This document shows positions 1 to 64,000 of a DNA stretch of 64,000 nt, piece by piece. Source of the stretch: Bacteroidales bacterium (lineage in GTDB: Bacteria; Bacteroidota; Bacteroidia; Bacteroidales; VadinHA17); NCBI GenBank assembly GCA_020201035.1, contig JAIVHO010000034.1:1-64000 (forward strand), in the 5' to 3' direction. The stretch's first letter is position 1. Each line of letters begins with the position of its first letter. The notes below the pieces were generated by a model. It ran no database searches. It had not been told where the DNA came from and saw nothing but the letters and a program-made list of their open reading frames with translations. The position numbers and the translations under genes are program-made.

Positions 1-157
1 GCTATAGATATTCAACAGGAGAGGGAGATATAACGGCAACCGGATACCGGGCCCTGCTGGCAATTAACCTGAGGTAATAGATCATGCCGGTAACTAATCT
101 GAGGTAAGCGTTAGTATTGAGCAGCGTATAGCTCTTTCATCTTCCCTGAAGGAATGC
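1..157. other. left edge, no recognised gene
   Basis: This stretch precedes the end of the minus-strand aspartate kinase gene. A short open tail in frame 1 ends with TAA at 31-33 and another in frame 3 runs to about 76, so the 3' end of a gene lying to the left is possible, but neither tail is recognisable. The nonamer CTGAGGTAA occurs twice (about 69-77 and 99-107). Confidence 0.3.
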
Positions 158-1408
158 CTAACCGATCACAAAGCGAACCGATTTACGCGTTCGCTGTTCC
201 AGCAATACCTTTTTTCCCTCTGTAACCTTCCTTATGGCCTCCTCGGTATAGTACCTCAGAGATATCATTTCCACATCCTTATTATACAGGATTCTGAACT
301 CACCCCGCAGATCGGAGGTAAGGGCATCAATACGATCGCTGTCATTATCAACACAAACGGCTATACTTACAGCACTTGCCTGTACAAGGTTGGTCTTGAT
401 ACCGTGTCTGTAGAATAGGTGAAATATTTTCCCCAGGTTCTCCCCTATCACAAAGGAGAAGTCATTGGGCAGCAGGGAGAGCAGAACCTGATTTTCCTTT
501 CTTATAAATACCGGAACAGATTCAGTGCTGCTTTCATTTGAGCTTATCACTGTACCCGAACCGTCAGGCTGCAGGAATGATCGTACATAGAGGGGAATTC
601 CCCTGTTATGAAGGGGCTTTATGGTTTTGGGGTGAATTACCTTGGCTCCGGAGAATGACATCTCCACGGCCTCCTTGTAGCTTATATTGTCAAGCAAAGT
701 GGCATCACTCATCCAGCCCGGATCAGCATTCAGCACTCCCGGTACATCCTTCCATATCACAACACTTTCAGCCTCCAGTATATTGGCCGCGATAGCAGCA
801 GTATAGTCAGAGCCCTCTCTCCCCAGAGTTGTTGAATTACCACTGGCTGTAGCTCCTATAAACCCCTGCAAAACAAATATTTCCGCATCATCCGATTTAA
901 CAGCAGACCTGAGCCGGCGCTCCGATTCTGACCATATTACATTGGCATCACGATACCTGTCATCGGTTATCAGCACCTCACGCATATCGATCCACCTGCT
1001 CCTCAGTCCCCTCTTCCTCAGGTACTCCTCCACTATCCTTGTTGACCACAACTCACCCAGTGATACTATCTGGTCATAGAGCCAGTCGGGCCCCCGGTCA
1101 CCGGCCACCGATAAAAGATCCCTTATGCCGGCAACGGAATCACTGATCCATGCTGCTGCCCTGTTACCCTGTCCGAGGAGTTCATCAGCCACCTGCAAAT
1201 GATAATCCAGGACTGAAGCAATTGCAATATCCACCTCATGAGATGGTCTGCCACTCTGGTTAACCACATTCTCAAGTGCGTTGGTTGTTTTGCCCAGAGC
1301 AGATACCACTACCACAAGTGGTAACTGAGCACCGGCTACTATACTGTACAGATTTCTTATTGCCCCTGCATCCTTAACCGATGCTCCCCCGAATTTATAA
1401 ACAATCAT
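158..1408 (-). CDS. lysC: aspartate kinase
   Basis: Phosphorylates L-aspartate, the first step of the lysine/threonine/methionine (aspartate) family pathway in the cytoplasm. The 416-aa protein starts with the diagnostic KFGGAS motif at residues 5-10, has the amino-acid kinase segment GREGSDYTAA near residue 200, and a C-terminal part of about 100 residues of the size and position of the tandem ACT regulatory domains. It is monofunctional: no homoserine dehydrogenase domain follows. The start sits just downstream of a TAnnTTTG -7 element on the same strand, leaving a short leader. It is transcribed divergently from fbp. Feedback by an end-product amino acid through the ACT region is expected for the family, but which one cannot be read here. 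Confidence 0.95.
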   Translation of the reverse strand: MIVYKFGGASVKDAGAIRNLYSIVAGAQLPLVVVVSALGKTTNALENVVNQSGRPSHEVDIAIASVLDYHLQVADELLGQGNRAAAWISDSVAGIRDLLSVAGDRGPDWLYDQIVSLGELWSTRIVEEYLRKRGLRSRWIDMREVLITDDRYRDANVIWSESERRLRSAVKSDDAEIFVLQGFIGATASGNSTTLGREGSDYTAAIAANILEAESVVIWKDVPGVLNADPGWMSDATLLDNISYKEAVEMSFSGAKVIHPKTIKPLHNRGIPLYVRSFLQPDGSGTVISSNESSTESVPVFIRKENQVLLSLLPNDFSFVIGENLGKIFHLFYRHGIKTNLVQASAVSIAVCVDNDSDRIDALTSDLRGEFRILYNKDVEMISLRYYTEEAIRKVTEGKKVLLEQRTRKSVRFVIG

Positions 1409-1428
1409 CTCTTAATATATTTATTTGA

Positions 1429-1436
1429 CAAAATTA
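1429..1436 (-). promoter_or_regulatory. -7 promoter element of lysC
   Basis: On the minus strand this reads TAATTTTG, an exact match to the Bacteroidota -7 consensus TAnnTTTG, about 20 nt before the lysC ATG. No clear TTG -33 element is seen at the expected distance, so the call rests on the -7 box and its position. Confidence 0.5.
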
Positions 1437-1639
1437 GAATATTCTGTGGTGTATGTTCTTTTAATCATTTTTTTTTGTGAAGAGGGTTTACTATTTTTAT
1501 AATCTATTAACCCAAACATTACCAGTGAATTCCATATTTTTCTGTTATAACAGCCACATAAGATGCTGGAAGGGAGCCCGTACCCTGAATAACAGATCAT
1601 TTGACTGCACCAGACCCATAATAACTAAAACATATAAAA

Positions 1640-2653
1640 ATGAACAGTTACAATATCACAACTCTGGATGATTTTATTATCCGGAGGCAGAAGGATTATC
1701 CTGAAGCAAAGGGCGAGTTCTCCAGGCTGATGCATCATCTGGGCACAGCCGCCAAAATGGTAAGCATGAAGGTCAAAAGGGCCGGACTTTCAGATATACT
1801 GGGGCAGTCACAAAACATGAATGTGCAGGGAGAGATACAGCAGAAGCTGGACGTTTACGCTGATGAAGTATTTACTGCAGCTCTTCTCTCAAGCGGTGAA
1901 TGCTGTGGTGTGGCAACAGAGGAGAACCAGAACATCATCACCTTCACCCATGAGTTCGCGGTTAACGGCAAATATATTGTCTGCATTGACCCTCTTGACG
2001 GATCAGCTAATATTGATGCCAACGTAAGCGTGGGAACCATTTTCTCAATTTACAGAAGGGTAAGCCAGAGGGGAGAGCAGGTTTCAGAGATTGATTTCCT
2101 GCAGCCTGGCACAAAGCAGGTTGCTGCCGGGTATGTTATCTACGGATCTTCAACCATGTTGGTCTACTCCACTGGCAACGGGGTTAATGGTTTCACCCTT
2201 GATCCCTCCCTGGGCGAGTTCTGCCTGTCACACCCAGGCATGATGCATTCTGAGAAAGGCAGGATCTATTCGGTCAATGAAGGTAACTACATCAAATTTC
2301 CCGAGGGGGTCAAAAAGTATATAAAATATTGCCAGGAGAATGACACTGAAACAGAGCGCCCATATATTTCAAGGTATATCGGTTCCCTGGTCTCTGATTT
2401 TCACCGTAACCTGCTAAAAGGAGGTATTTATCTCTATCCTGAGAGCAAGAACTACCCCACTGGTAAGCTGCGACTGGTATATGAATGCAACCCCATGTCT
2501 TTTCTTGCAGAACATTCGGGAGGGATGGGTTCAGACGGCTCCGGGAGGGTACTTACCATAGTACCTGAATCGCTACACCAGAGAATCCCCTTTTATACCG
2601 GGTCAACGGAGATGGTAAAGAGAGTGGAAAAGTTTATTGCTGAAAACCAGTAG
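1640..2653 (+). CDS. fbp: fructose-1,6-bisphosphatase, class I
   Basis: Hydrolyses fructose 1,6-bisphosphate to fructose 6-phosphate in gluconeogenesis. The protein has 337 aa, the usual class I length. The metal/phosphate-binding motif IDPLDGS lies at residues 116-122 and is preceded by the acidic EE pair (ATEEN) expected for the second metal ligand site. The C-terminal part carries the sugar-phosphate binding region ([11 protein letters not shown], then the end of the family fold). It has its own ATG with an A-rich upstream stretch and no Shine-Dalgarno. mfd starts about 57 bp downstream from its own probable promoter, so the two are not clearly one operon. Confidence 0.95.
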
Positions 2654-2662
2654 ATAACTTTT

Positions 2663-2692
2663 TTGCGGGAGTGCTTACTATTTGTAATTTTG
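2663..2692 (+). promoter_or_regulatory. promoter of mfd (TTG-N19-TAATTTTG)
   Basis: A -33 type TTG at 2663-2665 and a -7 box TAATTTTG at 2685-2692 are separated by 19 nt, matching the Bacteroidota sigma-ABfr consensus TTG-N19-21-TAnnTTTG. The ATG at 2710 lies 17 nt after the -7 box. The possible GTG start at 2671 lies inside this promoter and is therefore unlikely. Confidence 0.6.
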
Positions 2693-2709
2693 CCTCCCAA
2701 TTTCAGAAT

Positions 2710-5700
2710 ATGACCGTTAGTGAATTAAGAAAACTTTATTCACGGCATACTTCATTTGCCGCATTCCGTGATGAACTTACATCAGGAGCCATTACGCACA
2801 GCTTCATGGAAGGGTTGACAGGATCATCTGCCGCCCTTCTCCTTGCTGCATTATATGACTCGCTGCAATCGACACATCTTGTTATATTGCCCGAGAAAGA
2901 AGAGGCGGCATATTTTTATAATGACCTGCTGGCTCTTCTTGAGGGTGAGCATGTCTTTTTCTTTCCCTCTGCCTATAAAAGGTCAGTACAATATGGACAG
3001 AAAGATTCATCCGGGATCGTACTCCGGACAGAGGTGATGAATCATCTGGCTTCGGGCAAGAGGAAATGCATAGTTGTCTCATATGCAGAGGCTGTAATGG
3101 AGAGAGTTATCAGCCGGCGGAACCTTAAGCTCAAGACACTGACCATAGGTGAAGGTGACTCTCTCTCAATGGAATTTATTGAGGAGCTGCTGAGAGAATA
3201 TAATTTCAACAGGGTAGATTTTGTGTATGAACCCGGGCAGTATGCAGTAAGGGGCAGCCTGATAGACCTGTTCTCTTTCAGCAGCGATAAACCGTGCAGG
3301 ATAGATTTTTTCGGAAACCGGGTAGAGAGCATAAGATCTTTTGATGCTGATTCACAGCTCTCTGTAAAACGGATGAAGGAGGTATCGGTAATACCTGATA
3401 TACAGGAACTGCCGGAGGAGGAAATGTCCGAAACGCTTCCGGGTTTCCTTTCACCCTCCTCAGTTATCTGGTCCAGGGATTTCGGTTTTATTATTGACCG
3501 TATTAATACCATTTACGATTCACGCTGGTCAGGGGAGGAGGGTGAACCGGGAAATAAGAGAGGCATGGCTATTACAGGCCACCACCTGGCTTCGGAGATT
3601 GCTAAATTCAGAACAGCCGAGCTGGGGGGTAAAAGCTATTTTGATACCGGTAAATATATCTTCACCACGGAACCGCAGCCACAGTTCAATAAGAATTTTG
3701 AGATTGTCGCCGGAAGCCTTACAAGAAAAAGTGAAGAAGGTTATACAAATCTGGTCGTATCCGAGAGCGAGATACAGCTGGAAAGGTTAAGGGATATATT
3801 TGCAGAGACGAGCCCGGGCGTGGATTTTACCCCCCTTGTCATCAACCTGCACCAGGGTTTCAGTGACCCCCTGCTGAAGATTAATATTTATACTGATCAC
3901 CAGATCTTTGACAGGTATCACAAGTTCAGGATAAAAGGATCTTTTTCGCACCGTGAAAGCATCACCATTAAGGAGATCACCAGCCTGAACCCGGGAGACT
4001 ATGTGGTACATATAGATCACGGCATAGGCAGGTTCGGTGGACTTGAGAAGATAGAGGTCAACGGCAAGGTACAGGAAGCGATAAAGCTTGTGTACCGCGA
4101 CAATGATATACTGTTTGTCGGGATACATGCCCTCCACAGGATATCAAAATACCGGGGGAAAGACAACAGTGAACCCAAAATATACAAACTGGGATCAGGG
4201 GCATGGCAAAAGCTTAAATCAGGAACCAAGAAAAAGGTCAAGGACATTGCCCGGGAGCTTATACTGCTCTACTCAAAGAGAATGACGGAGGAGGGTTTTG
4301 GATTCACACCTGACTCCTTCCTGCAAAGGGAACTTGAGGCTTCGTTTATCTATGATGATACTCCTGACCAGGTAACTGCCACCACACTGGTAAAAGAGGA
4401 TATGGAGCGGCCTCATCCTATGGACAGGCTGATATGCGGTGATGTGGGCTTCGGTAAAACAGAGATTGCTGTAAGAGCCGCTTTCAAGGCGGCAACAGAC
4501 AATAAGCAGACTGCACTCCTTGTTCCTACTACCATTCTTGCCCTTCAGCACTATCAAACCTTTTCGGACCGGTTAAAGGATTTTCCGGTTAAGATTGATT
4601 ACATCAGCCGCCACCGAAGTGGGGCTGACCAGCGGAAGATTCTTGAATCACTTAAAAAAGGAGAAATTGATATTATAATTGGTACTCATAAGCTTGTAAG
4701 CAGGGATGTTGCATTCCGCGATCTCGGACTCCTTATAATTGATGAGGAGCAGCGTTTCGGGGTAGCGGTGAAGGATAAGCTGAAAAGGATCAAGGTAAAT
4801 GTTGACACTCTAACTCTTACAGCCACACCCATACCCAGAACCCTGCAGTTTTCACTTATGGGAGCAAGGGATCTTTCTGTTATCAACACTCCTCCTCCCA
4901 ACAGGATGCCTATCATTACGGAGCTTCACGGGTTTAATGAAGATATTATCAGGGAAGGAATTGAGTATGAGCTTAACCGTAATGGTCAGATATTCTTTAT
5001 CCATAACAGGGTGGAAAATATCAGGGAAGTAGAGGCCCTGATCCGGAGAATCAATCCCGGCATAAAGAGTGCAGTGGTTCACGGTCAGATGGAAGGACGC
5101 GATGTGGAAAACATAATGTTCGGCTTTGTGCACGGAGATTATGATGTTCTTATTGCAACAACCATTATTGAGTCGGGACTCGATATCCCGAACGCAAATA
5201 CAATCTTTATAAATAATGCTCAGAACTTCGGTCTCTCAGAACTACATCAGCTGAGGGGAAGAGTGGGCAGATCAAATAAAAAGGCATTCTGCTACCTTCT
5301 TGCACCGCCCCTTAACATGGTTACAGGCGAGGCAAGAAGAAGACTCCGGGCCATAGAGGAGTTTTCAGAGCTGGGAAGCGGATTCAATATCGCAATGCAG
5401 GATCTTGATATCAGGGGTGCCGGAAACCTGCTTGGCGGTGAGCAGAGCGGATTCATTGCCGATGTGGGATTTGAGACGTACCAGAGGATTTTGAAGGAGG
5501 CCGTCTCCGAACTCAGGGAGAGCGAATTTGCAGATATCGGATTTGCAGAGAGCGTTGGAGATGATACAGGGCAACCGGTGGAACAGCATGAAAAGAGCTA
5601 TATTACCGACTGCCAGATTGAAACCGACTTTGAGATAATGATTCCTGAAAGTTATGTATCAAGCATATCCGAAAGAATAAGGCTCTACAGGGAACTGAAC

Positions 5701-6099
5701 GATATAGGTGACGATAATGATCTGGGCCGGTATGCGGAAAGGCTTACCGACAGGTTCGGAAATATCCCGCCACAGACAATTGAACTGCTCAATCTCGTTC
5801 AACTGCGGCGCGAAGCCTCGCAACTGGCAATTGAAAAGATAATAATGAAAAACGGGGTTATGATATGCAGTTTCGTCTCCGATCCCGGATCTCAGTTTTA
5901 CTCAGGATCCCTTTTCAGATCAATTATTTCCCATGTCGCAGCTTTTCATACAAACGCAAGAATCAAGCATACAGATAAAAAGCTTACAATAACCTTCCCT
6001 GGAATAGGTGATGTAAAGAGTGCCATTAACCTGATTAGTGCCCTGGCAGAACAATCGGGTGCCAGAGCCAATAATAGGCAGCATCATAACAGCAATTAA
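2710..6099 (+). CDS. mfd: transcription-repair coupling factor
   Basis: ATP-dependent translocase that removes RNA polymerase stalled at DNA damage and recruits the UvrABC machinery. From ATG 2710 the product is about 1129 aa. In order it shows the UvrB-like N-terminal region, the RNA polymerase-interaction (CarD-like) domain around GDYVVHIDHGIGRFGG, the RecG-like translocase with Walker A GDVGFGKTE and DEEQ box IIDEEQRFG, the helicase C domain with QLRGRVGRS, and the C-terminal TRCF domain. An in-frame GTG at 2671 would add 13 residues, but it overlaps a good promoter, so the ATG is preferred. A U-tract hairpin follows the gene. Confidence 0.95.
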   Translation: MTVSELRKLYSRHTSFAAFRDELTSGAITHSFMEGLTGSSAALLLAALYDSLQSTHLVILPEKEEAAYFYNDLLALLEGEHVFFFPSAYKRSVQYGQKDSSGIVLRTEVMNHLASGKRKCIVVSYAEAVMERVISRRNLKLKTLTIGEGDSLSMEFIEELLREYNFNRVDFVYEPGQYAVRGSLIDLFSFSSDKPCRIDFFGNRVESIRSFDADSQLSVKRMKEVSVIPDIQELPEEEMSETLPGFLSPSSVIWSRDFGFIIDRINTIYDSRWSGEEGEPGNKRGMAITGHHLASEIAKFRTAELGGKSYFDTGKYIFTTEPQPQFNKNFEIVAGSLTRKSEEGYTNLVVSESEIQLERLRDIFAETSPGVDFTPLVINLHQGFSDPLLKINIYTDHQIFDRYHKFRIKGSFSHRESITIKEITSLNPGDYVVHIDHGIGRFGGLEKIEVNGKVQEAIKLVYRDNDILFVGIHALHRISKYRGKDNSEPKIYKLGSGAWQKLKSGTKKKVKDIARELILLYSKRMTEEGFGFTPDSFLQRELEASFIYDDTPDQVTATTLVKEDMERPHPMDRLICGDVGFGKTEIAVRAAFKAATDNKQTALLVPTTILALQHYQTFSDRLKDFPVKIDYISRHRSGADQRKILESLKKGEIDIIIGTHKLVSRDVAFRDLGLLIIDEEQRFGVAVKDKLKRIKVNVDTLTLTATPIPRTLQFSLMGARDLSVINTPPPNRMPIITELHGFNEDIIREGIEYELNRNGQIFFIHNRVENIREVEALIRRINPGIKSAVVHGQMEGRDVENIMFGFVHGDYDVLIATTIIESGLDIPNANTIFINNAQNFGLSELHQLRGRVGRSNKKAFCYLLAPPLNMVTGEARRRLRAIEEFSELGSGFNIAMQDLDIRGAGNLLGGEQSGFIADVGFETYQRILKEAVSELRESEFADIGFAESVGDDTGQPVEQHEKSYITDCQIETDFEIMIPESYVSSISERIRLYRELNDIGDDNDLGRYAERLTDRFGNIPPQTIELLNLVQLRREASQLAIEKIIMKNGVMICSFVSDPGSQFYSGSLFRSIISHVAAFHTNARIKHTDKKLTITFPGIGDVKSAINLISALAEQSGARANNRQHHNSN

Positions 6100-6110
6100 T
6101 TATATATGAG

Positions 6111-6131
6111 AGAAGAAGGCTCTTCTTTTTT
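6111..6131 (+). terminator. intrinsic terminator after mfd
   Basis: AGAAGA (6111-6116) and TCTTCT (6121-6126) form a 6-bp stem with loop AGGC, followed by a run of T to 6131. It lies 12 bp after the mfd stop codon. Confidence 0.6.
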
Positions 6132-6145
6132 GACCGGATAATTTC

Positions 6146-6153
6146 TATTTTTG
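6146..6153 (+). promoter_or_regulatory. -7 promoter element of coaX
   Basis: TATTTTTG matches the Bacteroidota -7 consensus TAnnTTTG and lies only 10 nt before the coaX ATG, implying a very short leader. A TTG at 6130-6132 is too close (13 nt) for a normal -33 element, so the upstream element is not assigned. Confidence 0.5.
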
Positions 6154-6163
6154 ACCCCATTGA

Positions 6164-6901
6164 ATGAATATCGCAGTTGACATAGGAAACAGCTGGTCCA
6201 AGATCGGAATCTTCAACGGGAGTCTGAAAGGTGAGGTTCTCCGGGTAGGGAACAGCACTGTATCAGACCATATAACAAGGATAGCTGACAGGCAACAAGG
6301 CCCCTGCAGGTTTGTTATTTCTGCCGTAGGTGTTGACAACCGGCTGGCCGACCGGCTTGCTGAGCTGAGTGATACAGATCCCCTTTATGTTACAGCATCG
6401 GCAAACCTTCCCTTCACAATAGGCTACAAGTCCCCTGACACGCTGGGATCAGACCGGATTGCAGCGGTTGCCGGGGCATACAATAAGTTTCCCGGAATGA
6501 ACGTTCTGGTAATTGATGCGGGCACCGCGGTTACCTATGACATCCTTCGCTCTGACAGTGTATGGCCGGGCGGGAGTATCTCTCCGGGAATGAGAACCCG
6601 GTTTATGTCACTCAATATATTTACTGAGAAATTACCTCTGGTGGAAAGCAGCAACACATGGGAAATCACAGGTAATGATACTGTTTCAGCCATAAGATCG
6701 GGTGTCCAATCAGGGTTGATTTTTGAAATAAATGAGTATATTCGCACTTTTAAAAACAAATATAAAGAGCTGAAGGTACTGGTTACCGGTGGCGACGGAA
6801 GCTTTCTGGCAGATAAACTGTCACATGAAACAACAGTAGCTCCCGATCTGGTTCTGGAAGGGCTCAATCATATATTGAACTATAATGTTAAACAAGCTTA
6901 G
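6164..6901 (+). CDS. coaX: type III pantothenate kinase
   Basis: Phosphorylates pantothenate, the first step of coenzyme A synthesis. The 245-aa protein has the ASKHA phosphate-binding loop DIGNSWSK at residues 5-12, the family motif LGSDRIAAVAGAY near residues 89-102, and DAGTAVTYD near residues 116-124, followed by a GGSISPGM segment. It is the first gene of a plus-strand cluster whose next gene begins 17 bp before the coaX stop codon, indicating translational coupling. The same order (coaX, OMP, TPR, LptC, CNNM) is, from general knowledge, common in Bacteroidales. Confidence 0.93.
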   Translation: MNIAVDIGNSWSKIGIFNGSLKGEVLRVGNSTVSDHITRIADRQQGPCRFVISAVGVDNRLADRLAELSDTDPLYVTASANLPFTIGYKSPDTLGSDRIAAVAGAYNKFPGMNVLVIDAGTAVTYDILRSDSVWPGGSISPGMRTRFMSLNIFTEKLPLVESSNTWEITGNDTVSAIRSGVQSGLIFEINEYIRTFKNKYKELKVLVTGGDGSFLADKLSHETTVAPDLVLEGLNHILNYNVKQA

Positions 6902-8177
6902 AATATCACTTTTCCTGCTGATTGTTACCATTGGGCAGGTCACCGCGCAGAAGATGGTAAACTCACCCTATGCCAGATTCGGCCCCGGAACTCTTGAGCC
7001 GGCCGGATTGTTTAAATCACTCAGCATGGGGGGAGCCGCAACCGCTCTGAGGGATCCGCTTACTATCAATTTCGTTAACCCGGCATCATATGCTGGCGTT
7101 GATACAAACTCCTTTGTTTTCGATTTCGGGCTCGACTACAGAATGATTGCACTTTCTGACGGAGAGAACAGAGAACTTTCAGATGACTTTAATTTCCATC
7201 ATGTTGTCATGAGCTTCCCCCTTACCAAAAGATCAGGTTTTGCTTTTGGTCTGGTGCCCTACAGCAGCGGCTACTATAATATTTCAGCCGAAACACTCCC
7301 GGGTGATGCAGACTATGATCCGCTGATCGGGGAAACAGTGAATATCCATAAGGGAACGGGAAGCTTCAACAAGTTTTTTGCAGGAGCAGCAGTTGCACCG
7401 GTCAAAAACCTTTCAATAGGGGTTAACATAGAGTTTCTGTTTGGTTCAATTGAGAGATCAAACAATTTTCTCTTCAACTCAGGGACAAACTATTACAATA
7501 ACCGCACCAGCGAAACAATTCTTCTCAGAGGACACAACTTTGTTTACGGCCTGCAGTATGGAATCAACCTGAGTGAAACAAGGATGCTCACGGCAGGAGT
7601 AACCTATTCCGCAGGCAAGGACTATAAGGCTGATTATGAAAGTCTGGCCGCCCGCTACTCTCTCTACACCGGAAGCTTCTACAGTACTGACACCCTCTCC
7701 TATGAAGGAGGAACAGAGGCAATATTGACCTTGCCCCAGCAGCTCTCTTTCGGTATCAACTATACGGTAACCGACAGGTTGACGATTCTGGCAGACTATA
7801 CAACCACAAAGTGGTCTGAGGCTCAGTTTCCGGGGTATGATCAGTACCTTACAGACAGAAACAGTATTAACGCAGGAATATCATTTATTCCGGATAAGAC
7901 ATCAAACTCCCGGTTTCTGGATAGGGTAGAATACAGGCTGGGCGGTCATACTGCAAAAAGCCATCTGGTGGTAAACGGAGAGCAGCTAAAAGAGTTTGGC
8001 ATTACTTTTGGAGCAGGGTTACCGATGAACCGTTCCAAATCGATGATAAATCTGTTTCTTGGGTACGGTACACGAAAAGGCTCTTTTGAGAACGATTTGC
8101 ATAATGAGACTTACTTTAACTTCGGACTGAGTTTTAACTTTTATGACAACTGGTTTGAAAAGAGAAAATATAACTAA
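6885..8177 (+). CDS. outer-membrane beta-barrel protein of the coaX-lptC cluster
   Basis: A 430-aa protein with an N-terminal signal peptide (hydrophobic residues about 5-20, ending TAQK). The mature part begins with NSPYARFGPGTLEPAG, then shows alternating beta-strand patterns rich in aromatic and Gly residues and ends in FNFGLSFNFYDNW, typical of a FadL/PorP-type outer-membrane barrel. The start overlaps coaX by 17 bp; the next gene follows after 11 bp. Position beside an LptC-like lipoprotein suggests an envelope-biogenesis role, but substrate and partner are unknown. No close named family is claimed. Confidence 0.8.
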   Translation: MLNKLRISLFLLIVTIGQVTAQKMVNSPYARFGPGTLEPAGLFKSLSMGGAATALRDPLTINFVNPASYAGVDTNSFVFDFGLDYRMIALSDGENRELSDDFNFHHVVMSFPLTKRSGFAFGLVPYSSGYYNISAETLPGDADYDPLIGETVNIHKGTGSFNKFFAGAAVAPVKNLSIGVNIEFLFGSIERSNNFLFNSGTNYYNNRTSETILLRGHNFVYGLQYGINLSETRMLTAGVTYSAGKDYKADYESLAARYSLYTGSFYSTDTLSYEGGTEAILTLPQQLSFGINYTVTDRLTILADYTTTKWSEAQFPGYDQYLTDRNSINAGISFIPDKTSNSRFLDRVEYRLGGHTAKSHLVVNGEQLKEFGITFGAGLPMNRSKSMINLFLGYGTRKGSFENDLHNETYFNFGLSFNFYDNWFEKRKYN

Positions 8178-8188
8178 AACTTAAAGAG

Positions 8189-9523
8189 ATGAGATCAATT
8201 TTACCTAAAACGTTAACACTGTTATTCCTTTTTCTGGTAACTCTTCCACTATCGGCACAAAAGGGTATTGAGGACGGAAGTAAATTCGGTCATAATGAGG
8301 ATAGCGTCAACTGCCGTAAAAACCTCTCCCTATACAGAACCTATTACGACCAGGAAAATTTCGAAATGGCTCTTGACTTCTGGAGACCGGTATTTTTTGA
8401 ATGCCCCGCCTCATCTGCCAATCTTCATCTTCATGGCATAACAATGTTCAAAACACTCTATGCACAAACTTCAGACAAGGCATATATAGATTCAATGAAT
8501 ATGGTTTATGATGCCAGAATAAAATATTTTGGAAGGGAAGGATATAATGAAGCAAGAAGGGGAATGGATCTATGGTCATTTGGTCAGAACGGAGACATTG
8601 ATCTTCTGCAGGAATCATTCAACTCCTTTGAGAAGGCTCTTGAACTTGACGGACGTAACACTGATCCCAACACCCTGACGCTTTTTATGGGTGTTACCCA
8701 GAAGCTTTTTGATCTGGGTGTCTTCAACAATGGAGATGTTATTACCAATTATGGCAAAGTAATGGATATTATTGAGCCACGCATTGCTGCAGCCAGTAAA
8801 GCCACTGATATTGCAGCCCGTGATAACATTGACATGATTTTCAAGGCTGGCGGAGCAGCGGACTGTGACGGACTGATAAATTACTTTTCAGGCAAAATAA
8901 AGGAGTCACCGGATGATACAGAACTGCTGAAAAAGGTTCTCTCTCTTCTGGATGATGCAGCATGTACTGAATCAGACCTCTACTTTGCAGCAGCAGAGAG
9001 CCTTTATGAGCATGAGAAGTCAGCTACATCTGCAGCTCATCTTGCTCAGATGAACTTTGACCGCGGACAGATGAACAGGGCAGAACATTACTTTAAGGAG
9101 GCTATCTCCCTTGAAGAGGAAACAACCCGTAAATCAAGTTATTATACCAAACTGGCAGCTATCAGGCTTAATGATAAGGATAATCGCGCCGCAAGGGACT
9201 ATGCCAGACAGGCAATAGAACTGAACCCTGCAAGCGGTACACCCTATATGATTATAGGAAACGCATATGCAGGCGTAAAGGTTAGCGATGACGAATTTGA
9301 AAACCAGGCAGTATACTGGGTTGCTGTTGATTACTTCCAGAAAGCAAAGCAGGTTGATCCCTCACTGACATCCAATGTAAGCGAATATATCTCCATCTAT
9401 TCAGGCATCTTCCCCACAAAGACGGAGTGTTTCTTCAGGTCAATAACAGAGGAGGGTGCTCCCTATAAGGTTGGAGGCTGGATTAATGAGACAACAACTG
9501 TAAGGTTCAGAAAAGAGAGTTGA
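8189..9523 (+). CDS. secreted tetratricopeptide-repeat protein
   Basis: A 444-aa protein with a signal peptide (LTLLFLFLVTLPLSAQ, residues about 9-24) followed by helical repeats. TPR-like units are seen around the segment FNSFEKALELDGRN, in the C-terminal half (AEHYFKEAISLEEE; ARDYARQAIELNPASGTPY) and near AVDYFQKAKQVDPS. It is probably periplasmic and acts as a protein-interaction scaffold. It sits between a barrel protein and an LptC-like lipoprotein and its stop codon overlaps the TTG start of the latter. A specific partner cannot be named from sequence. Confidence 0.85.
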   Translation: MRSILPKTLTLLFLFLVTLPLSAQKGIEDGSKFGHNEDSVNCRKNLSLYRTYYDQENFEMALDFWRPVFFECPASSANLHLHGITMFKTLYAQTSDKAYIDSMNMVYDARIKYFGREGYNEARRGMDLWSFGQNGDIDLLQESFNSFEKALELDGRNTDPNTLTLFMGVTQKLFDLGVFNNGDVITNYGKVMDIIEPRIAAASKATDIAARDNIDMIFKAGGAADCDGLINYFSGKIKESPDDTELLKKVLSLLDDAACTESDLYFAAAESLYEHEKSATSAAHLAQMNFDRGQMNRAEHYFKEAISLEEETTRKSSYYTKLAAIRLNDKDNRAARDYARQAIELNPASGTPYMIIGNAYAGVKVSDDEFENQAVYWVAVDYFQKAKQVDPSLTSNVSEYISIYSGIFPTKTECFFRSITEEGAPYKVGGWINETTTVRFRKES

Positions 9524-10092
9524 GCAAAATTTACCTCAGAAAAAAAATTTTAAACTTTGCAGTTCTGCTTGCCGGAACTGCATTGTTTTTCTCGTGCCGT
9601 GAAAAGATCGAGTTTGTTGATACAACAATACGCGATGACCTTCCGGTACAGGAGGTGTATGACTTCGTAACAACTTACTCTGACTCAGCAGTGCTGAAGC
9701 TCAGAATGGAGGCTCCTGTAATGAAGTACTACGGCAGAATGGAAAAACCCTATTCCGAGTTTGAAAAGGGAATTGATGTTTCCTTCTATGAAGAGACAAT
9801 GCCTGATGGTGGGCCCGGTGCCAGGATAACCGCAAAATATGCACGCTATTACGAGGCTGACAGATTATGGGAGGTACGTGACAGCGTGGTGGCAGTCAAC
9901 AGCACGGGAGATATTCTGGAGACAGAACTGCTCTACTGGGATGAGGAGAAAGAGCTTATCTATACTGACAAATTTGTAAAGATAACAGAGGCTGATCAGA
10001 TTATCATGGGTACGGGACTGGAGTCTGATACCCGTATGAACAGATGGACAATCAAAAATATAAGCGGAGAAATCTCACTCAACGATGAATAA
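9520..10092 (+). CDS. lptC: LptC-like LPS-export lipoprotein
   Basis: A 190-aa protein with a lipoprotein signal ending LFFSC (Cys26) and a beta-rich body in the pattern of LptC/OstA-like domains (alternating strands such as ISVSFYEE-like, ARITAKYARYYEADRLWEVRDSVVA, and a late TDKFVKI strand). LptC carries lipopolysaccharide from the inner-membrane LptBFG complex to LptA. The start is TTG at 9520, overlapping the upstream TGA stop; no in-frame ATG is available before the lipoprotein signal, which supports TTG. The next ORF begins 8 bp before its stop. The family call is by fold pattern and position, so it is strong but not certain. Confidence 0.8.
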   Translation: MSKIYLRKKILNFAVLLAGTALFFSCREKIEFVDTTIRDDLPVQEVYDFVTTYSDSAVLKLRMEAPVMKYYGRMEKPYSEFEKGIDVSFYEETMPDGGPGARITAKYARYYEADRLWEVRDSVVAVNSTGDILETELLYWDEEKELIYTDKFVKITEADQIIMGTGLESDTRMNRWTIKNISGEISLNDE

Positions 10093-10267
10093 AAAAGTAC
10101 TTCTGGTTTTACAGATTGCCTGGATAGTTATCGGGATTCTCTGTATCTGGGCGGCATTTCATAGCAGTACCAGGGGGTCAGGAGACCGAACCACAATTTT
10201 TGCCCTTATGGGACTGGCCTGTTTTGTTATGGCATGGTTCAGGTTCAATCAGCGAAAAAAGGAGTAA
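10085..10267 (+). CDS. small two-TM membrane protein
   Basis: A 60-aa protein with two hydrophobic segments (about residues 5-24 and 37-52) and a basic C terminus. It overlaps the lptC stop by 8 bp and is followed after 9 bp by the CNNM gene, so it is very probably translated as part of the cluster. No known domain is recognised; possible assembly or interaction partner of its neighbours is speculation. Confidence 0.75.
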   Translation: MNKKVLLVLQIAWIVIGILCIWAAFHSSTRGSGDRTTIFALMGLACFVMAWFRFNQRKKE

Positions 10268-10276
10268 CTTTGAGTT

Positions 10277-11554
10277 ATGAGCATCTGGCCGGTTATAATA
10301 GCTACCATTCTTCTCTCTGCCTTCTTTTCAGGAATGGAGTTATCCTTTGTTTCCTCCAACAGGATTAGAATTGAGATAGGCAGAAAGCAAAACAGTTTTA
10401 CATCACGTGCCATAACAAGATTTATGGCCAATCCCGGTCAGTTTATTGTCACAATGCTGATTGGCAATAATATTGCCCTTGTAATATACGGCCTGCTGAC
10501 AGCACAACTCATGGAACCCTGGCTGACAGAATTTATTGGTTCAGAACCTCTCCTTATGCTGTCACAGATTGTAATATCAACACTTGTCATTGTGGTGCTG
10601 GCTGAATTTATTCCAAAAGGGCTGTTCGTTATGTCTCCCAATCTCTGGCTAAAAAATCTCAGCCTGCCGGCATCTTTTTTTTATTTCATCTTCTATCCCG
10701 TTTCGATAATCATTGTGGGTTTCTCAAACCTGTTTCTCAGAATCTTTTTTGGGATAAAAATCCGAAACCTGGACAGCGGAGAGATCTTTTCACGACTCGA
10801 TCTTGACAATCTTATTAATGAATCAAGAGATTCAGAATCGGCAGACAGACTGGAAGACCATGATATAAAAATATTTCAGAAGGCACTTGATCTCTCAAAC
10901 GTTAAACTCAGGGCCTGCATGATTCCCAGAACCGAGATTATTGCCCTGCCGGTGAGCAGTTCGGTTGAAGATCTGCGTCAGGCTTTCATTGAAACAGGAC
11001 ACTCCAATATCCTGATTTATGAAGAATCCATTGATAACATCATTGGCTATTTCAGGCTACGCGATCTCTTCTCCTCTCCACCGGATATAAAGTCAGTAAT
11101 AAGAAAGCTGCCTATTGTTCCGGAGAGTATGGCTGCAAATAAACTACTCAGGATATTTGTTGAGGAGAATAAGAAGATAGCACTTGTTGTAGATGAATTT
11201 GGCGGAACATCGGGTCTTGTAACCATTGAGGATATACTTGAGGAGATAGTTGGTGACATTGAGGATGAACACGATTCAAACGGACTTACAGAAAGAAAAA
11301 TCGGAGATGGAGAGTGGTTATTCTCCGGCCGGCTTGACATCGACTATATTAATGAGGTTTACGGGATCTCGCTTCCTGAGACTGAAGAGTATGAAACCCT
11401 GGCCGGACTTCTTCTCCACCACTTCGAAAGCATTCCCAAGATTAACCAGGTGACTGAAATAGGACAGTATACCATCAGGGTACTGAAGGTATCGGGCACC
11501 CGGATTGAGCTGGTAAATATTAAAAGGAGAGACAATCCTCACAGAACAGCGTAG
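10277..11554 (+). CDS. CNNM/CorC (HlyC) family membrane protein
   Basis: A 425-aa protein with the DUF21/CNNM transmembrane domain (about residues 1-170; motif FFSGMELSFVSSNRIRIE near the start), two CBS domains (about 195-320; segments ARACMIPRTEI-like and LVTIEDILEEIVGDIEDE), and the C-terminal CorC/HlyC transporter-associated domain (ERKIGDGEWLFSGRLDIDYINE onward, about 335-415). Relatives act in Mg2+/divalent-cation homeostasis; in gliding Bacteroidota a member is called GldE. Which applies here cannot be decided. It ends the plus-strand cluster before a strong palindromic terminator. Confidence 0.9.
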   Translation: MSIWPVIIATILLSAFFSGMELSFVSSNRIRIEIGRKQNSFTSRAITRFMANPGQFIVTMLIGNNIALVIYGLLTAQLMEPWLTEFIGSEPLLMLSQIVISTLVIVVLAEFIPKGLFVMSPNLWLKNLSLPASFFYFIFYPVSIIIVGFSNLFLRIFFGIKIRNLDSGEIFSRLDLDNLINESRDSESADRLEDHDIKIFQKALDLSNVKLRACMIPRTEIIALPVSSSVEDLRQAFIETGHSNILIYEESIDNIIGYFRLRDLFSSPPDIKSVIRKLPIVPESMAANKLLRIFVEENKKIALVVDEFGGTSGLVTIEDILEEIVGDIEDEHDSNGLTERKIGDGEWLFSGRLDIDYINEVYGISLPETEEYETLAGLLLHHFESIPKINQVTEIGQYTIRVLKVSGTRIELVNIKRRDNPHRTA

Positions 11555-11576
11555 CCAGCTGCCCAATAAACCAAAA

Positions 11577-11599
11577 CATGCCGGACTCTGTCCGGCATG
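11577..11599. terminator. palindromic terminator between convergent genes
   Basis: CATGCCGGAC (11577-11586) and GTCCGGCATG (11590-11599) are perfect 10-bp arms around a TCT loop, placed between the ends of the CNNM gene (+) and the M20 dipeptidase gene (-). It lacks a long T-run but can serve both directions. Confidence 0.6.
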
Positions 11600-11614
11600 C
11601 AATATTCTGAGAAG

Positions 11615-11631
11615 GGAACCTGTTGGGTTCC
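11615..11631 (-). terminator. second hairpin at the dipeptidase 3' end
   Basis: GGAACC (11615-11620) and GGTTCC (11626-11631) pair around a 5-nt loop just 3 bp from the stop codon of the minus-strand dipeptidase gene. Probably part of its transcription end, with the larger palindrome just beyond. Confidence 0.45.
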
Positions 11632-11634
11632 TAT

Positions 11635-13005
11635 TTACTTCTTCATCTCCGCATAGTATCGGTAAAAGAGCGGTATTGTCTCTATTCCCTTGTAGAAGTT
11701 ATAGAGCGGATAGCTCTCATTGGGTGAATGGATAGCATCGGAATCGAGACCGAATCCCAGAAGGATGGATTTAGTACCCAGTATCTTTTCAAAGGTTGAG
11801 ATAATTGGAATGCTTCCGCCGCTGCGTACTGGTATAGGTTTTTTTCCGAATGCGGTCTCCATTGCACGGGCTGCAGCAAGGTACTCAGTGGTGTCGATCG
11901 GACTAACATATGCCTGTCCGCCGTGCAGGTATTTTACCGTAACCCTTACTCCTGCAGGGGCAATTGATTTAAAATGTTTCTCAAAGAGTTTTGCAATCTT
12001 TTCATTATCCTGATCAGGAACCAGACGCATTGAGATCTTGGCATATGCCTTCCCCGGCAGAATAGTCTTTGCCCCTTCACCAGTGTATCCTCCCCAGATG
12101 CCGTTAACATCGAGAGAAGGCCGTATTCCGAGTCTTTCATGTGTTGTGTATCCTGCCTCTCCCATTACTGCATCAATATCGATGGATGCTTTAAAATCCT
12201 CCTCGTTATAGGGTCTCTTTGCCATCTCCCTTCTCTCTTCAGGGGAAGCTTCAATAACATCATCATAGAATCCGGGGATGGCAATATGATTATCCTCATC
12301 AGTCAGAGAGGCGATCATCTTTGTCAGGATATTACAGGGATTGGCCACGGCGCCTCCGTAAAGACCCGAATGGAGATCCCTGTTGGGGCCAGTCACCTCC
12401 ACCTCCATGTAGGAGAGGCCACGAAGACCGGCTGTAATACTAGGTATATCACTGGCAATCATTGTTGTATCTGATACCAGGATAACATCGGCCCCGAGCA
12501 TATTCTTATGGTCACTGCAGAATTTCCCAAGGTTAACGGATCCTATCTCCTCCTCTCCTTCAACCATAAACTTAACGTTGCAGGTGAGGGTGCCTGTGCG
12601 CATCATCATCTCGAAAGCCTTTACATGCATAAATAGCTGTCCCTTGTCGTCATCAGCACCCCGGGCATATATCTTACCGTCTCTCACCACAGGCTCAAAG
12701 GGGTTGCTCTCCCAAAGGTCAAAAGGCTCAGCAGGCTGCACATCATAATGACCATATACCAGCACTGTAGGGAGTGCCGGATCAATCATTTTTTCTCCGT
12801 AAAGTATGGGATGGCCATCGGTAGGGTAAACTTCGGCCTTATCGGCTCCTGCCTGCAGAAGGCTCTGCTTCAGATGCTCAGCCATCTTTACCATATCACC
12901 CCTGTTTTCCTCCTTGGCGCTTACCGATGGTATACGAATTAAATCAAACAGCTCTTCCAGGAACCTGTCCCTGTTTTCATCAATATATTTCCTTATCTCT
13001 TCCAT
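11635..13005 (-). CDS. M20 family dipeptidase
   Basis: A 456-aa zinc-dependent peptidase of the M20 family (dipeptidase/CNDP-like branch). Metal and catalytic motifs are present: VYGHYDVQP (His ligand, Asp), ARGADDDKGQ (bridging Asp region), VEGEEEIGS (catalytic Glu and ligand Glu) and SDTTM (ligand Asp), with a lid/dimerisation domain in the middle (around HSGLYGGAVANP) and a late His (SDAIHSPNE). Length matches the family. No signal peptide, so cytoplasmic. It follows gpmI and DUF3109 on the same strand, but the genes share no clear pathway. Confidence 0.9.
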   Translation of the reverse strand: MEEIRKYIDENRDRFLEELFDLIRIPSVSAKEENRGDMVKMAEHLKQSLLQAGADKAEVYPTDGHPILYGEKMIDPALPTVLVYGHYDVQPAEPFDLWESNPFEPVVRDGKIYARGADDDKGQLFMHVKAFEMMMRTGTLTCNVKFMVEGEEEIGSVNLGKFCSDHKNMLGADVILVSDTTMIASDIPSITAGLRGLSYMEVEVTGPNRDLHSGLYGGAVANPCNILTKMIASLTDEDNHIAIPGFYDDVIEASPEERREMAKRPYNEEDFKASIDIDAVMGEAGYTTHERLGIRPSLDVNGIWGGYTGEGAKTILPGKAYAKISMRLVPDQDNEKIAKLFEKHFKSIAPAGVRVTVKYLHGGQAYVSPIDTTEYLAAARAMETAFGKKPIPVRSGGSIPIISTFEKILGTKSILLGFGLDSDAIHSPNESYPLYNFYKGIETIPLFYRYYAEMKK

Positions 13006-13056
13006 TTATATGTGTTTAAGTTAACCAATCCTATAAAGATATAAAAAGCGTTCCTC

Positions 13057-13650
13057 TTATTCAAGGGTATGCGCTCTCTTCCTCCTTTTTTCAATCTCCT
13101 TTGCGGCGATTGTAAGCTCACGATACCATTCGGTTCCAAAGACCCTCTTAAGAGGCTCTTCCAGGAACCGGTATACAGGCAGATCCTCTGAAACACCCTT
13201 CTCTATGGCAGCCTTACATATCTTCCACTCCTCATAGTTAACGGCATCAAACTCCCGGTATCTCTTAACGCGTACGGGAAAGAGGTGACACGATTCCGGT
13301 TTCCTGAATTTTATATCACCATTATGCCAGGCACGTTCAATAGCACACATATAGATATCATCTTCAATAATAGCATATGCACACTCTGCTGACCCAACCA
13401 TTGGAGTCACCAGGTCACCATCGCTGTCGGTCATACTTGTACCGGTGCGCTCAACTGCAACGATACCCTCGGGCCTCATATATTTTTTTACCACGGGCCA
13501 TATCTCCTCCAGTATACTGCCCTCCTCTTCAGTGAGGGGAGCTCCTGAATCACCGTAATAACAGCACAATCCCCTGCATTTCTTAGTATCACATATAAAC
13601 CTCTTCTCAAAAAGATCCATACTAATTACCGTTCTCCCTATTGAAAGCAT
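13057..13650 (-). CDS. DUF3109 family cysteine-rich protein
   Basis: A 197-aa protein of the DUF3109 family, conserved in Bacteroidota, function unknown. Conserved cysteines appear as CDTKKCRGLCC near residue 20, CAYAIIEDDIYMC around residue 107, ESCHLFPVR and KICKAA, a pattern suited to binding an Fe-S cluster or a metal ion. An alternative start (Met11) exists: the extra first ten residues are not conserved-looking. It lies 9 bp from the gpmI stop codon, so it is probably cotranscribed with gpmI. Confidence 0.8.
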   Translation of the reverse strand: MLSIGRTVISMDLFEKRFICDTKKCRGLCCYYGDSGAPLTEEEGSILEEIWPVVKKYMRPEGIVAVERTGTSMTDSDGDLVTPMVGSAECAYAIIEDDIYMCAIERAWHNGDIKFRKPESCHLFPVRVKRYREFDAVNYEEWKICKAAIEKGVSEDLPVYRFLEEPLKRVFGTEWYRELTIAAKEIEKRRKRAHTLE

Positions 13651-13659
13651 ATTATACGT

Positions 13660-15180
13660 TTAAACCAGCGCTATGCCGGTCATCTCCGGCGGCTGCTGAA
13701 TGTCCATTATTTTAAGAATAGTAGGTGCCACATCGGCCAGTATCCCCTCCTTTATCTCCCGGTAGCGGTCAGTTACCAGTATTGCAGGCACCGGATTGAG
13801 TGAATGTGCGGTATTGGGCGATCCGTCTCCGTTTACAGCGTTATCTGCATTACCATGGTCGGCAATGATAAGTATGTCATAACCTGCAGCCACAGCTGCA
13901 TCCACTACTTCTCCGGCACAGCTGTCTACTGTCTCCACAGCCTTTACAATTGCCTCGTAGACCCCTGTATGCCCTACCATATCACCATTAGCGAAATTAA
14001 GACAGATAAAATCAGGCCCCTTTTCTCTTATCTCTGATATAACAGCATCCCTAACAGCAGGAGCGCTCATCTCAGGCATCAGGTCATATGTTGCAACCTT
14101 TGGCGACGGAATCATCACCCGGTTCTCATTTTCAAATACCTCTTCCCTTCCACCTGAAAAGAAAAATGTTACATGTGCATATTTTTCTGTCTCGGCAATC
14201 CTGAGCTGGCTTCTGCCTGAGGCAGCAATTATCTCACCTATTGTGTTTGTCACATTATCCTTCGGGAAAATGACATTTACATTCCTGAAAGTAGCATCAT
14301 ATGGTGTCATGGTGCAGTAATGCAAATTGAGGGCTGACATTCCGTAATCGGGCAGATCTTTCTGCGAGAGTGCAATGGTAAGCTCTCTGGCGCGGTCATT
14401 CCTGAAATTAAAAAAGATTACAACATCACCGTTTTTAATTTTACCTACCGGCATTCCCTTATCGTCAACCACCACCACCGGTTTAATAAACTCATCCGTT
14501 ACCCCTTCGAGATATGATTCATCTATTGCCTTAACAATATCTGTTGTATGTTTCCCCTTTCCTTCAACAAGCGCGTTGTATGCTGCCCTGACCCTGTCCC
14601 ACCTCTTATCGCGGTCCATGGCATAGTACCTTCCGGTAAAAGAGGCAATACGGCCATTTGATTTTTCAAGGTGGTTAAGGAGGTTCACCATATAACCCTT
14701 TCCGCTGTGAGGGTCGGTATCCCGTCCATCCCCGAATGCATGGATAAAAACATCCTTAATACCATATGCCATAGTCATATCACATAGTGCATAGAGGTGC
14801 CTGTCGAGTGAATGCACCCCTCCGTCAGAGAGCAGTCCCAGAAAATGGACGCCACTACCATTCTCCCTGGCATACAAAAAAGCCTCCTTCAGCACATTGT
14901 TGTTCTTTATATCCCCGGTCTTAATTGCCTTGTTAATTTTTACCAGATCCTGATATACAACCCTTCCTGCACCTATATTAAGGTGCCCCACCTCAGAGTT
15001 ACCCATCTGCCCTTCAGGCAACCCTACATCTTCCCCGGAGGCAAGCAGTCGTGAATGGGGATATTTTGCCGTCAGTTCATCGATTCGTGGTGTAGCGGCC
15101 CGACTTATAACATCAGCTTCTGATCCGTTTCCATAACCCCAACCATCCAGTATCATAAGTAAAGCCTTCCGTCTCTCCAT
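13660..15180 (-). CDS. gpmI: 2,3-bisphosphoglycerate-independent phosphoglycerate mutase
   Basis: Interconverts 3- and 2-phosphoglycerate in glycolysis using two Mn2+ ions. The 506-aa length is normal. The metal-binding start ILDGWGYG (Asp12) and the phosphorylated Ser62 in [14 protein letters not shown] are present, as are the phosphatase-half motifs [12 protein letters not shown] and IADHGNAD near the C terminus. The start is ATG with an AT-rich upstream region. Confidence 0.96.
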
Positions 15181-15390
15181 AATATATTATTTTTCAATAG
15201 TTTACAATTATCAAACACAATTCGCCTTCAAACTCTCTTTTAATTATAACAATCTCACCGCCGGTTTGTCTACAGTGAGACCGGGAAAATGCAAATTTAA
15301 CAAAATAGGCTGAACTTTCGGAATTCTGAGCATTCCCGGAAAGTATCCGTTGCCGGTTTTTCCGCCCTGATTCGGCGTTCCTGTTTCCTC
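15181..15390. other. intergenic region between gpmI and the nSTAND gene, left part
   Basis: About 210 bp with an AT-rich section next to the gpmI start and no convincing gene. No consensus -7 box for gpmI was found. The ORF readable on the minus strand (15297-15485) is mostly encoded by the tandem repeat to its right and is not considered a gene. Confidence 0.5.
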
Positions 15391-15550
15391 AGGTGCTTGT
15401 TTCCCGTGCTTGTACCAATCGCCTGTTCCCGGTGCTTGTTCCTCAGGTGCTTGTTCCCGGTACTTGTTCCCGTGCTTGTACCCATCGCCTGTTCCTCAGG
15501 TGCTTGTTCCCGGTACTTGTTCCCGTGCTTGTTCCCGTGCTTGTTCAGGG
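15391..15550. repeat. three tandem ~53-bp repeat units
   Basis: Units at 15391-15444, 15445-15497 and 15498-15550 each begin AGGTGCTTGTT and contain nested copies of a shorter motif CGTGCTTGTTCC / CGGTACTTGTTCC. Units 2 and 3 are nearly identical for their first 35 bp. The array lies immediately 3' of the nSTAND gene stop codon. It could be a variable-number repeat. Confidence 0.85.
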
Positions 15551-15563
15551 TTACTTTCCCCTG

Positions 15564-18500
15564 TTACTCGCCTTTAATCTCCCTTACCCGTATTCTCAGA
15601 TCACTCTGACTACATGTCTCCTCGTACCGGATATCCGGACCCACATATCTGTTCCATTCATCAGGTGTAAAGTTACGTGTGAGCACACCGCACAATCCCT
15701 CAGCGATATAGGCCGCCTGAGCCGGCATTTCGCGCAGGGGTGATTCTCCTGCTATACTTGCTGCGAAAAAGCTTCGCCCATCCTGCCCGTAAGCCATAGA
15801 TGATACAAGCCCGTTAAAATCATCTATTTCAACTGGCAGTTGGGAAGGATCGTTAAGATTCCACATCCTGATCAGTGAATCAGCACCGGCAGTGATCATC
15901 TGATCATATTCTCTGTTTACAATAAGAGAGGTAACGGGAGCACTGTGACAGATCATTCTGCCTGCAGAGGTAGCGCCGTTTACAAACATGAATTCAACAG
16001 ATCCGTTCTCCAGGCCAAGAGCGATAATATTATCGTCCCTGAAGCGTAATGTGGTGATATTTTCACCGGCGTCGAATTTTTCAACCTGTCGGCCGGTGTC
16101 ATTGCTCGCCCCAACTGAACAGAACCCGTTGCCGGCAGAGAATGCAAGTTTTTCTCCTGAAGGTGAAATATCCATTGATAATATTCCTTCCTTCTCCTCT
16201 GCAAGGACTGTATAGTCATGACTCTCTGCATCCCATCTGATTATTTTACCATTGGCATCTGAGGAATAGATATAACGGCTATCGGGGGACCATAGCACCT
16301 GACTTATCCTGCCAGTATGACCAGCAAACTCGGTAATAGCCCCACCGTCTGTTGGTATCAGCAAAACCACTGAGCGCTCTGTCCCGCAAGCAAGGGATCT
16401 GCCTGAGAAGTCTGAACTGATACATGTAATGATATCATCTGTGGCTGCAAGTCCGTTTACAATATTGTTGTTCCTGCTCCAGCTTACCACTCCACCTGTG
16501 ATAGAGGATGCGTAATATAACCGGCCGGCACCCGGCACAGCTAAAGAGGTAATACCATGATTCAGGGTATCAAATGAAGTAAATCCCCTTCCCGGATAGA
16601 TTTTTGCCACTTCATAAAGGGATGAGAATATATCGGGATCATTTATCTGTCCGTCATTTCTCTTATTAAACAGATATGCCTGATATGCAAGTAAAACCGA
16701 AACATCTCCCTGCCCTGTCATTAGTATTGATCTTACAGCCATTGACCTGGCAACCGAGATCATTCTTTTCGCAGCAATAATCCTGTTCTCCTCCAATGTC
16801 TCCAGCTCATTAAATATCGCCTTTCCGGCCATGTCAAGGGCTTTTTCAGTTTCGCTCTGTGCAATCTGCATCGCCGTCTCAAGTTTCAGGCTATTCAGTT
16901 CAGACTCTTCTGCAACCCTGCTCATCACTTCAAGCTGTGAGTTAACCTCTTCCACCATCTCTTCAGCATCACCTGCTGCTGAAAGAGCCTCCTGTTCGGC
17001 AACCACGGCATTAAAAGCCAGCTCTACCGCCACCCTGTTCTCCTTCTCAATCTTATTTCCCTTCCATACAGACCATGTCATGGCAGCAGCTGACGCAACA
17101 GCAAAAAATCCAAGTAATGAAGCAGCATATTTAATCTTTTTCATCCTCCTGCCCTGGATCCTCTCTCTTGACTGGTCGGCAACACTATACTCATTCTCAC
17201 TGCTCACCAGATATACAATAGCTCTTTCCCATGCAGGATCATAACGCCTTGCCCACTCCAGGGCAGGTGAATACTTCTCCCTCCACTCAATCATTCTCAA
17301 AAGATCCCCGCCTCTTAGCAGACCAGCTGCACCGGAATGAAACAGTTCTGACATGCGTGACAGATCAAGATATGTTCTTGCAGCATCCGCCTCCTCCTCA
17401 ATCCAGTCAGCCAGATGTTTCCATACTTCTGACAACCCGGGATATGTTATTCCCATAAGAGTATCATCTGCAAGCACAACCTGTTCACCGGGCCATATAA
17501 AAGAGCTGCTGCGGTCCCTGAAGGGCGAAAGGGCATTCTCCATCTCGCTGACAGAACATCCTGCAATGCCGCATATCACAGAGACCTTTTCAGGTCTGCT
17601 TAAATATTTGCCATCATACCCTTTCCCGGTAACACATTTGAAGAATATTTCACAAATTCTTTTACTGGAGCTGTCAAGGGATCCTAACAGTTCACCGGCA
17701 TGTATTGATAATGCCCCCGATAGTGTTCCGGCAGTCTCATAATGCTCGGTTGATATTATCCCCTCTCTGCCACTGATGGCCCGGAAGGCCCACATCCTGT
17801 TTAAAAGATGCTGCAGCACAGGCAGGGGGGCTCCTGATAATTTACACTCTTCAGCCAGAATGTTAACCAGCGTAATATCAACTTCAGTCCCTGAAACTAA
17901 GGCCGGACCGGTAATTGCTTCCTTTAGGGCCTCATCAGCAAGGGGAGCCACAAAATAGCTGTGTCTGTTAATTAGAGTTGTCAGGCCCTGAAATCTGGCA
18001 CACTCCCCCAGGTATTGAGACCCAATAACTATCATTACTGTTATATTGCCTTCCACCTTTTCAGCCTCTCCCGTAAGGAGTGATACAAGCCGGATGGCAG
18101 ACCCGGATATCTTCCCGTTTCTCTCTCTGACAGCATCACTGAATATCTCTTCAAACTGATCAGCAACTATTAGCAGTCGTTTCTCCTTATCTATACCTGC
18201 TGCTTCAGCCAGTTCTGACAAATTACAATCTCCGGAAATCATCTCTCTGATGATCTCCTTTTTCTGTTCTGGTGAACCGGTGTCATCAACAGCTGCAAGG
18301 GCATCAATCAGAGACTCAGTGGGGTCATCCCCGGGTTTAACTACTATTACCCTCCACTCCCTTTTGTTGACAAGGGTACCTGCTACACCACACACTGCAA
18401 GAGATGACTTGCCCGAGCCGGGTAATCCGGTAACCGCAATAAACCCATCTGAAAGGGTAAGGCTTAAGAGTATCTCCTTCTCTTCGGTTCGTCCGAAAAA

Positions 18501-18569
18501 AAGCTCTTCTTCATATAATGAATAAGCCCTTAGTCCCGGGTAGGGATTTGCCAGATTATCTGTTACCAT
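15564..18569 (-). CDS. nSTAND NTPase with TM segment and WD40 propeller
   Basis: A 1001-aa protein. The N terminus has the nSTAND1 hallmark NPYPGLRAY (residues 8-16) and FFGR (24-27), Walker A GLPGSGKSS (48-56) and Walker B LLIVADQFEE (132-141), followed by the helical winged-helix-like part of STAND proteins. A hydrophobic segment (about 480-498) is followed by a Glu/Ala-rich probable coiled coil (about 505-590), then a beta-propeller with WD40-like blades (for example FAGHTGRISQVLWSPDSRYIYS in pattern, and a late blade ending in IRMWNLNDP). STAND proteins are switch ATPases that oligomerise on ligand sensing; known roles include signalling and phage defence. It is the second gene after the NTT/HEAT membrane gene. 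Function here is unknown. Confidence 0.85.
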   Translation of the reverse strand: MVTDNLANPYPGLRAYSLYEEELFFGRTEEKEILLSLTLSDGFIAVTGLPGSGKSSLAVCGVAGTLVNKREWRVIVVKPGDDPTESLIDALAAVDDTGSPEQKKEIIREMISGDCNLSELAEAAGIDKEKRLLIVADQFEEIFSDAVRERNGKISGSAIRLVSLLTGEAEKVEGNITVMIVIGSQYLGECARFQGLTTLINRHSYFVAPLADEALKEAITGPALVSGTEVDITLVNILAEECKLSGAPLPVLQHLLNRMWAFRAISGREGIISTEHYETAGTLSGALSIHAGELLGSLDSSSKRICEIFFKCVTGKGYDGKYLSRPEKVSVICGIAGCSVSEMENALSPFRDRSSSFIWPGEQVVLADDTLMGITYPGLSEVWKHLADWIEEEADAARTYLDLSRMSELFHSGAAGLLRGGDLLRMIEWREKYSPALEWARRYDPAWERAIVYLVSSENEYSVADQSRERIQGRRMKKIKYAASLLGFFAVASAAAMTWSVWKGNKIEKENRVAVELAFNAVVAEQEALSAAGDAEEMVEEVNSQLEVMSRVAEESELNSLKLETAMQIAQSETEKALDMAGKAIFNELETLEENRIIAAKRMISVARSMAVRSILMTGQGDVSVLLAYQAYLFNKRNDGQINDPDIFSSLYEVAKIYPGRGFTSFDTLNHGITSLAVPGAGRLYYASSITGGVVSWSRNNNIVNGLAATDDIITCISSDFSGRSLACGTERSVVLLIPTDGGAITEFAGHTGRISQVLWSPDSRYIYSSDANGKIIRWDAESHDYTVLAEEKEGILSMDISPSGEKLAFSAGNGFCSVGASNDTGRQVEKFDAGENITTLRFRDDNIIALGLENGSVEFMFVNGATSAGRMICHSAPVTSLIVNREYDQMITAGADSLIRMWNLNDPSQLPVEIDDFNGLVSSMAYGQDGRSFFAASIAGESPLREMPAQAAYIAEGLCGVLTRNFTPDEWNRYVGPDIRYEETCSQSDLRIRVREIKGE

Positions 18570-18685
18570 CTGTTACTGGTTTTCCTGCCTGAATATTTAT
18601 CATATTCCTGACTATTTATCATCAGGATACCTTTCTTTTCCGTTAAGGTTCCTGCTCCTGAACTTCTTCGCAATAATTTTATCAT
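18563..18685 (-). CDS. possible 40-aa translationally coupled ORF
   Basis: Reading on the minus strand, an ATG at 18685-18683 overlaps the TGA of the upstream membrane-protein gene (ATGA) and the ORF ends with TAA at 18565-18563, overlapping the ATG of the nSTAND gene. It therefore fills exactly the 112-bp gap between the two large genes. A GGAGGAG Shine-Dalgarno-like run lies 4-5 nt before the ATG, unusual for this organism's genes. The 40 residues are basic and have no recognised domain. It may be a genuine small protein or only a coupling device; amino-acid conservation is not testable here. Confidence 0.4.
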   Translation of the reverse strand: MIKLLRRSSGAGTLTEKKGILMINSQEYDKYSGRKTSNRW

Positions 18686-21600
18686 AACTCTCCTCCGGTA
18701 AGTTTTTTCTCATTATTGCCGGTACTCTTTTCCATCAATCCTGCAAGTGCCGGAATCAGAGTATAGTCTAGCTCCGGGTTACGGAACACCTCTCTGGCCA
18801 CGTTTTCAATGCGCAGCGCATAAACAGCAAAAGACTCCCCTCCACCGTACATCTCCGGAGTTAGTTCATCTGTTCCATAATCCCTCCACTCTACTGCAGC
18901 ACTACACTTGCTCTCATCTCCTGTGCCATAAATGATTACTATACACGGCTCCTTCTCATCATCACCGGTTACGGTTGCCAAATTTACTCTTATGGTGCCG
19001 GCGGCCAGCGATAAAAGATCCGATGGGTTAACCTGCGGAAAGCAGAAACGGAGCATGTTTGTCTTATAAAACAGTTCATCACCTTCAGGAACCCTTTCTC
19101 TTACAACATCTTCAAGGTGACTCCTGTAATTATCAGGTATCCTGTCCACGGTGTTATTAAATACAACAACCCTCTTCTCCCTGAGGAATCGTGCTGCCTC
19201 CTCCCTTAATAGTTCATAGGGGCTGAAAAGGAGGGCAGCCACCGATCTGAAATCGGTGAACTCCGGAATATCATAGAGACGCCTTAATGCGCAACTCCTT
19301 GTCCAGACAGATACCTGATTATAATCCATATTTATCATTGTTGCACAGAGTTGCCTGTAGGGTAGCATCTCCAGTCCGGCATTAAGAATTAGTCTGGCAG
19401 GAGAGGATCTGCCGCTTAACACAGATATCAGAATCAGCAGGCGTTTTTTGAGGGGTTGATCAACAATAATATCTATCAGTTCACGGGCTTCGGCGTAACT
19501 GCCTCCATCGCTTCTGTTTATACTGTCACACACCATTGCCACACCATTCTTGCCGTAGATAAGAGAGATAACCCCGAAAAGATAGCGATACCACCATTCA
19601 GAATCTGTGCCAATAAAATCAGCCATTTCGTAATCCCCTGCCGTTGTAAATGTTGCTGCAGCAGAGGTATTCCAGGCTATAATATCAATCACTCTGTCAG
19701 CCTCCACCTGAAGCCTCTCCCTCATCTGCCTGTCGGGCCTGTAATTACAACCAAGAAGTCCTTTCAGCGCCTCTTTTCTCACTTCCCTGTGTACTGAAAA
19801 GAATGCTTCAGCCAGGAATTCTGCTCCGTCATTTGTTTTTGTAGCAGCGAAGAGTCTTATTATCAACACCCTTACCCTCACTGGTGTGGCAGACCTGGCA
19901 TATAATGCAGCAAGTGATCTGAAAGCCCTCTCTCCAAACTGCTTCAGAACAGAAAAGGCCTCCCTTGACAAACGGTCGATCAGCAGGGCATCGCACAAAT
20001 CCGGAATCAGGTCGTACAATTTATCACGGCCTGCTATAAGTATTGCAACCCTTCTGGTTCGGGGGTCAGGATCACGCATCAGCCTTATAAGATCTGTAAG
20101 GACTATATTTTGGCTATTCACAAGAGGGTACACCTTCTTTTCAGAACCACGAACAATACGATCCTGCCCGTATTGTTGTCGGGACGCAATTTTACTCCAG
20201 GTATTGTCTGAATCTCTCTCAATAGCCGTAATAGCCTCTGCTGCCAATTTTTCGAGACTGCTTTCACCAATGAAGGATAGTTTATGCAGTAGTGGCAGTG
20301 CCGCATATCTCCAGTGCGACAGGGCTCTTCTGATCGAGATAACGGAAAAACGTTTATCATCCCACAACTCACCGGGCTCATCGCCGGAAAGGAGTATTGC
20401 AGGATCATTGAAGTGCACAAAGTCATAAAAAGTTCTACAAAACTTCTCCTCCTTACTGACAGGATCGCAGGTAATATCTCCCCCTGCCTGGGTCATCTTT
20501 TTAAGTGAACCCCTGTAATCCCTTCTCAGCATAAAGGCAATTCTCAGTAATGCAACCGGAATAAGCAGCGAAACTATCACCACAGCTTTATTCCCCGGTT
20601 CTCCGATAACGGGTACCAGAAGAAAAAGTAATGAAATAACCGCTATAATTCCAGCTGTAACAAGATGTCTCATTACCCTTGCGGCAAAGATCTTTCTACT
20701 TCCGTCTCTTACTCTCCTGAAGAGACCTTCAAGAGGAATCAGGAGTGCAACCAGCAGGGACCGGGAGATGACCGCCAGGGCAGCCATCATTACAAAAAGG
20801 AGCAAAGGGCCGGTAGCAAAAAATTCAAGGGTTAGTGGATCTCCTAACCCGGCTGAAAGAGTCACGAGCAATAAAAACAAAAGAGTAGCAGGCGTAAGAA
20901 GGAGCAGTATCTTTATGCTCCCGGATCTCTGGATAGCGGGTACCAGGAACGACCTTATCAGAAGAGTGGAAACCATCACCACCACTTCATAGAAGGCAAG
21001 AAAATTTATTAATCTTAATAGTTCCCGGTATCTGATATCTGCTGCTGCAATAAAAAGGAAAAAAAAGATAAAGGTGATTCCCATTGATAGCCCATAGTAG
21101 CTTATCCATGATGACAAATAGTTGCCTGTCCTGCTGGTTTCACCGGTTTCCCCATCAACGGTGTGCTTTATTCCGTCATTATCTGTGAAATTTCCGGAGT
21201 GTTGATCCCTCTCTTTTCCAGGGCGCTGCCCTAACTGAAATGCAATTATCAACAGGGCCGTTAGCGGCAGCAGTAACAGAATAGTTTCAGGTCTTACACC
21301 CAGTGATATAAATCCGGGGACAATAAGTGCTGACGCCAGGAAGCCTGCTATCATGGTGGTGTCGGCTACACCGCGTAATCTGCCGGCTGGCCGATCCGAC
21401 AACAGTTCAGCCCTGAAAACTCTTTCTGCATCTGCCAGAAGAAGAAGCCACAGGGGCAGTAGAAAAAGAAATGAAATAAATATCTTTCTCTCTCCTGCTT
21501 CTCCCCTGAGCAAAAGGCAAACAGCAACAGATAGCAATAGCGCCAGAGAAGGAACAATCAGTGTCAGATTCTTTAACCCCTGCCTTTGAAAGGGAATAAG

Positions 21601-21816
21601 TGAATATAAAGGGAGAAGGATTATTGACAATACACCTGCGACTGCATATGCAAGGGCAAGATCCGATACCTCAAACCGGTTCAGAAACAGCGCATGTATT
21701 ATGATATGAAACAGCCCGGTAAAGAATCCTGTCAACAGGTACCTGAAGAAGACTGTCCGGTTAAGAATACCCTCCAGCGGATTGTTCCGGAAAACTTTGA
21801 GATTCTCACTATACAT
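18682..21816 (-). CDS. 12-TM carrier-like protein with C-terminal HEAT-repeat domain
   Basis: A 1044-aa protein. Residues about 20-430 contain roughly 12 hydrophobic helices in two groups of six separated by a polar loop (around residues 196-230), a layout like the major facilitator fold or the NTT nucleotide carriers. Residues about 480-1030 are soluble and rich in helical repeats of HEAT type (for example RDPDPRTRRVAILIAGRD, then FGERAFRSLAALYA, SVHREVRKEALKGLLG, ELLREEAARFLREKR). Similar NTT/MFS-HEAT fusions occur in bacteria without a settled role. It is the first gene of a pair with the nSTAND-WD40 protein. No transported substrate can be inferred. The protein ends with a Gly-Gly-Glu-Leu tail whose codons contain the GGAGGAG run. 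Confidence 0.75.
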   Translation of the reverse strand: MYSENLKVFRNNPLEGILNRTVFFRYLLTGFFTGLFHIIIHALFLNRFEVSDLALAYAVAGVLSIILLPLYSLIPFQRQGLKNLTLIVPSLALLLSVAVCLLLRGEAGERKIFISFLFLLPLWLLLLADAERVFRAELLSDRPAGRLRGVADTTMIAGFLASALIVPGFISLGVRPETILLLLPLTALLIIAFQLGQRPGKERDQHSGNFTDNDGIKHTVDGETGETSRTGNYLSSWISYYGLSMGITFIFFFLFIAAADIRYRELLRLINFLAFYEVVVMVSTLLIRSFLVPAIQRSGSIKILLLLTPATLLFLLLVTLSAGLGDPLTLEFFATGPLLLFVMMAALAVISRSLLVALLIPLEGLFRRVRDGSRKIFAARVMRHLVTAGIIAVISLLFLLVPVIGEPGNKAVVIVSLLIPVALLRIAFMLRRDYRGSLKKMTQAGGDITCDPVSKEEKFCRTFYDFVHFNDPAILLSGDEPGELWDDKRFSVISIRRALSHWRYAALPLLHKLSFIGESSLEKLAAEAITAIERDSDNTWSKIASRQQYGQDRIVRGSEKKVYPLVNSQNIVLTDLIRLMRDPDPRTRRVAILIAGRDKLYDLIPDLCDALLIDRLSREAFSVLKQFGERAFRSLAALYARSATPVRVRVLIIRLFAATKTNDGAEFLAEAFFSVHREVRKEALKGLLGCNYRPDRQMRERLQVEADRVIDIIAWNTSAAATFTTAGDYEMADFIGTDSEWWYRYLFGVISLIYGKNGVAMVCDSINRSDGGSYAEARELIDIIVDQPLKKRLLILISVLSGRSSPARLILNAGLEMLPYRQLCATMINMDYNQVSVWTRSCALRRLYDIPEFTDFRSVAALLFSPYELLREEAARFLREKRVVVFNNTVDRIPDNYRSHLEDVVRERVPEGDELFYKTNMLRFCFPQVNPSDLLSLAAGTIRVNLATVTGDDEKEPCIVIIYGTGDESKCSAAVEWRDYGTDELTPEMYGGGESFAVYALRIENVAREVFRNPELDYTLIPALAGLMEKSTGNNEKKLTGGEL

Positions 21817-21946
21817 CCGGCCTGTTGAATTAATTATATGCCCAATTTAGCAATTAATTAGTTATGATAAAACCTCTGTCGGTCAAATAATCTGCTAAGC
21901 AGCTTATCCTCCCCCTCTGTTGTTTTCACCTCTATGCCGCCTGTTA
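21817..21946. other. 130-bp gap upstream of the NTT/HEAT gene
   Basis: Probable promoter region for the two-gene accessory pair. On the minus strand a TAAATTGG box (one mismatch to TAnnTTTG) lies about 35 nt before the start codon; no good -33 element was seen. No gene. Confidence 0.3.
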
Positions 21947-22468
21947 TTACCGATTATCTTTCCTGTATTTCAGCAGCTTCTCTGCCAGCTCCGAATAATC
22001 TATGCTGAATCCGTTTACTGTGATATCAGCGAGTTCATAGAATTTCATGCGTTCAGAAAGCTTTTTTTCTATCCATGGTGTCAGTCCCGCTTCCGGGATA
22101 TCCTTAATCAGAGGTCTTTTTGTGCCCGACGATCTGAGTCTTGAGGCCAGCTGTGAAGCTTCCATTTCAAGGTAGCAGGTTATTCCCGCCTCCTTCATAA
22201 ACTCCATATTGTCAAAATAACAGGGAGTTCCTCCTCCGCAGGCAATTACATAATCTGTCATATTAGCAGTACGGTGCAGCACCTCCCTCTCCTTCTTCCT
22301 GAACCACTTCTCTCCGTATTTACTGAATATCTCCGTCACACTAATGCCGGCATCATTCTCAAGCAGAGCGTCAAGATCAGTAAAGTCATATCCAAGCAGT
22401 GCGGCAATCCTCTTTCCGGCACTGCTCTTTCCCGACCCCATAAAACCTACCAGATATACTCTCACCAT
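21947..22468 (-). CDS. aroK: shikimate kinase
   Basis: Phosphorylates shikimate at the 3-hydroxyl in the chorismate pathway. The 173-aa size fits. Walker A GFMGSGKSSAGKRIA lies at residues 8-22; the shikimate-binding DLDALLE (about 32-38), GEKWFRKKE (about 52-60) and ACGGGTP (about 76-82) motifs and the lid region with SSGTKRPLI are all present. It is 44 bp downstream of the parC stop codon on the same strand. Confidence 0.95.
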   Translation of the reverse strand: MVRVYLVGFMGSGKSSAGKRIAALLGYDFTDLDALLENDAGISVTEIFSKYGEKWFRKKEREVLHRTANMTDYVIACGGGTPCYFDNMEFMKEAGITCYLEMEASQLASRLRSSGTKRPLIKDIPEAGLTPWIEKKLSERMKFYELADITVNGFSIDYSELAEKLLKYRKDNR

Positions 22469-22512
22469 AAACTGTTTTTCTGTTAAGCATTTCTGTTGTC
22501 ACTTCAGGCTAT

Positions 22513-25167
22513 TCATTCACTGAAAAGGGACATCTGCGATGGATCCGGGGCATCTCCTGACGGTTTGTTCTCCTGCCCTTCATCCGGCTCTTTATCACTC
22601 TCCTCCGGGATTGATAATTCACTCTCCTTCCTGACTACCGGTTCAATCTCCTTTATATTATTCACACTGTAGTTTGTAAGTCTCTTCCCCTTTGCCTTAT
22701 ATCCCTTGACAGCAATAAATTCAGCCACTTCAATAATTTCGTTATCACGTTCACTGTGCTTTCCTCCGAAACTTATCTCAAACCTGGGATATTCAACCTC
22801 GGTAAGGCTTATCAGACGTGACTCATCATTATCACCTGTAAAGCTTAACAGTTTATCTGCCTCCTCAAAAGAGAACCTCTTGACGTAGTAGAATTCCTGT
22901 TCTGCATCCCAGTAGATTGCAGACCATACTACTCCGGGCCTGAATTTCTCTATAAGCAGTATATTATCCTCATAGTGGTTGGAGAGATCAAACCCTGAAG
23001 TTCTGAACCTTCCTGTTCTTGTCACAACGAGTATCTTGTCGTCCGAGGTGAACTCCCCCAGGAACTGACCCCTGCTATCGGCATTCAGCCTTGCCACTGA
23101 GTCATCAAACCATATCTTGCGGCCTCCCAGGGTTGAGACACCCTTCTCTTTAAGCACAATTTTATGAACGGCATTCCTGGTAAGGATATTCCCCATTGAT
23201 CCCCTCCCTTTGATTGCCAGGTCACCGAAATCATATTCAAATATAAGCTTTTTCAACCGGGCCTTTGCCCTGTGATGGACCTTAACAAGCTCTGCCTCAC
23301 CGTTTGGATTAACGCTCATATAGAGAATGCGGCTACCCTCCGTTCCACGGGTAAGGTTATACTCCTTATCCCTGGTAATACCTGAGATAGCACATCTTTT
23401 GGCCATTATATTACCGCCCTTGCCATCAACGTATGCAATATTGTAGATTGTGCGGTTATCGTTCCGTGTAAATACGGCAACATGAATAATGTCCTTGCCG
23501 GTAAACTGTTTTTCGGTAACCCTTGTAACGATAAACCTTCCGTCACGGTGTATAACGATTATATCGTCTATATCAGAGCAATCGCACACATATTCATCCT
23601 TTCTGAGCCCGGTACCCACAAAACCCTCTTCACGGTTTACATAAAGCCTGGCATTATTTGCAACCACCTTAGTTGCCTCAATGGTTTCGAAGCTTCTTAT
23701 TTCAGTCCTCCTATCCCTGCCCTTACCATACTTCTTCCTGATCTGCCTGAAGTAGTTTATTGTAAACGGGATAATATTATCAAGGTGATTTTTTACCTCA
23801 TCCATTTCAACCTCAAGTCCCTTGATATACTCATCAGCCTTCAGGACATCAAATCTGGATATCCTCTTGATCTTTATTTCTGTCAGCTTTATGATATCTT
23901 CCGTTGTTACCTCTCTTCTTAGAAGTTTTTTAAATGGATCAAGTCCTTTATCAATAGCCTCCAGTACTGCTTCCCATGTTACGCACTCCTCAATATCCCT
24001 GTATATCCGCTCCTCTATAAAAATCTTTTCAAGCGATGACATATGCCAGGTCTCATTCAGCTCAGAGAGTCTTATCTCAAGCTCACTCCTGAGCAATGAA
24101 ACGGTATTGTCTGCAGATCTCCTGAGGACATCGCTTACTCCTGTAAATTCAGGTCTGTTTTCAAAGATGACACAGGCATTGGGAGATATGGATACTTCGC
24201 AATCGGTGAATGCATAAAGTGCATCTATTGTCTTATCCGGCGAAACACCGGCAGCAAGGTGCACAACGATCTCAACTTCACCGGAAGTATTGTCGTCAAT
24301 ATGCCTTATCTTAATCTTACCCCTGTCACTCGCCTTGATAATGGAATCAATCAGTGAAGGGGTGGTCCGGCCGTAGGGTATCTCCTTGATAACGAGGGCT
24401 TTTTTATCCATTTTTTCGATCCTCGCCCTCACCTTAACGTTACCCCCCCTGGCTCCATCATTATACCTTGATACATCTACCAGACCCCCGGTTGGGAAGT
24501 CTGGCCAGAGCTCAAAATCCTTACCCTCGAGATATCCTATACTTGCATCTATCAGTTCATTGAAATTATGGGGCAGAATCTTTGAAGAGAGTCCGACCGC
24601 AATACCCTCAACCCCCTGAGCCAGCAGAAGCGGGAATTTCACGGGAAGAGTAAACGGCTCCTTGTTACGGCCGTCATAGGAGAGACGCCAGTCAGTGGTT
24701 TTGGGATTAAAGACCACATCAACGGCAAATTTTGAAAGTCTTGCCTCTATATACCTTGGGGCTGCGGAGCCGTCTCCGGTAAGCAGGTTTCCCCAGTTTC
24801 CCTGGGTCTCAACAAGAAGTTCTTTCTGTCCCAGCTGTACCAGGGCATCTCCTATGGATGCATCCCCGTGGGGATGGAACTGCATTGTATGACCAATAAT
24901 ATTTGCCACCTTGTTAAACCTGCCATCATCCATACGCCTCATTGAATGGAGTATTCTGCGCTGAACAGGTTTCAATCCGTCCGTCACATGAGGCACAGCC
25001 CTTTCCAGTATCACATAGGAGGCATAATCAAGGAACCAGTCACGATACATCCCCGAGATAGCAGTTACGCTGTGCATCTCATCACCCTGCCGTCCATCCT
25101 GATCTGCTCCTGCTCCCGGTTCTGTACCCGGAGCATATGACCCGTCCTCGTTAAAAATCTCTTCCAT
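22513..25167 (-). CDS. parC: DNA topoisomerase IV subunit A
   Basis: Type IIA topoisomerase A subunit that cuts and rejoins DNA to decatenate chromosomes. The 884-aa protein has the active-site tyrosine Tyr139 in APRYIEARLS, the FHPHGDASIGDALV helix before it, the coiled-coil region in the middle, and a C-terminal pseudo-propeller lacking a clear GyrA-box, in keeping with ParC rather than GyrA. A partner ParE-like gene lies directly upstream. The first 30 residues are acidic and low-complexity and could be missing if translation starts at Met31 (MHSVTAISG); the ATG at 25167 is kept as the longer choice. The C-terminal tail is acidic and Pro/Ser-rich. Confidence 0.93.
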   Translation of the reverse strand: MEEIFNEDGSYAPGTEPGAGADQDGRQGDEMHSVTAISGMYRDWFLDYASYVILERAVPHVTDGLKPVQRRILHSMRRMDDGRFNKVANIIGHTMQFHPHGDASIGDALVQLGQKELLVETQGNWGNLLTGDGSAAPRYIEARLSKFAVDVVFNPKTTDWRLSYDGRNKEPFTLPVKFPLLLAQGVEGIAVGLSSKILPHNFNELIDASIGYLEGKDFELWPDFPTGGLVDVSRYNDGARGGNVKVRARIEKMDKKALVIKEIPYGRTTPSLIDSIIKASDRGKIKIRHIDDNTSGEVEIVVHLAAGVSPDKTIDALYAFTDCEVSISPNACVIFENRPEFTGVSDVLRRSADNTVSLLRSELEIRLSELNETWHMSSLEKIFIEERIYRDIEECVTWEAVLEAIDKGLDPFKKLLRREVTTEDIIKLTEIKIKRISRFDVLKADEYIKGLEVEMDEVKNHLDNIIPFTINYFRQIRKKYGKGRDRRTEIRSFETIEATKVVANNARLYVNREEGFVGTGLRKDEYVCDCSDIDDIIVIHRDGRFIVTRVTEKQFTGKDIIHVAVFTRNDNRTIYNIAYVDGKGGNIMAKRCAISGITRDKEYNLTRGTEGSRILYMSVNPNGEAELVKVHHRAKARLKKLIFEYDFGDLAIKGRGSMGNILTRNAVHKIVLKEKGVSTLGGRKIWFDDSVARLNADSRGQFLGEFTSDDKILVVTRTGRFRTSGFDLSNHYEDNILLIEKFRPGVVWSAIYWDAEQEFYYVKRFSFEEADKLLSFTGDNDESRLISLTEVEYPRFEISFGGKHSERDNEIIEVAEFIAVKGYKAKGKRLTNYSVNNIKEIEPVVRKESELSIPEESDKEPDEGQENKPSGDAPDPSQMSLFSE

Positions 25168-25305
25168 ATATTCGCTTCTCTTCCTTTTGCTTAATAATCA
25201 CCCTTCGGTTGCCGGCCCCTTTCTGTTGCTTCTTATGTTACCGTTTCTCTTGCCTGTGCATTTTCAGTTTCTTCCCTGCCTTATGGTTACGTTTCGGTTT
25301 CGTAC
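25168..25305. other. 138-bp gap between parE and parC
   Basis: Pyrimidine-rich on the plus strand, with no gene, hairpin or clear promoter recognised. The two genes have the same orientation and are probably cotranscribed. Confidence 0.4.
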
Positions 25306-27144
25306 TTACACCTCAACCAGGTCCTCTTCAAATCTCAGGTTTTCAATAATAAACTCCTGTCTGTCGGGGGTGTTTTTTCCCATATAGAACTCTAGAAAAT
25401 CCCTTACCGAATCACTCTTTTTCAGTCGCACCGGCTCAAGACGGATTGTTTTGCCAATAAATCCCTTAAACTCGTCAGGAGAGATCTCACCAAGACCCTT
25501 AAATCTTGTAATTTCCGGGTTTGTCCCTAGTCGGGATACTGCAGCCTCCCTTTCAGCCTCGCTGTAGCAGTATTTTGTCTCCTTTTTGTTTCTAACCCTG
25601 AAGAGTGGTGTCTGCAGGATATAGACATGCCCCTTTCGTACAAGATCAGGGAAAAACTGAAGAAAGAAGGTAAGCAGCAGAAGTCGTATATGCATACCAT
25701 CAACGTCAGCGTCAGTAGCAATCACCACATTGTTATATCTCAGGCCCTCCAGTCCGTCTTCAATATTGAGTGCTGCCTGAAGCAGATTAAACTCCTCGTT
25801 TTCATATACAATTTTCTTTGTAAGTCCGTAAGTATTCAGGGGCTTGCCCCTCAGGCTGAAGACCGCCTGGGTTTCAACGTCCCGTGATTTGGTTATTGAG
25901 CCGCTGGCAGAGTCACCCTCGGTAATAAAGAGGGTTGAATTCAGGCGCCTGTCATGATTGCTGTCATAGTGTATCCTGCAATCGCGCAGCTTCTTGTTGT
26001 GCAGATTTGACTTTTTTGCCCTCTCCTTTGAAAGCTTCTTGATTGATGAGATTGCCTTTCTCTCCTTTTCCGATTCGAGAATCTTTCTGAGCAGAACCTG
26101 TGCAGTTTCCGGGTTCCGGTGGAGGTAATCATCAACACTCTTCTTAACAAACTCGGTAATATAGTTTCTAACCGAGGCTCCTCCCGGCGACATATCCTTT
26201 GATCCCAGCTTTGTCTTGGTCTGGGACTCAAAAACAGGTTCTTCTATCTTGACGCTCAGCGCAGAGATTATGGATGTTCGTATATCGGAAGGCTCAAAGT
26301 CCTTCTTAAAGAAGTCACGTATTGTTTTAACATACGCCTCCCTGAAGGCAGCCAGGTGTGTTCCGCCCTGCGTTGTATGCTGCCCGTTTACAAAGCTGTA
26401 ATAATCCTCTCCGTACTGGTTTACGTGGGTAAATGCAATCTCAATATCTTCTCCCTTAAGGTACACTATCGGATAGAGGGGTTCCTTATCCATGTTGTCG
26501 TTAAGCAGGTCAAGCAGACCGTTTTTGGATATGAACTTTTCCCCGTTGAAATTGATTACCAGTCCGGCATTGAGATAGACATAATTCTTTATTAAAGCCT
26601 CTACAAATTCAGAGATATAGTGGTAGTTCCCAAACATTTCATCGTCAGGATAAAATGTTATGGTAACCCCGTTGGTTTCATCGCTCTTCCATACCCTCTC
26701 CTCCTCTGTAATGATCCCCTTTTCAAAAAGTATCTCCTTGGCTTCACCCTCACGCACCGACCTTATCATAAACTTCATTGAGAGGGCATTTACTGCCTTT
26801 ATACCTACTCCGTTCAGTCCAACCGATTTCTTAAATGCCTTGGAGTCATATTTGGCCCCGGTATTCATCCTTGAGACTACATCCATCAGCTTACCCAGAG
26901 GGATTCCCCGTCCGTAGTCACGGACTGTTACCTCCCTGTCAGTAATTGTTACATCGACTTTCTTACCGAACCCCATCATAAACTCATCAATGGAGTTATC
27001 CATCACCTCTTTCAGAAGAACATATATACCATCATCATGTGATGATCCATCCCCGAGCTTACCGATATACATACCCGGCCTAAGCCTGATATGCTCCCGC
27101 CAGTCAAGAGTCCGAATGTTCTCTTCCGAATAGTTATCTACCAT
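25306..27144 (-). CDS. parE: DNA topoisomerase IV subunit B
   Basis: ATPase subunit partner of ParC. From the ATG at 27144 the protein has 612 aa. GHKL ATPase motifs are visible: a [10 protein letters not shown] segment (Asn/Glu of motif I), DYGRGIPLG (motif II) and [14 protein letters not shown] (motif III). The TOPRIM part carries EGDSASG and [18 protein letters not shown], and the end shows RFKGLGE and an FMG(K)-type tail. An in-frame extension to 27225 would add 27 residues, but a TATCTTTG -7 box sits inside it and the homologous start is VDNYSEENI, so Met28 is chosen. Resembles the ParE, not GyrB, arrangement because the gene is next to parC. Confidence 0.93.
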
Positions 27145-27160
27145 AATTACGGATTTTGCG

Positions 27161-27168
27161 CAAAGATA
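27161..27168 (-). promoter_or_regulatory. -7 promoter element of parE
   Basis: On the minus strand TATCTTTG, an exact TAnnTTTG match, lies 16 nt before the parE ATG at 27144. A -33 TTG is not visible at 19-21 nt. Its position inside the longer ORF supports the downstream start codon. Confidence 0.5.
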
Positions 27169-27294
27169 ATTAAAACAACCTCTTTCCGTGGGATGATTTT
27201 TCAACAATCGGCAGGGAACTATCAACCATTCAAAGCCTGTTTTACCGGATAATACAGATTATATCAATCCGTTAACAGGTTCAGGCATGGTTTA

Positions 27295-29175
27295 TCAGTC
27301 AATAATGCCCTGCTGCCGCATTAACATACCGGCATTCATGCGCGTGGTTACTCCATCTCTTAGCAGATAGTCAAACAGCATGTTAGCTCCCCTTATCTCG
27401 ATCTCAAAACATCTGGTTTTTATCTTCTCAGGATATTTTCCGGCAAGGTTACCCAACGAGGTGTCATGGGTGGCAATTATTCCGGTTCCGCCCAGGGAGA
27501 TTATTTTTTCAATAAAAGACCATGAGCCCTCGCTCTTATCCTTTGAGTTGGTTCCCTTAAGTATTTCATCAAGAAGGAAGAGTACCCTATCTCCTGATTC
27601 AATCCTTTCCTTAAGGCATTTTAGTCTTTTCAGCTCGGCGTAAAAATAAGACTCATTCTCAGACAGGGAGTCAGAGGTGCGCATACTAGAGAAGAGTGTC
27701 ACCGGAGTAAAGACAAATCCGGCAGCGCACACAGGTGCACCGGTCATAGCAAGAACCATATTAACTGCCACCGTCCTGAGAAACGTACTCTTCCCTGACA
27801 TATTGGCTCCGGTAATAATAAATATCTCCCCCTCTTCACTGATAATAAAGTCATTCACAACTCTTTTATCAGGCTCAATCAGGGGGTGGCCCATATTTTC
27901 TGTTTTCATTACAGTTGCTCCTTCTGCTGTTTGCGGATAAACATATTCAGGGTTATTAAATGCATAGTTTGCCAGTGATATCAGAGCATCCGTTTCAGAG
28001 ACAGCCTTAAACCAGTCGGTCATATTTGTTCTGACTCCATCTCTCCATCTTTCAAGTCTCAAAATCTGTATATAGTCCCACAGCAACAATCCGTTAAGCA
28101 CTACCCCTGCCACCATATTGAGGCGCCGGTCAAAGGATTTCAGAATACCTGACAGAGAGGTGACCGACTCATATGCTCCCCGGCTTTCTCCGGCAAGTCT
28201 CTTCTGTATCTCCTTTATATAAACCGATTCTCCTTTCAGCTTCCGTGTATGGTCCGCAAGCCTGGCCAGTGCGCTCAGTTGCCGGTAGCGGCCCGACAAT
28301 AGGCTATGGAGCCTGTTTGTCTTTTTCAGAAAGAGGGAAAGCACAAATAGGTTTACCATAAACAGGACAACAAAAAGTGATATCCCGGTTACTGAAAAAG
28401 CTGTCAGTATAAGGGCTGTTACTGTAAGAAGCGGAAGCAACATCAATACTCCTGATGCCACCAGCCTGTTTCTGAAGAAGGGAGGCTGCTCAATCCACTC
28501 CAGAAGGTTCTTCTGGTTCTCAACGGTTATTCTCTCCAGTTTTCCAAGGGCCATAAACTCCTGTCGCCATCCCTTTTCCGCAGCAAGTGCCGCAACAGCC
28601 TTTTGCCGGACAACCATGTCAGGCACCACATGCATGGGGCCACTCAGCCATCCTGCCAGCATCCTGCTCCCCTGCTCCGTGACCGTTCGGTCAAGGTAGT
28701 TAAAGAGAGATCTCTTCCCGAAGAGATCAATATCGTGGGCAAAATCGTGTCCCTGATCCATATAGTTATTGCCCTCACTGAACGCTGACCAGTCGCCCTT
28801 TAGTGAGGAAGACTCATTTCTGTTTATCTCATCCAGCAGGGAGTAATACCCGACCTTCCATTCTGATCTGCCAAACAGTATTACAATCCTGACAAACAAT
28901 GCTGTTCCGGTAACAGCCACCGCCAATGCTACAGGCAGCATAATGCTCCACAGTAGTACTGTACCTGTTATAACCGTCAGAAAGAGAATCAGTCGGGCCA
29001 GCGAATACCTCTTCAGCAACCTCTGTTCCCTTGCTGCCACTCCACTGTATTTTTCAGAAAGTGAGATATACTCCATTCTCAGTTTTTCCCTCTCTGACTG
29101 GCTTTTGCCACTCTCTTTTTCTGCCCCTTCTATCATTCTGCTGACTATTTGGTTTTTATCTGTTCCTTCTGTCAT
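27295..29175 (-). CDS. membrane-anchored MutS-family ATPase
   Basis: A 626-aa protein ending in a MutS-type ABC ATPase: Walker A GANMSGKSTFLRT (around residue 450), signature-like SENESYFYAELKRL, Walker B LFLLDEILKGTNSKDK and the His-loop IIATHDTSLG. The N-terminal half has two pairs of hydrophobic helices (about residues 55-95 and 245-280) and a MutS-core/lever-like helical region, but no mismatch-recognition domain I. Such membrane MutS relatives are widespread in Bacteroidota and have no established repair role. It is the last gene of the hpt-adk-obg run, 224 bp after the preceding gene. A role in DNA repair should not be assumed. Confidence 0.85.
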   Translation of the reverse strand: MTEGTDKNQIVSRMIEGAEKESGKSQSEREKLRMEYISLSEKYSGVAAREQRLLKRYSLARLILFLTVITGTVLLWSIMLPVALAVAVTGTALFVRIVILFGRSEWKVGYYSLLDEINRNESSSLKGDWSAFSEGNNYMDQGHDFAHDIDLFGKRSLFNYLDRTVTEQGSRMLAGWLSGPMHVVPDMVVRQKAVAALAAEKGWRQEFMALGKLERITVENQKNLLEWIEQPPFFRNRLVASGVLMLLPLLTVTALILTAFSVTGISLFVVLFMVNLFVLSLFLKKTNRLHSLLSGRYRQLSALARLADHTRKLKGESVYIKEIQKRLAGESRGAYESVTSLSGILKSFDRRLNMVAGVVLNGLLLWDYIQILRLERWRDGVRTNMTDWFKAVSETDALISLANYAFNNPEYVYPQTAEGATVMKTENMGHPLIEPDKRVVNDFIISEEGEIFIITGANMSGKSTFLRTVAVNMVLAMTGAPVCAAGFVFTPVTLFSSMRTSDSLSENESYFYAELKRLKCLKERIESGDRVLFLLDEILKGTNSKDKSEGSWSFIEKIISLGGTGIIATHDTSLGNLAGKYPEKIKTRCFEIEIRGANMLFDYLLRDGVTTRMNAGMLMRQQGIID

Positions 29176-29210
29176 CTGCTCTTCCGGGTATAAGTTGTTC
29201 CGGCAACCTA

Positions 29211-29310
29211 TACCAGCTGTTGCTTCTGTTGTCTCTGCCTCCTGTTTCTTCTGCTACCTCTGCCAGCTGTTGCTTCTGTTACCTCTGCCAGCTGTTACTT
29301 CTGTTACCTA
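29211..29310. repeat. four tandem 25-bp units
   Basis: Four units of exactly 25 bp (29211-29235, 29236-29260, 29261-29285, 29286-29310). Units 1, 3 and 4 share CCAGCTGTTNCTTCTGTT; unit 2 has diverged. It lies in the 224-bp gap upstream of the membrane MutS gene and encodes nothing recognisable. Confidence 0.85.
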
Positions 29311-29399
29311 TCTCTTCAACCGTATTCTGTTTAATTTTCCTGTTGTCCCTCTATTCGCCTGAACTACCTGAGTACCTGTTACTCCCTGACAAACTGCTG

Positions 29400-30152
29400 T
29401 TACTCCCGGAGCAAAACTGCCCGCACCTTAAAAAGCACCCGTGACCGGCGGTAGTAGGACCCCCCGGTATCAAAATCCCACATCCACTCCCTCTCCATCT
29501 CTCCTTCGGGAAATGATGTGAACAGCAGGTCATTTACCTCCACTCTATCATCATCACGCCATATCTCCTCCTGGTAGTCGGAAATCAGCAGGGATGTCTG
29601 TTCCCTGAGAAATTTTATATGAGACTCCTGTATCTTCTTCCTGAATTCACGAAGCTCCTCGCTGCTGCTGTTACTTCTGGCAGCCATGTAATCAGCCGGA
29701 ATCATATCAAGCTGCGTAAGAAGATTAACCGATACAACAAATCCCCTGTTATAGTCCGGTTCATAAAGCGGGATATCAGTGGCGGCCGGACTGATATCTT
29801 TTCTTATTGTATTGCGGATCATTCCGGTTACACCTCCGGTAATATCATCCTCTATCAGCGAAACATTTTTAAACCCGCCCGCCTTTCTCCTCACCTGCGC
29901 CGGATGATTTATATCAACCAGATTGATCTTACCACATATTGAGGTCAACTCCTCAAGAGGCACATCCAGCAGCCATCCGCTGCCAAGGATTGTAACAGTG
30001 TCCGGTTCTGCTGCCTTTACCCCTTCCAGAATAAAATCCCGTGTTCTCATCAGGTGAGAATCCCATCCTCCCTTTTCTCTCAGGTACCGGTTTATTATTC
30101 CCTGCTGATCAGCTATATATCCAAGCTTTCTGACTCCACGTCTCTTTATCAT
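29400..30152 (-). CDS. unknown protein with a Rossmann-like, methyltransferase-type segment
   Basis: A 250-aa cytoplasmic protein. Residues about 50-85 (TVTILGSGWLLDVPL, then INLVDINHP) look like the glycine-rich loop and acidic strand of a SAM-dependent methyltransferase fold, and the later segment FVVSVNLLTQLDMIP resembles the motif IV strand. No substrate can be named. Its start overlaps the plsC stop by 4 bp, so it is cotranscribed and probably translationally coupled with plsC. The family is an uncharacterised one to me; confidence in the fold is moderate. Confidence 0.65.
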   Translation of the reverse strand: MIKRRGVRKLGYIADQQGIINRYLREKGGWDSHLMRTRDFILEGVKAAEPDTVTILGSGWLLDVPLEELTSICGKINLVDINHPAQVRRKAGGFKNVSLIEDDITGGVTGMIRNTIRKDISPAATDIPLYEPDYNRGFVVSVNLLTQLDMIPADYMAARSNSSSEELREFRKKIQESHIKFLREQTSLLISDYQEEIWRDDDRVEVNDLLFTSFPEGEMEREWMWDFDTGGSYYRRSRVLFKVRAVLLRE

Positions 30153-30889
30153 TCGCTATCAGTTCTTCTTAACAGTTCCAGTTGATCCCTCACATCCTGC
30201 TCAAACCAGTGGGCCAGCCTGTCGGGGGTTCTCTCCGGAAACCCGTCAGGCATTACAGCCGGCAGTACCCTTATTTTTACCGGGCACCCCCGGCTGAACA
30301 CTATTCCCTTTTTGGGGAGCACTCCTGCTGTACCGTCGATAACCACAGGCTGCACAGGCATATTAACAGAGAGTGCCAGCCTGAAGGCACCGCTCCTGAA
30401 CCTTTTCACCTCACCATCTTTGGTACGGGTACCCTCGGGAAAAAGGATAACTGAAACTCCCTCTTTCAGGTACTCTTCAGCTCTGTTCATCATTGCTGTT
30501 ACACTTTCAGCATTACCTCTGATAACCGGAATATATCCTGCCATTCTCATGGTTGCCCCAAGCAAGGGAATCCTGAAAACAGACTCCTTGGATACCCATC
30601 GGAAGTCACCCCCCAGGATGTGTATAAGCGGTATATCGAGTATTGACTGGTGGTTTGCCACAATAACACAGGTTTTCTCTGTAAGGTTTTCCTTTCCGGT
30701 GCAGGTTACTCTCCAGAGGGGTATTGATCTGATCAGGAAACTACACTGAAATGTAACCCATCTGTGAACAGCACTGTCAGAATTTCCGAAAGGGAGGGTT
30801 ACCAGCCATATAAGGATGGTCACCGGGAACATCAGCAGCAGAAAAAGGGTGGCCATCAACCATGTAATTATTGATACTAATTCATCCAT
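30149..30889 (-). CDS. plsC: 1-acyl-sn-glycerol-3-phosphate acyltransferase
   Basis: Transfers an acyl chain to lysophosphatidic acid to make phosphatidic acid at the inner membrane. From ATG 30889 it has 246 aa. An N-terminal hydrophobic segment (about residues 4-28) precedes the acyltransferase motifs NHQSILDIPL (block I; H-X4-D), a block II around FRIPLLGATMRMAG, block III FPEGTRTKDGEVKRFRSGAFRLA, and block IV VQPVVIDGT. The ORF is open to 31024, overlapping lplA, which would add 45 residues of no family likeness; the ATG at 30889 matches homologues better. Confidence 0.9.
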   Translation of the reverse strand: MDELVSIITWLMATLFLLLMFPVTILIWLVTLPFGNSDSAVHRWVTFQCSFLIRSIPLWRVTCTGKENLTEKTCVIVANHQSILDIPLIHILGGDFRWVSKESVFRIPLLGATMRMAGYIPVIRGNAESVTAMMNRAEEYLKEGVSVILFPEGTRTKDGEVKRFRSGAFRLALSVNMPVQPVVIDGTAGVLPKKGIVFSRGCPVKIRVLPAVMPDGFPERTPDRLAHWFEQDVRDQLELLRRTDSE

Positions 30890-30989
30890 AACAGATTGTT
30901 TACGGTACAATACGAAACTGATTACACGGCATATTCCGGCGGACGGAATCATCCTGTAATAAGCAAAATCTCTTCTAATATATTGCAAT

Positions 30990-31943
30990 CTATCCAAATA
31001 ACCTGAAAACAGCCCTGTCGTCAAGAGGAATCCTGCTTTCCCTGACAGCTTTACTCACCTCCTCCCAGAAGTGTGGACGTCCGGTAAGGGCCTCTGTCAG
31101 TATTCCTTCATCGGCAGCCCCTTCAACCCTGCATTCCGCAATAATGCCCTTCTCCACCCTGATACTCACCTTCCACTCATCCCCTTGAGCGTTCACAGTG
31201 TTGCTAATAACATAGGAGGGTCCGTAGCCGAAGTTCCACTCCCGGCTCATATATTTCTCCTCTGCCAGCTTACGCACTACTGCCATCTCACTCTCATCTA
31301 TCATCCTGAAACTTGTTCCCGGGAAATAATCAATCAAAAACCTGCCAAGGCTATCCTTAAGTTGAAAGGTGTCTCCTATGCCCGGCATCTGCTTCTCCAG
31401 ATTTACCACCGATGTACGGTTCGATGGTACCGACCTGCTTTCGAAACTGGCATCATCTCTTCTGAGTGCCTCACGCAGATTATCGAGTTGTGACGAGAAA
31501 AGCATTGTACCATGATGAAGAGACCTGTTCCTGAATACATGGGCTGCGTTGCCTGAAAATTTCAGTCCTCCTGTTCTGACCTCATGCTTATCACCAACCT
31601 CCGTTACTATACTGAACCTGCCAAGGTACTCTGTGACAGGCTCTATAACCCTGTTAAAGCTGACCTGGTGCCCGTAATCAGAGGTTACTATAAAGGTAAA
31701 ATTAAGGTTTCCATGATCATGATACACCGTTCCTCCACCCGACAGACGTCTTATAACAGGAATCCTTTTCTCTGTTACAAATCTGTAATTTATCTCCTCG
31801 AAGGGATTCTGATGTTTGCCAACAATAACCGAAGGGTCGTTTATATATAGCAGTGCAATATTCTCCTTAGAGTGCCTGAAAAAATACTCTTCTGCAGCAA
31901 GGTTAATGCAGGGATCGGTTGTAAAGGTATCAATCAGAATCAT
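30990..31943 (-). CDS. lplA: lipoate-protein ligase
   Basis: Attaches lipoate to E2/GcvH proteins from free lipoate via lipoyl-AMP. The 317-aa protein has the LplA signature RLSGGGTVYHDHGNLNFTFI (residues about 66-85), the KHEVRTGGLKFSGNA segment with the catalytic Lys, and the small C-terminal accessory domain. The de novo route (lipB, lipA) is encoded elsewhere in this window at 40.0-41.6 kb, so the organism appears able both to salvage and to synthesise lipoate. Its start overlaps the end of the PAP2 gene by 14 bp. Confidence 0.92.
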   Translation of the reverse strand: MILIDTFTTDPCINLAAEEYFFRHSKENIALLYINDPSVIVGKHQNPFEEINYRFVTEKRIPVIRRLSGGGTVYHDHGNLNFTFIVTSDYGHQVSFNRVIEPVTEYLGRFSIVTEVGDKHEVRTGGLKFSGNAAHVFRNRSLHHGTMLFSSQLDNLREALRRDDASFESRSVPSNRTSVVNLEKQMPGIGDTFQLKDSLGRFLIDYFPGTSFRMIDESEMAVVRKLAEEKYMSREWNFGYGPSYVISNTVNAQGDEWKVSIRVEKGIIAECRVEGAADEGILTEALTGRPHFWEEVSKAVRESRIPLDDRAVFRLFG

Positions 31944-32538
31944 CTACCCGGTTGTTTGGATTAAGGAAGCCGGGAGATAATGGAAAGCGGGCATTGATAA
32001 TGCACCACAGGTGGTAGAACATCCATCCGGTAAGCAGACCCAGCACGGCACCTGCCAGTACATCTCCGGGATAGTGAACACCCAGGTAAATCCTGCTGTA
32101 TCCTACCAGTGAGGCCCATACCAGTATGGTGATGGTAAACCAGCGTTTACGCAGCAGCAGCAGTGATAATGCAGCAGCAGTAAAGGAGTTTGCGGCATGA
32201 CTTGAAACAAAACCGTACTGACCCCCGCACCTGCCGCTTACCAGGTGAACCATTCCGCTTAGAGAAGGTTCGTGGCATGGTCTCAGACGCATAAATGTCT
32301 CCTTAAAGCCCTGAACCGACAGCTGATCGGCAAACGTAATTGCAAGTGCAATCAGCGGAATTATAAGCCATATCCTCCTGTCATACTTTTTCCATATCAT
32401 ATAAAGTATGAACAGGTACAGGGGAATCCATGTTGCCTTACCGCTTATTATCCGCATTACAGTGTCCCAGAAGGGGGAGTTCAGGGAATTAAGCAGCAGA
32501 AAAAGTGATCTGTCAATTTGTTCCAGTGCTGACAACAT
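31930..32538 (-). CDS. PAP2-family membrane phosphatase
   Basis: A 202-aa membrane protein with about five or six TM segments and the three PAP2 motifs: KETFMRLRP (K-X6-RP), SSHAANSF (SXXH-type; catalytic His), and RIYLGVHYPGDVLAG (SR-X5-H-like; R-X5-H). Relatives act on undecaprenyl pyrophosphate, phosphatidylglycerophosphate or lipid A; which substrate applies here is unknown. It sits between obg and lplA, overlapping lplA by 14 bp. Confidence 0.9.
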   Translation of the reverse strand: MLSALEQIDRSLFLLLNSLNSPFWDTVMRIISGKATWIPLYLFILYMIWKKYDRRIWLIIPLIALAITFADQLSVQGFKETFMRLRPCHEPSLSGMVHLVSGRCGGQYGFVSSHAANSFTAAALSLLLLRKRWFTITILVWASLVGYSRIYLGVHYPGDVLAGAVLGLLTGWMFYHLWCIINARFPLSPGFLNPNNRVDDSD

Positions 32539-32552
32539 TTTTAACCCGGCTG

Positions 32553-33551
32553 TTAAGTGGTTTCACGGTTAAGGCTCTTCCAGAGCATATCCTTCAGTCG
32601 GTCCATCCCATACCCGGTAACCGATGATATAAACAGATATGGCGTTACATCTATCTCCTCCCTGAGTTCATCCATCAGCTCATTATCCAGAAGATCAGAT
32701 TTTGTTATTGCCAGTACTCTCTCCTTATCAAGCAGTTCAGGGTTATATTTCTCCAGTTCACTCACCAGTATGCGGTACTCCTTCATTATATCATTGCTAT
32801 CGGCAGGCACCATAAAAAGCAGTGCTGAATTACGTTCTATATGCCTCAGAAACCTGTGCCCCAGCCCTTTACCCTCGTGTGCGCCCTCTATTATCCCGGG
32901 AATATCAGCCATTACAAATGATCTGTGATCACGGTATGCCACTATTCCAAGGTTAGGAACCAGTGTTGTAAAGGCATAATCAGCTATCTTCGGTTTTGCT
33001 GCCGACAGAACGCTGAGCAGTGTCGACTTACCCGCATTGGGAAATCCCACGAGTCCGACATCCGCGAGCATCTTAAGCTCAAGGATAAAGGTTCCCTCTA
33101 TACCCGGTTCTCCGGGCTGCGCATACCTGGGGGTCTGGTTGGTGGGCGACTTAAAATGCACGTTCCCCTGTCCGCCTCGCCCGCCCGGAACAAGAACCCT
33201 CTCATCACCATTATCAGTGATCTCGAACAGTACTTCACCTGTCTCAGCATCCCTTGCAACAGTACCCAGGGGAACCTCAATGGTTTTACTCTCCCCATCG
33301 GCACCTGTACTTGTGGAGCGTGATCCCGAACCGCCGTGGCCGGCAAAGATATGTCGCTGGTATTTCAGGTGCAGCAGCGTCCACAGCTGGGCATTTCCCT
33401 TCACCAGAATACTACCTCCCTTACCTCCGTCACCGCCGTCAGGCCCTCCCTTTGGCTCAAACTTCTCACGCCGGAGGTGAGCCGAACCGGCACCCCCGTT
33501 TCCTGAGCGACAAAAAATCTTTACATAATCAACAAAGTTTGAACCTGCCAT
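32553..33551 (-). CDS. obgE: Obg GTPase
   Basis: Essential GTPase tied to ribosome (50S) maturation and stress control. The 332-aa protein shows the glycine-rich Obg fold (residues 1-158; [17 protein letters not shown]) and the G domain with G1 [10 protein letters not shown]3 [21 protein letters not shown]4 TKSD and G5 SSVTG. A C-terminal OCT domain is absent, as in short forms. adk ends 9 bp before it on the same strand. Confidence 0.95.
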
Positions 33552-33560
33552 AATACTATC

Positions 33561-34136
33561 TTAAATGAACTCTTTCACCGCAACCGACAATCTTTCAAAG
33601 ATATCGGATATATCACCCATACCATTAATGGCACGGTATTTTTTCAACTTCCTGTAGTATTGGGCCACGGGTTCGGTTTTTTCCATGTAAACTTCTATCC
33701 TTCTCTCTATCACCTCCCTGTTAGCATCATCAGCACGCCCTGACACTTCGGCTCTGGAGAGTAATCTCCTGACCAGTTCCTCATGTTCCACCTCCAGTAC
33801 CAGCATAAGGTTTATTAATGCTGACCTATCAGCAAGCATTCTGTCAAGTGCCATAGCCTGATCGCATGTGCGTGGAAATCCGTCAAAGATAAACCCGGCG
33901 GCATCACCCCTTGAATCGATTCGGGATGCAATCATCGCAATAACAATATCATCAGGCACCAGCTCCCCGGCAGCCATTATGGATTTCACCCTTTCCCCGA
34001 GATCAGTAGCTGCCCCTATTTCATCTCTGAGCATATCACCGGTTGAAAGGTGAACCAGATTAAATCTTTCTGCCAGCTGTACCGACTGGGTTCCCTTACC
34101 TGATCCGGGAGGGCCAAAAACAAGAAAATTTACCAT
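33561..34136 (-). CDS. adk: adenylate kinase
   Basis: Converts ATP + AMP to 2 ADP. The 191-aa protein is a short form: the LID region between RAEVSGRADD and the end is minimal, as is usual in Bacteroidota. Walker A GPPGSGKGTQS is at residues 8-18, followed by the AMP-binding STGDMLRDEI and FDGFPRTCDQA motifs. Cotranscribed with obg. Confidence 0.95.
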   Translation of the reverse strand: MVNFLVFGPPGSGKGTQSVQLAERFNLVHLSTGDMLRDEIGAATDLGERVKSIMAAGELVPDDIVIAMIASRIDSRGDAAGFIFDGFPRTCDQAMALDRMLADRSALINLMLVLEVEHEELVRRLLSRAEVSGRADDANREVIERRIEVYMEKTEPVAQYYRKLKKYRAINGMGDISDIFERLSVAVKEFI

Positions 34137-34236
34137 AAACCAACTCTCTAAAAATTATTATGAATATTTAATACGGGCTTCCCGTCTGAGCAGCCAGGGT
34201 ATTGTCAATAGAATCATGCTTAACCGCTCCTGCCAA
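34137..34236. other. 100-bp gap between hpt and adk
   Basis: Contains a small hairpin (ACGGG at 34173-34177 and CCCGT at 34181-34185) and no gene. It could be an intercistronic processing or weak terminator site. Confidence 0.35.
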
Positions 34237-34776
34237 CTACTCCTCTGCCAGCCTGTATATTGAACGCAGGTTTCTGGCCAGTCCGTCATAATCAAGGCCG
34301 TAACCAATAACAAAATCGTTTGGAATTTCGAAACCTGCATAGTCAATTCTGTGAGCTCCGTGGTAAGCCTCCGGTTTATAGAGGAGTGTCACAATAACTA
34401 CCCTGCCGGCTCCCTTCTTCTTAAGATCCTCTATAATTTTGTTAAGTGTTCTTCCTGTATCTATTATATCTTCAACCACCACCACTGTACGACCCTCAAC
34501 CATCTCATCAAAGCCGATCAGTTCCTTTATCTTACCTGTTGAAGTTAAGCCTTCATAAGAAGAGAGTTTAAGAAATGATATATCAGACTCGAGGTCTATC
34601 TCACGGTAGAGATCAGCCAGAAAGATAAAGGAGCCGTTCAGTATGCCCAGAAAGAGTACATCCTCCCCCTCTAGATCCCTGTTTAAGGATGTTGCCAGCT
34701 CCGATACCCTCTCCTCTATCTCCTTTTCACCAATGGATTTAATAAATCTCCTGCCCCGTACTGTTACCTGATTCAT
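34237..34776 (-). CDS. hpt: hypoxanthine phosphoribosyltransferase
   Basis: Salvages hypoxanthine (and often guanine) to the nucleotide monophosphate using PRPP. The 179-aa protein has the PRPP-binding motif VVVEDIIDTGRTL (residues about 98-110), the LNGSFIFLADLYREI segment, and the KPEAYHGAHRIDYAGFEI base-binding end. A strong SD-like AAGGAGA is directly before the ATG, and a TATATTTT box lies further up on the minus strand (one mismatch to TAnnTTTG). It is the first gene of the minus-strand run hpt-adk-obg-PAP2-lplA-plsC and diverges from purE. Confidence 0.95.
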   Translation of the reverse strand: MNQVTVRGRRFIKSIGEKEIEERVSELATSLNRDLEGEDVLFLGILNGSFIFLADLYREIDLESDISFLKLSSYEGLTSTGKIKELIGFDEMVEGRTVVVVEDIIDTGRTLNKIIEDLKKKGAGRVVIVTLLYKPEAYHGAHRIDYAGFEIPNDFVIGYGLDYDGLARNLRSIYRLAEE

Positions 34777-34828
34777 TCTCCTTTTTTATACTTAACTTAA
34801 TATCTGCGAAAATATAAAATATATGCCG

Positions 34829-34836
34829 TATTTTTG
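34829..34836 (+). promoter_or_regulatory. -7 promoter element of purE
   Basis: TATTTTTG, an exact TAnnTTTG match, 33 nt before the purE ATG at 34870. A CTG at 34804-34806 may be a degenerate -33. The element lies inside the longer open frame, arguing for the downstream ATG. Confidence 0.5.
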
Positions 34837-34869
34837 CCCTTAAAAGAGTCTAATTTAAAAAGAGAGAGT

Positions 34870-35376
34870 ATGACACCCAAAGTATCAATTATTATGGGAA
34901 GCACATCAGACCTTCCGGTAATGGAGAAGGCCGCATCTGCCCTTAATGATTTCGGAATACCATTTGAGATAAATGCTTTATCGGCACACCGGACACCCGA
35001 AGAAGTTGAAAAGTTTGCCAGAGGAGCCTCTGCGAGGGGCATCAAGGTTATAATTGCTGCTGCCGGTATGGCTGCACATCTTCCTGGTGTGATAGCTGCC
35101 ATGACTACACTGCCGGTAATAGGAGTTCCCATAAAGGCCTCTCTTGAGGGCCTTGATTCACTCCTTGCCATAGTACAGATGCCTCCAGGAATACCCGTTG
35201 CAACGGTAGGTATAAACGGAGCTCAGAATGCAGCCATTCTGGCGGCTCAGATAATTGCCACCGGAGACAGCGAAATCGCTGAAACTCTTACACGTTTCAA
35301 GGAGGGGTTGAAAGAGAAGATCGTAAAGGCCAACAGGGAGATGGAGTCTGTAAAGTATCCCTTTAAGACCAATTAG
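34870..35376 (+). CDS. purE: N5-carboxyaminoimidazole ribonucleotide mutase
   Basis: Class I PurE, rearranging N5-CAIR to CAIR in purine synthesis. From ATG 34870 it is 168 aa, the normal length. The motif GSTSDLPVMEKA (residues about 10-21), SAHRTPEEV and the catalytic region AAGMAAHLPGVIAA are present. The open frame extends to 34834, but its first 12 codons contain the promoter. The divergent neighbour hpt is also a purine gene. Confidence 0.95.
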   Translation: MTPKVSIIMGSTSDLPVMEKAASALNDFGIPFEINALSAHRTPEEVEKFARGASARGIKVIIAAAGMAAHLPGVIAAMTTLPVIGVPIKASLEGLDSLLAIVQMPPGIPVATVGINGAQNAAILAAQIIATGDSEIAETLTRFKEGLKEKIVKANREMESVKYPFKTN

Positions 35377-35476
35377 AAAGAAAACCAGCAATATTTTGCC
35401 ACCTCAGACAACAGAAATCTGTCAAGGGTATTGAATCTGTAAACAATCTTTTATAACTTGTTACAGGTTTATTACC

Positions 35477-36310
35477 ATGGCTATGACCTCTGTTTGTCCG
35501 CTGCTGAAGGTTCGATTTCTGACACTCTTTATACTGCTTCCTGTAATGATGAGCGGGCAGAATCCCTATGCTCTTTCTGCCGGTGCACGGGAGGCATCAA
35601 TGGCATATGCTGACATTGCCTCTGCGGGATTCTGGTCATCGTTTCACAATCAGGCACTGCTCGGCTATTATAAAAATTTCACACTGGCCATGAGCCATGA
35701 GAGCCGGTTTGGCATTGCTGAGCTGAGTAACAAAACCTTCGGGCTGATTATCCCATCCGGGCACGGATCAATCGGGGCAGCCTACTCCTACTACGGCTAT
35801 TCAGATTTTAACAGACATACGGCTGCACTGGCCTACGGCATGATGATAGGTGAGAACATTACTGCAGGTGTACAGGCAGATCTCTATTCAACAAGGCAAT
35901 GGGGAAATTACAGTAACTACAACGAGATCACGTTTGAGGCCGGGCTCACCTGGCAACCGGCAGACCCTTTAACTCTCGCCTTTCACCTTTACAATCCGCT
36001 GCCGCCACCGGTAAGGCCGGAAAATATTCCCACGGTGATTTCAACCGGATTATCATACCGGTTCTCAGAACGGTTTATGGCTGCCTTTGAGTATGCAGCG
36101 GGCAGTAACCAAATAAACTCACTGAAAGCGGGATGTGAAGGGCAGGTACTTGATCTTCTCTTTCTGAGAGGAGGATTGATGACAGAACCCTTCGGTTACA
36201 GCTTTGGTGCAGGATACCGGAGCAGGCTGTTCCAGGCCGATCTCTCCTTTATTACACATGAAAATCTGGGATTGACCCCCTCGGTATCCCTGCTGGTCAA
36301 CATTAAATAG
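35477..36310 (+). CDS. PorV/UPF0164-like outer-membrane protein
   Basis: A 277-aa protein with an N-terminal signal (about residues 10-28, ending MSGQ) and a mature start of SAGAREASMAYADIASAGFW type, which matches the PorV/UPF0164 family's conserved N-terminal segment. The rest alternates in beta-barrel fashion and ends in LLVNIK. It is 7 bp upstream of the helix-hairpin-helix barrel gene and is probably translated with it. PorV-like proteins can act as outer-membrane shuttles or adaptors; no direct role is shown here. Confidence 0.75.
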   Translation: MAMTSVCPLLKVRFLTLFILLPVMMSGQNPYALSAGAREASMAYADIASAGFWSSFHNQALLGYYKNFTLAMSHESRFGIAELSNKTFGLIIPSGHGSIGAAYSYYGYSDFNRHTAALAYGMMIGENITAGVQADLYSTRQWGNYSNYNEITFEAGLTWQPADPLTLAFHLYNPLPPPVRPENIPTVISTGLSYRFSERFMAAFEYAAGSNQINSLKAGCEGQVLDLLFLRGGLMTEPFGYSFGAGYRSRLFQADLSFITHENLGLTPSVSLLVNIK

Positions 36311-36317
36311 ATAAGTA

Positions 36318-38297
36318 ATGCTCCGCAGCCTGATCTCTGCCCTTCTTCTTTTGATCAGCCTCTCCCATGCTTGTCCGCAGGAGAAGGGAAGCGACCCGGT
36401 ATCCCCGGGAGAGAGACTCACCGCATGGCTCGAGGAGATGGCCGCATATGGTGAGAGCGAATACATGGTTTCGGATATTGCTTCAGAAATAGGTGATCTG
36501 CTTGCCCGTCCGGTCATGCTCAACAGAGGAACAGAGGAGGAGATATCACGTCTGTTCTTCCTCACATGGTACCAGCAGCAGAGTCTGACAGACTATATCA
36601 GAAGGATGGGCTCAATAGTTTCGGTTAACGAGATTGCCTACCTTCCCGGGTTTGACAGGGAGCTGGCGCTACTCCTGGAACCATTTATATCCCTTGCCGC
36701 AGGCTCATTAAGGGAGACATCTTCCTACACCAGAACCAGAGTGGCTGCAGGATATATCTTTTCACAGTCTTACATTTCAGATAATGCACCCGGCCCTCCA
36801 TGGAAAACTTATCTGCGGGGAGAGACAGGAAATAAAAGAGTGAGAGCTGGCTTTACCTCTGAGAAGGATCAGGGAGAACCACTGTTATATAATGGTTTTA
36901 TGCCCGATTATCTCTCCGGATATATCACTCTTAACACCGGGGGCTATATCAGTAATATTACCGCCGGCGACTTCAGGGTTAGGTTTGGGCAGGGGCTGAC
37001 TTCATGGACGGGATATCAGGCAGGCATCTCCGCCCTGGCCCCTCTGCAGATTAAAGGAAAGGCCTCCATCTCGCCCTACGGCTCAACGAATGAGAACAAC
37101 TTCTTCAGGGGGGTAGGCATCACAGCGGGAAAAGAAAACCATACCATACTGGCCTATCTTTCTGTAAACAGGATAGATGCCACAATTGAGCAGGATGAAA
37201 ACAGAGAAGAAGAGGTGATAAGATCCTTTTATACTGCCGGAATGCACAACAGTGAAACAACCCTTGAAAAAAGAGACAGGGTAACAGCCTCTTCTGCCGG
37301 AATAAGCTACTCTGTTAACGGCAGATGGCTCCGGACAGGACTCTCCGCAACAGCCAGCCACTTCTCCCTGCCTGTTGCCGGCACCGGTGAGTCATTTGAT
37401 CTGTATGATTTCTCCGGTACAACAAATGTAGCCATTGCAGCCGACCACTCCCTCTCCCTTAATAAAACCATTATTTACGGTGAGGCCGCATGGAATCCCG
37501 GTGGCGGATTTGCGATTATTCAGGGTGCAGGATTTATTCCTGCTCCGGGGTCATCACTCAATATCATGTATACCAATATTATGAAAGGGTATAACTCCTT
37601 CAATGGTATGGGTGCTGGCAGGGAGACGGTTAACAACTTCCGGGAAATGGTAACTCTCTCCTTCTCCTTTGAGCCCGCTCCCTATGTTACTGTTGCCAAC
37701 GGCCTCCTGAGGCGCAGGGATAACTGGTACGGTCAGTGGGGTTCTCCACCCCTTGCAACTACCCGTTATGAGTCGGAAATAAGGTACACTCCCTCAGACC
37801 GGACAGCTCTCTCCATATCACTCAGGACCAGGGATTTGACAAAATCATCTTCTGTGGAACGGGGAGTAAGGAAAGTTGCGGAAAGCAGGTACACAAACCT
37901 GCGGATCAACCTCTCACTTAAACCCACAGGGTCACTTACCCTTCATTCCCGGGCCGAATTTATCAGGTCAGACGGAGGCAATGATCGCGGTTATCTGCTT
38001 CTGCAGGGATTGAAATATACTCTTCCCTTCCTCCCTGTGACTATAATTCCGAGAATATCGGTATGGTCAACCTCAGGATATGATACCAGAATATATGCAT
38101 GGGAGGATGATCTGCTTTACAGTAACACCATCACTCCCTTTTATAACTCCGGTTACAGGAGCTATATCCTTGTTTCGGCAGGAGAGAGCAGCAAAGTTAT
38201 TCTAAGGTTCAGGGCCGGTTTTACGCATATGGAGGTTCCCGGAGTATCAGAGCGGGATAATGCCGAGTTCAGGGTTGAGTTAAGATGCAGCCTTTAG
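36318..38297 (+). CDS. outer-membrane protein with N-terminal helix-hairpin-helix region
   Basis: A 659-aa protein with a signal peptide (residues 1-20, lipoprotein-like Cys19 in SHACPQ). Residues about 50-115 look like ComEA-type helix-hairpin-helix DNA-binding motifs (LNRGTEEEISRLFFLTW, then a GSIVSVNEIAYLPGFDREL stretch). The remainder (about 140-659) is rich in beta-strand pairs and aromatic residues, like an outer-membrane barrel. ComEA-like HhH linked to a barrel is notable and might concern DNA binding at the cell surface, but the HhH fold can also bind proteins. The stop codon overlaps the recJ stop by 4 bp on the opposite strand. Confidence 0.7.
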   Translation: MLRSLISALLLLISLSHACPQEKGSDPVSPGERLTAWLEEMAAYGESEYMVSDIASEIGDLLARPVMLNRGTEEEISRLFFLTWYQQQSLTDYIRRMGSIVSVNEIAYLPGFDRELALLLEPFISLAAGSLRETSSYTRTRVAAGYIFSQSYISDNAPGPPWKTYLRGETGNKRVRAGFTSEKDQGEPLLYNGFMPDYLSGYITLNTGGYISNITAGDFRVRFGQGLTSWTGYQAGISALAPLQIKGKASISPYGSTNENNFFRGVGITAGKENHTILAYLSVNRIDATIEQDENREEEVIRSFYTAGMHNSETTLEKRDRVTASSAGISYSVNGRWLRTGLSATASHFSLPVAGTGESFDLYDFSGTTNVAIAADHSLSLNKTIIYGEAAWNPGGGFAIIQGAGFIPAPGSSLNIMYTNIMKGYNSFNGMGAGRETVNNFREMVTLSFSFEPAPYVTVANGLLRRRDNWYGQWGSPPLATTRYESEIRYTPSDRTALSISLRTRDLTKSSSVERGVRKVAESRYTNLRINLSLKPTGSLTLHSRAEFIRSDGGNDRGYLLLQGLKYTLPFLPVTIIPRISVWSTSGYDTRIYAWEDDLLYSNTITPFYNSGYRSYILVSAGESSKVILRFRAGFTHMEVPGVSERDNAEFRVELRCSL

Positions 38298-40018
38298 TTT
38301 TCGGATGATGGTCTGATATCCTTGATATTGATCTGTAATGTTCTTGTTCCCCTGAATTCATTCATCTCAATTGTATAGACAATATCCACCGGTGTACGGC
38401 TATAGATTATATCCTTCATATTACCCAGTCCGAAAGCTATGGCAGGTACGGTACCTGTACCTGTTGCTTCACTGCAGAGCTCCAGCTTCAGATGCTCATC
38501 TCCAGCCCCCACTACCCTGCCTTTGCCTGTGTCTTCCACATTACGGGTAAGGAAGACAGGTGCCATATTCAAAGGTCCGTAGGGCTGAAACCTGTTAAGG
38601 AGGGTGAAAAAATCTATGCTTATCTGGTCAAACCCTATTTCAATATCCACCTCAACCCTCGGTGTCATCTGCTCCTCGGTGATGGTAGCTGATACAACCT
38701 CCTCAAAGCGCCGGGCGAAGGGCTTGACATTCTCCTTTTTAAGCGTTAAGCCGGCCGCATACATATGTCCACCGAAATTCTCAAGCAGATCTGAACACTC
38801 CTCAATAGCCTGATAGAGATCATAACCTGCTACCGACCTTGCAGAGCCTGTTGCCAGACCGTTTGACTCGGTAAGTATTACGGTCGGTCGGTAATGGGTC
38901 TCTATCAACCGCGACGCCACTATACCAATCACACCCTTGCTCCACTCAGGATTATAGAGCACCGTGGTACGAACATTTGAGTGCCTCTGATCATCTGAAA
39001 TATTTCGAAGGGCCTCCGTAGTAATCCTGGTATCTACCGTACGACGGTTATTATTGCACTCCTCAATCTCGAGACTTATTGCCCGCGCTTTTGTTATATC
39101 TTCAGAAACAAGAAGTTCAACTGCCTTACGGCCCGAGTTCATTCTGCCTGCAGCGTTGATGCGGGGACCTATTTTGAATACCACATCCTCAATTGTAAAC
39201 TCGCGGTTACCTGAAGATGATGAGTTGATAATCTCCTTCAGACCTATCCGGGGAGAACTGTTGAGCTGCCTGAGACCGTAATATGCAAGCACCCTGTTCT
39301 CTCCGGTTACCGGAACAATGTCAGAAGCTATACTTACTGCCACCAGGTCAAGATACGGGGTAATTTCACTGAATGGAATATTGTTTACACGGGCGTAAGC
39401 CTGGATAAATTTGAATCCCACACCGCACCCTGACAAGTCCTTGTAGGGATAGTTACATCCCGGCTGTTTGGGATCCAGCACGGCAACCGCCTCAGGAATG
39501 GTGTCGCCCGGCAGATGGTGATCGCAGATAATCAGATCGAGTCCCAGCTGTCTTGCATACCGGGCCTTCTCAACAGCCTTTATTCCGCAGTCAAGTGTTA
39601 CAACCACCCTGCAGTTATTCCTTTGGGCATAATCGAGACCCTCCTTGGATACACCGTAACCCTCAGAATACCTGTCGGGTATATAATAATCAAGGTTTGA
39701 ACTGAAACGGCTCAGAAAGGAGTACAAAAGTGCAACCGATGTGGTACCGTCAACATCATAATCACCGTATATCAGTATCTTTTCATTTTTATCAATAGCA
39801 GAAGAGATGCGGTCAACAGCAATGTTCATGTCCTTCATCAAAAAGGGGTCATGCAGCACGTCGTAGCGGGGAGTAAAGAAAGCCTCTGCCTCTGCCGGTG
39901 TGGTTATCCCCCTCTGCACCATAAGCACAGCAAGGGGTTCGGCATATCCTGTTGCCCCCATAAGTTGTTTTACAACAACCCTGTCAGGTCTCTCTTTTAA
40001 TATCCACTTTTTCTTCAT
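38294..40018 (-). CDS. recJ: single-stranded-DNA exonuclease RecJ
   Basis: 5'-3' ssDNA exonuclease of the DHH family in recombination and repair. From the ATG at 40018 the length is 574 aa. Motifs: YGDYDVDGTTSVALLY (DHH motif I), a VTLDCGIKA segment, DHHLPGDTIPEA (DHH), DPKQPGCNYPYK, and a C-terminal OB-like domain. An ATG five codons upstream exists (40033), but the ATG at 40018 overlaps the lipB stop codon in a TAATG arrangement, so coupling with lipB is likely. Confidence 0.93.
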   Translation of the reverse strand: MKKKWILKERPDRVVVKQLMGATGYAEPLAVLMVQRGITTPAEAEAFFTPRYDVLHDPFLMKDMNIAVDRISSAIDKNEKILIYGDYDVDGTTSVALLYSFLSRFSSNLDYYIPDRYSEGYGVSKEGLDYAQRNNCRVVVTLDCGIKAVEKARYARQLGLDLIICDHHLPGDTIPEAVAVLDPKQPGCNYPYKDLSGCGVGFKFIQAYARVNNIPFSEITPYLDLVAVSIASDIVPVTGENRVLAYYGLRQLNSSPRIGLKEIINSSSSGNREFTIEDVVFKIGPRINAAGRMNSGRKAVELLVSEDITKARAISLEIEECNNNRRTVDTRITTEALRNISDDQRHSNVRTTVLYNPEWSKGVIGIVASRLIETHYRPTVILTESNGLATGSARSVAGYDLYQAIEECSDLLENFGGHMYAAGLTLKKENVKPFARRFEEVVSATITEEQMTPRVEVDIEIGFDQISIDFFTLLNRFQPYGPLNMAPVFLTRNVEDTGKGRVVGAGDEHLKLELCSEATGTGTVPAIAFGLGNMKDIIYSRTPVDIVYTIEMNEFRGTRTLQINIKDIRPSSEN

Positions 40019-40734
40019 TATCCCTTTACCCATTCTATGCTGAAAACACCTTCCAGCTTACCCTTCAGCACACCTCTTACCATATCCATATCAAGACCTT
40101 CCCCCTTCTCCTTCTGCAGGGAGGTTACTCCCTTGTCAATAAAACCGCACGGGTTTATATAGTTAAAATAGTCAAGATCTGTATTTACATTAAAGGCAAA
40201 TCCATGCATGGTTACGTGCCTGCTTGCCCTTACACCTATGGCACAGATCTTTCTTGTAAGACCCCCGGTTGCTGTATCCAGCCATACTCCTGTTGCCCCG
40301 TCAAGCCTCTCACCCGCTATTCCGAATTCTGCTATTGTACGGATTACTGCCTCCTCCAACATGAAGATATACTCCCTGAGCGTTATACCAAAATCCTCAA
40401 GGTCAAAGATAGGGTAACCCACGATCTGACCCGGACCGTGATAGGTTATATCACCGCCGCGGTCAATCCTGTAGAAGGTTGCATCACGGGCCTGCAACTG
40501 AATCTGATCAATAAGCAGATTGTTGTCGGATCCGCTTTTACCAAGGGTATATACATGAGGATGCTCCACGAACAGTAGCGAATGAATCACTTTCCCATGA
40601 TTCTCCTCAGGAATTTCCCTGCGCCGTAATTTATCAGCCAGCAGGTTATTGAAAAGGTCTTCCTGATATTCCCATACCTTTTTGTAATCACCGGTACCAA
40701 GATCCTCAAACTTCACTGAATGCTTCACCTGCAT
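40018..40734 (-). CDS. lipB: lipoyl(octanoyl) transferase
   Basis: Transfers octanoate from acyl carrier protein to lipoyl domains. The 238-aa protein has the signature DRGGDITYHGPGQIVGYPI, the catalytic Lys region ARKICAIGVRASRHVTMHG in pattern (TRKICAIGV), and INPCGFID with the active-site Cys. It precedes recJ with a TAATG overlap and follows lipA by 27 bp. Confidence 0.94.
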   Translation of the reverse strand: MQVKHSVKFEDLGTGDYKKVWEYQEDLFNNLLADKLRRREIPEENHGKVIHSLLFVEHPHVYTLGKSGSDNNLLIDQIQLQARDATFYRIDRGGDITYHGPGQIVGYPIFDLEDFGITLREYIFMLEEAVIRTIAEFGIAGERLDGATGVWLDTATGGLTRKICAIGVRASRHVTMHGFAFNVNTDLDYFNYINPCGFIDKGVTSLQKEKGEGLDMDMVRGVLKGKLEGVFSIEWVKG

Positions 40735-40761
40735 GCCAATTTAATCGGTTAAAATAAAAAA

Positions 40762-41628
40762 TCACCTCTGTGCGTGTTTTGCAGCATGGTATGAAGAGCG
40801 AACGAGCGGACTGCTCTCCACAAATTCAAATCCTTTCTGCAATCCAACCGCTTCATAAATCCCAAACTGTTCAGGGGTAACATAATCAACCACCTCCATA
40901 TGATCAGGACCCGGCTTCAGATACTGACCTATGGTCAGAACCCGGCAACCTGCCTCCAGCAGATCATCCATCGTCAGATATACCTCATCCTCAGTCTCAC
41001 CCAGCCCGAGCATTATTCCCGATTTGGGTTTCACGCCCTTTGATGCTATATGCCTGATCACGTCAAGACTTCTGCGGTACCTGGCACCGGAACGAATCCG
41101 GGGAGTAAGCCTTTCTACCGTCTCCAGATTATGGGATATGACATCAGGGGCTGCATCAATCACTCTGTCAATATCTGCTGTTACCCCTTTAAAATCCGGA
41201 ATAAGAGTCTCTATGGTTATTCCCGGGTTTACCTTCCTTATCCTGCGTATGGCAGATGCCCATATCTCAGCTCCCCCATCAGGCAGGTCATCCCTGTCAA
41301 CAGAGGTAATAACACAGTGATTAAGATTGAGCAGCTTTATGGAATCTGCAAGTCGGGCCGGCTCATCCAGATCAGGTGGCAGGGGCTTTCCGGTTACTGT
41401 TCCACAGAACTTGCACGATCTTGTACATACTTCACCCAGTATCATAAATGTAGCTGTACCGGCATTCCAGCACTCGCCTATATTGGGACAGTTACCGCTG
41501 GTACAAATGGTATGAAGATGGTTCTTCTCTACCAGCCTCTTTACCCTGGTATACTCGTCTCCGCTTGCCCTCTGCATCTTCATCCAATGCGGCAATCTCC
41601 TTATCCTGTGGTTGTTATGTTCTGGCAT
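40762..41628 (-). CDS. lipA: lipoyl synthase
   Basis: Radical SAM enzyme inserting two sulfurs into octanoyl domains. The 288-aa protein has the auxiliary-cluster cysteines in CTSGNCPNIGECW, the radical SAM CTRSCKFCGT motif, and the C-terminal SSYHA element (RSSYHAAKHAQR end). With lipB it forms the de novo lipoate pathway. An AT-rich upstream region with a TATTTTAG box (one mismatch to TAnnTTTG) on the minus strand lies between it and the divergent lysS. Confidence 0.95.
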   Translation of the reverse strand: MPEHNNHRIRRLPHWMKMQRASGDEYTRVKRLVEKNHLHTICTSGNCPNIGECWNAGTATFMILGEVCTRSCKFCGTVTGKPLPPDLDEPARLADSIKLLNLNHCVITSVDRDDLPDGGAEIWASAIRRIRKVNPGITIETLIPDFKGVTADIDRVIDAAPDVISHNLETVERLTPRIRSGARYRRSLDVIRHIASKGVKPKSGIMLGLGETEDEVYLTMDDLLEAGCRVLTIGQYLKPGPDHMEVVDYVTPEQFGIYEAVGLQKGFEFVESSPLVRSSYHAAKHAQR

Positions 41629-41714
41629 AGTTCCCGGGTAATATAGTCTGCGAAGGTAACTAAAATAGTTCCCATTACCAATGACTGATTCTTTACACCT
41701 CCGATATAATTGAC

Positions 41715-41722
41715 TATTTTTG
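41715..41722 (+). promoter_or_regulatory. -7 promoter element of lysS
   Basis: TATTTTTG matches TAnnTTTG and lies 19 nt before the lysS ATG. A CTTTAC at 41691-41696 is a weak -33 candidate about 19 nt upstream. Confidence 0.5.
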
Positions 41723-41741
41723 CAGAAATTTCAGACCATAT

Positions 41742-43466
41742 ATGAGCAATAATCAATTAAGTGAGCAGGAACAGATAAGAAGGGATTCGCTGAAAGAACT
41801 CAGAGAGCTTGGTATAGAGCCCTATCCGGCAGCAGAATACAAAACAACAGCCTTATCAGAGGATATAGTGATGGAGTTTGACGGGGCAGAAGAGAAATTT
41901 TCAGATGTCACGGTGGCAGGCAGAATAATGTCACGCAGGATTATGGGGAAGGCCTCTTTCGCCGAGATACAGGACTCCAGGGGCAGGATACAGGTCTATT
42001 TCAATCGTGACGAGCTCTGTCCGGGCGACGACAAAACCCTCTACAACACTGTTTTCAAGAGATTGCTGGATATAGGTGATTTTATCGGGGTCAGGGGACA
42101 TGTGTTCCGCACCCAGGTGGGCGAGATCACAGTACACGCAAAGGAGCTGACCATCCTCAGCAAATCGGTCCGCCCCCTTCCAATCGTGAAAGAGAAGGAT
42201 GGTCAGGTATACCATGCAGTCACCGATCCCGAGATGAGATACAGGCAGAGGTATGTTGATCTGGTGATAAACCCCGGCACCAGGGAGGTCTTCAGAAAGA
42301 GAACGCAGATAATGCAGTCAATGCGTGAGCTTTTTAACTCCAGAGGGTACCTTGAGGTGGAGACGCCTATCCTGCAGCCTATCCCCGGCGGTGCAGCGGC
42401 CCGTCCCTTTATCACCCACCACAATGCCCTGGACATGCCACTCTACCTGAGGATTGCGGATGAGCTCTATCTGAAAAGACTAATTGTAGGAGGTTATGAG
42501 GGGGTATATGAATTCTCAAAGGATTTCCGTAATGAGGGAATGGACCGGACACACAACCCCGAGTTTACCGTGATGGAGATCTATGTTGCCTACAGGGACT
42601 ACAACTGGATGATGGACTTCACCGAGGAGATCCTGGAAAAGGTTGCCCTTGACCTCCACGGAACCACCGAAGTACCTTTTGGCGATAAGATAATCAGCTA
42701 CAGGCGCCCCTTTGTCAGGGTTACCATGACCGGCGCCATAAAGGAGCATACCGGTATTGATATTACAGGCATGGGAGAGGAGGAGCTGCGCAGGGCGTGC
42801 GATACACTTGGTATTGAACACGCCCCCTCAATGGGCAAGGGTAAGCTTATCGATGAGATTTTTGGTGAGAAGTGCGAACCTCACTACATTCAGCCCACCT
42901 TTATCACCGACTACCCCGTGGAGATGTCACCCCTGTGCAAGAAGCACCGCAACAACCCGGACCTCACAGAGAGGTTTGAGCTTATGGTTAACGGTAAGGA
43001 ACTCTGCAATGCATACTCCGAGCTGAATGACCCCATTGACCAGCTTGAGCGCTTCCATGATCAGATGAAGCTGAGTGAGAAGGGAGATGACGAGGCCATG
43101 TTTATCGATATGGACTTTGTCAGGGCACTGGAATACGGAATGCCTCCCACCTCGGGTATGGGAATGGGTATTGACCGGCTCACCATGTTTATGACCAACC
43201 AGCACTCAATCCAGGATGTGCTCTTCTTTCCTCAGATGAGGCCTGAGAAGAGGGAGCAGGCTGATACGGATGAGAAGTTTACAGAGGCAGGTATCCCTGA
43301 GGAGTGGATTGAACCCCTCAGAAAGCTGGGATTTACAACACTTGCAAAGCTTTTGGAGATTGAAAAACCCGGCAAGCTGGCAAATGATCTTAACGGATAT
43401 AACAAAAAAAACAAACTGGGGCTAGCCGGCGTTAGCCCGGAGCAGGTAGCCGGTTGGATTGGCTAA
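41742..43466 (+). CDS. lysS: lysyl-tRNA synthetase, class II
   Basis: Charges tRNA-Lys. The 574-aa protein has an N-terminal OB-fold anticodon-binding domain (about 55-170), the class II motif 1-3 core (RQRYVDLV; motif 2 [20 protein letters not shown]; motif 3 [11 protein letters not shown]), then an unusual C-terminal extension of about 75 residues (around [25 protein letters not shown]) that looks like a helical, HhH-like add-on found in some Bacteroidota LysRS. Confidence 0.95.
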
Positions 43467-43482
43467 ACCAACTTTAAGTAGT

Positions 43483-44550
43483 TTAAAACCTTCCGATCAT
43501 TACCATGGGTTCGCCTTCGGTCATAGGTGGTGTGGCAATAATGTATAATACTATGCCATCGTAGGGAGATATTACATCCTGAAGCCTGTTCCCGAAATAA
43601 TCTGTAAGGTAACCGACAAGCTGGCCCTTCTGAACATGATCGGCACGTGAGACCAGTGGAAAATATAGTCCCTCCTGATGTTCTGAACGGATAATCTGGT
43701 ACTCTTCCACCCATACAGACTCAAACAATATATCCGGTTCGCCTTCAATCATCTTAAGGTGCTTCATAATGTTGTAGTTTCCGCGTAACACCTCATTAAC
43801 ATCGGACTCATCTGTTTGTCCAAGCTTCCCAACCTCTGTTGAAATTGCAGGTTTTCCCCTGAGCAATGCAGTGTTGCTTACGTACATTGAATTCTGGAGA
43901 TCCTTTGTCCGGCCCGTTTCATGTACTATTACCTGCAGATTAAAATTAACTGCCAGATCCTTTGTCTTCTTATCCAGCTCAGGGTTCCCCGTCTCAGTAA
44001 AGTATAAGTATCTCATAAGATCCTCATTGCCATCGCCACAATGGTTATCAATCAGGTAATCGCACTTATCGATCACCTCTTTCGTTATCTGCCAGGCTAT
44101 TCTCTCCGAGCTTGTTCCATCTATCTTTCCCGGAAATACCCTGTTAAAATTCTGCCAGTCATAGGGATTGTAATAAACGGTCCTCCTTAGAAAGGATGGT
44201 ATATTTGCAACATGAACTATTATTACCTTCCCTGAGATATCCGACGGGTTGAGTTCCATAGATAATTTCGTCATAGCCAGTACCGGAGGGTACTCATAGC
44301 CATGAACACCCGCAACAAGAGCTAAAGTCGGTCCCTCTTTTTTGCCATTAATAACCGTTACAGGTACTTTTACCGGGCCATCATCATCTCCGCCCGGAAC
44401 AATGATATAGCCGGATTTTTTCTCTCCGGGGGCAGTAGATACCTCTCCTACCGTCAGGTTAGATTGTGATATCAGGTAGCATGGAAAAACGAACAGACTT
44501 AACAGGGTAAAAAGAATGTAACGCCTGTATTGTGCTGGATATGATTTCAT
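43483..44550 (-). CDS. secreted M14/aspartoacylase-like deacylase
   Basis: A 355-aa protein with an N-terminal signal peptide (about residues 10-28, YLISQS). The succinylglutamate desuccinylase/aspartoacylase (M14) zinc motif is seen as GVHGYEYPP (His and Glu ligands), then DNHCGDG with the second His and late Glu in AISTEVG. The C-terminal region (ISPYDGIVLY) resembles the beta-barrel lid found in aspartoacylase-like proteins. The substrate is unknown. Probably periplasmic. Confidence 0.85.
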   Translation of the reverse strand: MKSYPAQYRRYILFTLLSLFVFPCYLISQSNLTVGEVSTAPGEKKSGYIIVPGGDDDGPVKVPVTVINGKKEGPTLALVAGVHGYEYPPVLAMTKLSMELNPSDISGKVIIVHVANIPSFLRRTVYYNPYDWQNFNRVFPGKIDGTSSERIAWQITKEVIDKCDYLIDNHCGDGNEDLMRYLYFTETGNPELDKKTKDLAVNFNLQVIVHETGRTKDLQNSMYVSNTALLRGKPAISTEVGKLGQTDESDVNEVLRGNYNIMKHLKMIEGEPDILFESVWVEEYQIIRSEHQEGLYFPLVSRADHVQKGQLVGYLTDYFGNRLQDVISPYDGIVLYIIATPPMTEGEPMVMIGRF

Positions 44551-44581
44551 GATTAGAGTTTTTAATTAAAACAATCAATCT

Positions 44582-45564
44582 CTAATGTAGAGATATTATT
44601 TGTTTTACCAGCCCTGAAACCTTAAGATTCTGTTCTGTAAGAATAATCCCGGGATAAAATATATTTTCTCCTTGCTTCTGTATGAGAAAGAAAATATGAT
44701 CATATTTATGGATCATATTGTCGTTCAGCTCTATATGTGGTTGCGCAATCTTGATCCTGAACTCCCAGATAAGCCACCACTCCAATCCATGACGTACAAA
44801 TATTATTGTCCTGTCAGGATCCGTGATTTCATCTTTGATTCCCATTAAGTCTGAGTAAGATTCCTCAGTAATAGCAAAAGGCTTGGAAGGAGAACAGCGG
44901 CAATACCAAATCCAATTACTGGTATGATTGCTTTCCATCTGTAAAAGATAATCAGAGCAAGCAGCAGGAAACATAAACAGACACAAAAAGTCCCAAAATG
45001 AGAAAGCCCGGTCAGAACAAGCATAAGTGCCGAATATATAGCGTCTTTACCAGATTGATTTTTAAGGTATTTAAGGAAGAAGAAAATAAAGGCAGTCATA
45101 AACATCAGCCCGATAGAATTCTTTTGTGCATCGGAGGCTAATTCAAGTGGAGAATATGATAACACCACAAATCCGGCAACTGCTGCCAGGAATATCTTCA
45201 GATACGCATGTCTGAGAATATCTTTTTGTATCCTGTAAAGAGGAATAAGTAATAAAGGAAAAGCAATACTGTCAATAATCTTATATACATTGATTATAAG
45301 ATTTCCTTCCTGGCAATTCGGGAAAATCAGCAGAATTATCTTTACTATCAACTCATTAAAATAGAATATAAGTGGCATGTCAGTCATTGCCAGGTGTCCT
45401 TCCTCAATAATCTCCCTTATCTGAACAATACTGTAGCCTCCTCCTGCCCCGGGTATTAGTTGTGTACTATAATTCAGTATTAATCTTACGATTACAGTGA
45501 GAATAAACACAATAACAAATATATGTTTGCTTTTCATCCGAAGAGAATAAGCAATACCGCTCAT
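44582..45564 (-). pseudogene. broken GT-C-like membrane glycosyltransferase
   Basis: Two minus-strand frames appear to be parts of one gene. The first (45564 to 44845, 239 aa, possible start also at 45537) has six or more hydrophobic helices and an early STQLIPGAGGGYSIVQIREI segment of GT-C/ArnT type, and stops at TAA 44847-44845 after LLRNLTQT. The second frame (44986 to 44582) continues with a soluble C-terminal segment (TDPDRTIIFVRHGLEWWLIW, then IFFLIQKQG) typical of the end of such proteins, without a plausible start of its own. A frameshift or internal deletion near 44845-44990 is the simplest explanation. It follows the SDR gene by 32 bp. Confidence 0.55.
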
Positions 45565-45596
45565 ACAAACCTGAGCATTATATATTCTTTACAGTA

Positions 45597-46352
45597 TCAC
45601 ATCAGGCCACCCAGTGCGACAGTAATAGCTTCGCCGTTAAGCCCACTTGATTCTTCTGAAGCCAGGAAGGCAATTACTTCGGCTACTTCTTCAGGTGTGA
45701 CCACTCTGCCTGCAGGATAGAGTGAAGCCCTCTCTTCCCATACCTGTTCGGCAGATATACCGCGCTGTTTCGCTTCAGCCTTTGCGGAGGTATCAGCCAT
45801 TGGTGTTTTTACCCAACCAGGCAGAACTGCGTTTGATGTCACACCAAAAGCTCCGGCATCCCGGGCAACAGATCGCATCAGGCCCAGAAGGCCGTGTTTT
45901 GAGCTATTATATGCACTGCCGGCATGCTCGGCCACCTGTCCGGCCGTAGAACTGGTAAAAACCAGCCTCCCATATCCCCTGACTACCATATCCTTCAAAA
46001 CTGCCTGAGACAGTAAGTAGGGACCATCAAGGTTTATTCGCATCGTATCACGCCAGACCTCCGGTTCCTGCTCCCAAATGACTTTTTCATGTGCTGATCC
46101 TATACCATGATTGCAGACCAGTATCTCAACCGGACCAAGACGCTTATGTGTCTGCTCTACAGCAAGATTACAACCTTCAGCTGTACCAAGGTCAGCAACA
46201 CAATAGTCAAGCCCCAGGCTCCGCAGTTCATTTTCGCTTCGGGCAACGGCCATTACCCTTGCACCCCGGGATGACAGAATATTTGCCGTAACACGGCCAA
46301 TTCCCCGTCCTGCACCTGTCACCATAGTCACCCTTCCTTCAACACCAGGCAT
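45597..46352 (-). CDS. short-chain dehydrogenase/reductase
   Basis: A 251-aa NAD(P)-dependent oxidoreductase. Nucleotide-binding TGAGRGIGRVTANIL near residues 12-26, NHGIG in the NNAG position, and the catalytic Ser and Tyr-x3-Lys in SSTAG...YNSSKHG are present. Closest to 3-oxoacyl-ACP reductase/2-keto-acid-type SDRs by sequence pattern. Substrate unassigned. It precedes the broken membrane glycosyltransferase and lies 268 bp from the threonine aldolase gene. Confidence 0.9.
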   Translation of the reverse strand: MPGVEGRVTMVTGAGRGIGRVTANILSSRGARVMAVARSENELRSLGLDYCVADLGTAEGCNLAVEQTHKRLGPVEILVCNHGIGSAHEKVIWEQEPEVWRDTMRINLDGPYLLSQAVLKDMVVRGYGRLVFTSSTAGQVAEHAGSAYNSSKHGLLGLMRSVARDAGAFGVTSNAVLPGWVKTPMADTSAKAEAKQRGISAEQVWEERASLYPAGRVVTPEEVAEVIAFLASEESSGLNGEAITVALGGLM

Positions 46353-46620
46353 AATAGTATAAATTTGTTAGCTTATAAAATGTTAAACTAATTTAGGTGA
46401 ATTTCATAGAAATCCCATACATTTCTTTAATATCCATTATTTCAGATGTGTTATTGTCAAATTATTCAACATTTCACTGTTTAACGCCAGCTAAACCCGG
46501 CTAAGGGAAAGGACCGGAAAGTAAACAAATGGAGAAGAGTGGAAGGGGCCCTCTATATGTGGGGCCCGGGAATCAGCCATAAAGGATCTGAAAATACCGG
46601 GCATCTTAGCAGCAGGGATA
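46353..46620. other. gap between SDR and threonine aldolase
   Basis: 268 bp without a recognised gene. Includes the inverted repeat at 46545-46567 and an AT-rich section near the SDR start; no TAnnTTTG box was found there. Confidence 0.4.
46545..46567. terminator. GGGGCCC inverted repeat
   Basis: GGGGCCC (46545-46551) and GGGGCCC (46561-46567) each contain the palindrome GGGCCC and can pair to a short GC stem with about a 10-nt loop. It lies 54 bp after the stop of the minus-strand threonine aldolase gene; no T-run. Confidence 0.35.
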
Positions 46621-47760
46621 TCATCGCAAAGAATCAATGAAATATCCGGCCAGTTTTTCAGGGTCTACTCTCAGCAGTGTGTTATTTATTTTGGGGTAAA
46701 AAATATTTTCAGCCGGACGGGGAAGATCTATCCCCTTGGCAGCCAGTTTCTCAATAAAGCCACTGATATTGTTTGTGCTCACCTTCATTAGAAAAACATT
46801 TGTCCCATTCTCTATCTTACTTATCTCAAATTCTTCCCTGCGGTTTAATATTTCACTGAATATAGTAAAGCGCTTCATTGCTTCAGCGTAATCAGGCAAA
46901 AAAGAGTCAGCATAATAAAGGGCTACCGAAGCAAATGGCCAGGCCTGTGGCATTCCTCCTCCAAACATCCGCCTCGTGTGAAACAGTTCTTCTGTAAATA
47001 CCTTCGCACCACATAAAACGGCACCTGATGCGGCATTAAAATCCTTGTAAAGAGAGATATACACCGTGTCAAAAAGGGAAGCATAGTCCTTTGCAGGGAT
47101 ACCTGAGTGTGCTACTGCATTGAATAATCTGGCTCCGTCAAGATGCATCTTTATTCCCCTTGATCTTGCATACCCGGATATTTTAACCATCTCATTGAAA
47201 CTGAACACTTCATTGTTCCTTCTCCTTACAGGCGATTCTATTGAAATAGCTCCTACACCTGTTTTAACTCTCCCCTGATCATTCCGCTCAATTGCTTCCA
47301 TCACTTCATCCAGGGTGAAAGAGGTCTTCCTCTCGGCCAGGGGGATAAGATTTAAACCGGCCAGCACCTGTGCTCCATCACCGGTGTCATTATATATGTG
47401 ACTGTCGGCCTGCACCAAAACCCTCTTATTCAATCCGGCATGCTTCCTTACCGCAATAAGATTTGCCATGGTCCCTGTAGGCATAAAAACCGCGGACTCC
47501 ATTCCCAGCAATTCAGCGAACTTCTCTTCCATCCTTTTAACAACGCCAAAGCGCGAATAATTATCCAACACATCCTCACCACCCGCAATCTCCCTTAATA
47601 GATCTGAATATTCAGAAGGATCAAGGTCCAGTCCGTCCCGGGTAAATTGTACCCTAAGGCCGCTTTTCCCGTTTCCCCCGTCAATAATGTCAGAACTGAC
47701 AAGAAAGGGCACACTGGCAAGTGCCAGTCCGTTATTTCTCAGAAAGACTCTTCTTTTCAT
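46621..47760 (-). CDS. threonine aldolase-like PLP enzyme with Tat leader
   Basis: A 379-aa PLP-dependent beta-eliminating lyase-type enzyme. The PLP Lys is seen in SLYKDFNAASGAVLCG (about residue 235), and the HLDGARLFNA segment matches low-specificity L-threonine aldolase. The N terminus KRRVFLRNN followed by a hydrophobic stretch (about residues 10-22) is a twin-arginine signal; this would place a normally cytoplasmic enzyme type in the periplasm, which is odd. Function as threonine aldolase is family inference. Confidence 0.85.
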   Translation of the reverse strand: MKRRVFLRNNGLALASVPFLVSSDIIDGGNGKSGLRVQFTRDGLDLDPSEYSDLLREIAGGEDVLDNYSRFGVVKRMEEKFAELLGMESAVFMPTGTMANLIAVRKHAGLNKRVLVQADSHIYNDTGDGAQVLAGLNLIPLAERKTSFTLDEVMEAIERNDQGRVKTGVGAISIESPVRRRNNEVFSFNEMVKISGYARSRGIKMHLDGARLFNAVAHSGIPAKDYASLFDTVYISLYKDFNAASGAVLCGAKVFTEELFHTRRMFGGGMPQAWPFASVALYYADSFLPDYAEAMKRFTIFSEILNRREEFEISKIENGTNVFLMKVSTNNISGFIEKLAAKGIDLPRPAENIFYPKINNTLLRVDPEKLAGYFIDSLR

Positions 47761-48000
47761 ATCTTTTAAATTTTTTATTCACTTCTTTAATGAGACCGCT
47801 TCGCTCATTTCATGCTTGCTGCTTAAGATAGCAATAATGTTTGATTACAGTCAGTGACCACCATAAATCATTTCTCCTGCTGGAAATGATAAAAATACAA
47901 AATCGTATTGGAATATAAGCTTTATGAGCCGAAGTCTTGACGAAGGTTCAGATGCGGCCGGTGGCCAGTCAGCAACAGGCAAGCAACAGTCCGCAAAAAT
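47761..48000. other. gap upstream of the threonine aldolase and secreted protein genes
   Basis: AT-rich divergent intergenic region. On the minus strand TGAGCGAAGCGGTCTCA (about 47791-47807) forms a small hairpin, TGAG-CTCA, and shares GAGCGAAGCGGT with the leaders of the S9 peptidase and tricorn genes. The part next to 48001 is the start of repeat B1. Confidence 0.4.
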
Positions 48001-48128
48001 GCAGCTTTTCGGGACAATTAAACAACCCGATTCAACAATTACACAGTTCAACGATTCAACACCTGCTACCCCCCCTTCAACTTTTTATTGACTTCCATCC
48101 TGCAATGGCGTATCTTGCTGTATATTAA
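48001..48128 (+). repeat. duplicated promoter region, copy B1
   Basis: About 128 bp, largely identical to 50439-50552, apart from an insertion of about 18 bp in this copy. The conserved part ends in a promoter pattern TTG (48088-48090) - N20 - TATCTTG (48111-48117), close to the Bacteroidota consensus, followed after 29 bp by the ATG of the secreted protein gene. Confidence 0.8.
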
Positions 48129-48146
48129 CCACAAATCTATCTAATC

Positions 48147-48908
48147 ATGAAAAATTTGAGAATTTTCATTCTAATTGCTTTCTGTTCGGCATTTATACCT
48201 TTACAAGATAATAATGCCCAGGTCTACAAAATGGATGTGGATCATGTTAAACCCTCGATGAACAATGAGTACCAGGCTGCCCTCAAAGAGTATGTTGATT
48301 TTCTGACAACCGGTGATTTTGCATTTCCATTGGAAGTTTACCGGTCCAGAGACCTACACTATTATGTGATATCCCAAATTAAGCCGAGCTATATATACCT
48401 TGATAGTATCGTTATGTCCCTTGGGGATATGGGCGAGAAAGATCCGGAAGGCTGGACTGAGATGTTCTCTAAATTCTACGGCACCTATAACACCAGCAGG
48501 GATATGTGCTACTATTTTGCGTCTAACCTGTCTTGGCTCCCAGAGGAACCGGCAGTGGCGTACGAAGATCTAGTGTGCATGGAAGTATGGTTTGTACAGG
48601 TAACCCTTGGTAAAGCAAAAGATCTAAACAGGCTTCTAACAGAGTATAATTCCTTGCGCAAGGAAAAAGAAGTTCCCTACCCGCTATATGTATATCGCGG
48701 ATTGATTGGCATGGACCAGGGGACCTATATGCTTGTTAACCCTGGCCTTAATCCCGCTGATATATGGAATTCAGGTATTAAAGCCTATGAGATGCTTGGA
48801 AAAGAAGGAGAAAGGTTAAATAAGCAGATGATGAAGTTACTTGACAATATTGAAGTCAAATATCTCTGGTACCTGAAAGACTTTTCGTATAAACCTCAAG
48901 ATAAATAA
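48147..48908 (+). CDS. secreted protein of unknown function
   Basis: A 253-aa protein with a signal peptide (LRIFILIAFCSAFIPLQ, about residues 4-20). The mature part is mostly helical with conserved-looking aromatic and acidic residues; no domain is recognised. Its promoter region is shared with that of a decayed aldo/keto reductase 2.4 kb away (repeat B), suggesting common control. The AKR-ferredoxin gene follows after 168 bp. Confidence 0.7.
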   Translation: MKNLRIFILIAFCSAFIPLQDNNAQVYKMDVDHVKPSMNNEYQAALKEYVDFLTTGDFAFPLEVYRSRDLHYYVISQIKPSYIYLDSIVMSLGDMGEKDPEGWTEMFSKFYGTYNTSRDMCYYFASNLSWLPEEPAVAYEDLVCMEVWFVQVTLGKAKDLNRLLTEYNSLRKEKEVPYPLYVYRGLIGMDQGTYMLVNPGLNPADIWNSGIKAYEMLGKEGERLNKQMMKLLDNIEVKYLWYLKDFSYKPQDK

Positions 48909-49076
48909 ATACTGCATCTTAAACAGGAATATCATCCTTCCCTTAAAATAAAGGCCTGTATTAAAGAAGTTGGGTGACCTCGTCCAACTACGGAGGCCGA
49001 TGCAAATTAGCTTCGCCGGGATTGCGACTATTAAACGGATTGATTTTTTTAAACTATGATTCGCGAATAATATGCC

Positions 49077-50285
49077 ATGTCATTATTTAATCTCGAAATA
49101 TATGATTTTACCGGTTTTCAGGTCTCCGATATAGGCTGTGGCACGCCAATGATAAATGATGAGAATTTCCTGAAATCAATTATCAGGAGAGGAGTTAACT
49201 ACCTTGATACGGCATACCAATATCAGAACGGTAACAATGAAAGGTTGATAGGCGGGGCTATAAAAGAATTTGAAAGGGAATCTCTTTTTATTACAACTAA
49301 AATCATCGTCAAAAAAGAGATGACAGCTGATGATATTTATAAAATGGGTAAGGCAGCATTTGAACGACTCAATTCCGGATATATTGATTGCCTGGCGTTA
49401 CATATGCCTTCAACTGTTGATGAAGTCAGGAATCCTGCATTCCTCAAAGCAATGACTAAACTGAAAAAAGAAGGCATTGTCCGCTATTGCGGTTTATCCA
49501 GTCATGGCCAATCCTGGTGGAATAAGTCTGATGCTATGGATGTTATAATTAATACCGCAATTGATGAAGGATACTTTGATCTCTTCCTGATGGTATATAA
49601 TTATGTTCAGAGGGATATGGCCGAGAAACTACTGAAAAGGTGCAGGGAATATGATATTGCAACCACATTAATGAAAACGGATCCTTTTGGAGGTTTCTAT
49701 TCAAATACGCGCAAATCAATCGACAAATACATCGAAGAGGGAAAAGAAATGCCCCAATGGATGAAAACCATACATGAGAAATATTCTGCAAAACACGAGA
49801 AAGCTTTTCCTTTCCTGGAAAGATATGGCATTGAGGGAGATAATGAGATTCGTGATGCTGCAATAAGATTTGTACTTGACAACCAGGATGTAAATTCTGT
49901 AATGATCACCTTCCAGAATCAAAATGATATAATTAACTACCTGAAGCTTTCAGGTTCAAGATTTACTTACACAGATAATCAGATTATCCAGAATTGTACT
50001 GAGGAATTGAGTCCGTTTTATTGCCGACACGCCTGTGGCATGTGTGAAGAAGTATGTCCACACAATGTCCCGTTGAATACAATAATGAGGTACAATCACT
50101 ATTTCACTGCCCAAAAGAGGGAGAAATATGCAATGGAACTGTATGCATCACTCCATGCTAATAATGCGGTGAAATGCACCAATTGTGATGCACCATGCGA
50201 AAAAGCATGTCCTTACGGCGTACACATTTATGATTTACTCAATATTGCTCATGCAAACCTGAGCATCTCATTGTCTGGTGCCTGA
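49077..50285 (+). CDS. aldo/keto reductase fused to a ferredoxin-like C-terminal region
   Basis: A 402-aa protein. The AKR tetrad is present: Asp44 and Tyr49 in LDTAYQYQNG, Lys75 in FITTKII, and His109 in CLALHMPS. After about residue 310 there are two clusters of cysteines, CRHACGMCEEVCP and CTNCDAPCEKACP, which can hold two [4Fe-4S] clusters. Usual relatives begin with a Tat leader and an EYRTLGRTGF-type segment before TGF-VSDIG; this protein begins directly at MSLFNLEIYDFTGFQVSDIG and lacks the leader, so it may be cytoplasmic or truncated at its 5' end. The substrate is unknown. Confidence 0.85.
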   Translation: MSLFNLEIYDFTGFQVSDIGCGTPMINDENFLKSIIRRGVNYLDTAYQYQNGNNERLIGGAIKEFERESLFITTKIIVKKEMTADDIYKMGKAAFERLNSGYIDCLALHMPSTVDEVRNPAFLKAMTKLKKEGIVRYCGLSSHGQSWWNKSDAMDVIINTAIDEGYFDLFLMVYNYVQRDMAEKLLKRCREYDIATTLMKTDPFGGFYSNTRKSIDKYIEEGKEMPQWMKTIHEKYSAKHEKAFPFLERYGIEGDNEIRDAAIRFVLDNQDVNSVMITFQNQNDIINYLKLSGSRFTYTDNQIIQNCTEELSPFYCRHACGMCEEVCPHNVPLNTIMRYNHYFTAQKREKYAMELYASLHANNAVKCTNCDAPCEKACPYGVHIYDLLNIAHANLSISLSGA

Positions 50286-50438
50286 TTACTATATAGAAAT
50301 CCAGGATAATTCGCAATAATCAGGAATATTTCCGGATCAAGAAATATATAGATTCCAATATTAAACATCATTCAATATCTTAATTATCCCAAATCTTCGA
50401 TTCGAGGATACCTGCCTGCAGCAGCCAGTACCCAAAAG
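50286..50438. other. gap after the AKR gene
   Basis: AT-rich, no recognised gene or terminator; ends where repeat B2 starts. Confidence 0.4.
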
Positions 50439-50552
50439 CGCAGCTTTTTAGGACAATTAAACAACCCGGTTCAAAAATTCAACACCTGCTACCTCATCAC
50501 TCAACTTTTTATTGACTTCCATCCTGCAATCGCTTATCTTGTTGTTTAACAC
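50439..50552 (+). repeat. duplicated promoter region, copy B2
   Basis: Second copy of the 48001-48128 region. It keeps the promoter pattern TTG (50512-50514) - N20 - TATCTTG (50535-50541) with identical spacing. It precedes the aldo/keto reductase remnant by 15 bp. Confidence 0.8.
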
Positions 50553-50567
50553 CCCAAACCCAACAAT

Positions 50568-50734
50568 ATGAATAGCAACAAATTGAACCGTAGAAGATTT
50601 CTCAGAAACTCTTCACCTGAATTTTTAGGAGCCGGATTACTGGGGGAAAAAGCTTCTCTTCACCTGGTCAAACACAGGATAAGAAAAAACCAGTGATCAG
50701 TGAATACCGTACTCTTGGCCGGACCGGATTCTAA
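50568..50734 (+). pseudogene. 5' remnant of a Tat-exported aldo/keto reductase
   Basis: From ATG 50568 the reading frame gives a twin-arginine leader (NRRRFLRNS at residues 7-15) and a TGA at 50694. A +1 frame then continues as SSPGQTQDKKKPVISEYRTL and GRTGF and ends with TAA at 50732. In intact homologues this passes straight into the TGF-VSDIG part of the reductase. So only the first 5' part of a gene survives, with at least one frameshift. The catalytic domain is absent downstream. Confidence 0.75.
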
Positions 50735-50830
50735 TGGCTCAAGTGAGAGAGACACTCTTTATTTTTCTTGTTTTGAAGATCCCAAAATCGTAATTTGCCT
50801 TCAGATAACAAATACATAAATACAATGAAA
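50735..50830. other. short gap before leader A1
   Basis: Unremarkable AT-rich sequence between the AKR remnant and the duplicated leader. Confidence 0.3.
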
Positions 50831-50967
50831 CGAACATGATATTTTTTAAGCATAAATATCACTAAAGATTATGTTTAAAAAATATTATGCGAGAGCGAAG
50901 CGGTTCCATTCGTTCTCAATTTTTTAATTAACCTCTTGTCAGATAATTACAAAATTTTAAACGTATG
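50831..50967 (+). repeat. duplicated 5' leader, copy A1, of the S9 peptidase gene
   Basis: About 137 bp up to and including the ATG of the S9 peptidase gene, nearly identical to 61877-62012 in front of the tricorn-like protease gene. Both copies contain the hairpin GAGAGCGAA (50891-50899) / TTCGTTCTC (50909-50917) and a T-run (50920-50925). A TATGTTTA box (one mismatch to TAnnTTTG) lies near 50871. Confidence 0.85.
50891..50925 (+). promoter_or_regulatory. hairpin plus T-run in leader A1 (attenuator-like)
   Basis: Arms GAGAGCGAA and TTCGTTCTC pair over nine positions (one G-U), loop of 9 nt, then AATTTTTT. It looks like an intrinsic terminator but lies inside a conserved 5' leader about 40 bp before the start codon, so an attenuator is possible. 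It could equally be the end of an upstream transcript. Confidence 0.5.
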
Positions 50968-53034
50968 AAAAAGATTGTTTTGCTGGGCGTCATTGTGTTA
51001 CTAACAACTCATATATCCGCCCAGGATGAAAAGATTGTGCCCTCCTTTGAACAGATTTTATCCCTGAAAAGTGCAGGTACTCCGGTAATATCACCTGATG
51101 GTAATCATGTTCTTTTTACTGTAACTCAGACTGACTGGAAAAATAACCGTTATGATACTGAAATCTGGCTATCAAAGGACCGGCAGAAACCATTCCAGTT
51201 TACTAACAATCCTGATGATAACAGCGGAAATCCTGAATGGTCACCCGATGGCAAATGGATTGCATTTACATCAAACAGGGGGAACAAGAATCAGATTTAT
51301 GCCATTTACACTGAAGGGGGTGAGGCATTTCCTGTAACCAGGGAAAAGAATGGTGTCGGGGCTTTCGAATGGTCTCCCGACGGGACACAAATTGCTTTCA
51401 CAGTTCAGCAGGAAACTGAGAAAGACGATAAAAAGCGTGAAGATCGTTATGGCTCCTATGCCGTTGAAGATGATGAATATAAGCTCACACGGCTTATGGT
51501 AATTGATTTTGATCCTGATAATCTTGAATACTTTGTGCTGCCATGTTATGAAAAGGACTCCCTGACAAAAGAAACGTTGTGTCAGAAATGGCCGGAACCT
51601 GAAAAGCTTATAGATAGCGTTGATTATACCATCACTTCATTTCAATGGTCCCCGAATGGTGAAATGATAGTTTTTAACCACCAGCCTGATCCACTGTTTA
51701 ACTCCTCCTTTAAATCGGATATATCAATACTTGATACCGATACAAAGGAAATAACCACTCTGGTTGCAAATGCTGGTTCTGACGGATTTATCGACTGGTC
51801 TCCCGACAGTAAATCTGTTCTTTACACCAGTGATGTTGACAATACAAGCTCAAACTATTACATGAACAGCCGCTATTTCAGGATTGATACTGATGGAAAT
51901 AACAACCGGGAACTGGGCATGGACTTTGATGAAAACCTCTCAGGAATGAAATGGACCGTTCAGGGAATCTATGCCACTGCATATCAAAAAACATTAAGAC
52001 CATTATTCCTTATGAATCCTGATAACGGGAAGGTTGAAAAAGTGCTTGATGATCCTGCAAGGATATATGGATTATCTGTTTCAAAGGATGGTGCTACCAT
52101 GGCATATCAGGGAGCCGGAGATAAAAGTCTCCGTGAGGTGTATCTTGTCAGCCTCGGTAATAATAAAACGGTGCAGCTGACCGATTTTACTGCCCAGATC
52201 AATAACTGGAAATATTCGGTTCCGGAAGTAATAAGCTGGAAAAGCAAGGACGGATCAATCATTGAAGGTATCCTTCATAAGCCCATGGACTATGATCCGG
52301 GCAGGAAGTACCCGCTACTGGTAAACATTCACGGTGGTCCAACCGGTATATCACTTCCTGAACCGGCACCTTCGTCTGTTTACCCTGTATTGCAATGGCT
52401 TGATAAAGGTGCTCTGGTTTTGATGCCTAATTACAGGGGATCAGCAGGCTACGGTGAGGAATTCAGGAAGCTGAATGTGGAAAATCTTGGTGTGGGTGAT
52501 GCCTGGGATGTGATGTCAGGCATAGAATATCTTGACAAGGAGGGCCTTATCGACACTGATAAAATGGGTACCATGGGATGGAGCCAGGGAGGGTATATCT
52601 CAGCCTTCCTGACAACCAATACCAGTGCATTTAAAGCAGTATCAGTTGGAGCAGGCATCTCGAACTGGATGACCTATTATGTTAATACTGATATACATCC
52701 ATTTACAAGACAGTACCTCAATGCTACCCCCTGGGAGAATGAAGAGATATACCGCAAAACTTCACCCATTACAAATATAAATAATGCCTCTACTCCAACA
52801 TTAATCCAGCATGGTGAGTTTGACAAAAGGGTTCCGATACCAAACGCATATGAACTGTTCCAGGGACTACAGGATGTCGGTGTTGATACAAAGCTGATTG
52901 TATACAAGGGATTCGGTCATGGCATTACCAAACCAAAAGAAAGACTTGCAGCAATGTGGCATAACTGGCAGTGGTTCGGTAAATATTTGTGGGGAGAGGA
53001 TATAGAGATGCCGGAATTAAGCAAGAGGAGATAA
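50965..53034 (+). CDS. S9 family prolyl oligopeptidase-like peptidase
   Basis: A 689-aa secreted serine peptidase (signal peptide residues 1-20, ending ISAQ). The N-terminal half is a WD40/PD40-like beta-propeller (repeats such as WSPDGKWIAFTSNRG and FEWSPDGTQIAF), and the C-terminal part is an alpha/beta hydrolase with nucleophile Ser in GWSQGG (about residue 539), the Asp in HGEFDKRVP (about 619) and the His in GFGHGI (about 652), with the oxyanion segment INIHGGPTG. Its leader is shared with the tricorn-like protease gene. Confidence 0.93.
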   Translation: MKKIVLLGVIVLLTTHISAQDEKIVPSFEQILSLKSAGTPVISPDGNHVLFTVTQTDWKNNRYDTEIWLSKDRQKPFQFTNNPDDNSGNPEWSPDGKWIAFTSNRGNKNQIYAIYTEGGEAFPVTREKNGVGAFEWSPDGTQIAFTVQQETEKDDKKREDRYGSYAVEDDEYKLTRLMVIDFDPDNLEYFVLPCYEKDSLTKETLCQKWPEPEKLIDSVDYTITSFQWSPNGEMIVFNHQPDPLFNSSFKSDISILDTDTKEITTLVANAGSDGFIDWSPDSKSVLYTSDVDNTSSNYYMNSRYFRIDTDGNNNRELGMDFDENLSGMKWTVQGIYATAYQKTLRPLFLMNPDNGKVEKVLDDPARIYGLSVSKDGATMAYQGAGDKSLREVYLVSLGNNKTVQLTDFTAQINNWKYSVPEVISWKSKDGSIIEGILHKPMDYDPGRKYPLLVNIHGGPTGISLPEPAPSSVYPVLQWLDKGALVLMPNYRGSAGYGEEFRKLNVENLGVGDAWDVMSGIEYLDKEGLIDTDKMGTMGWSQGGYISAFLTTNTSAFKAVSVGAGISNWMTYYVNTDIHPFTRQYLNATPWENEEIYRKTSPITNINNASTPTLIQHGEFDKRVPIPNAYELFQGLQDVGVDTKLIVYKGFGHGITKPKERLAAMWHNWQWFGKYLWGEDIEMPELSKRR

Positions 53035-53072
53035 TATCTTAAACACCCTGCCGGAAACAACCCGGGAAAAAG

Positions 53073-53102
53073 ATCCTGACTTACCGCTCAGGATTTTTTT
53101 TT
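53073..53102 (+). terminator. intrinsic terminator after the S9 peptidase gene
   Basis: ATCCTGA (53073-53079) and TCAGGAT (53088-53094) pair around an 8-nt loop and are followed by a T-run (to 53102). It separates the peptidase gene from the PadR gene. Confidence 0.75.
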
Positions 53103-53111
53103 GCAAAACTA

Positions 53112-53142
53112 TTGACTTATATAAAAGTTTCTTATATATTTG
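53112..53142 (+). promoter_or_regulatory. promoter of the padR operon
   Basis: TTG at 53112-53114 and the -7 box TATATTTG at 53135-53142, spacing 20 nt, an exact fit to TTG-N19-21-TAnnTTTG. Confidence 0.75.
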
Positions 53143-53164
53143 CATATAAAGGTTTCTTATATAT
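53119..53164 (+). promoter_or_regulatory. tandem operator repeats for PadR
   Basis: Two 21-bp repeats (53119-53139 and 53144-53164), identical at 20 of 21 positions and 25 bp apart. Each is an imperfect palindrome (ATATAA ... TTATAT). The first overlaps the -7 box and the second covers the likely transcription start, so binding would block initiation. This strongly suggests self-regulation by the PadR protein encoded directly downstream. Confidence 0.7.
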
Positions 53165-53174
53165 ATAAAATCAA

Positions 53175-53519
53175 ATGATATCTACCGATTTACTTAAGGG
53201 CTCACTGAAGACCATAATACTGAAACTGCTGGCAGAGAGAGGCCGCATGTACGGATATGAAATAACCAGAATGGTTGAAGAGATTACAGCCGGTAAAATA
53301 AAACTGACATACGGAGCTCTCTATCCTGTCCTTCACAAACTTGAAAGGGAGGGGTCTCTGGTGACAGAGAGCGAAAATTACAATAACCGCATCCGAATCT
53401 ATTACTCACTTACGCCTGCAGGAGAGTCGGCAGTAATAGAGAAAATGAAAGAGCTGAAAGAATTTCTTGAGGCTATGTCGCAAATAATTAACCCGGCACC
53501 GGGAGTAATTTATGAATGA
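53175..53519 (+). CDS. PadR family transcriptional regulator
   Basis: A 114-aa winged-helix protein with the PadR N-terminal pattern (LLKGSLKTIILKLLAERG, MYGYEITRMVEEITAGKIKL), then the wing LTYGALYPVLHKLEREGSLV and a short C-terminal dimerisation helix. PadR proteins repress adjacent genes and respond to ligands or membrane stress. It overlaps the next gene by 8 bp (ATG within the last codons), so coupling is clear, and it has a tandem operator in its own promoter. Confidence 0.93.
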   Translation: MISTDLLKGSLKTIILKLLAERGRMYGYEITRMVEEITAGKIKLTYGALYPVLHKLEREGSLVTESENYNNRIRIYYSLTPAGESAVIEKMKELKEFLEAMSQIINPAPGVIYE

Positions 53520-54843
53520 GATAACGGGAAGGCAGACAGACATAATTTCTCAGTTCGTTAAAAGGCAGGAGATAGTATTCTCTCATCTCTGCGATGATCT
53601 GATAGATCATATCTGCTGTGAGATTGAGGATGAAATGAAGGCGGAAGCCGGATTTGATGAAGCGTTCAGAAGAGTCAGACTCAGAATTGGTGAAAACGGT
53701 TTACGGGAGATACAGGAAGAGACACTTTATGCAGTTGATTCAAAATACAGAAAAATGAAAAAAGCAATGAAGATCAGCAGTGTGGCGGGAACCATTATGG
53801 TGGGTCTTGCTTCAGTTCTTAAGATCCTGCACATGCCAATGGCAGGTGTACTGTTAACCCTGGGGGCTTTTATGATTATTTTTATATTTCTCCCTTCATC
53901 CCTCACAGTATTATGGAAGGAGAGCAAAAGCAGCAGAAGAGTGTTTCTCTTTATATCTGCTTTCCTTGCCTCGGCTCTTTATATTGCAGGTATTATCTTC
54001 AGGATACAGCACTGGCCGGGTGCCCCGGTTCTTATTTCGGCTGGTATTCTATCTGCAGTATTCCTTTTCGTTCCTGCAGGAGTACACTCAATGCTCCGGA
54101 ATCATGCCAGGATTGTGCCTGCATGGATTATTATATGGGGAGGAATCTCTGCTTCCATATTCGGGGCAGGCTACCTGCTTAAGATCATGCACTGGCCGGG
54201 AGCTTCAGTATTTATCCTTTTGGGAATCTCTCTTTTTGCCATTCTGGTAATACCCTCATTTATCTGGCACCATGGAAAGAGGGAAGCTTCAGTCTCCGCA
54301 AGGGCGATAACAATTATTACTGCAACCGTCCTGTTCTTTGTACCCTCTGCCCTTATTAATTTTGATACTATACACAACTTTGAAAAGATGTTTCTGTCAA
54401 CAACAGAATTGGGAAACAGAAGCCTTGAGTTCAGATTATCCAGAAATGATGTTCTGTGGTCAGAGGCAGAGGCCGAGGCAGCAGAATCTGAAGACCTGAC
54501 CCTTCTCCATTCAGAAACACAAACCCTGATGGATCTTATTAATACAATAGAGGAAAATGGTTTTGATACATCTGCCTCCCTTATCACTGAACTTGAAAAC
54601 AAACTCGGTTCATTCTCCTCACTGCTGGTTAAACTGAACGGAGATTTCAGGGGTAAGGTTTTAGCCTCTGCCCTGGAGATTGAAAGATACCTGCCTCCTT
54701 TGCCATTCGGGGATGAGATGCAACCGCGTAGCAGACCTGAAGCAGTAATACAGAGCTTAAATCTGCTAAAAGGGTCATTGCTGGATGCAGAAGCTGCAAC
54801 TATCCGGAACCTGGCCGGTAACGCGCAGCAGAATTCGTTCTGA
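53512..54843 (+). CDS. membrane protein with three K-x-x-H-x-P-G hairpins and a HAAS-like N-terminus
   Basis: A 443-aa protein. Residues about 1-85 form a soluble helical region with the LCDDLIDHICCEIEDEMKAE pattern, resembling the small N-terminal domain often found in proteins encoded next to PadR genes. Three hydrophobic hairpins follow, each containing a copy of K/R-x-x-H-x-P(x)(x)G/A: LKILHMPMAG (about 102-111), FRIQHWPGAP (about 163-172) and LKIMHWPGAS (about 223-232), at a spacing of about 60 residues. The C-terminal ~150 residues, after a last TM, are extracytoplasmic-looking helices. The motif recalls GldL/PorL, but no GldM gene is present. Function unknown. Confidence 0.75.
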   Translation: MNEITGRQTDIISQFVKRQEIVFSHLCDDLIDHICCEIEDEMKAEAGFDEAFRRVRLRIGENGLREIQEETLYAVDSKYRKMKKAMKISSVAGTIMVGLASVLKILHMPMAGVLLTLGAFMIIFIFLPSSLTVLWKESKSSRRVFLFISAFLASALYIAGIIFRIQHWPGAPVLISAGILSAVFLFVPAGVHSMLRNHARIVPAWIIIWGGISASIFGAGYLLKIMHWPGASVFILLGISLFAILVIPSFIWHHGKREASVSARAITIITATVLFFVPSALINFDTIHNFEKMFLSTTELGNRSLEFRLSRNDVLWSEAEAEAAESEDLTLLHSETQTLMDLINTIEENGFDTSASLITELENKLGSFSSLLVKLNGDFRGKVLASALEIERYLPPLPFGDEMQPRSRPEAVIQSLNLLKGSLLDAEAATIRNLAGNAQQNSF

Positions 54844-54934
54844 AAAATTCAACAATCAATGATTTAACAGAACAAAACCTTAACTGATAGACCATACAAA
54901 TCAAGTTCTTTTTGACCATTAAAACTCCGGACAT

Positions 54935-55924
54935 ATGAAACAGAAAATCTATATTTCAGGCATTATTTTTTTAATAATTACAGTTACCGGCACCCTCTTT
55001 AAAATGTTGCACTTACCCGGTGCCGGGATACTATTGACTCTGGGATTCGCAGGTCTTCTTCTTATCTTTTTCCCTGCTGCCCTGGTAAACTCTTACCGCG
55101 GAAAAGGAGATAAAGCATTGAAACCCCTTTACATCGTTACATACCTTACACTGCTGGTGATCTTCACCGGGATGCTTTTCAAGATAATGCACTGGCCCGG
55201 AGCAGGTAAAATGCTGCTGGCAGGTCTCCCTTTCCCCTTTGTTGTTTTTCTTCCGGTATTCCTCTACGTCACCGGCCGGATTGAGAACTTCAGCATCTAC
55301 AATACTGTCAGCATCCTTCTCCTTCTAACAATCCTCTCAGCCTTTAATGCCCTGCTTGCTCTTTCGGTATCGCGTAACAGCCTTGATGATTCAATGTATA
55401 TAGCGTCTGTATACCATAAAGCAGCTGCAGCAGCAGGAAATACAAAACTTCAGCATAGCGGGGAAGCCGGGAGCATTACAGATATCAGCGATATTAATGA
55501 ATCAGCCGGACAGGCTCTTAAACTTATCCATGAAGCTACGGATCAAATCCTGAGAGGCGCCAAAGCTGACATAAATGCACTCATTGACAATCCCTCCTCA
55601 GTTAGTCTTGCTGATTCAAGAGAATTGACAACAGAGATTATGTTTAACGGAGACAATCCGGATCTGGGTAAACAGCTTGAAAAAAGCATACAGGATTTTA
55701 TCGGGGTAGTTGAAACATCCGGCAACGGGAGAATTACACCGCAAATGGCAATTGACCTGCTCGGATTTAATACTCCGGAAGGGGAAAAGAGCTGGAGTGA
55801 GGCAATGTTTGAAGGCAACTGGACAAGCTGGTCACTGGTATATCTGGGGATTCTCGAAAACAATATCATCCTGATCCGGGATGAACTGCTTTCAGACGCA
55901 GTTCAGGATGCAACTATAAGTTAA
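54935..55924 (+). CDS. second membrane protein with two H-x-P-G hairpins
   Basis: A 329-aa protein lacking the N-terminal soluble domain. Hydrophobic hairpins carry LFKMLHLPGAG (about residues 22-32) and LFKIMHWPGAG (about 83-93), again about 60 residues apart; a third TM follows (about 122-145). The C-terminal ~170 residues are helical and partly acidic, likely outside the membrane. It lies 91 bp after the first membrane protein with no good promoter in the gap, so it is probably in the padR operon. Paralogous to the previous gene by motif. Confidence 0.75.
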   Translation: MKQKIYISGIIFLIITVTGTLFKMLHLPGAGILLTLGFAGLLLIFFPAALVNSYRGKGDKALKPLYIVTYLTLLVIFTGMLFKIMHWPGAGKMLLAGLPFPFVVFLPVFLYVTGRIENFSIYNTVSILLLLTILSAFNALLALSVSRNSLDDSMYIASVYHKAAAAAGNTKLQHSGEAGSITDISDINESAGQALKLIHEATDQILRGAKADINALIDNPSSVSLADSRELTTEIMFNGDNPDLGKQLEKSIQDFIGVVETSGNGRITPQMAIDLLGFNTPEGEKSWSEAMFEGNWTSWSLVYLGILENNIILIRDELLSDAVQDATIS

Positions 55925-55937
55925 ATGGTATTATACC

Positions 55938-55979
55938 CCAGGGCAAGCTCTGGACCCTTCTTTCCGGGGCAAGCCCCGG
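55938..55979 (+). terminator. two adjacent REP-like palindromes
   Basis: CCAGGGC-AA-GCTCTGG (55938-55953) and CCGGGGC-AA-GCCCCGG (55964-55979) are two stem-loops of the same design, 13-14 bp after the second membrane-protein gene. They look like REP/terminator elements for the padR operon. No T-run follows. Confidence 0.55.
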
Positions 55980-56131
55980 GGAATTTAACCACACCCTCTC
56001 GTCCTCCGAAGCGGAACGCGAAGGTGGATTAAAACATTAACTACCTAATCAAAGATTACGGATAAAGTTGTATTTTTATCCAGGTGCTATACCTAAAGGT
56101 AATTTAACCATCTGAAATAAATTTTACAACC

Positions 56132-56311
56132 ATGAAACGTGATGTACAAAACAATGCCTCATCGGGTGCCATTTACGGACTCGGCCTTATAGGAGCGGCA
56201 GTCTGGTTTATCTCAACAGCCACAGGACTATGGATGGGTGTCCTGGGATTTCTCAAGGCACTGGTCTGGCCTGCCTTCCTTGTATACGAAGCCTTCAAAG
56301 CCCTGATGTAA
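56132..56311 (+). CDS. 59-aa membrane protein
   Basis: From ATG 56132 to TAA 56309-56311, a 59-aa protein with a glycine-rich hydrophobic segment (GLGLIGAAVWFISTATGLW, residues 16-34) and a second amphipathic/hydrophobic part ending in LVWPAFLVYEAFKAL. The gene was too short to appear as a large ORF. The protein family is conserved in several bacteria, from general recall, with no function. It is 2 bp before upp (stop TAA 56309-56311, ATG 56314), so it is likely cotranscribed with upp. Confidence 0.75.
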   Translation: MKRDVQNNASSGAIYGLGLIGAAVWFISTATGLWMGVLGFLKALVWPAFLVYEAFKALM

Positions 56312-56313
56312 AT

Positions 56314-56934
56314 ATGGTATATATCCTTGACCACCCTCTGATAACCCACAAGCTGACACATATAAGGCGCAAGGGCACCAATACCAGGAATTTCCGTACC
56401 GCCCTGAATGAAATTGCCGGGCTGATGGCCTATGAGATAACCAGGGATCTGCCAATGAGAGAGACAATTGTGGAGACTCCCATGACAGAAACATCAACCC
56501 TTGAACTGTCGGCAGAAGTCGTTCTGGTACCCATTCTGAGAGCCGGACTGGGGATGGTTGACGGTATCCTTGGACTTATTCCCGATGCACGGGTGGGGCA
56601 TATTGGAATTGCCCGTAATGAGGGAACCCTTAAACCGGAGCCTTACTATGAAAAACTTCCCGAGCGGTTTCACGATGCCTTTGTGATGGTTCTGGACCCC
56701 ATGCTTGCAACCGGTGGCAGCGCCTCTGCGGCCATCACAGCTATCAGGGAACAGGGAGCAAGGCATATCCGGCTTGTCTGTATAGTGGGTGCTCCTGAAG
56801 GGGTGGAAAGGATTGAAAAGGAACATCCTGATGTGAACATATATCTTGCAGCCCTTGACAGCGGATTGAACCATAACGGCTACATCGTTCCCGGACTCGG
56901 AGATGCCGGCGACAGGCTTTTCGGAACAAAATAA
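56314..56934 (+). CDS. upp: uracil phosphoribosyltransferase
   Basis: Makes UMP from uracil and PRPP. From ATG 56314 it is 206 aa, the usual size; the ORF open to 56230 would add 28 residues overlapping the small membrane protein. PRPP-binding VMVLDPMLATGGSASAAI and the uracil-binding GYIVPGLGDAGDRLFG end are clear. Confidence 0.95.
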   Translation: MVYILDHPLITHKLTHIRRKGTNTRNFRTALNEIAGLMAYEITRDLPMRETIVETPMTETSTLELSAEVVLVPILRAGLGMVDGILGLIPDARVGHIGIARNEGTLKPEPYYEKLPERFHDAFVMVLDPMLATGGSASAAITAIREQGARHIRLVCIVGAPEGVERIEKEHPDVNIYLAALDSGLNHNGYIVPGLGDAGDRLFGTK

Positions 56935-56939
56935 AAATA

Positions 56940-56974
56940 AACGGGGAGCAGATCAGGACGTTCTGCTCCCCGTT
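56940..56974. terminator. strong intrinsic terminator between upp and the YIP1 gene
   Basis: Perfect 13-bp arms AACGGGGAGCAGA (56940-56952) and TCTGCTCCCCGTT (56962-56974), a 9-nt loop, then a T-rich tract on the plus side and an A/T-rich tract on the other side. It can end both the upp transcript and that of the convergent YIP1 gene. Confidence 0.85.
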
Positions 56975-57002
56975 TTAAATTTTTTGTTCAGATTACTCTT
57001 CG

Positions 57003-57707
57003 TTATTTTTTTTCACCCTCTTCCTGCAACTCCTTAAGGGCCTCCTCCATATCTTTTGCCATCTGGTCAAAGTTTCTTTCACCCTCCTCTGTCTCTATAC
57101 CATATTCACGAAGATATTTATTTGCAGTCCGCTTTGCACCCATTCCAATCAGCATAAACAGCACCACCAGAGCAGCCAGAGCAATTGTAACAATACGGGA
57201 TATACCACTCTTTCCCTTTAACGAACCGGTAAGGGCAAAATACATCAGATAGAGTCCGAAAAGATATATAACCATTGTTATCAGAAAGCCCAGCCAGAAA
57301 TTTAACCCGGAAAAGAAGCCGAAGAATGCACTGACCGGCATAAGCACCATCATTGAGGCTGTAACCCTTAAATTGGCTTCAAAATCGGTACTGCCCCCGC
57401 ATACAGCAGAGATGATCAGCATAATTACCGCACCTATAAAAAGACCAATAATTGCTCCAATTATAGCCCAGATAAAAGCCATAATTCCAATTGCTCCTCC
57501 AAACATTCCCCCTGCAACCGCACCTATCTTAAGGAAGCTCCAGATCAGGGTGAATATACCGGCCACAATACCGTAGAGAACAGCCTTGATAACAGGCTCA
57601 CCCAGACCACCTTCGAGTGTCAGCGCCGCAAAATACTCTTTTGGTCTGGTAATGGTTTCAATTGAATCTTTAATAAATTTGTTGAAGTTGAAAGACTCGT
57701 TACTCAT
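57003..57707 (-). CDS. YIP1-family membrane protein
   Basis: A 234-aa protein of the Yip1 type: about five TM segments between residues 45 and 205 (for example KAVLYGIVAGIFTLIWSFLK and VIMLIISAVCGGS), a soluble N terminus beginning SFNFNKFIKDSIETITRPKEYFAAL, and a charged C-terminal tail ending in EEGEKK. Function in bacteria is unknown. It diverges from the DUF6340 gene. Confidence 0.85.
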   Translation of the reverse strand: MSNESFNFNKFIKDSIETITRPKEYFAALTLEGGLGEPVIKAVLYGIVAGIFTLIWSFLKIGAVAGGMFGGAIGIMAFIWAIIGAIIGLFIGAVIMLIISAVCGGSTDFEANLRVTASMMVLMPVSAFFGFFSGLNFWLGFLITMVIYLFGLYLMYFALTGSLKGKSGISRIVTIALAALVVLFMLIGMGAKRTANKYLREYGIETEEGERNFDQMAKDMEEALKELQEEGEKK

Positions 57708-57919
57708 AGCTTTAGGTTTTTATTTAACTAATATGCCCTGAAATCGGTTAAAACAGACACAATTTAAGATTTATTACTGAACTTTGAAAAAATAATTACC
57801 AGCAGGCTGGGGTTTTTCCGTAAACAGACGGGCACACTTTTTGCCATAATGCCAGATATTTGCAGTCAGAAAAAGAAAGATCAGCAGTAAAACCATATAA
57901 CAAATAAAACTTAAACCAG

Positions 57920-58930
57920 ATGAAAAAGATCCACCTTTCAATCCTTACAATAGTTCTCCTTATAACAGGATGCTCCTCGGCCCGAATCAGTTTTGACACC
58001 CTGGCCCCATCTCCTGTCTATATACCCTCTGATATCAAAAATGTAACCGTCATTAACCGTACCGTTCCTGAAAACAGTGAGGTCAACAGGATCGAAGGGA
58101 TTATAACCGGAGAGGGTGAGGGAGATGACATTGCATTCGCTACCCTGGTTACGGCTCAACTTACAGATAATCTAAACCGGTCTGACCGCTTCAGTGCAGG
58201 TCATTCAGATAAGGTATTGCCTGGCTCGGGGATAGGGGGAGTCCTTCCCTATCCACTGCCCTGGGAGATGGTTACTGACTTATGTAATGAATCGGGAACA
58301 GATGCATTGATAGCCCTGGAATCGTATGATTCTGATTTTACAGTTTCTGCAGCTCCTGCAATGGGAGCAAATGCACTGGGTATAGGTACCGCCGCCAAAA
58401 CAACTGTTAGGTGCGGGTTCAGGTTCTACTACCCGTCAGAGAGGATAATCCTTGATGAGTTTATCTTCTCGCATCAGCTTTCCGCTGACAATACAGCTCT
58501 GCCGGTGTTAGGTACTATAAATTCAATTGCCAGACGTAAGGAGGCCATCATGAAAGCCAGCAGTCAGGCCGGATCTGTCTATGCTTCAAGGGTGCTCCCA
58601 AACTGGATACTGACAACCAGGGAGTACTATAAAAAGGGGAAAGGAAACCCTGATCTTGAAACAGGAGCCAGGATGATGGAGCTCAACCGGTGGAACAATG
58701 CCATTGAATCACTCTCCGCTGCAATGGAGTCGGGTCACAGAAAGGTGAGAGGAAGAGCTGCACATAATCTGGCAATAGTATACGAGATACTGGGAGATCT
58801 GAATAATGCTTCTGAATGGGCTGCAGTTGCATGGGGTGAATACCGTGAAAAAAGGTCAAGAGAGTACAGTCGGCACCTTAGGGACCGCATAAACCAGCAA
58901 AGGCTCCTTGAACAACAGCTAAATGAATAA
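57920..58930 (+). CDS. DUF6340 family lipoprotein
   Basis: A 336-aa lipoprotein: signal peptide with lipobox LITGC (Cys18). The DUF6340 pattern PSPVYIPSDIKNVTVINRT follows the Cys, a hydrophobic YPLPWEMVTDL segment lies centrally, and a TPR-like helical pair (RWNNAIESLSAAMESGH, KVRGRAAHNLAIVYEILGD) is at the C terminus. DUF6340 is a Bacteroidota family of unknown role, probably at the outer-membrane inner leaflet. Its 3' end is followed by the TrpB2 attenuator region. Confidence 0.85.
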   Translation: MKKIHLSILTIVLLITGCSSARISFDTLAPSPVYIPSDIKNVTVINRTVPENSEVNRIEGIITGEGEGDDIAFATLVTAQLTDNLNRSDRFSAGHSDKVLPGSGIGGVLPYPLPWEMVTDLCNESGTDALIALESYDSDFTVSAAPAMGANALGIGTAAKTTVRCGFRFYYPSERIILDEFIFSHQLSADNTALPVLGTINSIARRKEAIMKASSQAGSVYASRVLPNWILTTREYYKKGKGNPDLETGARMMELNRWNNAIESLSAAMESGHRKVRGRAAHNLAIVYEILGDLNNASEWAAVAWGEYREKRSREYSRHLRDRINQQRLLEQQLNE

Positions 58931-58977
58931 ACAATAAAAAAATATTGCATAATTGTAGTGTTTGTAAAAAAAATAGA

Positions 58978-58985
58978 TAATTTTG
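58978..58985 (+). promoter_or_regulatory. -7 promoter element of the trp leader
   Basis: TAATTTTG, an exact TAnnTTTG match, 12 nt before the ATG of the leader ORF. A TTG at 58953-58955 lies 22 nt upstream, slightly longer than the usual 19-21. Confidence 0.55.
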
Positions 58986-58997
58986 ACCCCTGTGAAA

Positions 58998-59069
58998 ATG
59001 ATAAAAGGACATAATTGGTGCTGGCACGGTAAAAAAAATATTACTGTGAGCAATGCTGTTATGTTATGA
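58998..59069 (+). CDS. 23-aa tryptophan leader peptide
   Basis: An ATG at 58998 starts a 23-codon ORF ending TGA at 59067-59069. Codons 7-9 are TGG TGC TGG, i.e. Trp-Cys-Trp (HNWCWHGKK context), directly upstream of a TrpB-type gene. The ORF starts at a leader-like position just after a -7 box and is followed by a perfect hairpin. This is the classical arrangement of an attenuator where ribosome stalling at Trp codons senses tryptophan supply. Confidence 0.7.
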   Translation: MIKGHNWCWHGKKNITVSNAVML

Positions 59070-59096
59070 TATAGGATAAAAAATCCATCAGGAATT

Positions 59097-59126
59097 GAAA
59101 GGCACGCTGTTCACAGCGTGCCTTTC
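59097..59126 (+). promoter_or_regulatory. attenuator hairpin upstream of the TrpB2 gene
   Basis: Perfect 13-bp arms GAAAGGCACGCTG (59097-59109) and CAGCGTGCCTTTC (59114-59126) with loop TTCA. The T content downstream is modest. GGCACG in the 5' arm also occurs at 59023-59028, over the second Trp codon and the His codon of the leader peptide, so the Trp codon segment can pair with the 3' arm instead, giving alternative structures. Confidence 0.65.
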
Positions 59127-59173
59127 CTGTTTCAGGACCCCGGAATCATTACTAATCAATAAATAATTTAAAA

Positions 59174-60529
59174 ATGGAAAAGACAAGGAAATTTTTACTG
59201 GAAGAGAGTGAGATGCCAACAAGATGGTACAATATACAGGCTGATATGCCCAACAGGCCATTGCCCCCCCTTCACCCTGTCACCAGGGAGCCCATAGGGC
59301 CGGAGGACCTTGCCCCGCTCTTCCCGATGGAGCTTATAAAACAGGAGGTCTCAACAGAACAATATATAGATATTCCGGGTGAAATACTGGATCTCTACCG
59401 CACCTACAGACCCAGTCCGCTCTTCAGAGCGTATGGCCTGGAAAAGGCAATTGGTACAAATTGTAAAATATACTATAAGTATGAGGGGGGCAGCTATGCC
59501 GGATCTCACAAGGCAAATACCGCTATTGCCCAGGCATATTACAACAAGATGGAGGGGGTTAAAAAGATTACTACGGAGACAGGTGCCGGTCAGTGGGGAT
59601 CAGCACTCAGCTTTGCCTGCAACCATTTCGGCATTGAACTGGAGGTCTATATGGTAAGAATCAGCTATGACCAGAAACCATACCGCAAGCTGATGATGAA
59701 CACATATAATGCTACAGTTATTCCATCACCCAGCAATTTAACGAATTCAGGCAGAAAGATACTTGAGCAGTTCCCTGACTCACCCGGCAGCCTGGGAATA
59801 GCTATCTCTGAGGCTGTTGAAAAAGCTGCCTCTGACCCTGAAACCAAATATTCACTTGGAAGCGTTCTTAACCATGTACTGCTGCACCAGACAATCATAG
59901 GGGAGGAGTCACTGCTGCAGATGGAAAAAGCCGGTGATTATCCTGATGTTGTAATAGGATGCTTTGGCGGCGGATCCAATTTTGCCGGGATATCATTCCC
60001 CTTTATCAGGGAGAATCTTCTTAAAGGGAAAAAAACACGCCTGCTGACAATTGAACCTGCGTCCTGCCCCAAGCTTACCAAAGGGAAATTTATGTATGAT
60101 TATGGTGATACGGTTGGAATGACACCCCTGCTGCCCATGTACACTCTTGGTCACAATTTTATTCCGGCAAAGATACATGCCGGAGGCTTAAGGTATCACG
60201 GTGCAGGAGTGCTGGTAAGCCAGTTGCTTAAGGATGGCCTGGTTGAAGCAGAATCAAAACTGCAGAAGGATTGCTTTGAAAACGGGGTAATATTTGCACG
60301 GAGTGAAGGAATAATTCCGGCGCCCGAATCGACTTACGCCATAACGGGAGCTGTTGATGAGGCCCGGCGTGCAGATGCCGCCGGTACACAAAAGACTATT
60401 CTCTTTAACCTTAGCGGACACGGACACTTTGATCTTACATCCTACGAGAAATACTTCGCAGGAGACCTTGAAGACCATGAACTGACCGATCTTGATATTG
60501 AGAAGACACTGTCAGAAATAACCTTCTGA
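59174..60529 (+). CDS. trpB: TrpB2-type tryptophan synthase beta-like enzyme
   Basis: A 451-aa PLP enzyme of the TrpB2 branch. The PLP Lys is Lys113 in AGSHKANTA; the phosphate-binding CFGGGSNFAG segment and the C-terminal SGHGHFD segment are present. TrpB2 proteins form tryptophan from indole and serine and often stand apart from trpA. No other trp gene is in the window. Regulation by a tryptophan leader attenuator is strongly suggested by the upstream leader peptide and hairpin. Confidence 0.93.
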   Translation: MEKTRKFLLEESEMPTRWYNIQADMPNRPLPPLHPVTREPIGPEDLAPLFPMELIKQEVSTEQYIDIPGEILDLYRTYRPSPLFRAYGLEKAIGTNCKIYYKYEGGSYAGSHKANTAIAQAYYNKMEGVKKITTETGAGQWGSALSFACNHFGIELEVYMVRISYDQKPYRKLMMNTYNATVIPSPSNLTNSGRKILEQFPDSPGSLGIAISEAVEKAASDPETKYSLGSVLNHVLLHQTIIGEESLLQMEKAGDYPDVVIGCFGGGSNFAGISFPFIRENLLKGKKTRLLTIEPASCPKLTKGKFMYDYGDTVGMTPLLPMYTLGHNFIPAKIHAGGLRYHGAGVLVSQLLKDGLVEAESKLQKDCFENGVIFARSEGIIPAPESTYAITGAVDEARRADAAGTQKTILFNLSGHGHFDLTSYEKYFAGDLEDHELTDLDIEKTLSEITF

Positions 60530-60571
60530 GGAATCCCCCGAACTGTTTATCTCCGGTTTTACAGGTTTTAA

Positions 60572-60591
60572 GGGGTGCCGGATGGCACCCC
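60572..60591. terminator. hairpin after the TrpB2 gene
   Basis: GGGGTGCC (60572-60579) and GGCACCCC (60584-60591) pair around a 4-nt loop. No long T-run; overlaps the start of the 30-bp tandem repeat and lies between convergent genes. Confidence 0.5.
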
Positions 60592-60639
60592 TTCCTTATT
60601 CAAAAAGCTGGATGGCACCCCTTCCTTATTCAAAAAGCT
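60580..60639. repeat. two perfect tandem 30-bp units
   Basis: Units 60580-60609 and 60610-60639 are identical (beginning GGATGGCACCCC, ending CAAAAAGCT). The unit includes the minus-strand gene's last codons (Gln-Leu-Phe-Glu-stop), so the duplication repeated the 3' end of the desulfhydrase gene beyond its stop codon. Confidence 0.9.
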
Positions 60640-61621
60640 GAATGGCCCCTCCGGTGTGGATAAAAAGAGTATCCTCTTCTCTGGCAAAAGCACCCCTGGC
60701 AGAGTAATCGAGCAGAGCAGCAGCAGCCTTTCCCGTATAGACATAATCCAGAAATACACCTTCACTGCGGGCAAACCTGGTTACCGCCTCCTCACATTCC
60801 GGGGTGTTAACCCTGTAACCGGCCCCCAGATAGTTGTCATCAACAATTACTGCCTTTTCCACCTCCTCACGGGCAAATTCATAATTATGAAACCGTAGCA
60901 ATGCAGCTGCAATGGCAGAGACCTTCTCCCTCTGCTCAACTGCCTGCCGGGCAACAGAAACACCGGTAATATCACCCTGCCAACCTGATATCAGTTTCCC
61001 TGCCACCAGCCCTGCCTGTGTTCCTGCTGAGCCCGATGCAACAAATATCCTGGAAAAGTCAACTCCCCGTTCATTACCATAACTGATAATCTCTCCCATG
61101 GCTTTTATATACCCCGTACTTCCAATATTGTCAGATCCTCCCACAGCCATAAAATAGGGATTACCGCCATCATTCCTCAGCTTTTCAATCTGCCTGCTAC
61201 ACAGATCCAGAATCTCACTCTCCTTTTCACTCTCAGTAAATTCAACTGAAGCCCCCACCAGCCTGTCGAGCAGCAGATTGCCGCCAGGCACTACCGGCTC
61301 ACTCCCCGATAGAATCAGATATGCATCCAGTCCCTTTACAGCCGCTGCTGCTGAAGCTATCCTGCACCAGTTTGACTGAACCGAACCGAAGGTGACAATT
61401 GAGTCACACCCCCTCTCCATAGCATCCCGGATCAGATAATCCAGCTTCCTGCTCTTATTGCCCCCGAATGCAAATCCGGTCATATCATCCCTCTTACACC
61501 ACAGTCTGGTTCCATACAGATCTGTAAGCACCGGCAATAGGTGTAGCGGTGTAGGCAGCACTGAAAACCCGCAGGAAGGAACACTCCCTGACACACCAAA
61601 AAGAATTTCCGGATCAACCAT
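60626..61621 (-). CDS. D-cysteine desulfhydrase / ACC deaminase family PLP enzyme
   Basis: A 331-aa fold-type II PLP enzyme. The PLP Lys is Lys56 in FAFGGNKSRKLD; a phosphate-binding SGSAGTQAGL loop is present, and the FIHTGG end is typical. Family members are D-cysteine desulfhydrases or 1-aminocyclopropane-1-carboxylate deaminases; the choice cannot be made here. The stop codon lies inside the second 30-bp repeat. Confidence 0.9.
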   Translation of the reverse strand: MVDPEILFGVSGSVPSCGFSVLPTPLHLLPVLTDLYGTRLWCKRDDMTGFAFGGNKSRKLDYLIRDAMERGCDSIVTFGSVQSNWCRIASAAAAVKGLDAYLILSGSEPVVPGGNLLLDRLVGASVEFTESEKESEILDLCSRQIEKLRNDGGNPYFMAVGGSDNIGSTGYIKAMGEIISYGNERGVDFSRIFVASGSAGTQAGLVAGKLISGWQGDITGVSVARQAVEQREKVSAIAAALLRFHNYEFAREEVEKAVIVDDNYLGAGYRVNTPECEEAVTRFARSEGVFLDYVYTGKAAAALLDYSARGAFAREEDTLFIHTGGAIQLFE

Positions 61622-61876
61622 AACCCATTTTTTTTGTTAAAGTAAAATTATTTGAAGCTAAAAATCATATGGCTTTCCTGATTTTATTTCATTTCTTCAT
61701 AACTTTAACTTTCCCGGTGTGCATAACATCGAAAATCAGTAACCGGTTACCCGGAACTACGAGTATGATACTATTGCAAGCATAACCCATGATCCAGATA
61801 TCCGCACCCTTATATTACGCAACACTCAAATAATCTATTAAATAACAGTTATTTAATTTATATCAATCCTATGAAC
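61622..61876. other. intergenic region between the desulfhydrase and the leader A2
   Basis: About 255 bp of AT-rich sequence without a recognised gene. On the minus strand a TAATTTTA box (one mismatch to TAnnTTTG) lies about 20 nt before the desulfhydrase start. Confidence 0.4.
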
Positions 61877-62012
61877 CGAACGTGTTCTTTTTTAAGCATA
61901 AATATCACAAAAGAGTATGTTTAAAAAATATTATGCGAGAGCGAAGCGGTTCCATTCGTTCTCAATTTTTTATTAACTTCTTGTCAGATAATTACAAAAT
62001 TTTAAACGTATG
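61877..62012 (+). repeat. duplicated 5' leader, copy A2, of the tricorn-like protease gene
   Basis: About 136 bp ending at the ATG, nearly identical to 50831-50967. Contains hairpin arms GAGAGCGAA (61937-61945) and TTCGTTCTC (61955-61963), a loop of 9 nt, then a T-run, as in copy A1. Confidence 0.85.
61937..61971 (+). promoter_or_regulatory. hairpin plus T-run in leader A2 (attenuator-like)
   Basis: Same stem, loop and following T-run as in leader A1, about 40 bp before the start codon. Conservation of the hairpin in two leaders suggests function. Confidence 0.5.
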
Positions 62013-64000
62013 AATAAACTTATCCTCTTCCTGATGCTAATTTCTCCGGTGGCGGCAGCTACTGACGGAGGTACAATGCTTTTGAGGCAACCAACCATAC
62101 ATGGTGACCACATTGTATTCGTTTACGCCAATGACCTGTGGTTAGGATCCACAGCCGGCGGTGACGCTCACCGGATCACATCATCAACCGGAGCAGAAAC
62201 AAATCCTCATTTTTCACCTGACGGAGAATGGATTGCTTTTACCGGACAGTATGACGGGAACAGTGATGTCTATCTTATCCCTGCAGAGGGTGGTGAGCCG
62301 GTTCGGTTAACATATCACCCCGGCGCGGATATAGTGCAGGGATGGATGCCCGGTAACGACCGGATAGTTTTCCAGAGTGGCAGAAACGGCCATCCTACCA
62401 GATCATCAAGACTTTATACCGTTGCAGTTGCCGGCGGCACACCGAAACCGCTTCCTGTAGTCAGGGCAGCTTACGGAGAGGTGTCACCTGATGCGAGATA
62501 TCTCGCATATACACCCATAACATTCTGGGATCCGGAATGGAGAAACTATCGCGGAGGACAGGCACAGCCAATCTGGATAGTTGATCTTGAAACACTCTCC
62601 CTGCAACAGACTCCCCGCACCGACAATGAAAGGCATATGGATCCTGTATGGCACGGCGACAAGGTCTTCTTCATCTCTGAAAGGGACTTTGCCTCAAATA
62701 TCTGGGCATACGATTTAACTGATGGCACTGTTCACCAGCACACATTCCATGGAGATTTCGATGTAAAAAGCATTGACTCTGACGGAAAAAATATTGTTTA
62801 TGAACAGGGGGGCCGGCTGCATATTCTGAATCCGGCAACCGGGAATACCACAACCCCCTTAATTGATGTTAAGGGAGATTTTCACTGGGCCCGTGAAAGA
62901 TGGGAGGAGATCAATCCCGCAAGATTAACCAACGGCAATATTTCTGCAACAGGCCAGAGGGCAATTTTTGAATACAGGGGCGAGATACTTACCATACCGG
63001 CCGACAAGGGATCATGGAGAAATATTACCCAGACTCCCGGTATTGCCGACAGATACCCGGTATGGTCACCCAAAGGTGACAGGATTGCCTGGTTCAGCGA
63101 TAAGGTAGGTGAATATCAGCTGGTGATTGCCGACCAGGACGGCTCAAACAGGAAAACTATCCCGATTGACAACCCAAGTTTCTTTTTCCGTCCTGAATGG
63201 TCTCCAGACGGAAAACAGATAGCCTTTACCGACACTCACTATAACCTGTGGATTGTAAATATTGAATCAGATAAATCATTTATCGCAGACTCCGACAACT
63301 ATGCACATCCTGACCGATCCATGAACCCGGTATGGTCACCGGACTCACGATGGGTAGCATATGCAAAAATCCTGGAGAACCAGCATAAAGCCATTATGGT
63401 CTGTAATGCTGAAACAGGTGAACGCATTCAGATTACAGACGGCATGGCAGATGCAATATCTCCTGTGTGGGATAAATCGGGTAAATACATCTTTTTTCTT
63501 GCCAGTACCAGTTTCGGACTTGGAACGGGATGGCTTGATATGAGCTCTTACGATGTAAAAACAACCAGGTCTCTCTACCTGGTACTTCTTTCAGATAAAA
63601 CCCCAAGCCCGTTTCTACCCACCAGCGACGAAGAGGAGCCCTCTTCAAAACAGGAAGCGGATAAAAAGTCAGAGTCGGGTAAAAAGAGTACCAGAAAGGA
63701 GAGCGAACAACCCGATACCGAAGAAGCAGAAGAAGTTAAGAAAGTTGTGATTGACGCTGCCGGTATTAACCTCAGAATTGTGGCAGCAGATATAAGCGAA
63801 GGTGAATACACCGCCCTGTTACCAGGACCTGAAGGAACACTTTTTATTGTTCAGAATCAGCCGGGTTCGAGGGGATCCAACCTCATGAAGTATACTGTAA
63901 CTGATAATGAGGCAAAAACCTTTATGGAAAATTTCCGGCAGGGGAAGGTGTCAGCCGACAGGCAGAAAATACTATGGCAGAGCGGCAACAACTGGGGAAT
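62010..64000 (+). CDS. tricorn-like protease, N-terminal part (cut by window end)
   Basis: An ORF of 663 complete codons from ATG 62010 to the right edge, with no stop in frame. A signal peptide (residues about 1-18, VAAATDG end) is followed by two beta-propeller parts with TolB/PD40-like blades (for example HFSPDGEWIAFTG and YPVWSPKGDRIAWFS; WSPDGKQIAFTD; VWSPDSRWVAYA). A highly charged Lys/Glu/Ser insertion (around residues 545-580) separates the second propeller. Known tricorn proteins continue into a PDZ and S41 serine peptidase domain, which would lie beyond the window. Its leader is shared with the S9 peptidase gene, suggesting joint control of extracytoplasmic peptide breakdown. Confidence 0.9.
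   Translation, partial: MNKLILFLMLISPVAAATDGGTMLLRQPTIHGDHIVFVYANDLWLGSTAGGDAHRITSSTGAETNPHFSPDGEWIAFTGQYDGNSDVYLIPAEGGEPVRLTYHPGADIVQGWMPGNDRIVFQSGRNGHPTRSSRLYTVAVAGGTPKPLPVVRAAYGEVSPDARYLAYTPITFWDPEWRNYRGGQAQPIWIVDLETLSLQQTPRTDNERHMDPVWHGDKVFFISERDFASNIWAYDLTDGTVHQHTFHGDFDVKSIDSDGKNIVYEQGGRLHILNPATGNTTTPLIDVKGDFHWARERWEEINPARLTNGNISATGQRAIFEYRGEILTIPADKGSWRNITQTPGIADRYPVWSPKGDRIAWFSDKVGEYQLVIADQDGSNRKTIPIDNPSFFFRPEWSPDGKQIAFTDTHYNLWIVNIESDKSFIADSDNYAHPDRSMNPVWSPDSRWVAYAKILENQHKAIMVCNAETGERIQITDGMADAISPVWDKSGKYIFFLASTSFGLGTGWLDMSSYDVKTTRSLYLVLLSDKTPSPFLPTSDEEEPSSKQEADKKSESGKKSTRKESEQPDTEEAEEVKKVVIDAAGINLRIVAADISEGEYTALLPGPEGTLFIVQNQPGSRGSNLMKYTVTDNEAKTFMENFRQGKVSADRQKILWQSGNNWG

Follow-up and report, generated by a model that had tools for sequence, protein, structure and literature searches.

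A predicted tryptophan attenuator with an almost leaderless start upstream of a stand-alone trpB2 gene of Bacteroidales

The Trp leader class known from Bacteroidota is Bacteroid-trp (RF01692; Weinberg et al. 2010, PMC2864571), which was noted upstream of the trp operon of Flavobacterium psychrophilum (PMC6414381). In the E. coli trp leader (RF00513, Trp_leader), the Trp codons are located in region 1, followed by the pairings 1:2, 2:3, and 3:4, and the stop codon of trpL lies between regions 1 and 2. In the Actinobacteria, an attenuator was predicted before the second trpB gene of Corynebacterium diphtheriae, trpB2A (PMC1262725); the accessible part of that report does not state the TrpB2 subfamily. 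Here, we describe a predicted Trp attenuator in front of a single trpB2 gene of a Bacteroidales bacterium. The window, i.e., the whole stretch of DNA that was analysed, comprises 64,000 nucleotides, and all features of the element are on its plus strand. A Trp leader peptide and attenuator before a stand-alone TrpB2 gene had been proposed in the first-pass annotation of this DNA. This proposal is upheld by the invariant Trp codons and the covarying hairpin described below, and the promoter box, the 23-codon ORF, the TGG TGC TGG motif, the 13-bp hairpin, and the trpB2 start are all found where it had placed them.

Like Bacteroid-trp, the element occurs in Bacteroidota upstream of Trp biosynthesis genes and combines alternative helices with a predicted Trp leader peptide whose ORF contains UGG codons. 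RF01692 gave matches under its cut-off (up to 39.2 bits, cut-off 49) exactly on the trpB2 leaders of relatives and no match up to E = 10 in the window. The differences are the target, which is a lone trpB2, and a leader ORF whose start codon is no more than about 2 nt away from the RNA start that is predicted. The order of Trp codons and helices is the same as in the E. coli trp leader, and two relatives match RF00513 weakly (35.3 and 33.0 bits, cut-off 41); the window gave no match to this model. Compared to E. coli, the phylum and the sequence are different, the start is predicted to be nearly leaderless, the target is a lone gene and not an operon, and the stop codon of the window leader (59067-59069) is located beyond region 2. 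Filing the element under RF01692 or RF00513 was rejected as the scores are under the cut-offs, although it probably works like Bacteroid-trp and may be related to it. With C. diphtheriae trpB2A, as far as described in the accessible text, the likeness is a predicted Trp attenuator before a second trpB gene, but there this gene shares its operon with trpA, and the phylum and the RNA sequence differ. In the literature covered, which did not include the supplementary target lists of Bacteroid-trp, we found no report of an attenuator on a stand-alone trpB2 in Bacteroidota. The type of switch is a known one, and its use on a lone trpB2 with an almost leaderless start looks new.

The gene downstream of the element (59174-60529, start codon ATG at 59174) encodes a stand-alone TrpB-like PLP enzyme of 451 aa. 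In a profile search, the product scored 714 bits against NF009057 (cut-off 366) and 622.4 bits against TIGR01415 trpB_rel (cut-off 518.85), and it stayed under the cut-off of TIGR00263 trpB (TrpB1). By the two curated profiles, it is a TrpB2. In the window, trpB2 is monocistronic, with the following gene (60626-61621) encoded on the other strand. Just after trpB2, at 60577-60636, a 30-nt unit containing part of a hairpin is present as a tandem duplicate with 97% identity.

For comparisons, TrpB2 orthologues of the same family and order were collected from whole genomes and named contigs, the named close relatives being uncultured Bacteroidales. By direct reading, the leader ORF extends from ATG 58998 to a stop codon ending at 59069 (23 codons) and encodes MIKGHNWCWHGKKNITVSNAVML. 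A GTG at 58992 is in frame with this ATG, and its position is the start conserved in relatives. The ATG assumed as the start in the first-pass annotation does exist, but the leader start codon is probably GTG 58992, which extends the leader-peptide ORF to 58992-59069. TGG TGC TGG is present at 59016-59024. Both predicted regulatory Trp codons (59016-59018 and 59022-59024) are TGG in 69 of 69 distinct orthologous leaders; the codon between them (59019-59021) is variable and reads TCG, CGC, TGG, TCT, TCC, TGC, and others. The leader start position and the Trp codons align in 26 relatives. An ATG ORF with at least two TGG codons within four codons occurs at the expected place in 24 of 28 close orthologues, compared to 0.6 in shuffles, and three of the remaining four have a leader ORF with a GTG or TTG start. 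Thus, a short predicted ORF with tandem or near-tandem Trp codons is found upstream of a trp gene.

The putative -7 promoter box TAATTTTG (58978-58985) corresponds to the Bacteroidota sigma-A consensus TAnnTTTG, and ATG 58998 is 12 nt after it. In 25 of the 26 orthologues aligned, the conserved leader start codon is preceded by a perfect TAnnTTTG that ends 4-6 nt upstream of it. In a later sample of 45 leaders of the family, some of which may share species with the first set of 26, this distance is 5 nt in 41. A sigma-70 promoter scan was discarded since it is uninformative for this phylum. In F. psychrophilum, the -7 box occupies positions -12 to -5 (PMC9723704). From the promoter spacing, transcription is predicted to start near 58990, 0-2 nt before the leader start codon, and hence the leader mRNA is predicted to be nearly leaderless. 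In the trp operon leaders and the more distant trpB2 leaders, the gap after the -7 box is mostly longer (up to 31 nt), so the near-leaderless spacing appears to be a feature of the window's trpB2 clade. In the phylum, about 3.7% of 5' UTRs are under 10 nt in Bacteroides thetaiotaomicron, and leaderless mRNAs account for 5.5% in F. psychrophilum (PMC9723704).

The leader of the window folds with z = -4.6 relative to dinucleotide shuffles. An unguided RNAalifold consensus recovered the 1:2 helix and the terminator. Region 1 (59016-59030), which includes the Trp codons, pairs with region 2 (59043-59058) via 59016-59020:59054-59058 and 59025-59030:59043-59048. The inner 1:2 helix has 98.1% of cells paired, with two-sided changes, and 96.0% over 69 sequences. 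In the window, the change at 59030:59043 retains pairing (U-A). The putative terminator hairpin (3:4; 59097-59126) is a perfect inverted repeat of 13 bp with a 4-nt loop and a closing G-C pair (59097:59126). Across the alignment it is 98.4% paired, with two-sided changes at 6 of 12 pairs. Taken together, inner 1:2 and 3:4 have 98.3% of cells paired and eight pairs with two-sided changes; no shuffle was as high. The first-pass annotation had suggested comparing the Trp codons and the co-variation of the hairpin in related genomes; we ran this comparison, and the Trp codons are invariant and the hairpin covaries.

The terminator tail (59123-59135) is a U-tract which is broken by C and G in the window genome, where it contains CTTTCCTGTTTC. 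In most relatives, there is a strong T-run of about six T, such as CCTTTTTTGTTTT. A caution about a weak T-run after the hairpin had already been given in the first-pass annotation and is correct. A simple terminator scan did not call the window site. As the U-tract is interrupted, termination at the window hairpin may be leaky.

Region 2 can alternatively pair with region 3 (59101-59117), which comprises the 5' arm, the loop, and the start of the 3' arm of the terminator. The predicted antiterminator consists of 59043-59049 with 59111-59117 and 59055-59057 with 59101-59103. This 2:3 pairing is retained in 96.9% of cells (26 sequences) or 97.4% (69 sequences), above all shuffles. Few of its pairs covary because the antiterminator sequence is highly conserved. 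A compensatory exchange from G-C to A-U is found at 59048:59112, and 59112 is a base of the terminator loop that is not constrained by the terminator. With the RNA masked up to 59036, which mimics a ribosome stalled at the Trp codons, the antiterminator (-22.6 kcal/mol) is preferred over the partial terminator (-18.9 kcal/mol) and is the best predicted fold until RNA polymerase reaches about 59121. In the unmasked leader RNA, regions 1 and 2 are predicted to pair and the terminator forms. Covariation supports all of the three predicted pairings, namely 1:2 between the Trp codons and region 2, 2:3, and 3:4, which are mutually exclusive. A different competing pairing had been proposed earlier, based on the motif GGCACG over the second Trp codon. 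The repeat of this motif is present at 59023-59028 and 59101-59106, but the pairing of 59023-59028 with 59117-59122 is unsupported: it is broken at 59028:59117 in 60 of 69 leaders and is 83.3% paired compared to 83.2% in shuffles. The conserved competing pairing is the one with region 2.

A covariance model (R1) was built only from trpB2 leaders and used to screen 60 relatives as well as 295 genomes from the order; a match of at least 56 bits was taken as a full element. In the window, R1 matches 58992-59131 with 99.3 bits, one of the lower scores among full matches. In the family, 77 trpB2 genes were examined, and 71 of them have the full element in front; these include the nine genes whose leaders were used to build R1, and some others may share species with the model contigs. 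In one further case (L232), a contig end truncates the gene. The other five trpB2 genes have no leader, and all of them are placed in aromatic operons (gene names were read from the sequence and not from a profile search). In L010, trpB2 follows pheA, aspC, tyrA, and aroF genes, and in L271, it comes after a gene of the chorismate-mutase type resembling the one in L010. In L266, L268, and L270, trpB2 is behind aroA, and the leader was lost. The terminator upstream of trpB2 is kept in L266, decaying in L268, and gone in L270. Leader loss is thus accompanied by terminator decay, as expected if leader and terminator work together. Elsewhere, the element stays with trpB2 though the neighbourhoods and upstream genes differ among relatives. 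In a quick tree of 130 TrpB2 proteins, nearly all of the 28 members of the window clade have the leader, as does a second Bacteroidales lineage, and most other Bacteroidota are without it. Parsimony gives about ten leader changes, an approximate number as the automatic leader criterion missed a few true leaders (L054, L063).

Among the R1 loci, 54 were examined, and 47 of these are located before trpB2, trpE, or trpB1. Another lies before cysK and has a leader rich in Cys. The remaining ones resemble ordinary terminators; the weak matches L186, L192, L193, L205, and L214 have neither a Trp leader nor a trp gene. The cysK locus (L206; G545:C131:15466-15606, minus strand) has the Cys-rich leader MKISAYISINCCWCCENTSKCKQFVNM and a terminator before cysK and probably cysE, which makes it a candidate cysteine attenuator in Bacteroidales. 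In the window's own genome, the second R1 match is the leader of a trpEGDCFBA operon and encodes MDFTINTNWWWLREIIDP. At this locus (L160; G000:C61:41000-50500), a terminator and a likely antiterminator are present. Hence, the genome carries a complete trp operon with its own predicted Trp attenuator and, in total, two predicted Trp attenuators. Two Trp-rich leader ORFs in tandem were observed near a trp operon leader in L037 (G029:C131) and L048 (G010:C4). Tandem Trp-rich leader ORFs are also found upstream of trpB2 in L018 (G023) and L024 (G003), the first of these having its own terminator. These four loci are candidate tandem attenuators.

We have high confidence that the element is a classical ribosome-mediated transcription attenuator which acts on the monocistronic trpB2 gene and senses the charging of tRNA-Trp. 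Transcription would begin almost exactly at the leader start codon, close to 58990, and a ribosome would translate the leader peptide in step with RNA polymerase. When charged tRNA-Trp is scarce, the ribosome would stall on UGG 59016 or 59022 and cover region 1. Region 2 (59043-59057) would then pair with 59101-59117, no terminator would form, and trpB2 would be transcribed. When tRNA-Trp is charged, the ribosome would proceed, region 2 would be covered or held by region 1, and the hairpin at 59097-59126 would terminate transcription. Since the stop codon of the window leader lies beyond region 2, the translating ribosome itself would sweep region 2. Stalling and termination are inferred from the sequence, and what we observed is the conservation of the codons, the helices, and the promoter spacing as well as the linkage to trp genes.

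The weak U-tract and the silent terminator scan would also fit a leader that acts on translation, as the first-pass annotation had considered, or on RNA stability, with a hairpin that is no working terminator here and with stalling that alters access to the trpB2 start. We consider this improbable because a strong T-run is present at the end of almost every orthologous hairpin and because the hairpin decays in the aroA-trpB2 operons that lost the leader. Moreover, the hairpin ends 47 nt before the trpB2 start codon, and no strong pairing sequesters this start according to folding. The broken tail, along with the comparatively low R1 score, can also be taken as a sign that a genuine attenuator of the clade is decaying in this genome, which would leave it leaky and trpB2 largely constitutive. 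This is unlikely, though to a lesser degree, as the Trp codons, regions 1 and 2, and the 13 pairs of the terminator have all been retained, including the U-A pair at 59030:59043 and the G-C pair that closes the stem.

The hairpin is located downstream of the gene at 57920-58930 on the same strand, and it could belong to this gene as its terminator, or be a genomic repeat, with the WxW ORF arising by chance. We give this hardly any credence, given that ORF and hairpin follow trpB2 across differing upstream genes and that WxW is invariant. An origin as a repeat element was ruled out since, apart from the trp operon leader, the genome yielded no further full match to R1. A further alternative concerns the enzyme and not the switch: Trp would be sensed, but TrpB2 would mainly use a substrate other than indole, and Trp starvation would only be the signal. 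In NCBIfam, the family is named merely TrpB-like PLP-dependent enzyme, and TrpB2 enzymes have been reported to use O-phosphoserine (Busch et al. 2014, cited in PMC11917138). Against it are the leader control that trpB2 has in common with trpE and trpB1 operons and the improved growth of an E. coli trpA mutant with B. thetaiotaomicron TrpB2 (BT_RS23500), credited by the authors to indole from neighbouring cells (PMC11535334). In addition, the window's own genome encodes a tryptophanase, TnaA (L218; G000:C25:223635-224987; NF053783 with 799.6 bits, cut-off 750), which is a likely internal source of indole. We therefore regard this alternative as doubtful, although it deserves slightly more weight than a decaying attenuator.

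From the indole benefit of Bacteroides TrpB2, the predicted Trp-responsive control, and the presence of tryptophanase and a trp operon, the salvage of indole is the most likely role of TrpB2. It is probably a Trp-making enzyme that most likely salvages free indole and is induced at low Trp alongside the separately attenuated trp operon. We lean slightly towards a Bacteroidales-family-wide class of attenuators which is dedicated to stand-alone trpB2 genes, has its promoter positioned to give an essentially leaderless leader mRNA, and makes TrpB2 a starvation-induced enzyme for indole salvage. Many other Bacteroidota trpB2 genes are without any such leader, which counts against the attenuator reading of the window element, as do the interrupted U-tract, the position of the leader stop codon, and the small number of covarying antiterminator pairs.

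If true, leaderless initiation would couple leader translation directly to transcription initiation. The near-leaderless leader ORF would be a natural case for leaderless mRNA in attenuation, in a phylum with few leaderless mRNAs. With trpB2, a complete trp operon, and a tryptophanase in one genome, indole salvage is directly testable. The in vivo role of stand-alone TrpB2 is uncertain in bacteria, and a dedicated Trp attenuator would be genetic evidence for its use at Trp shortage.
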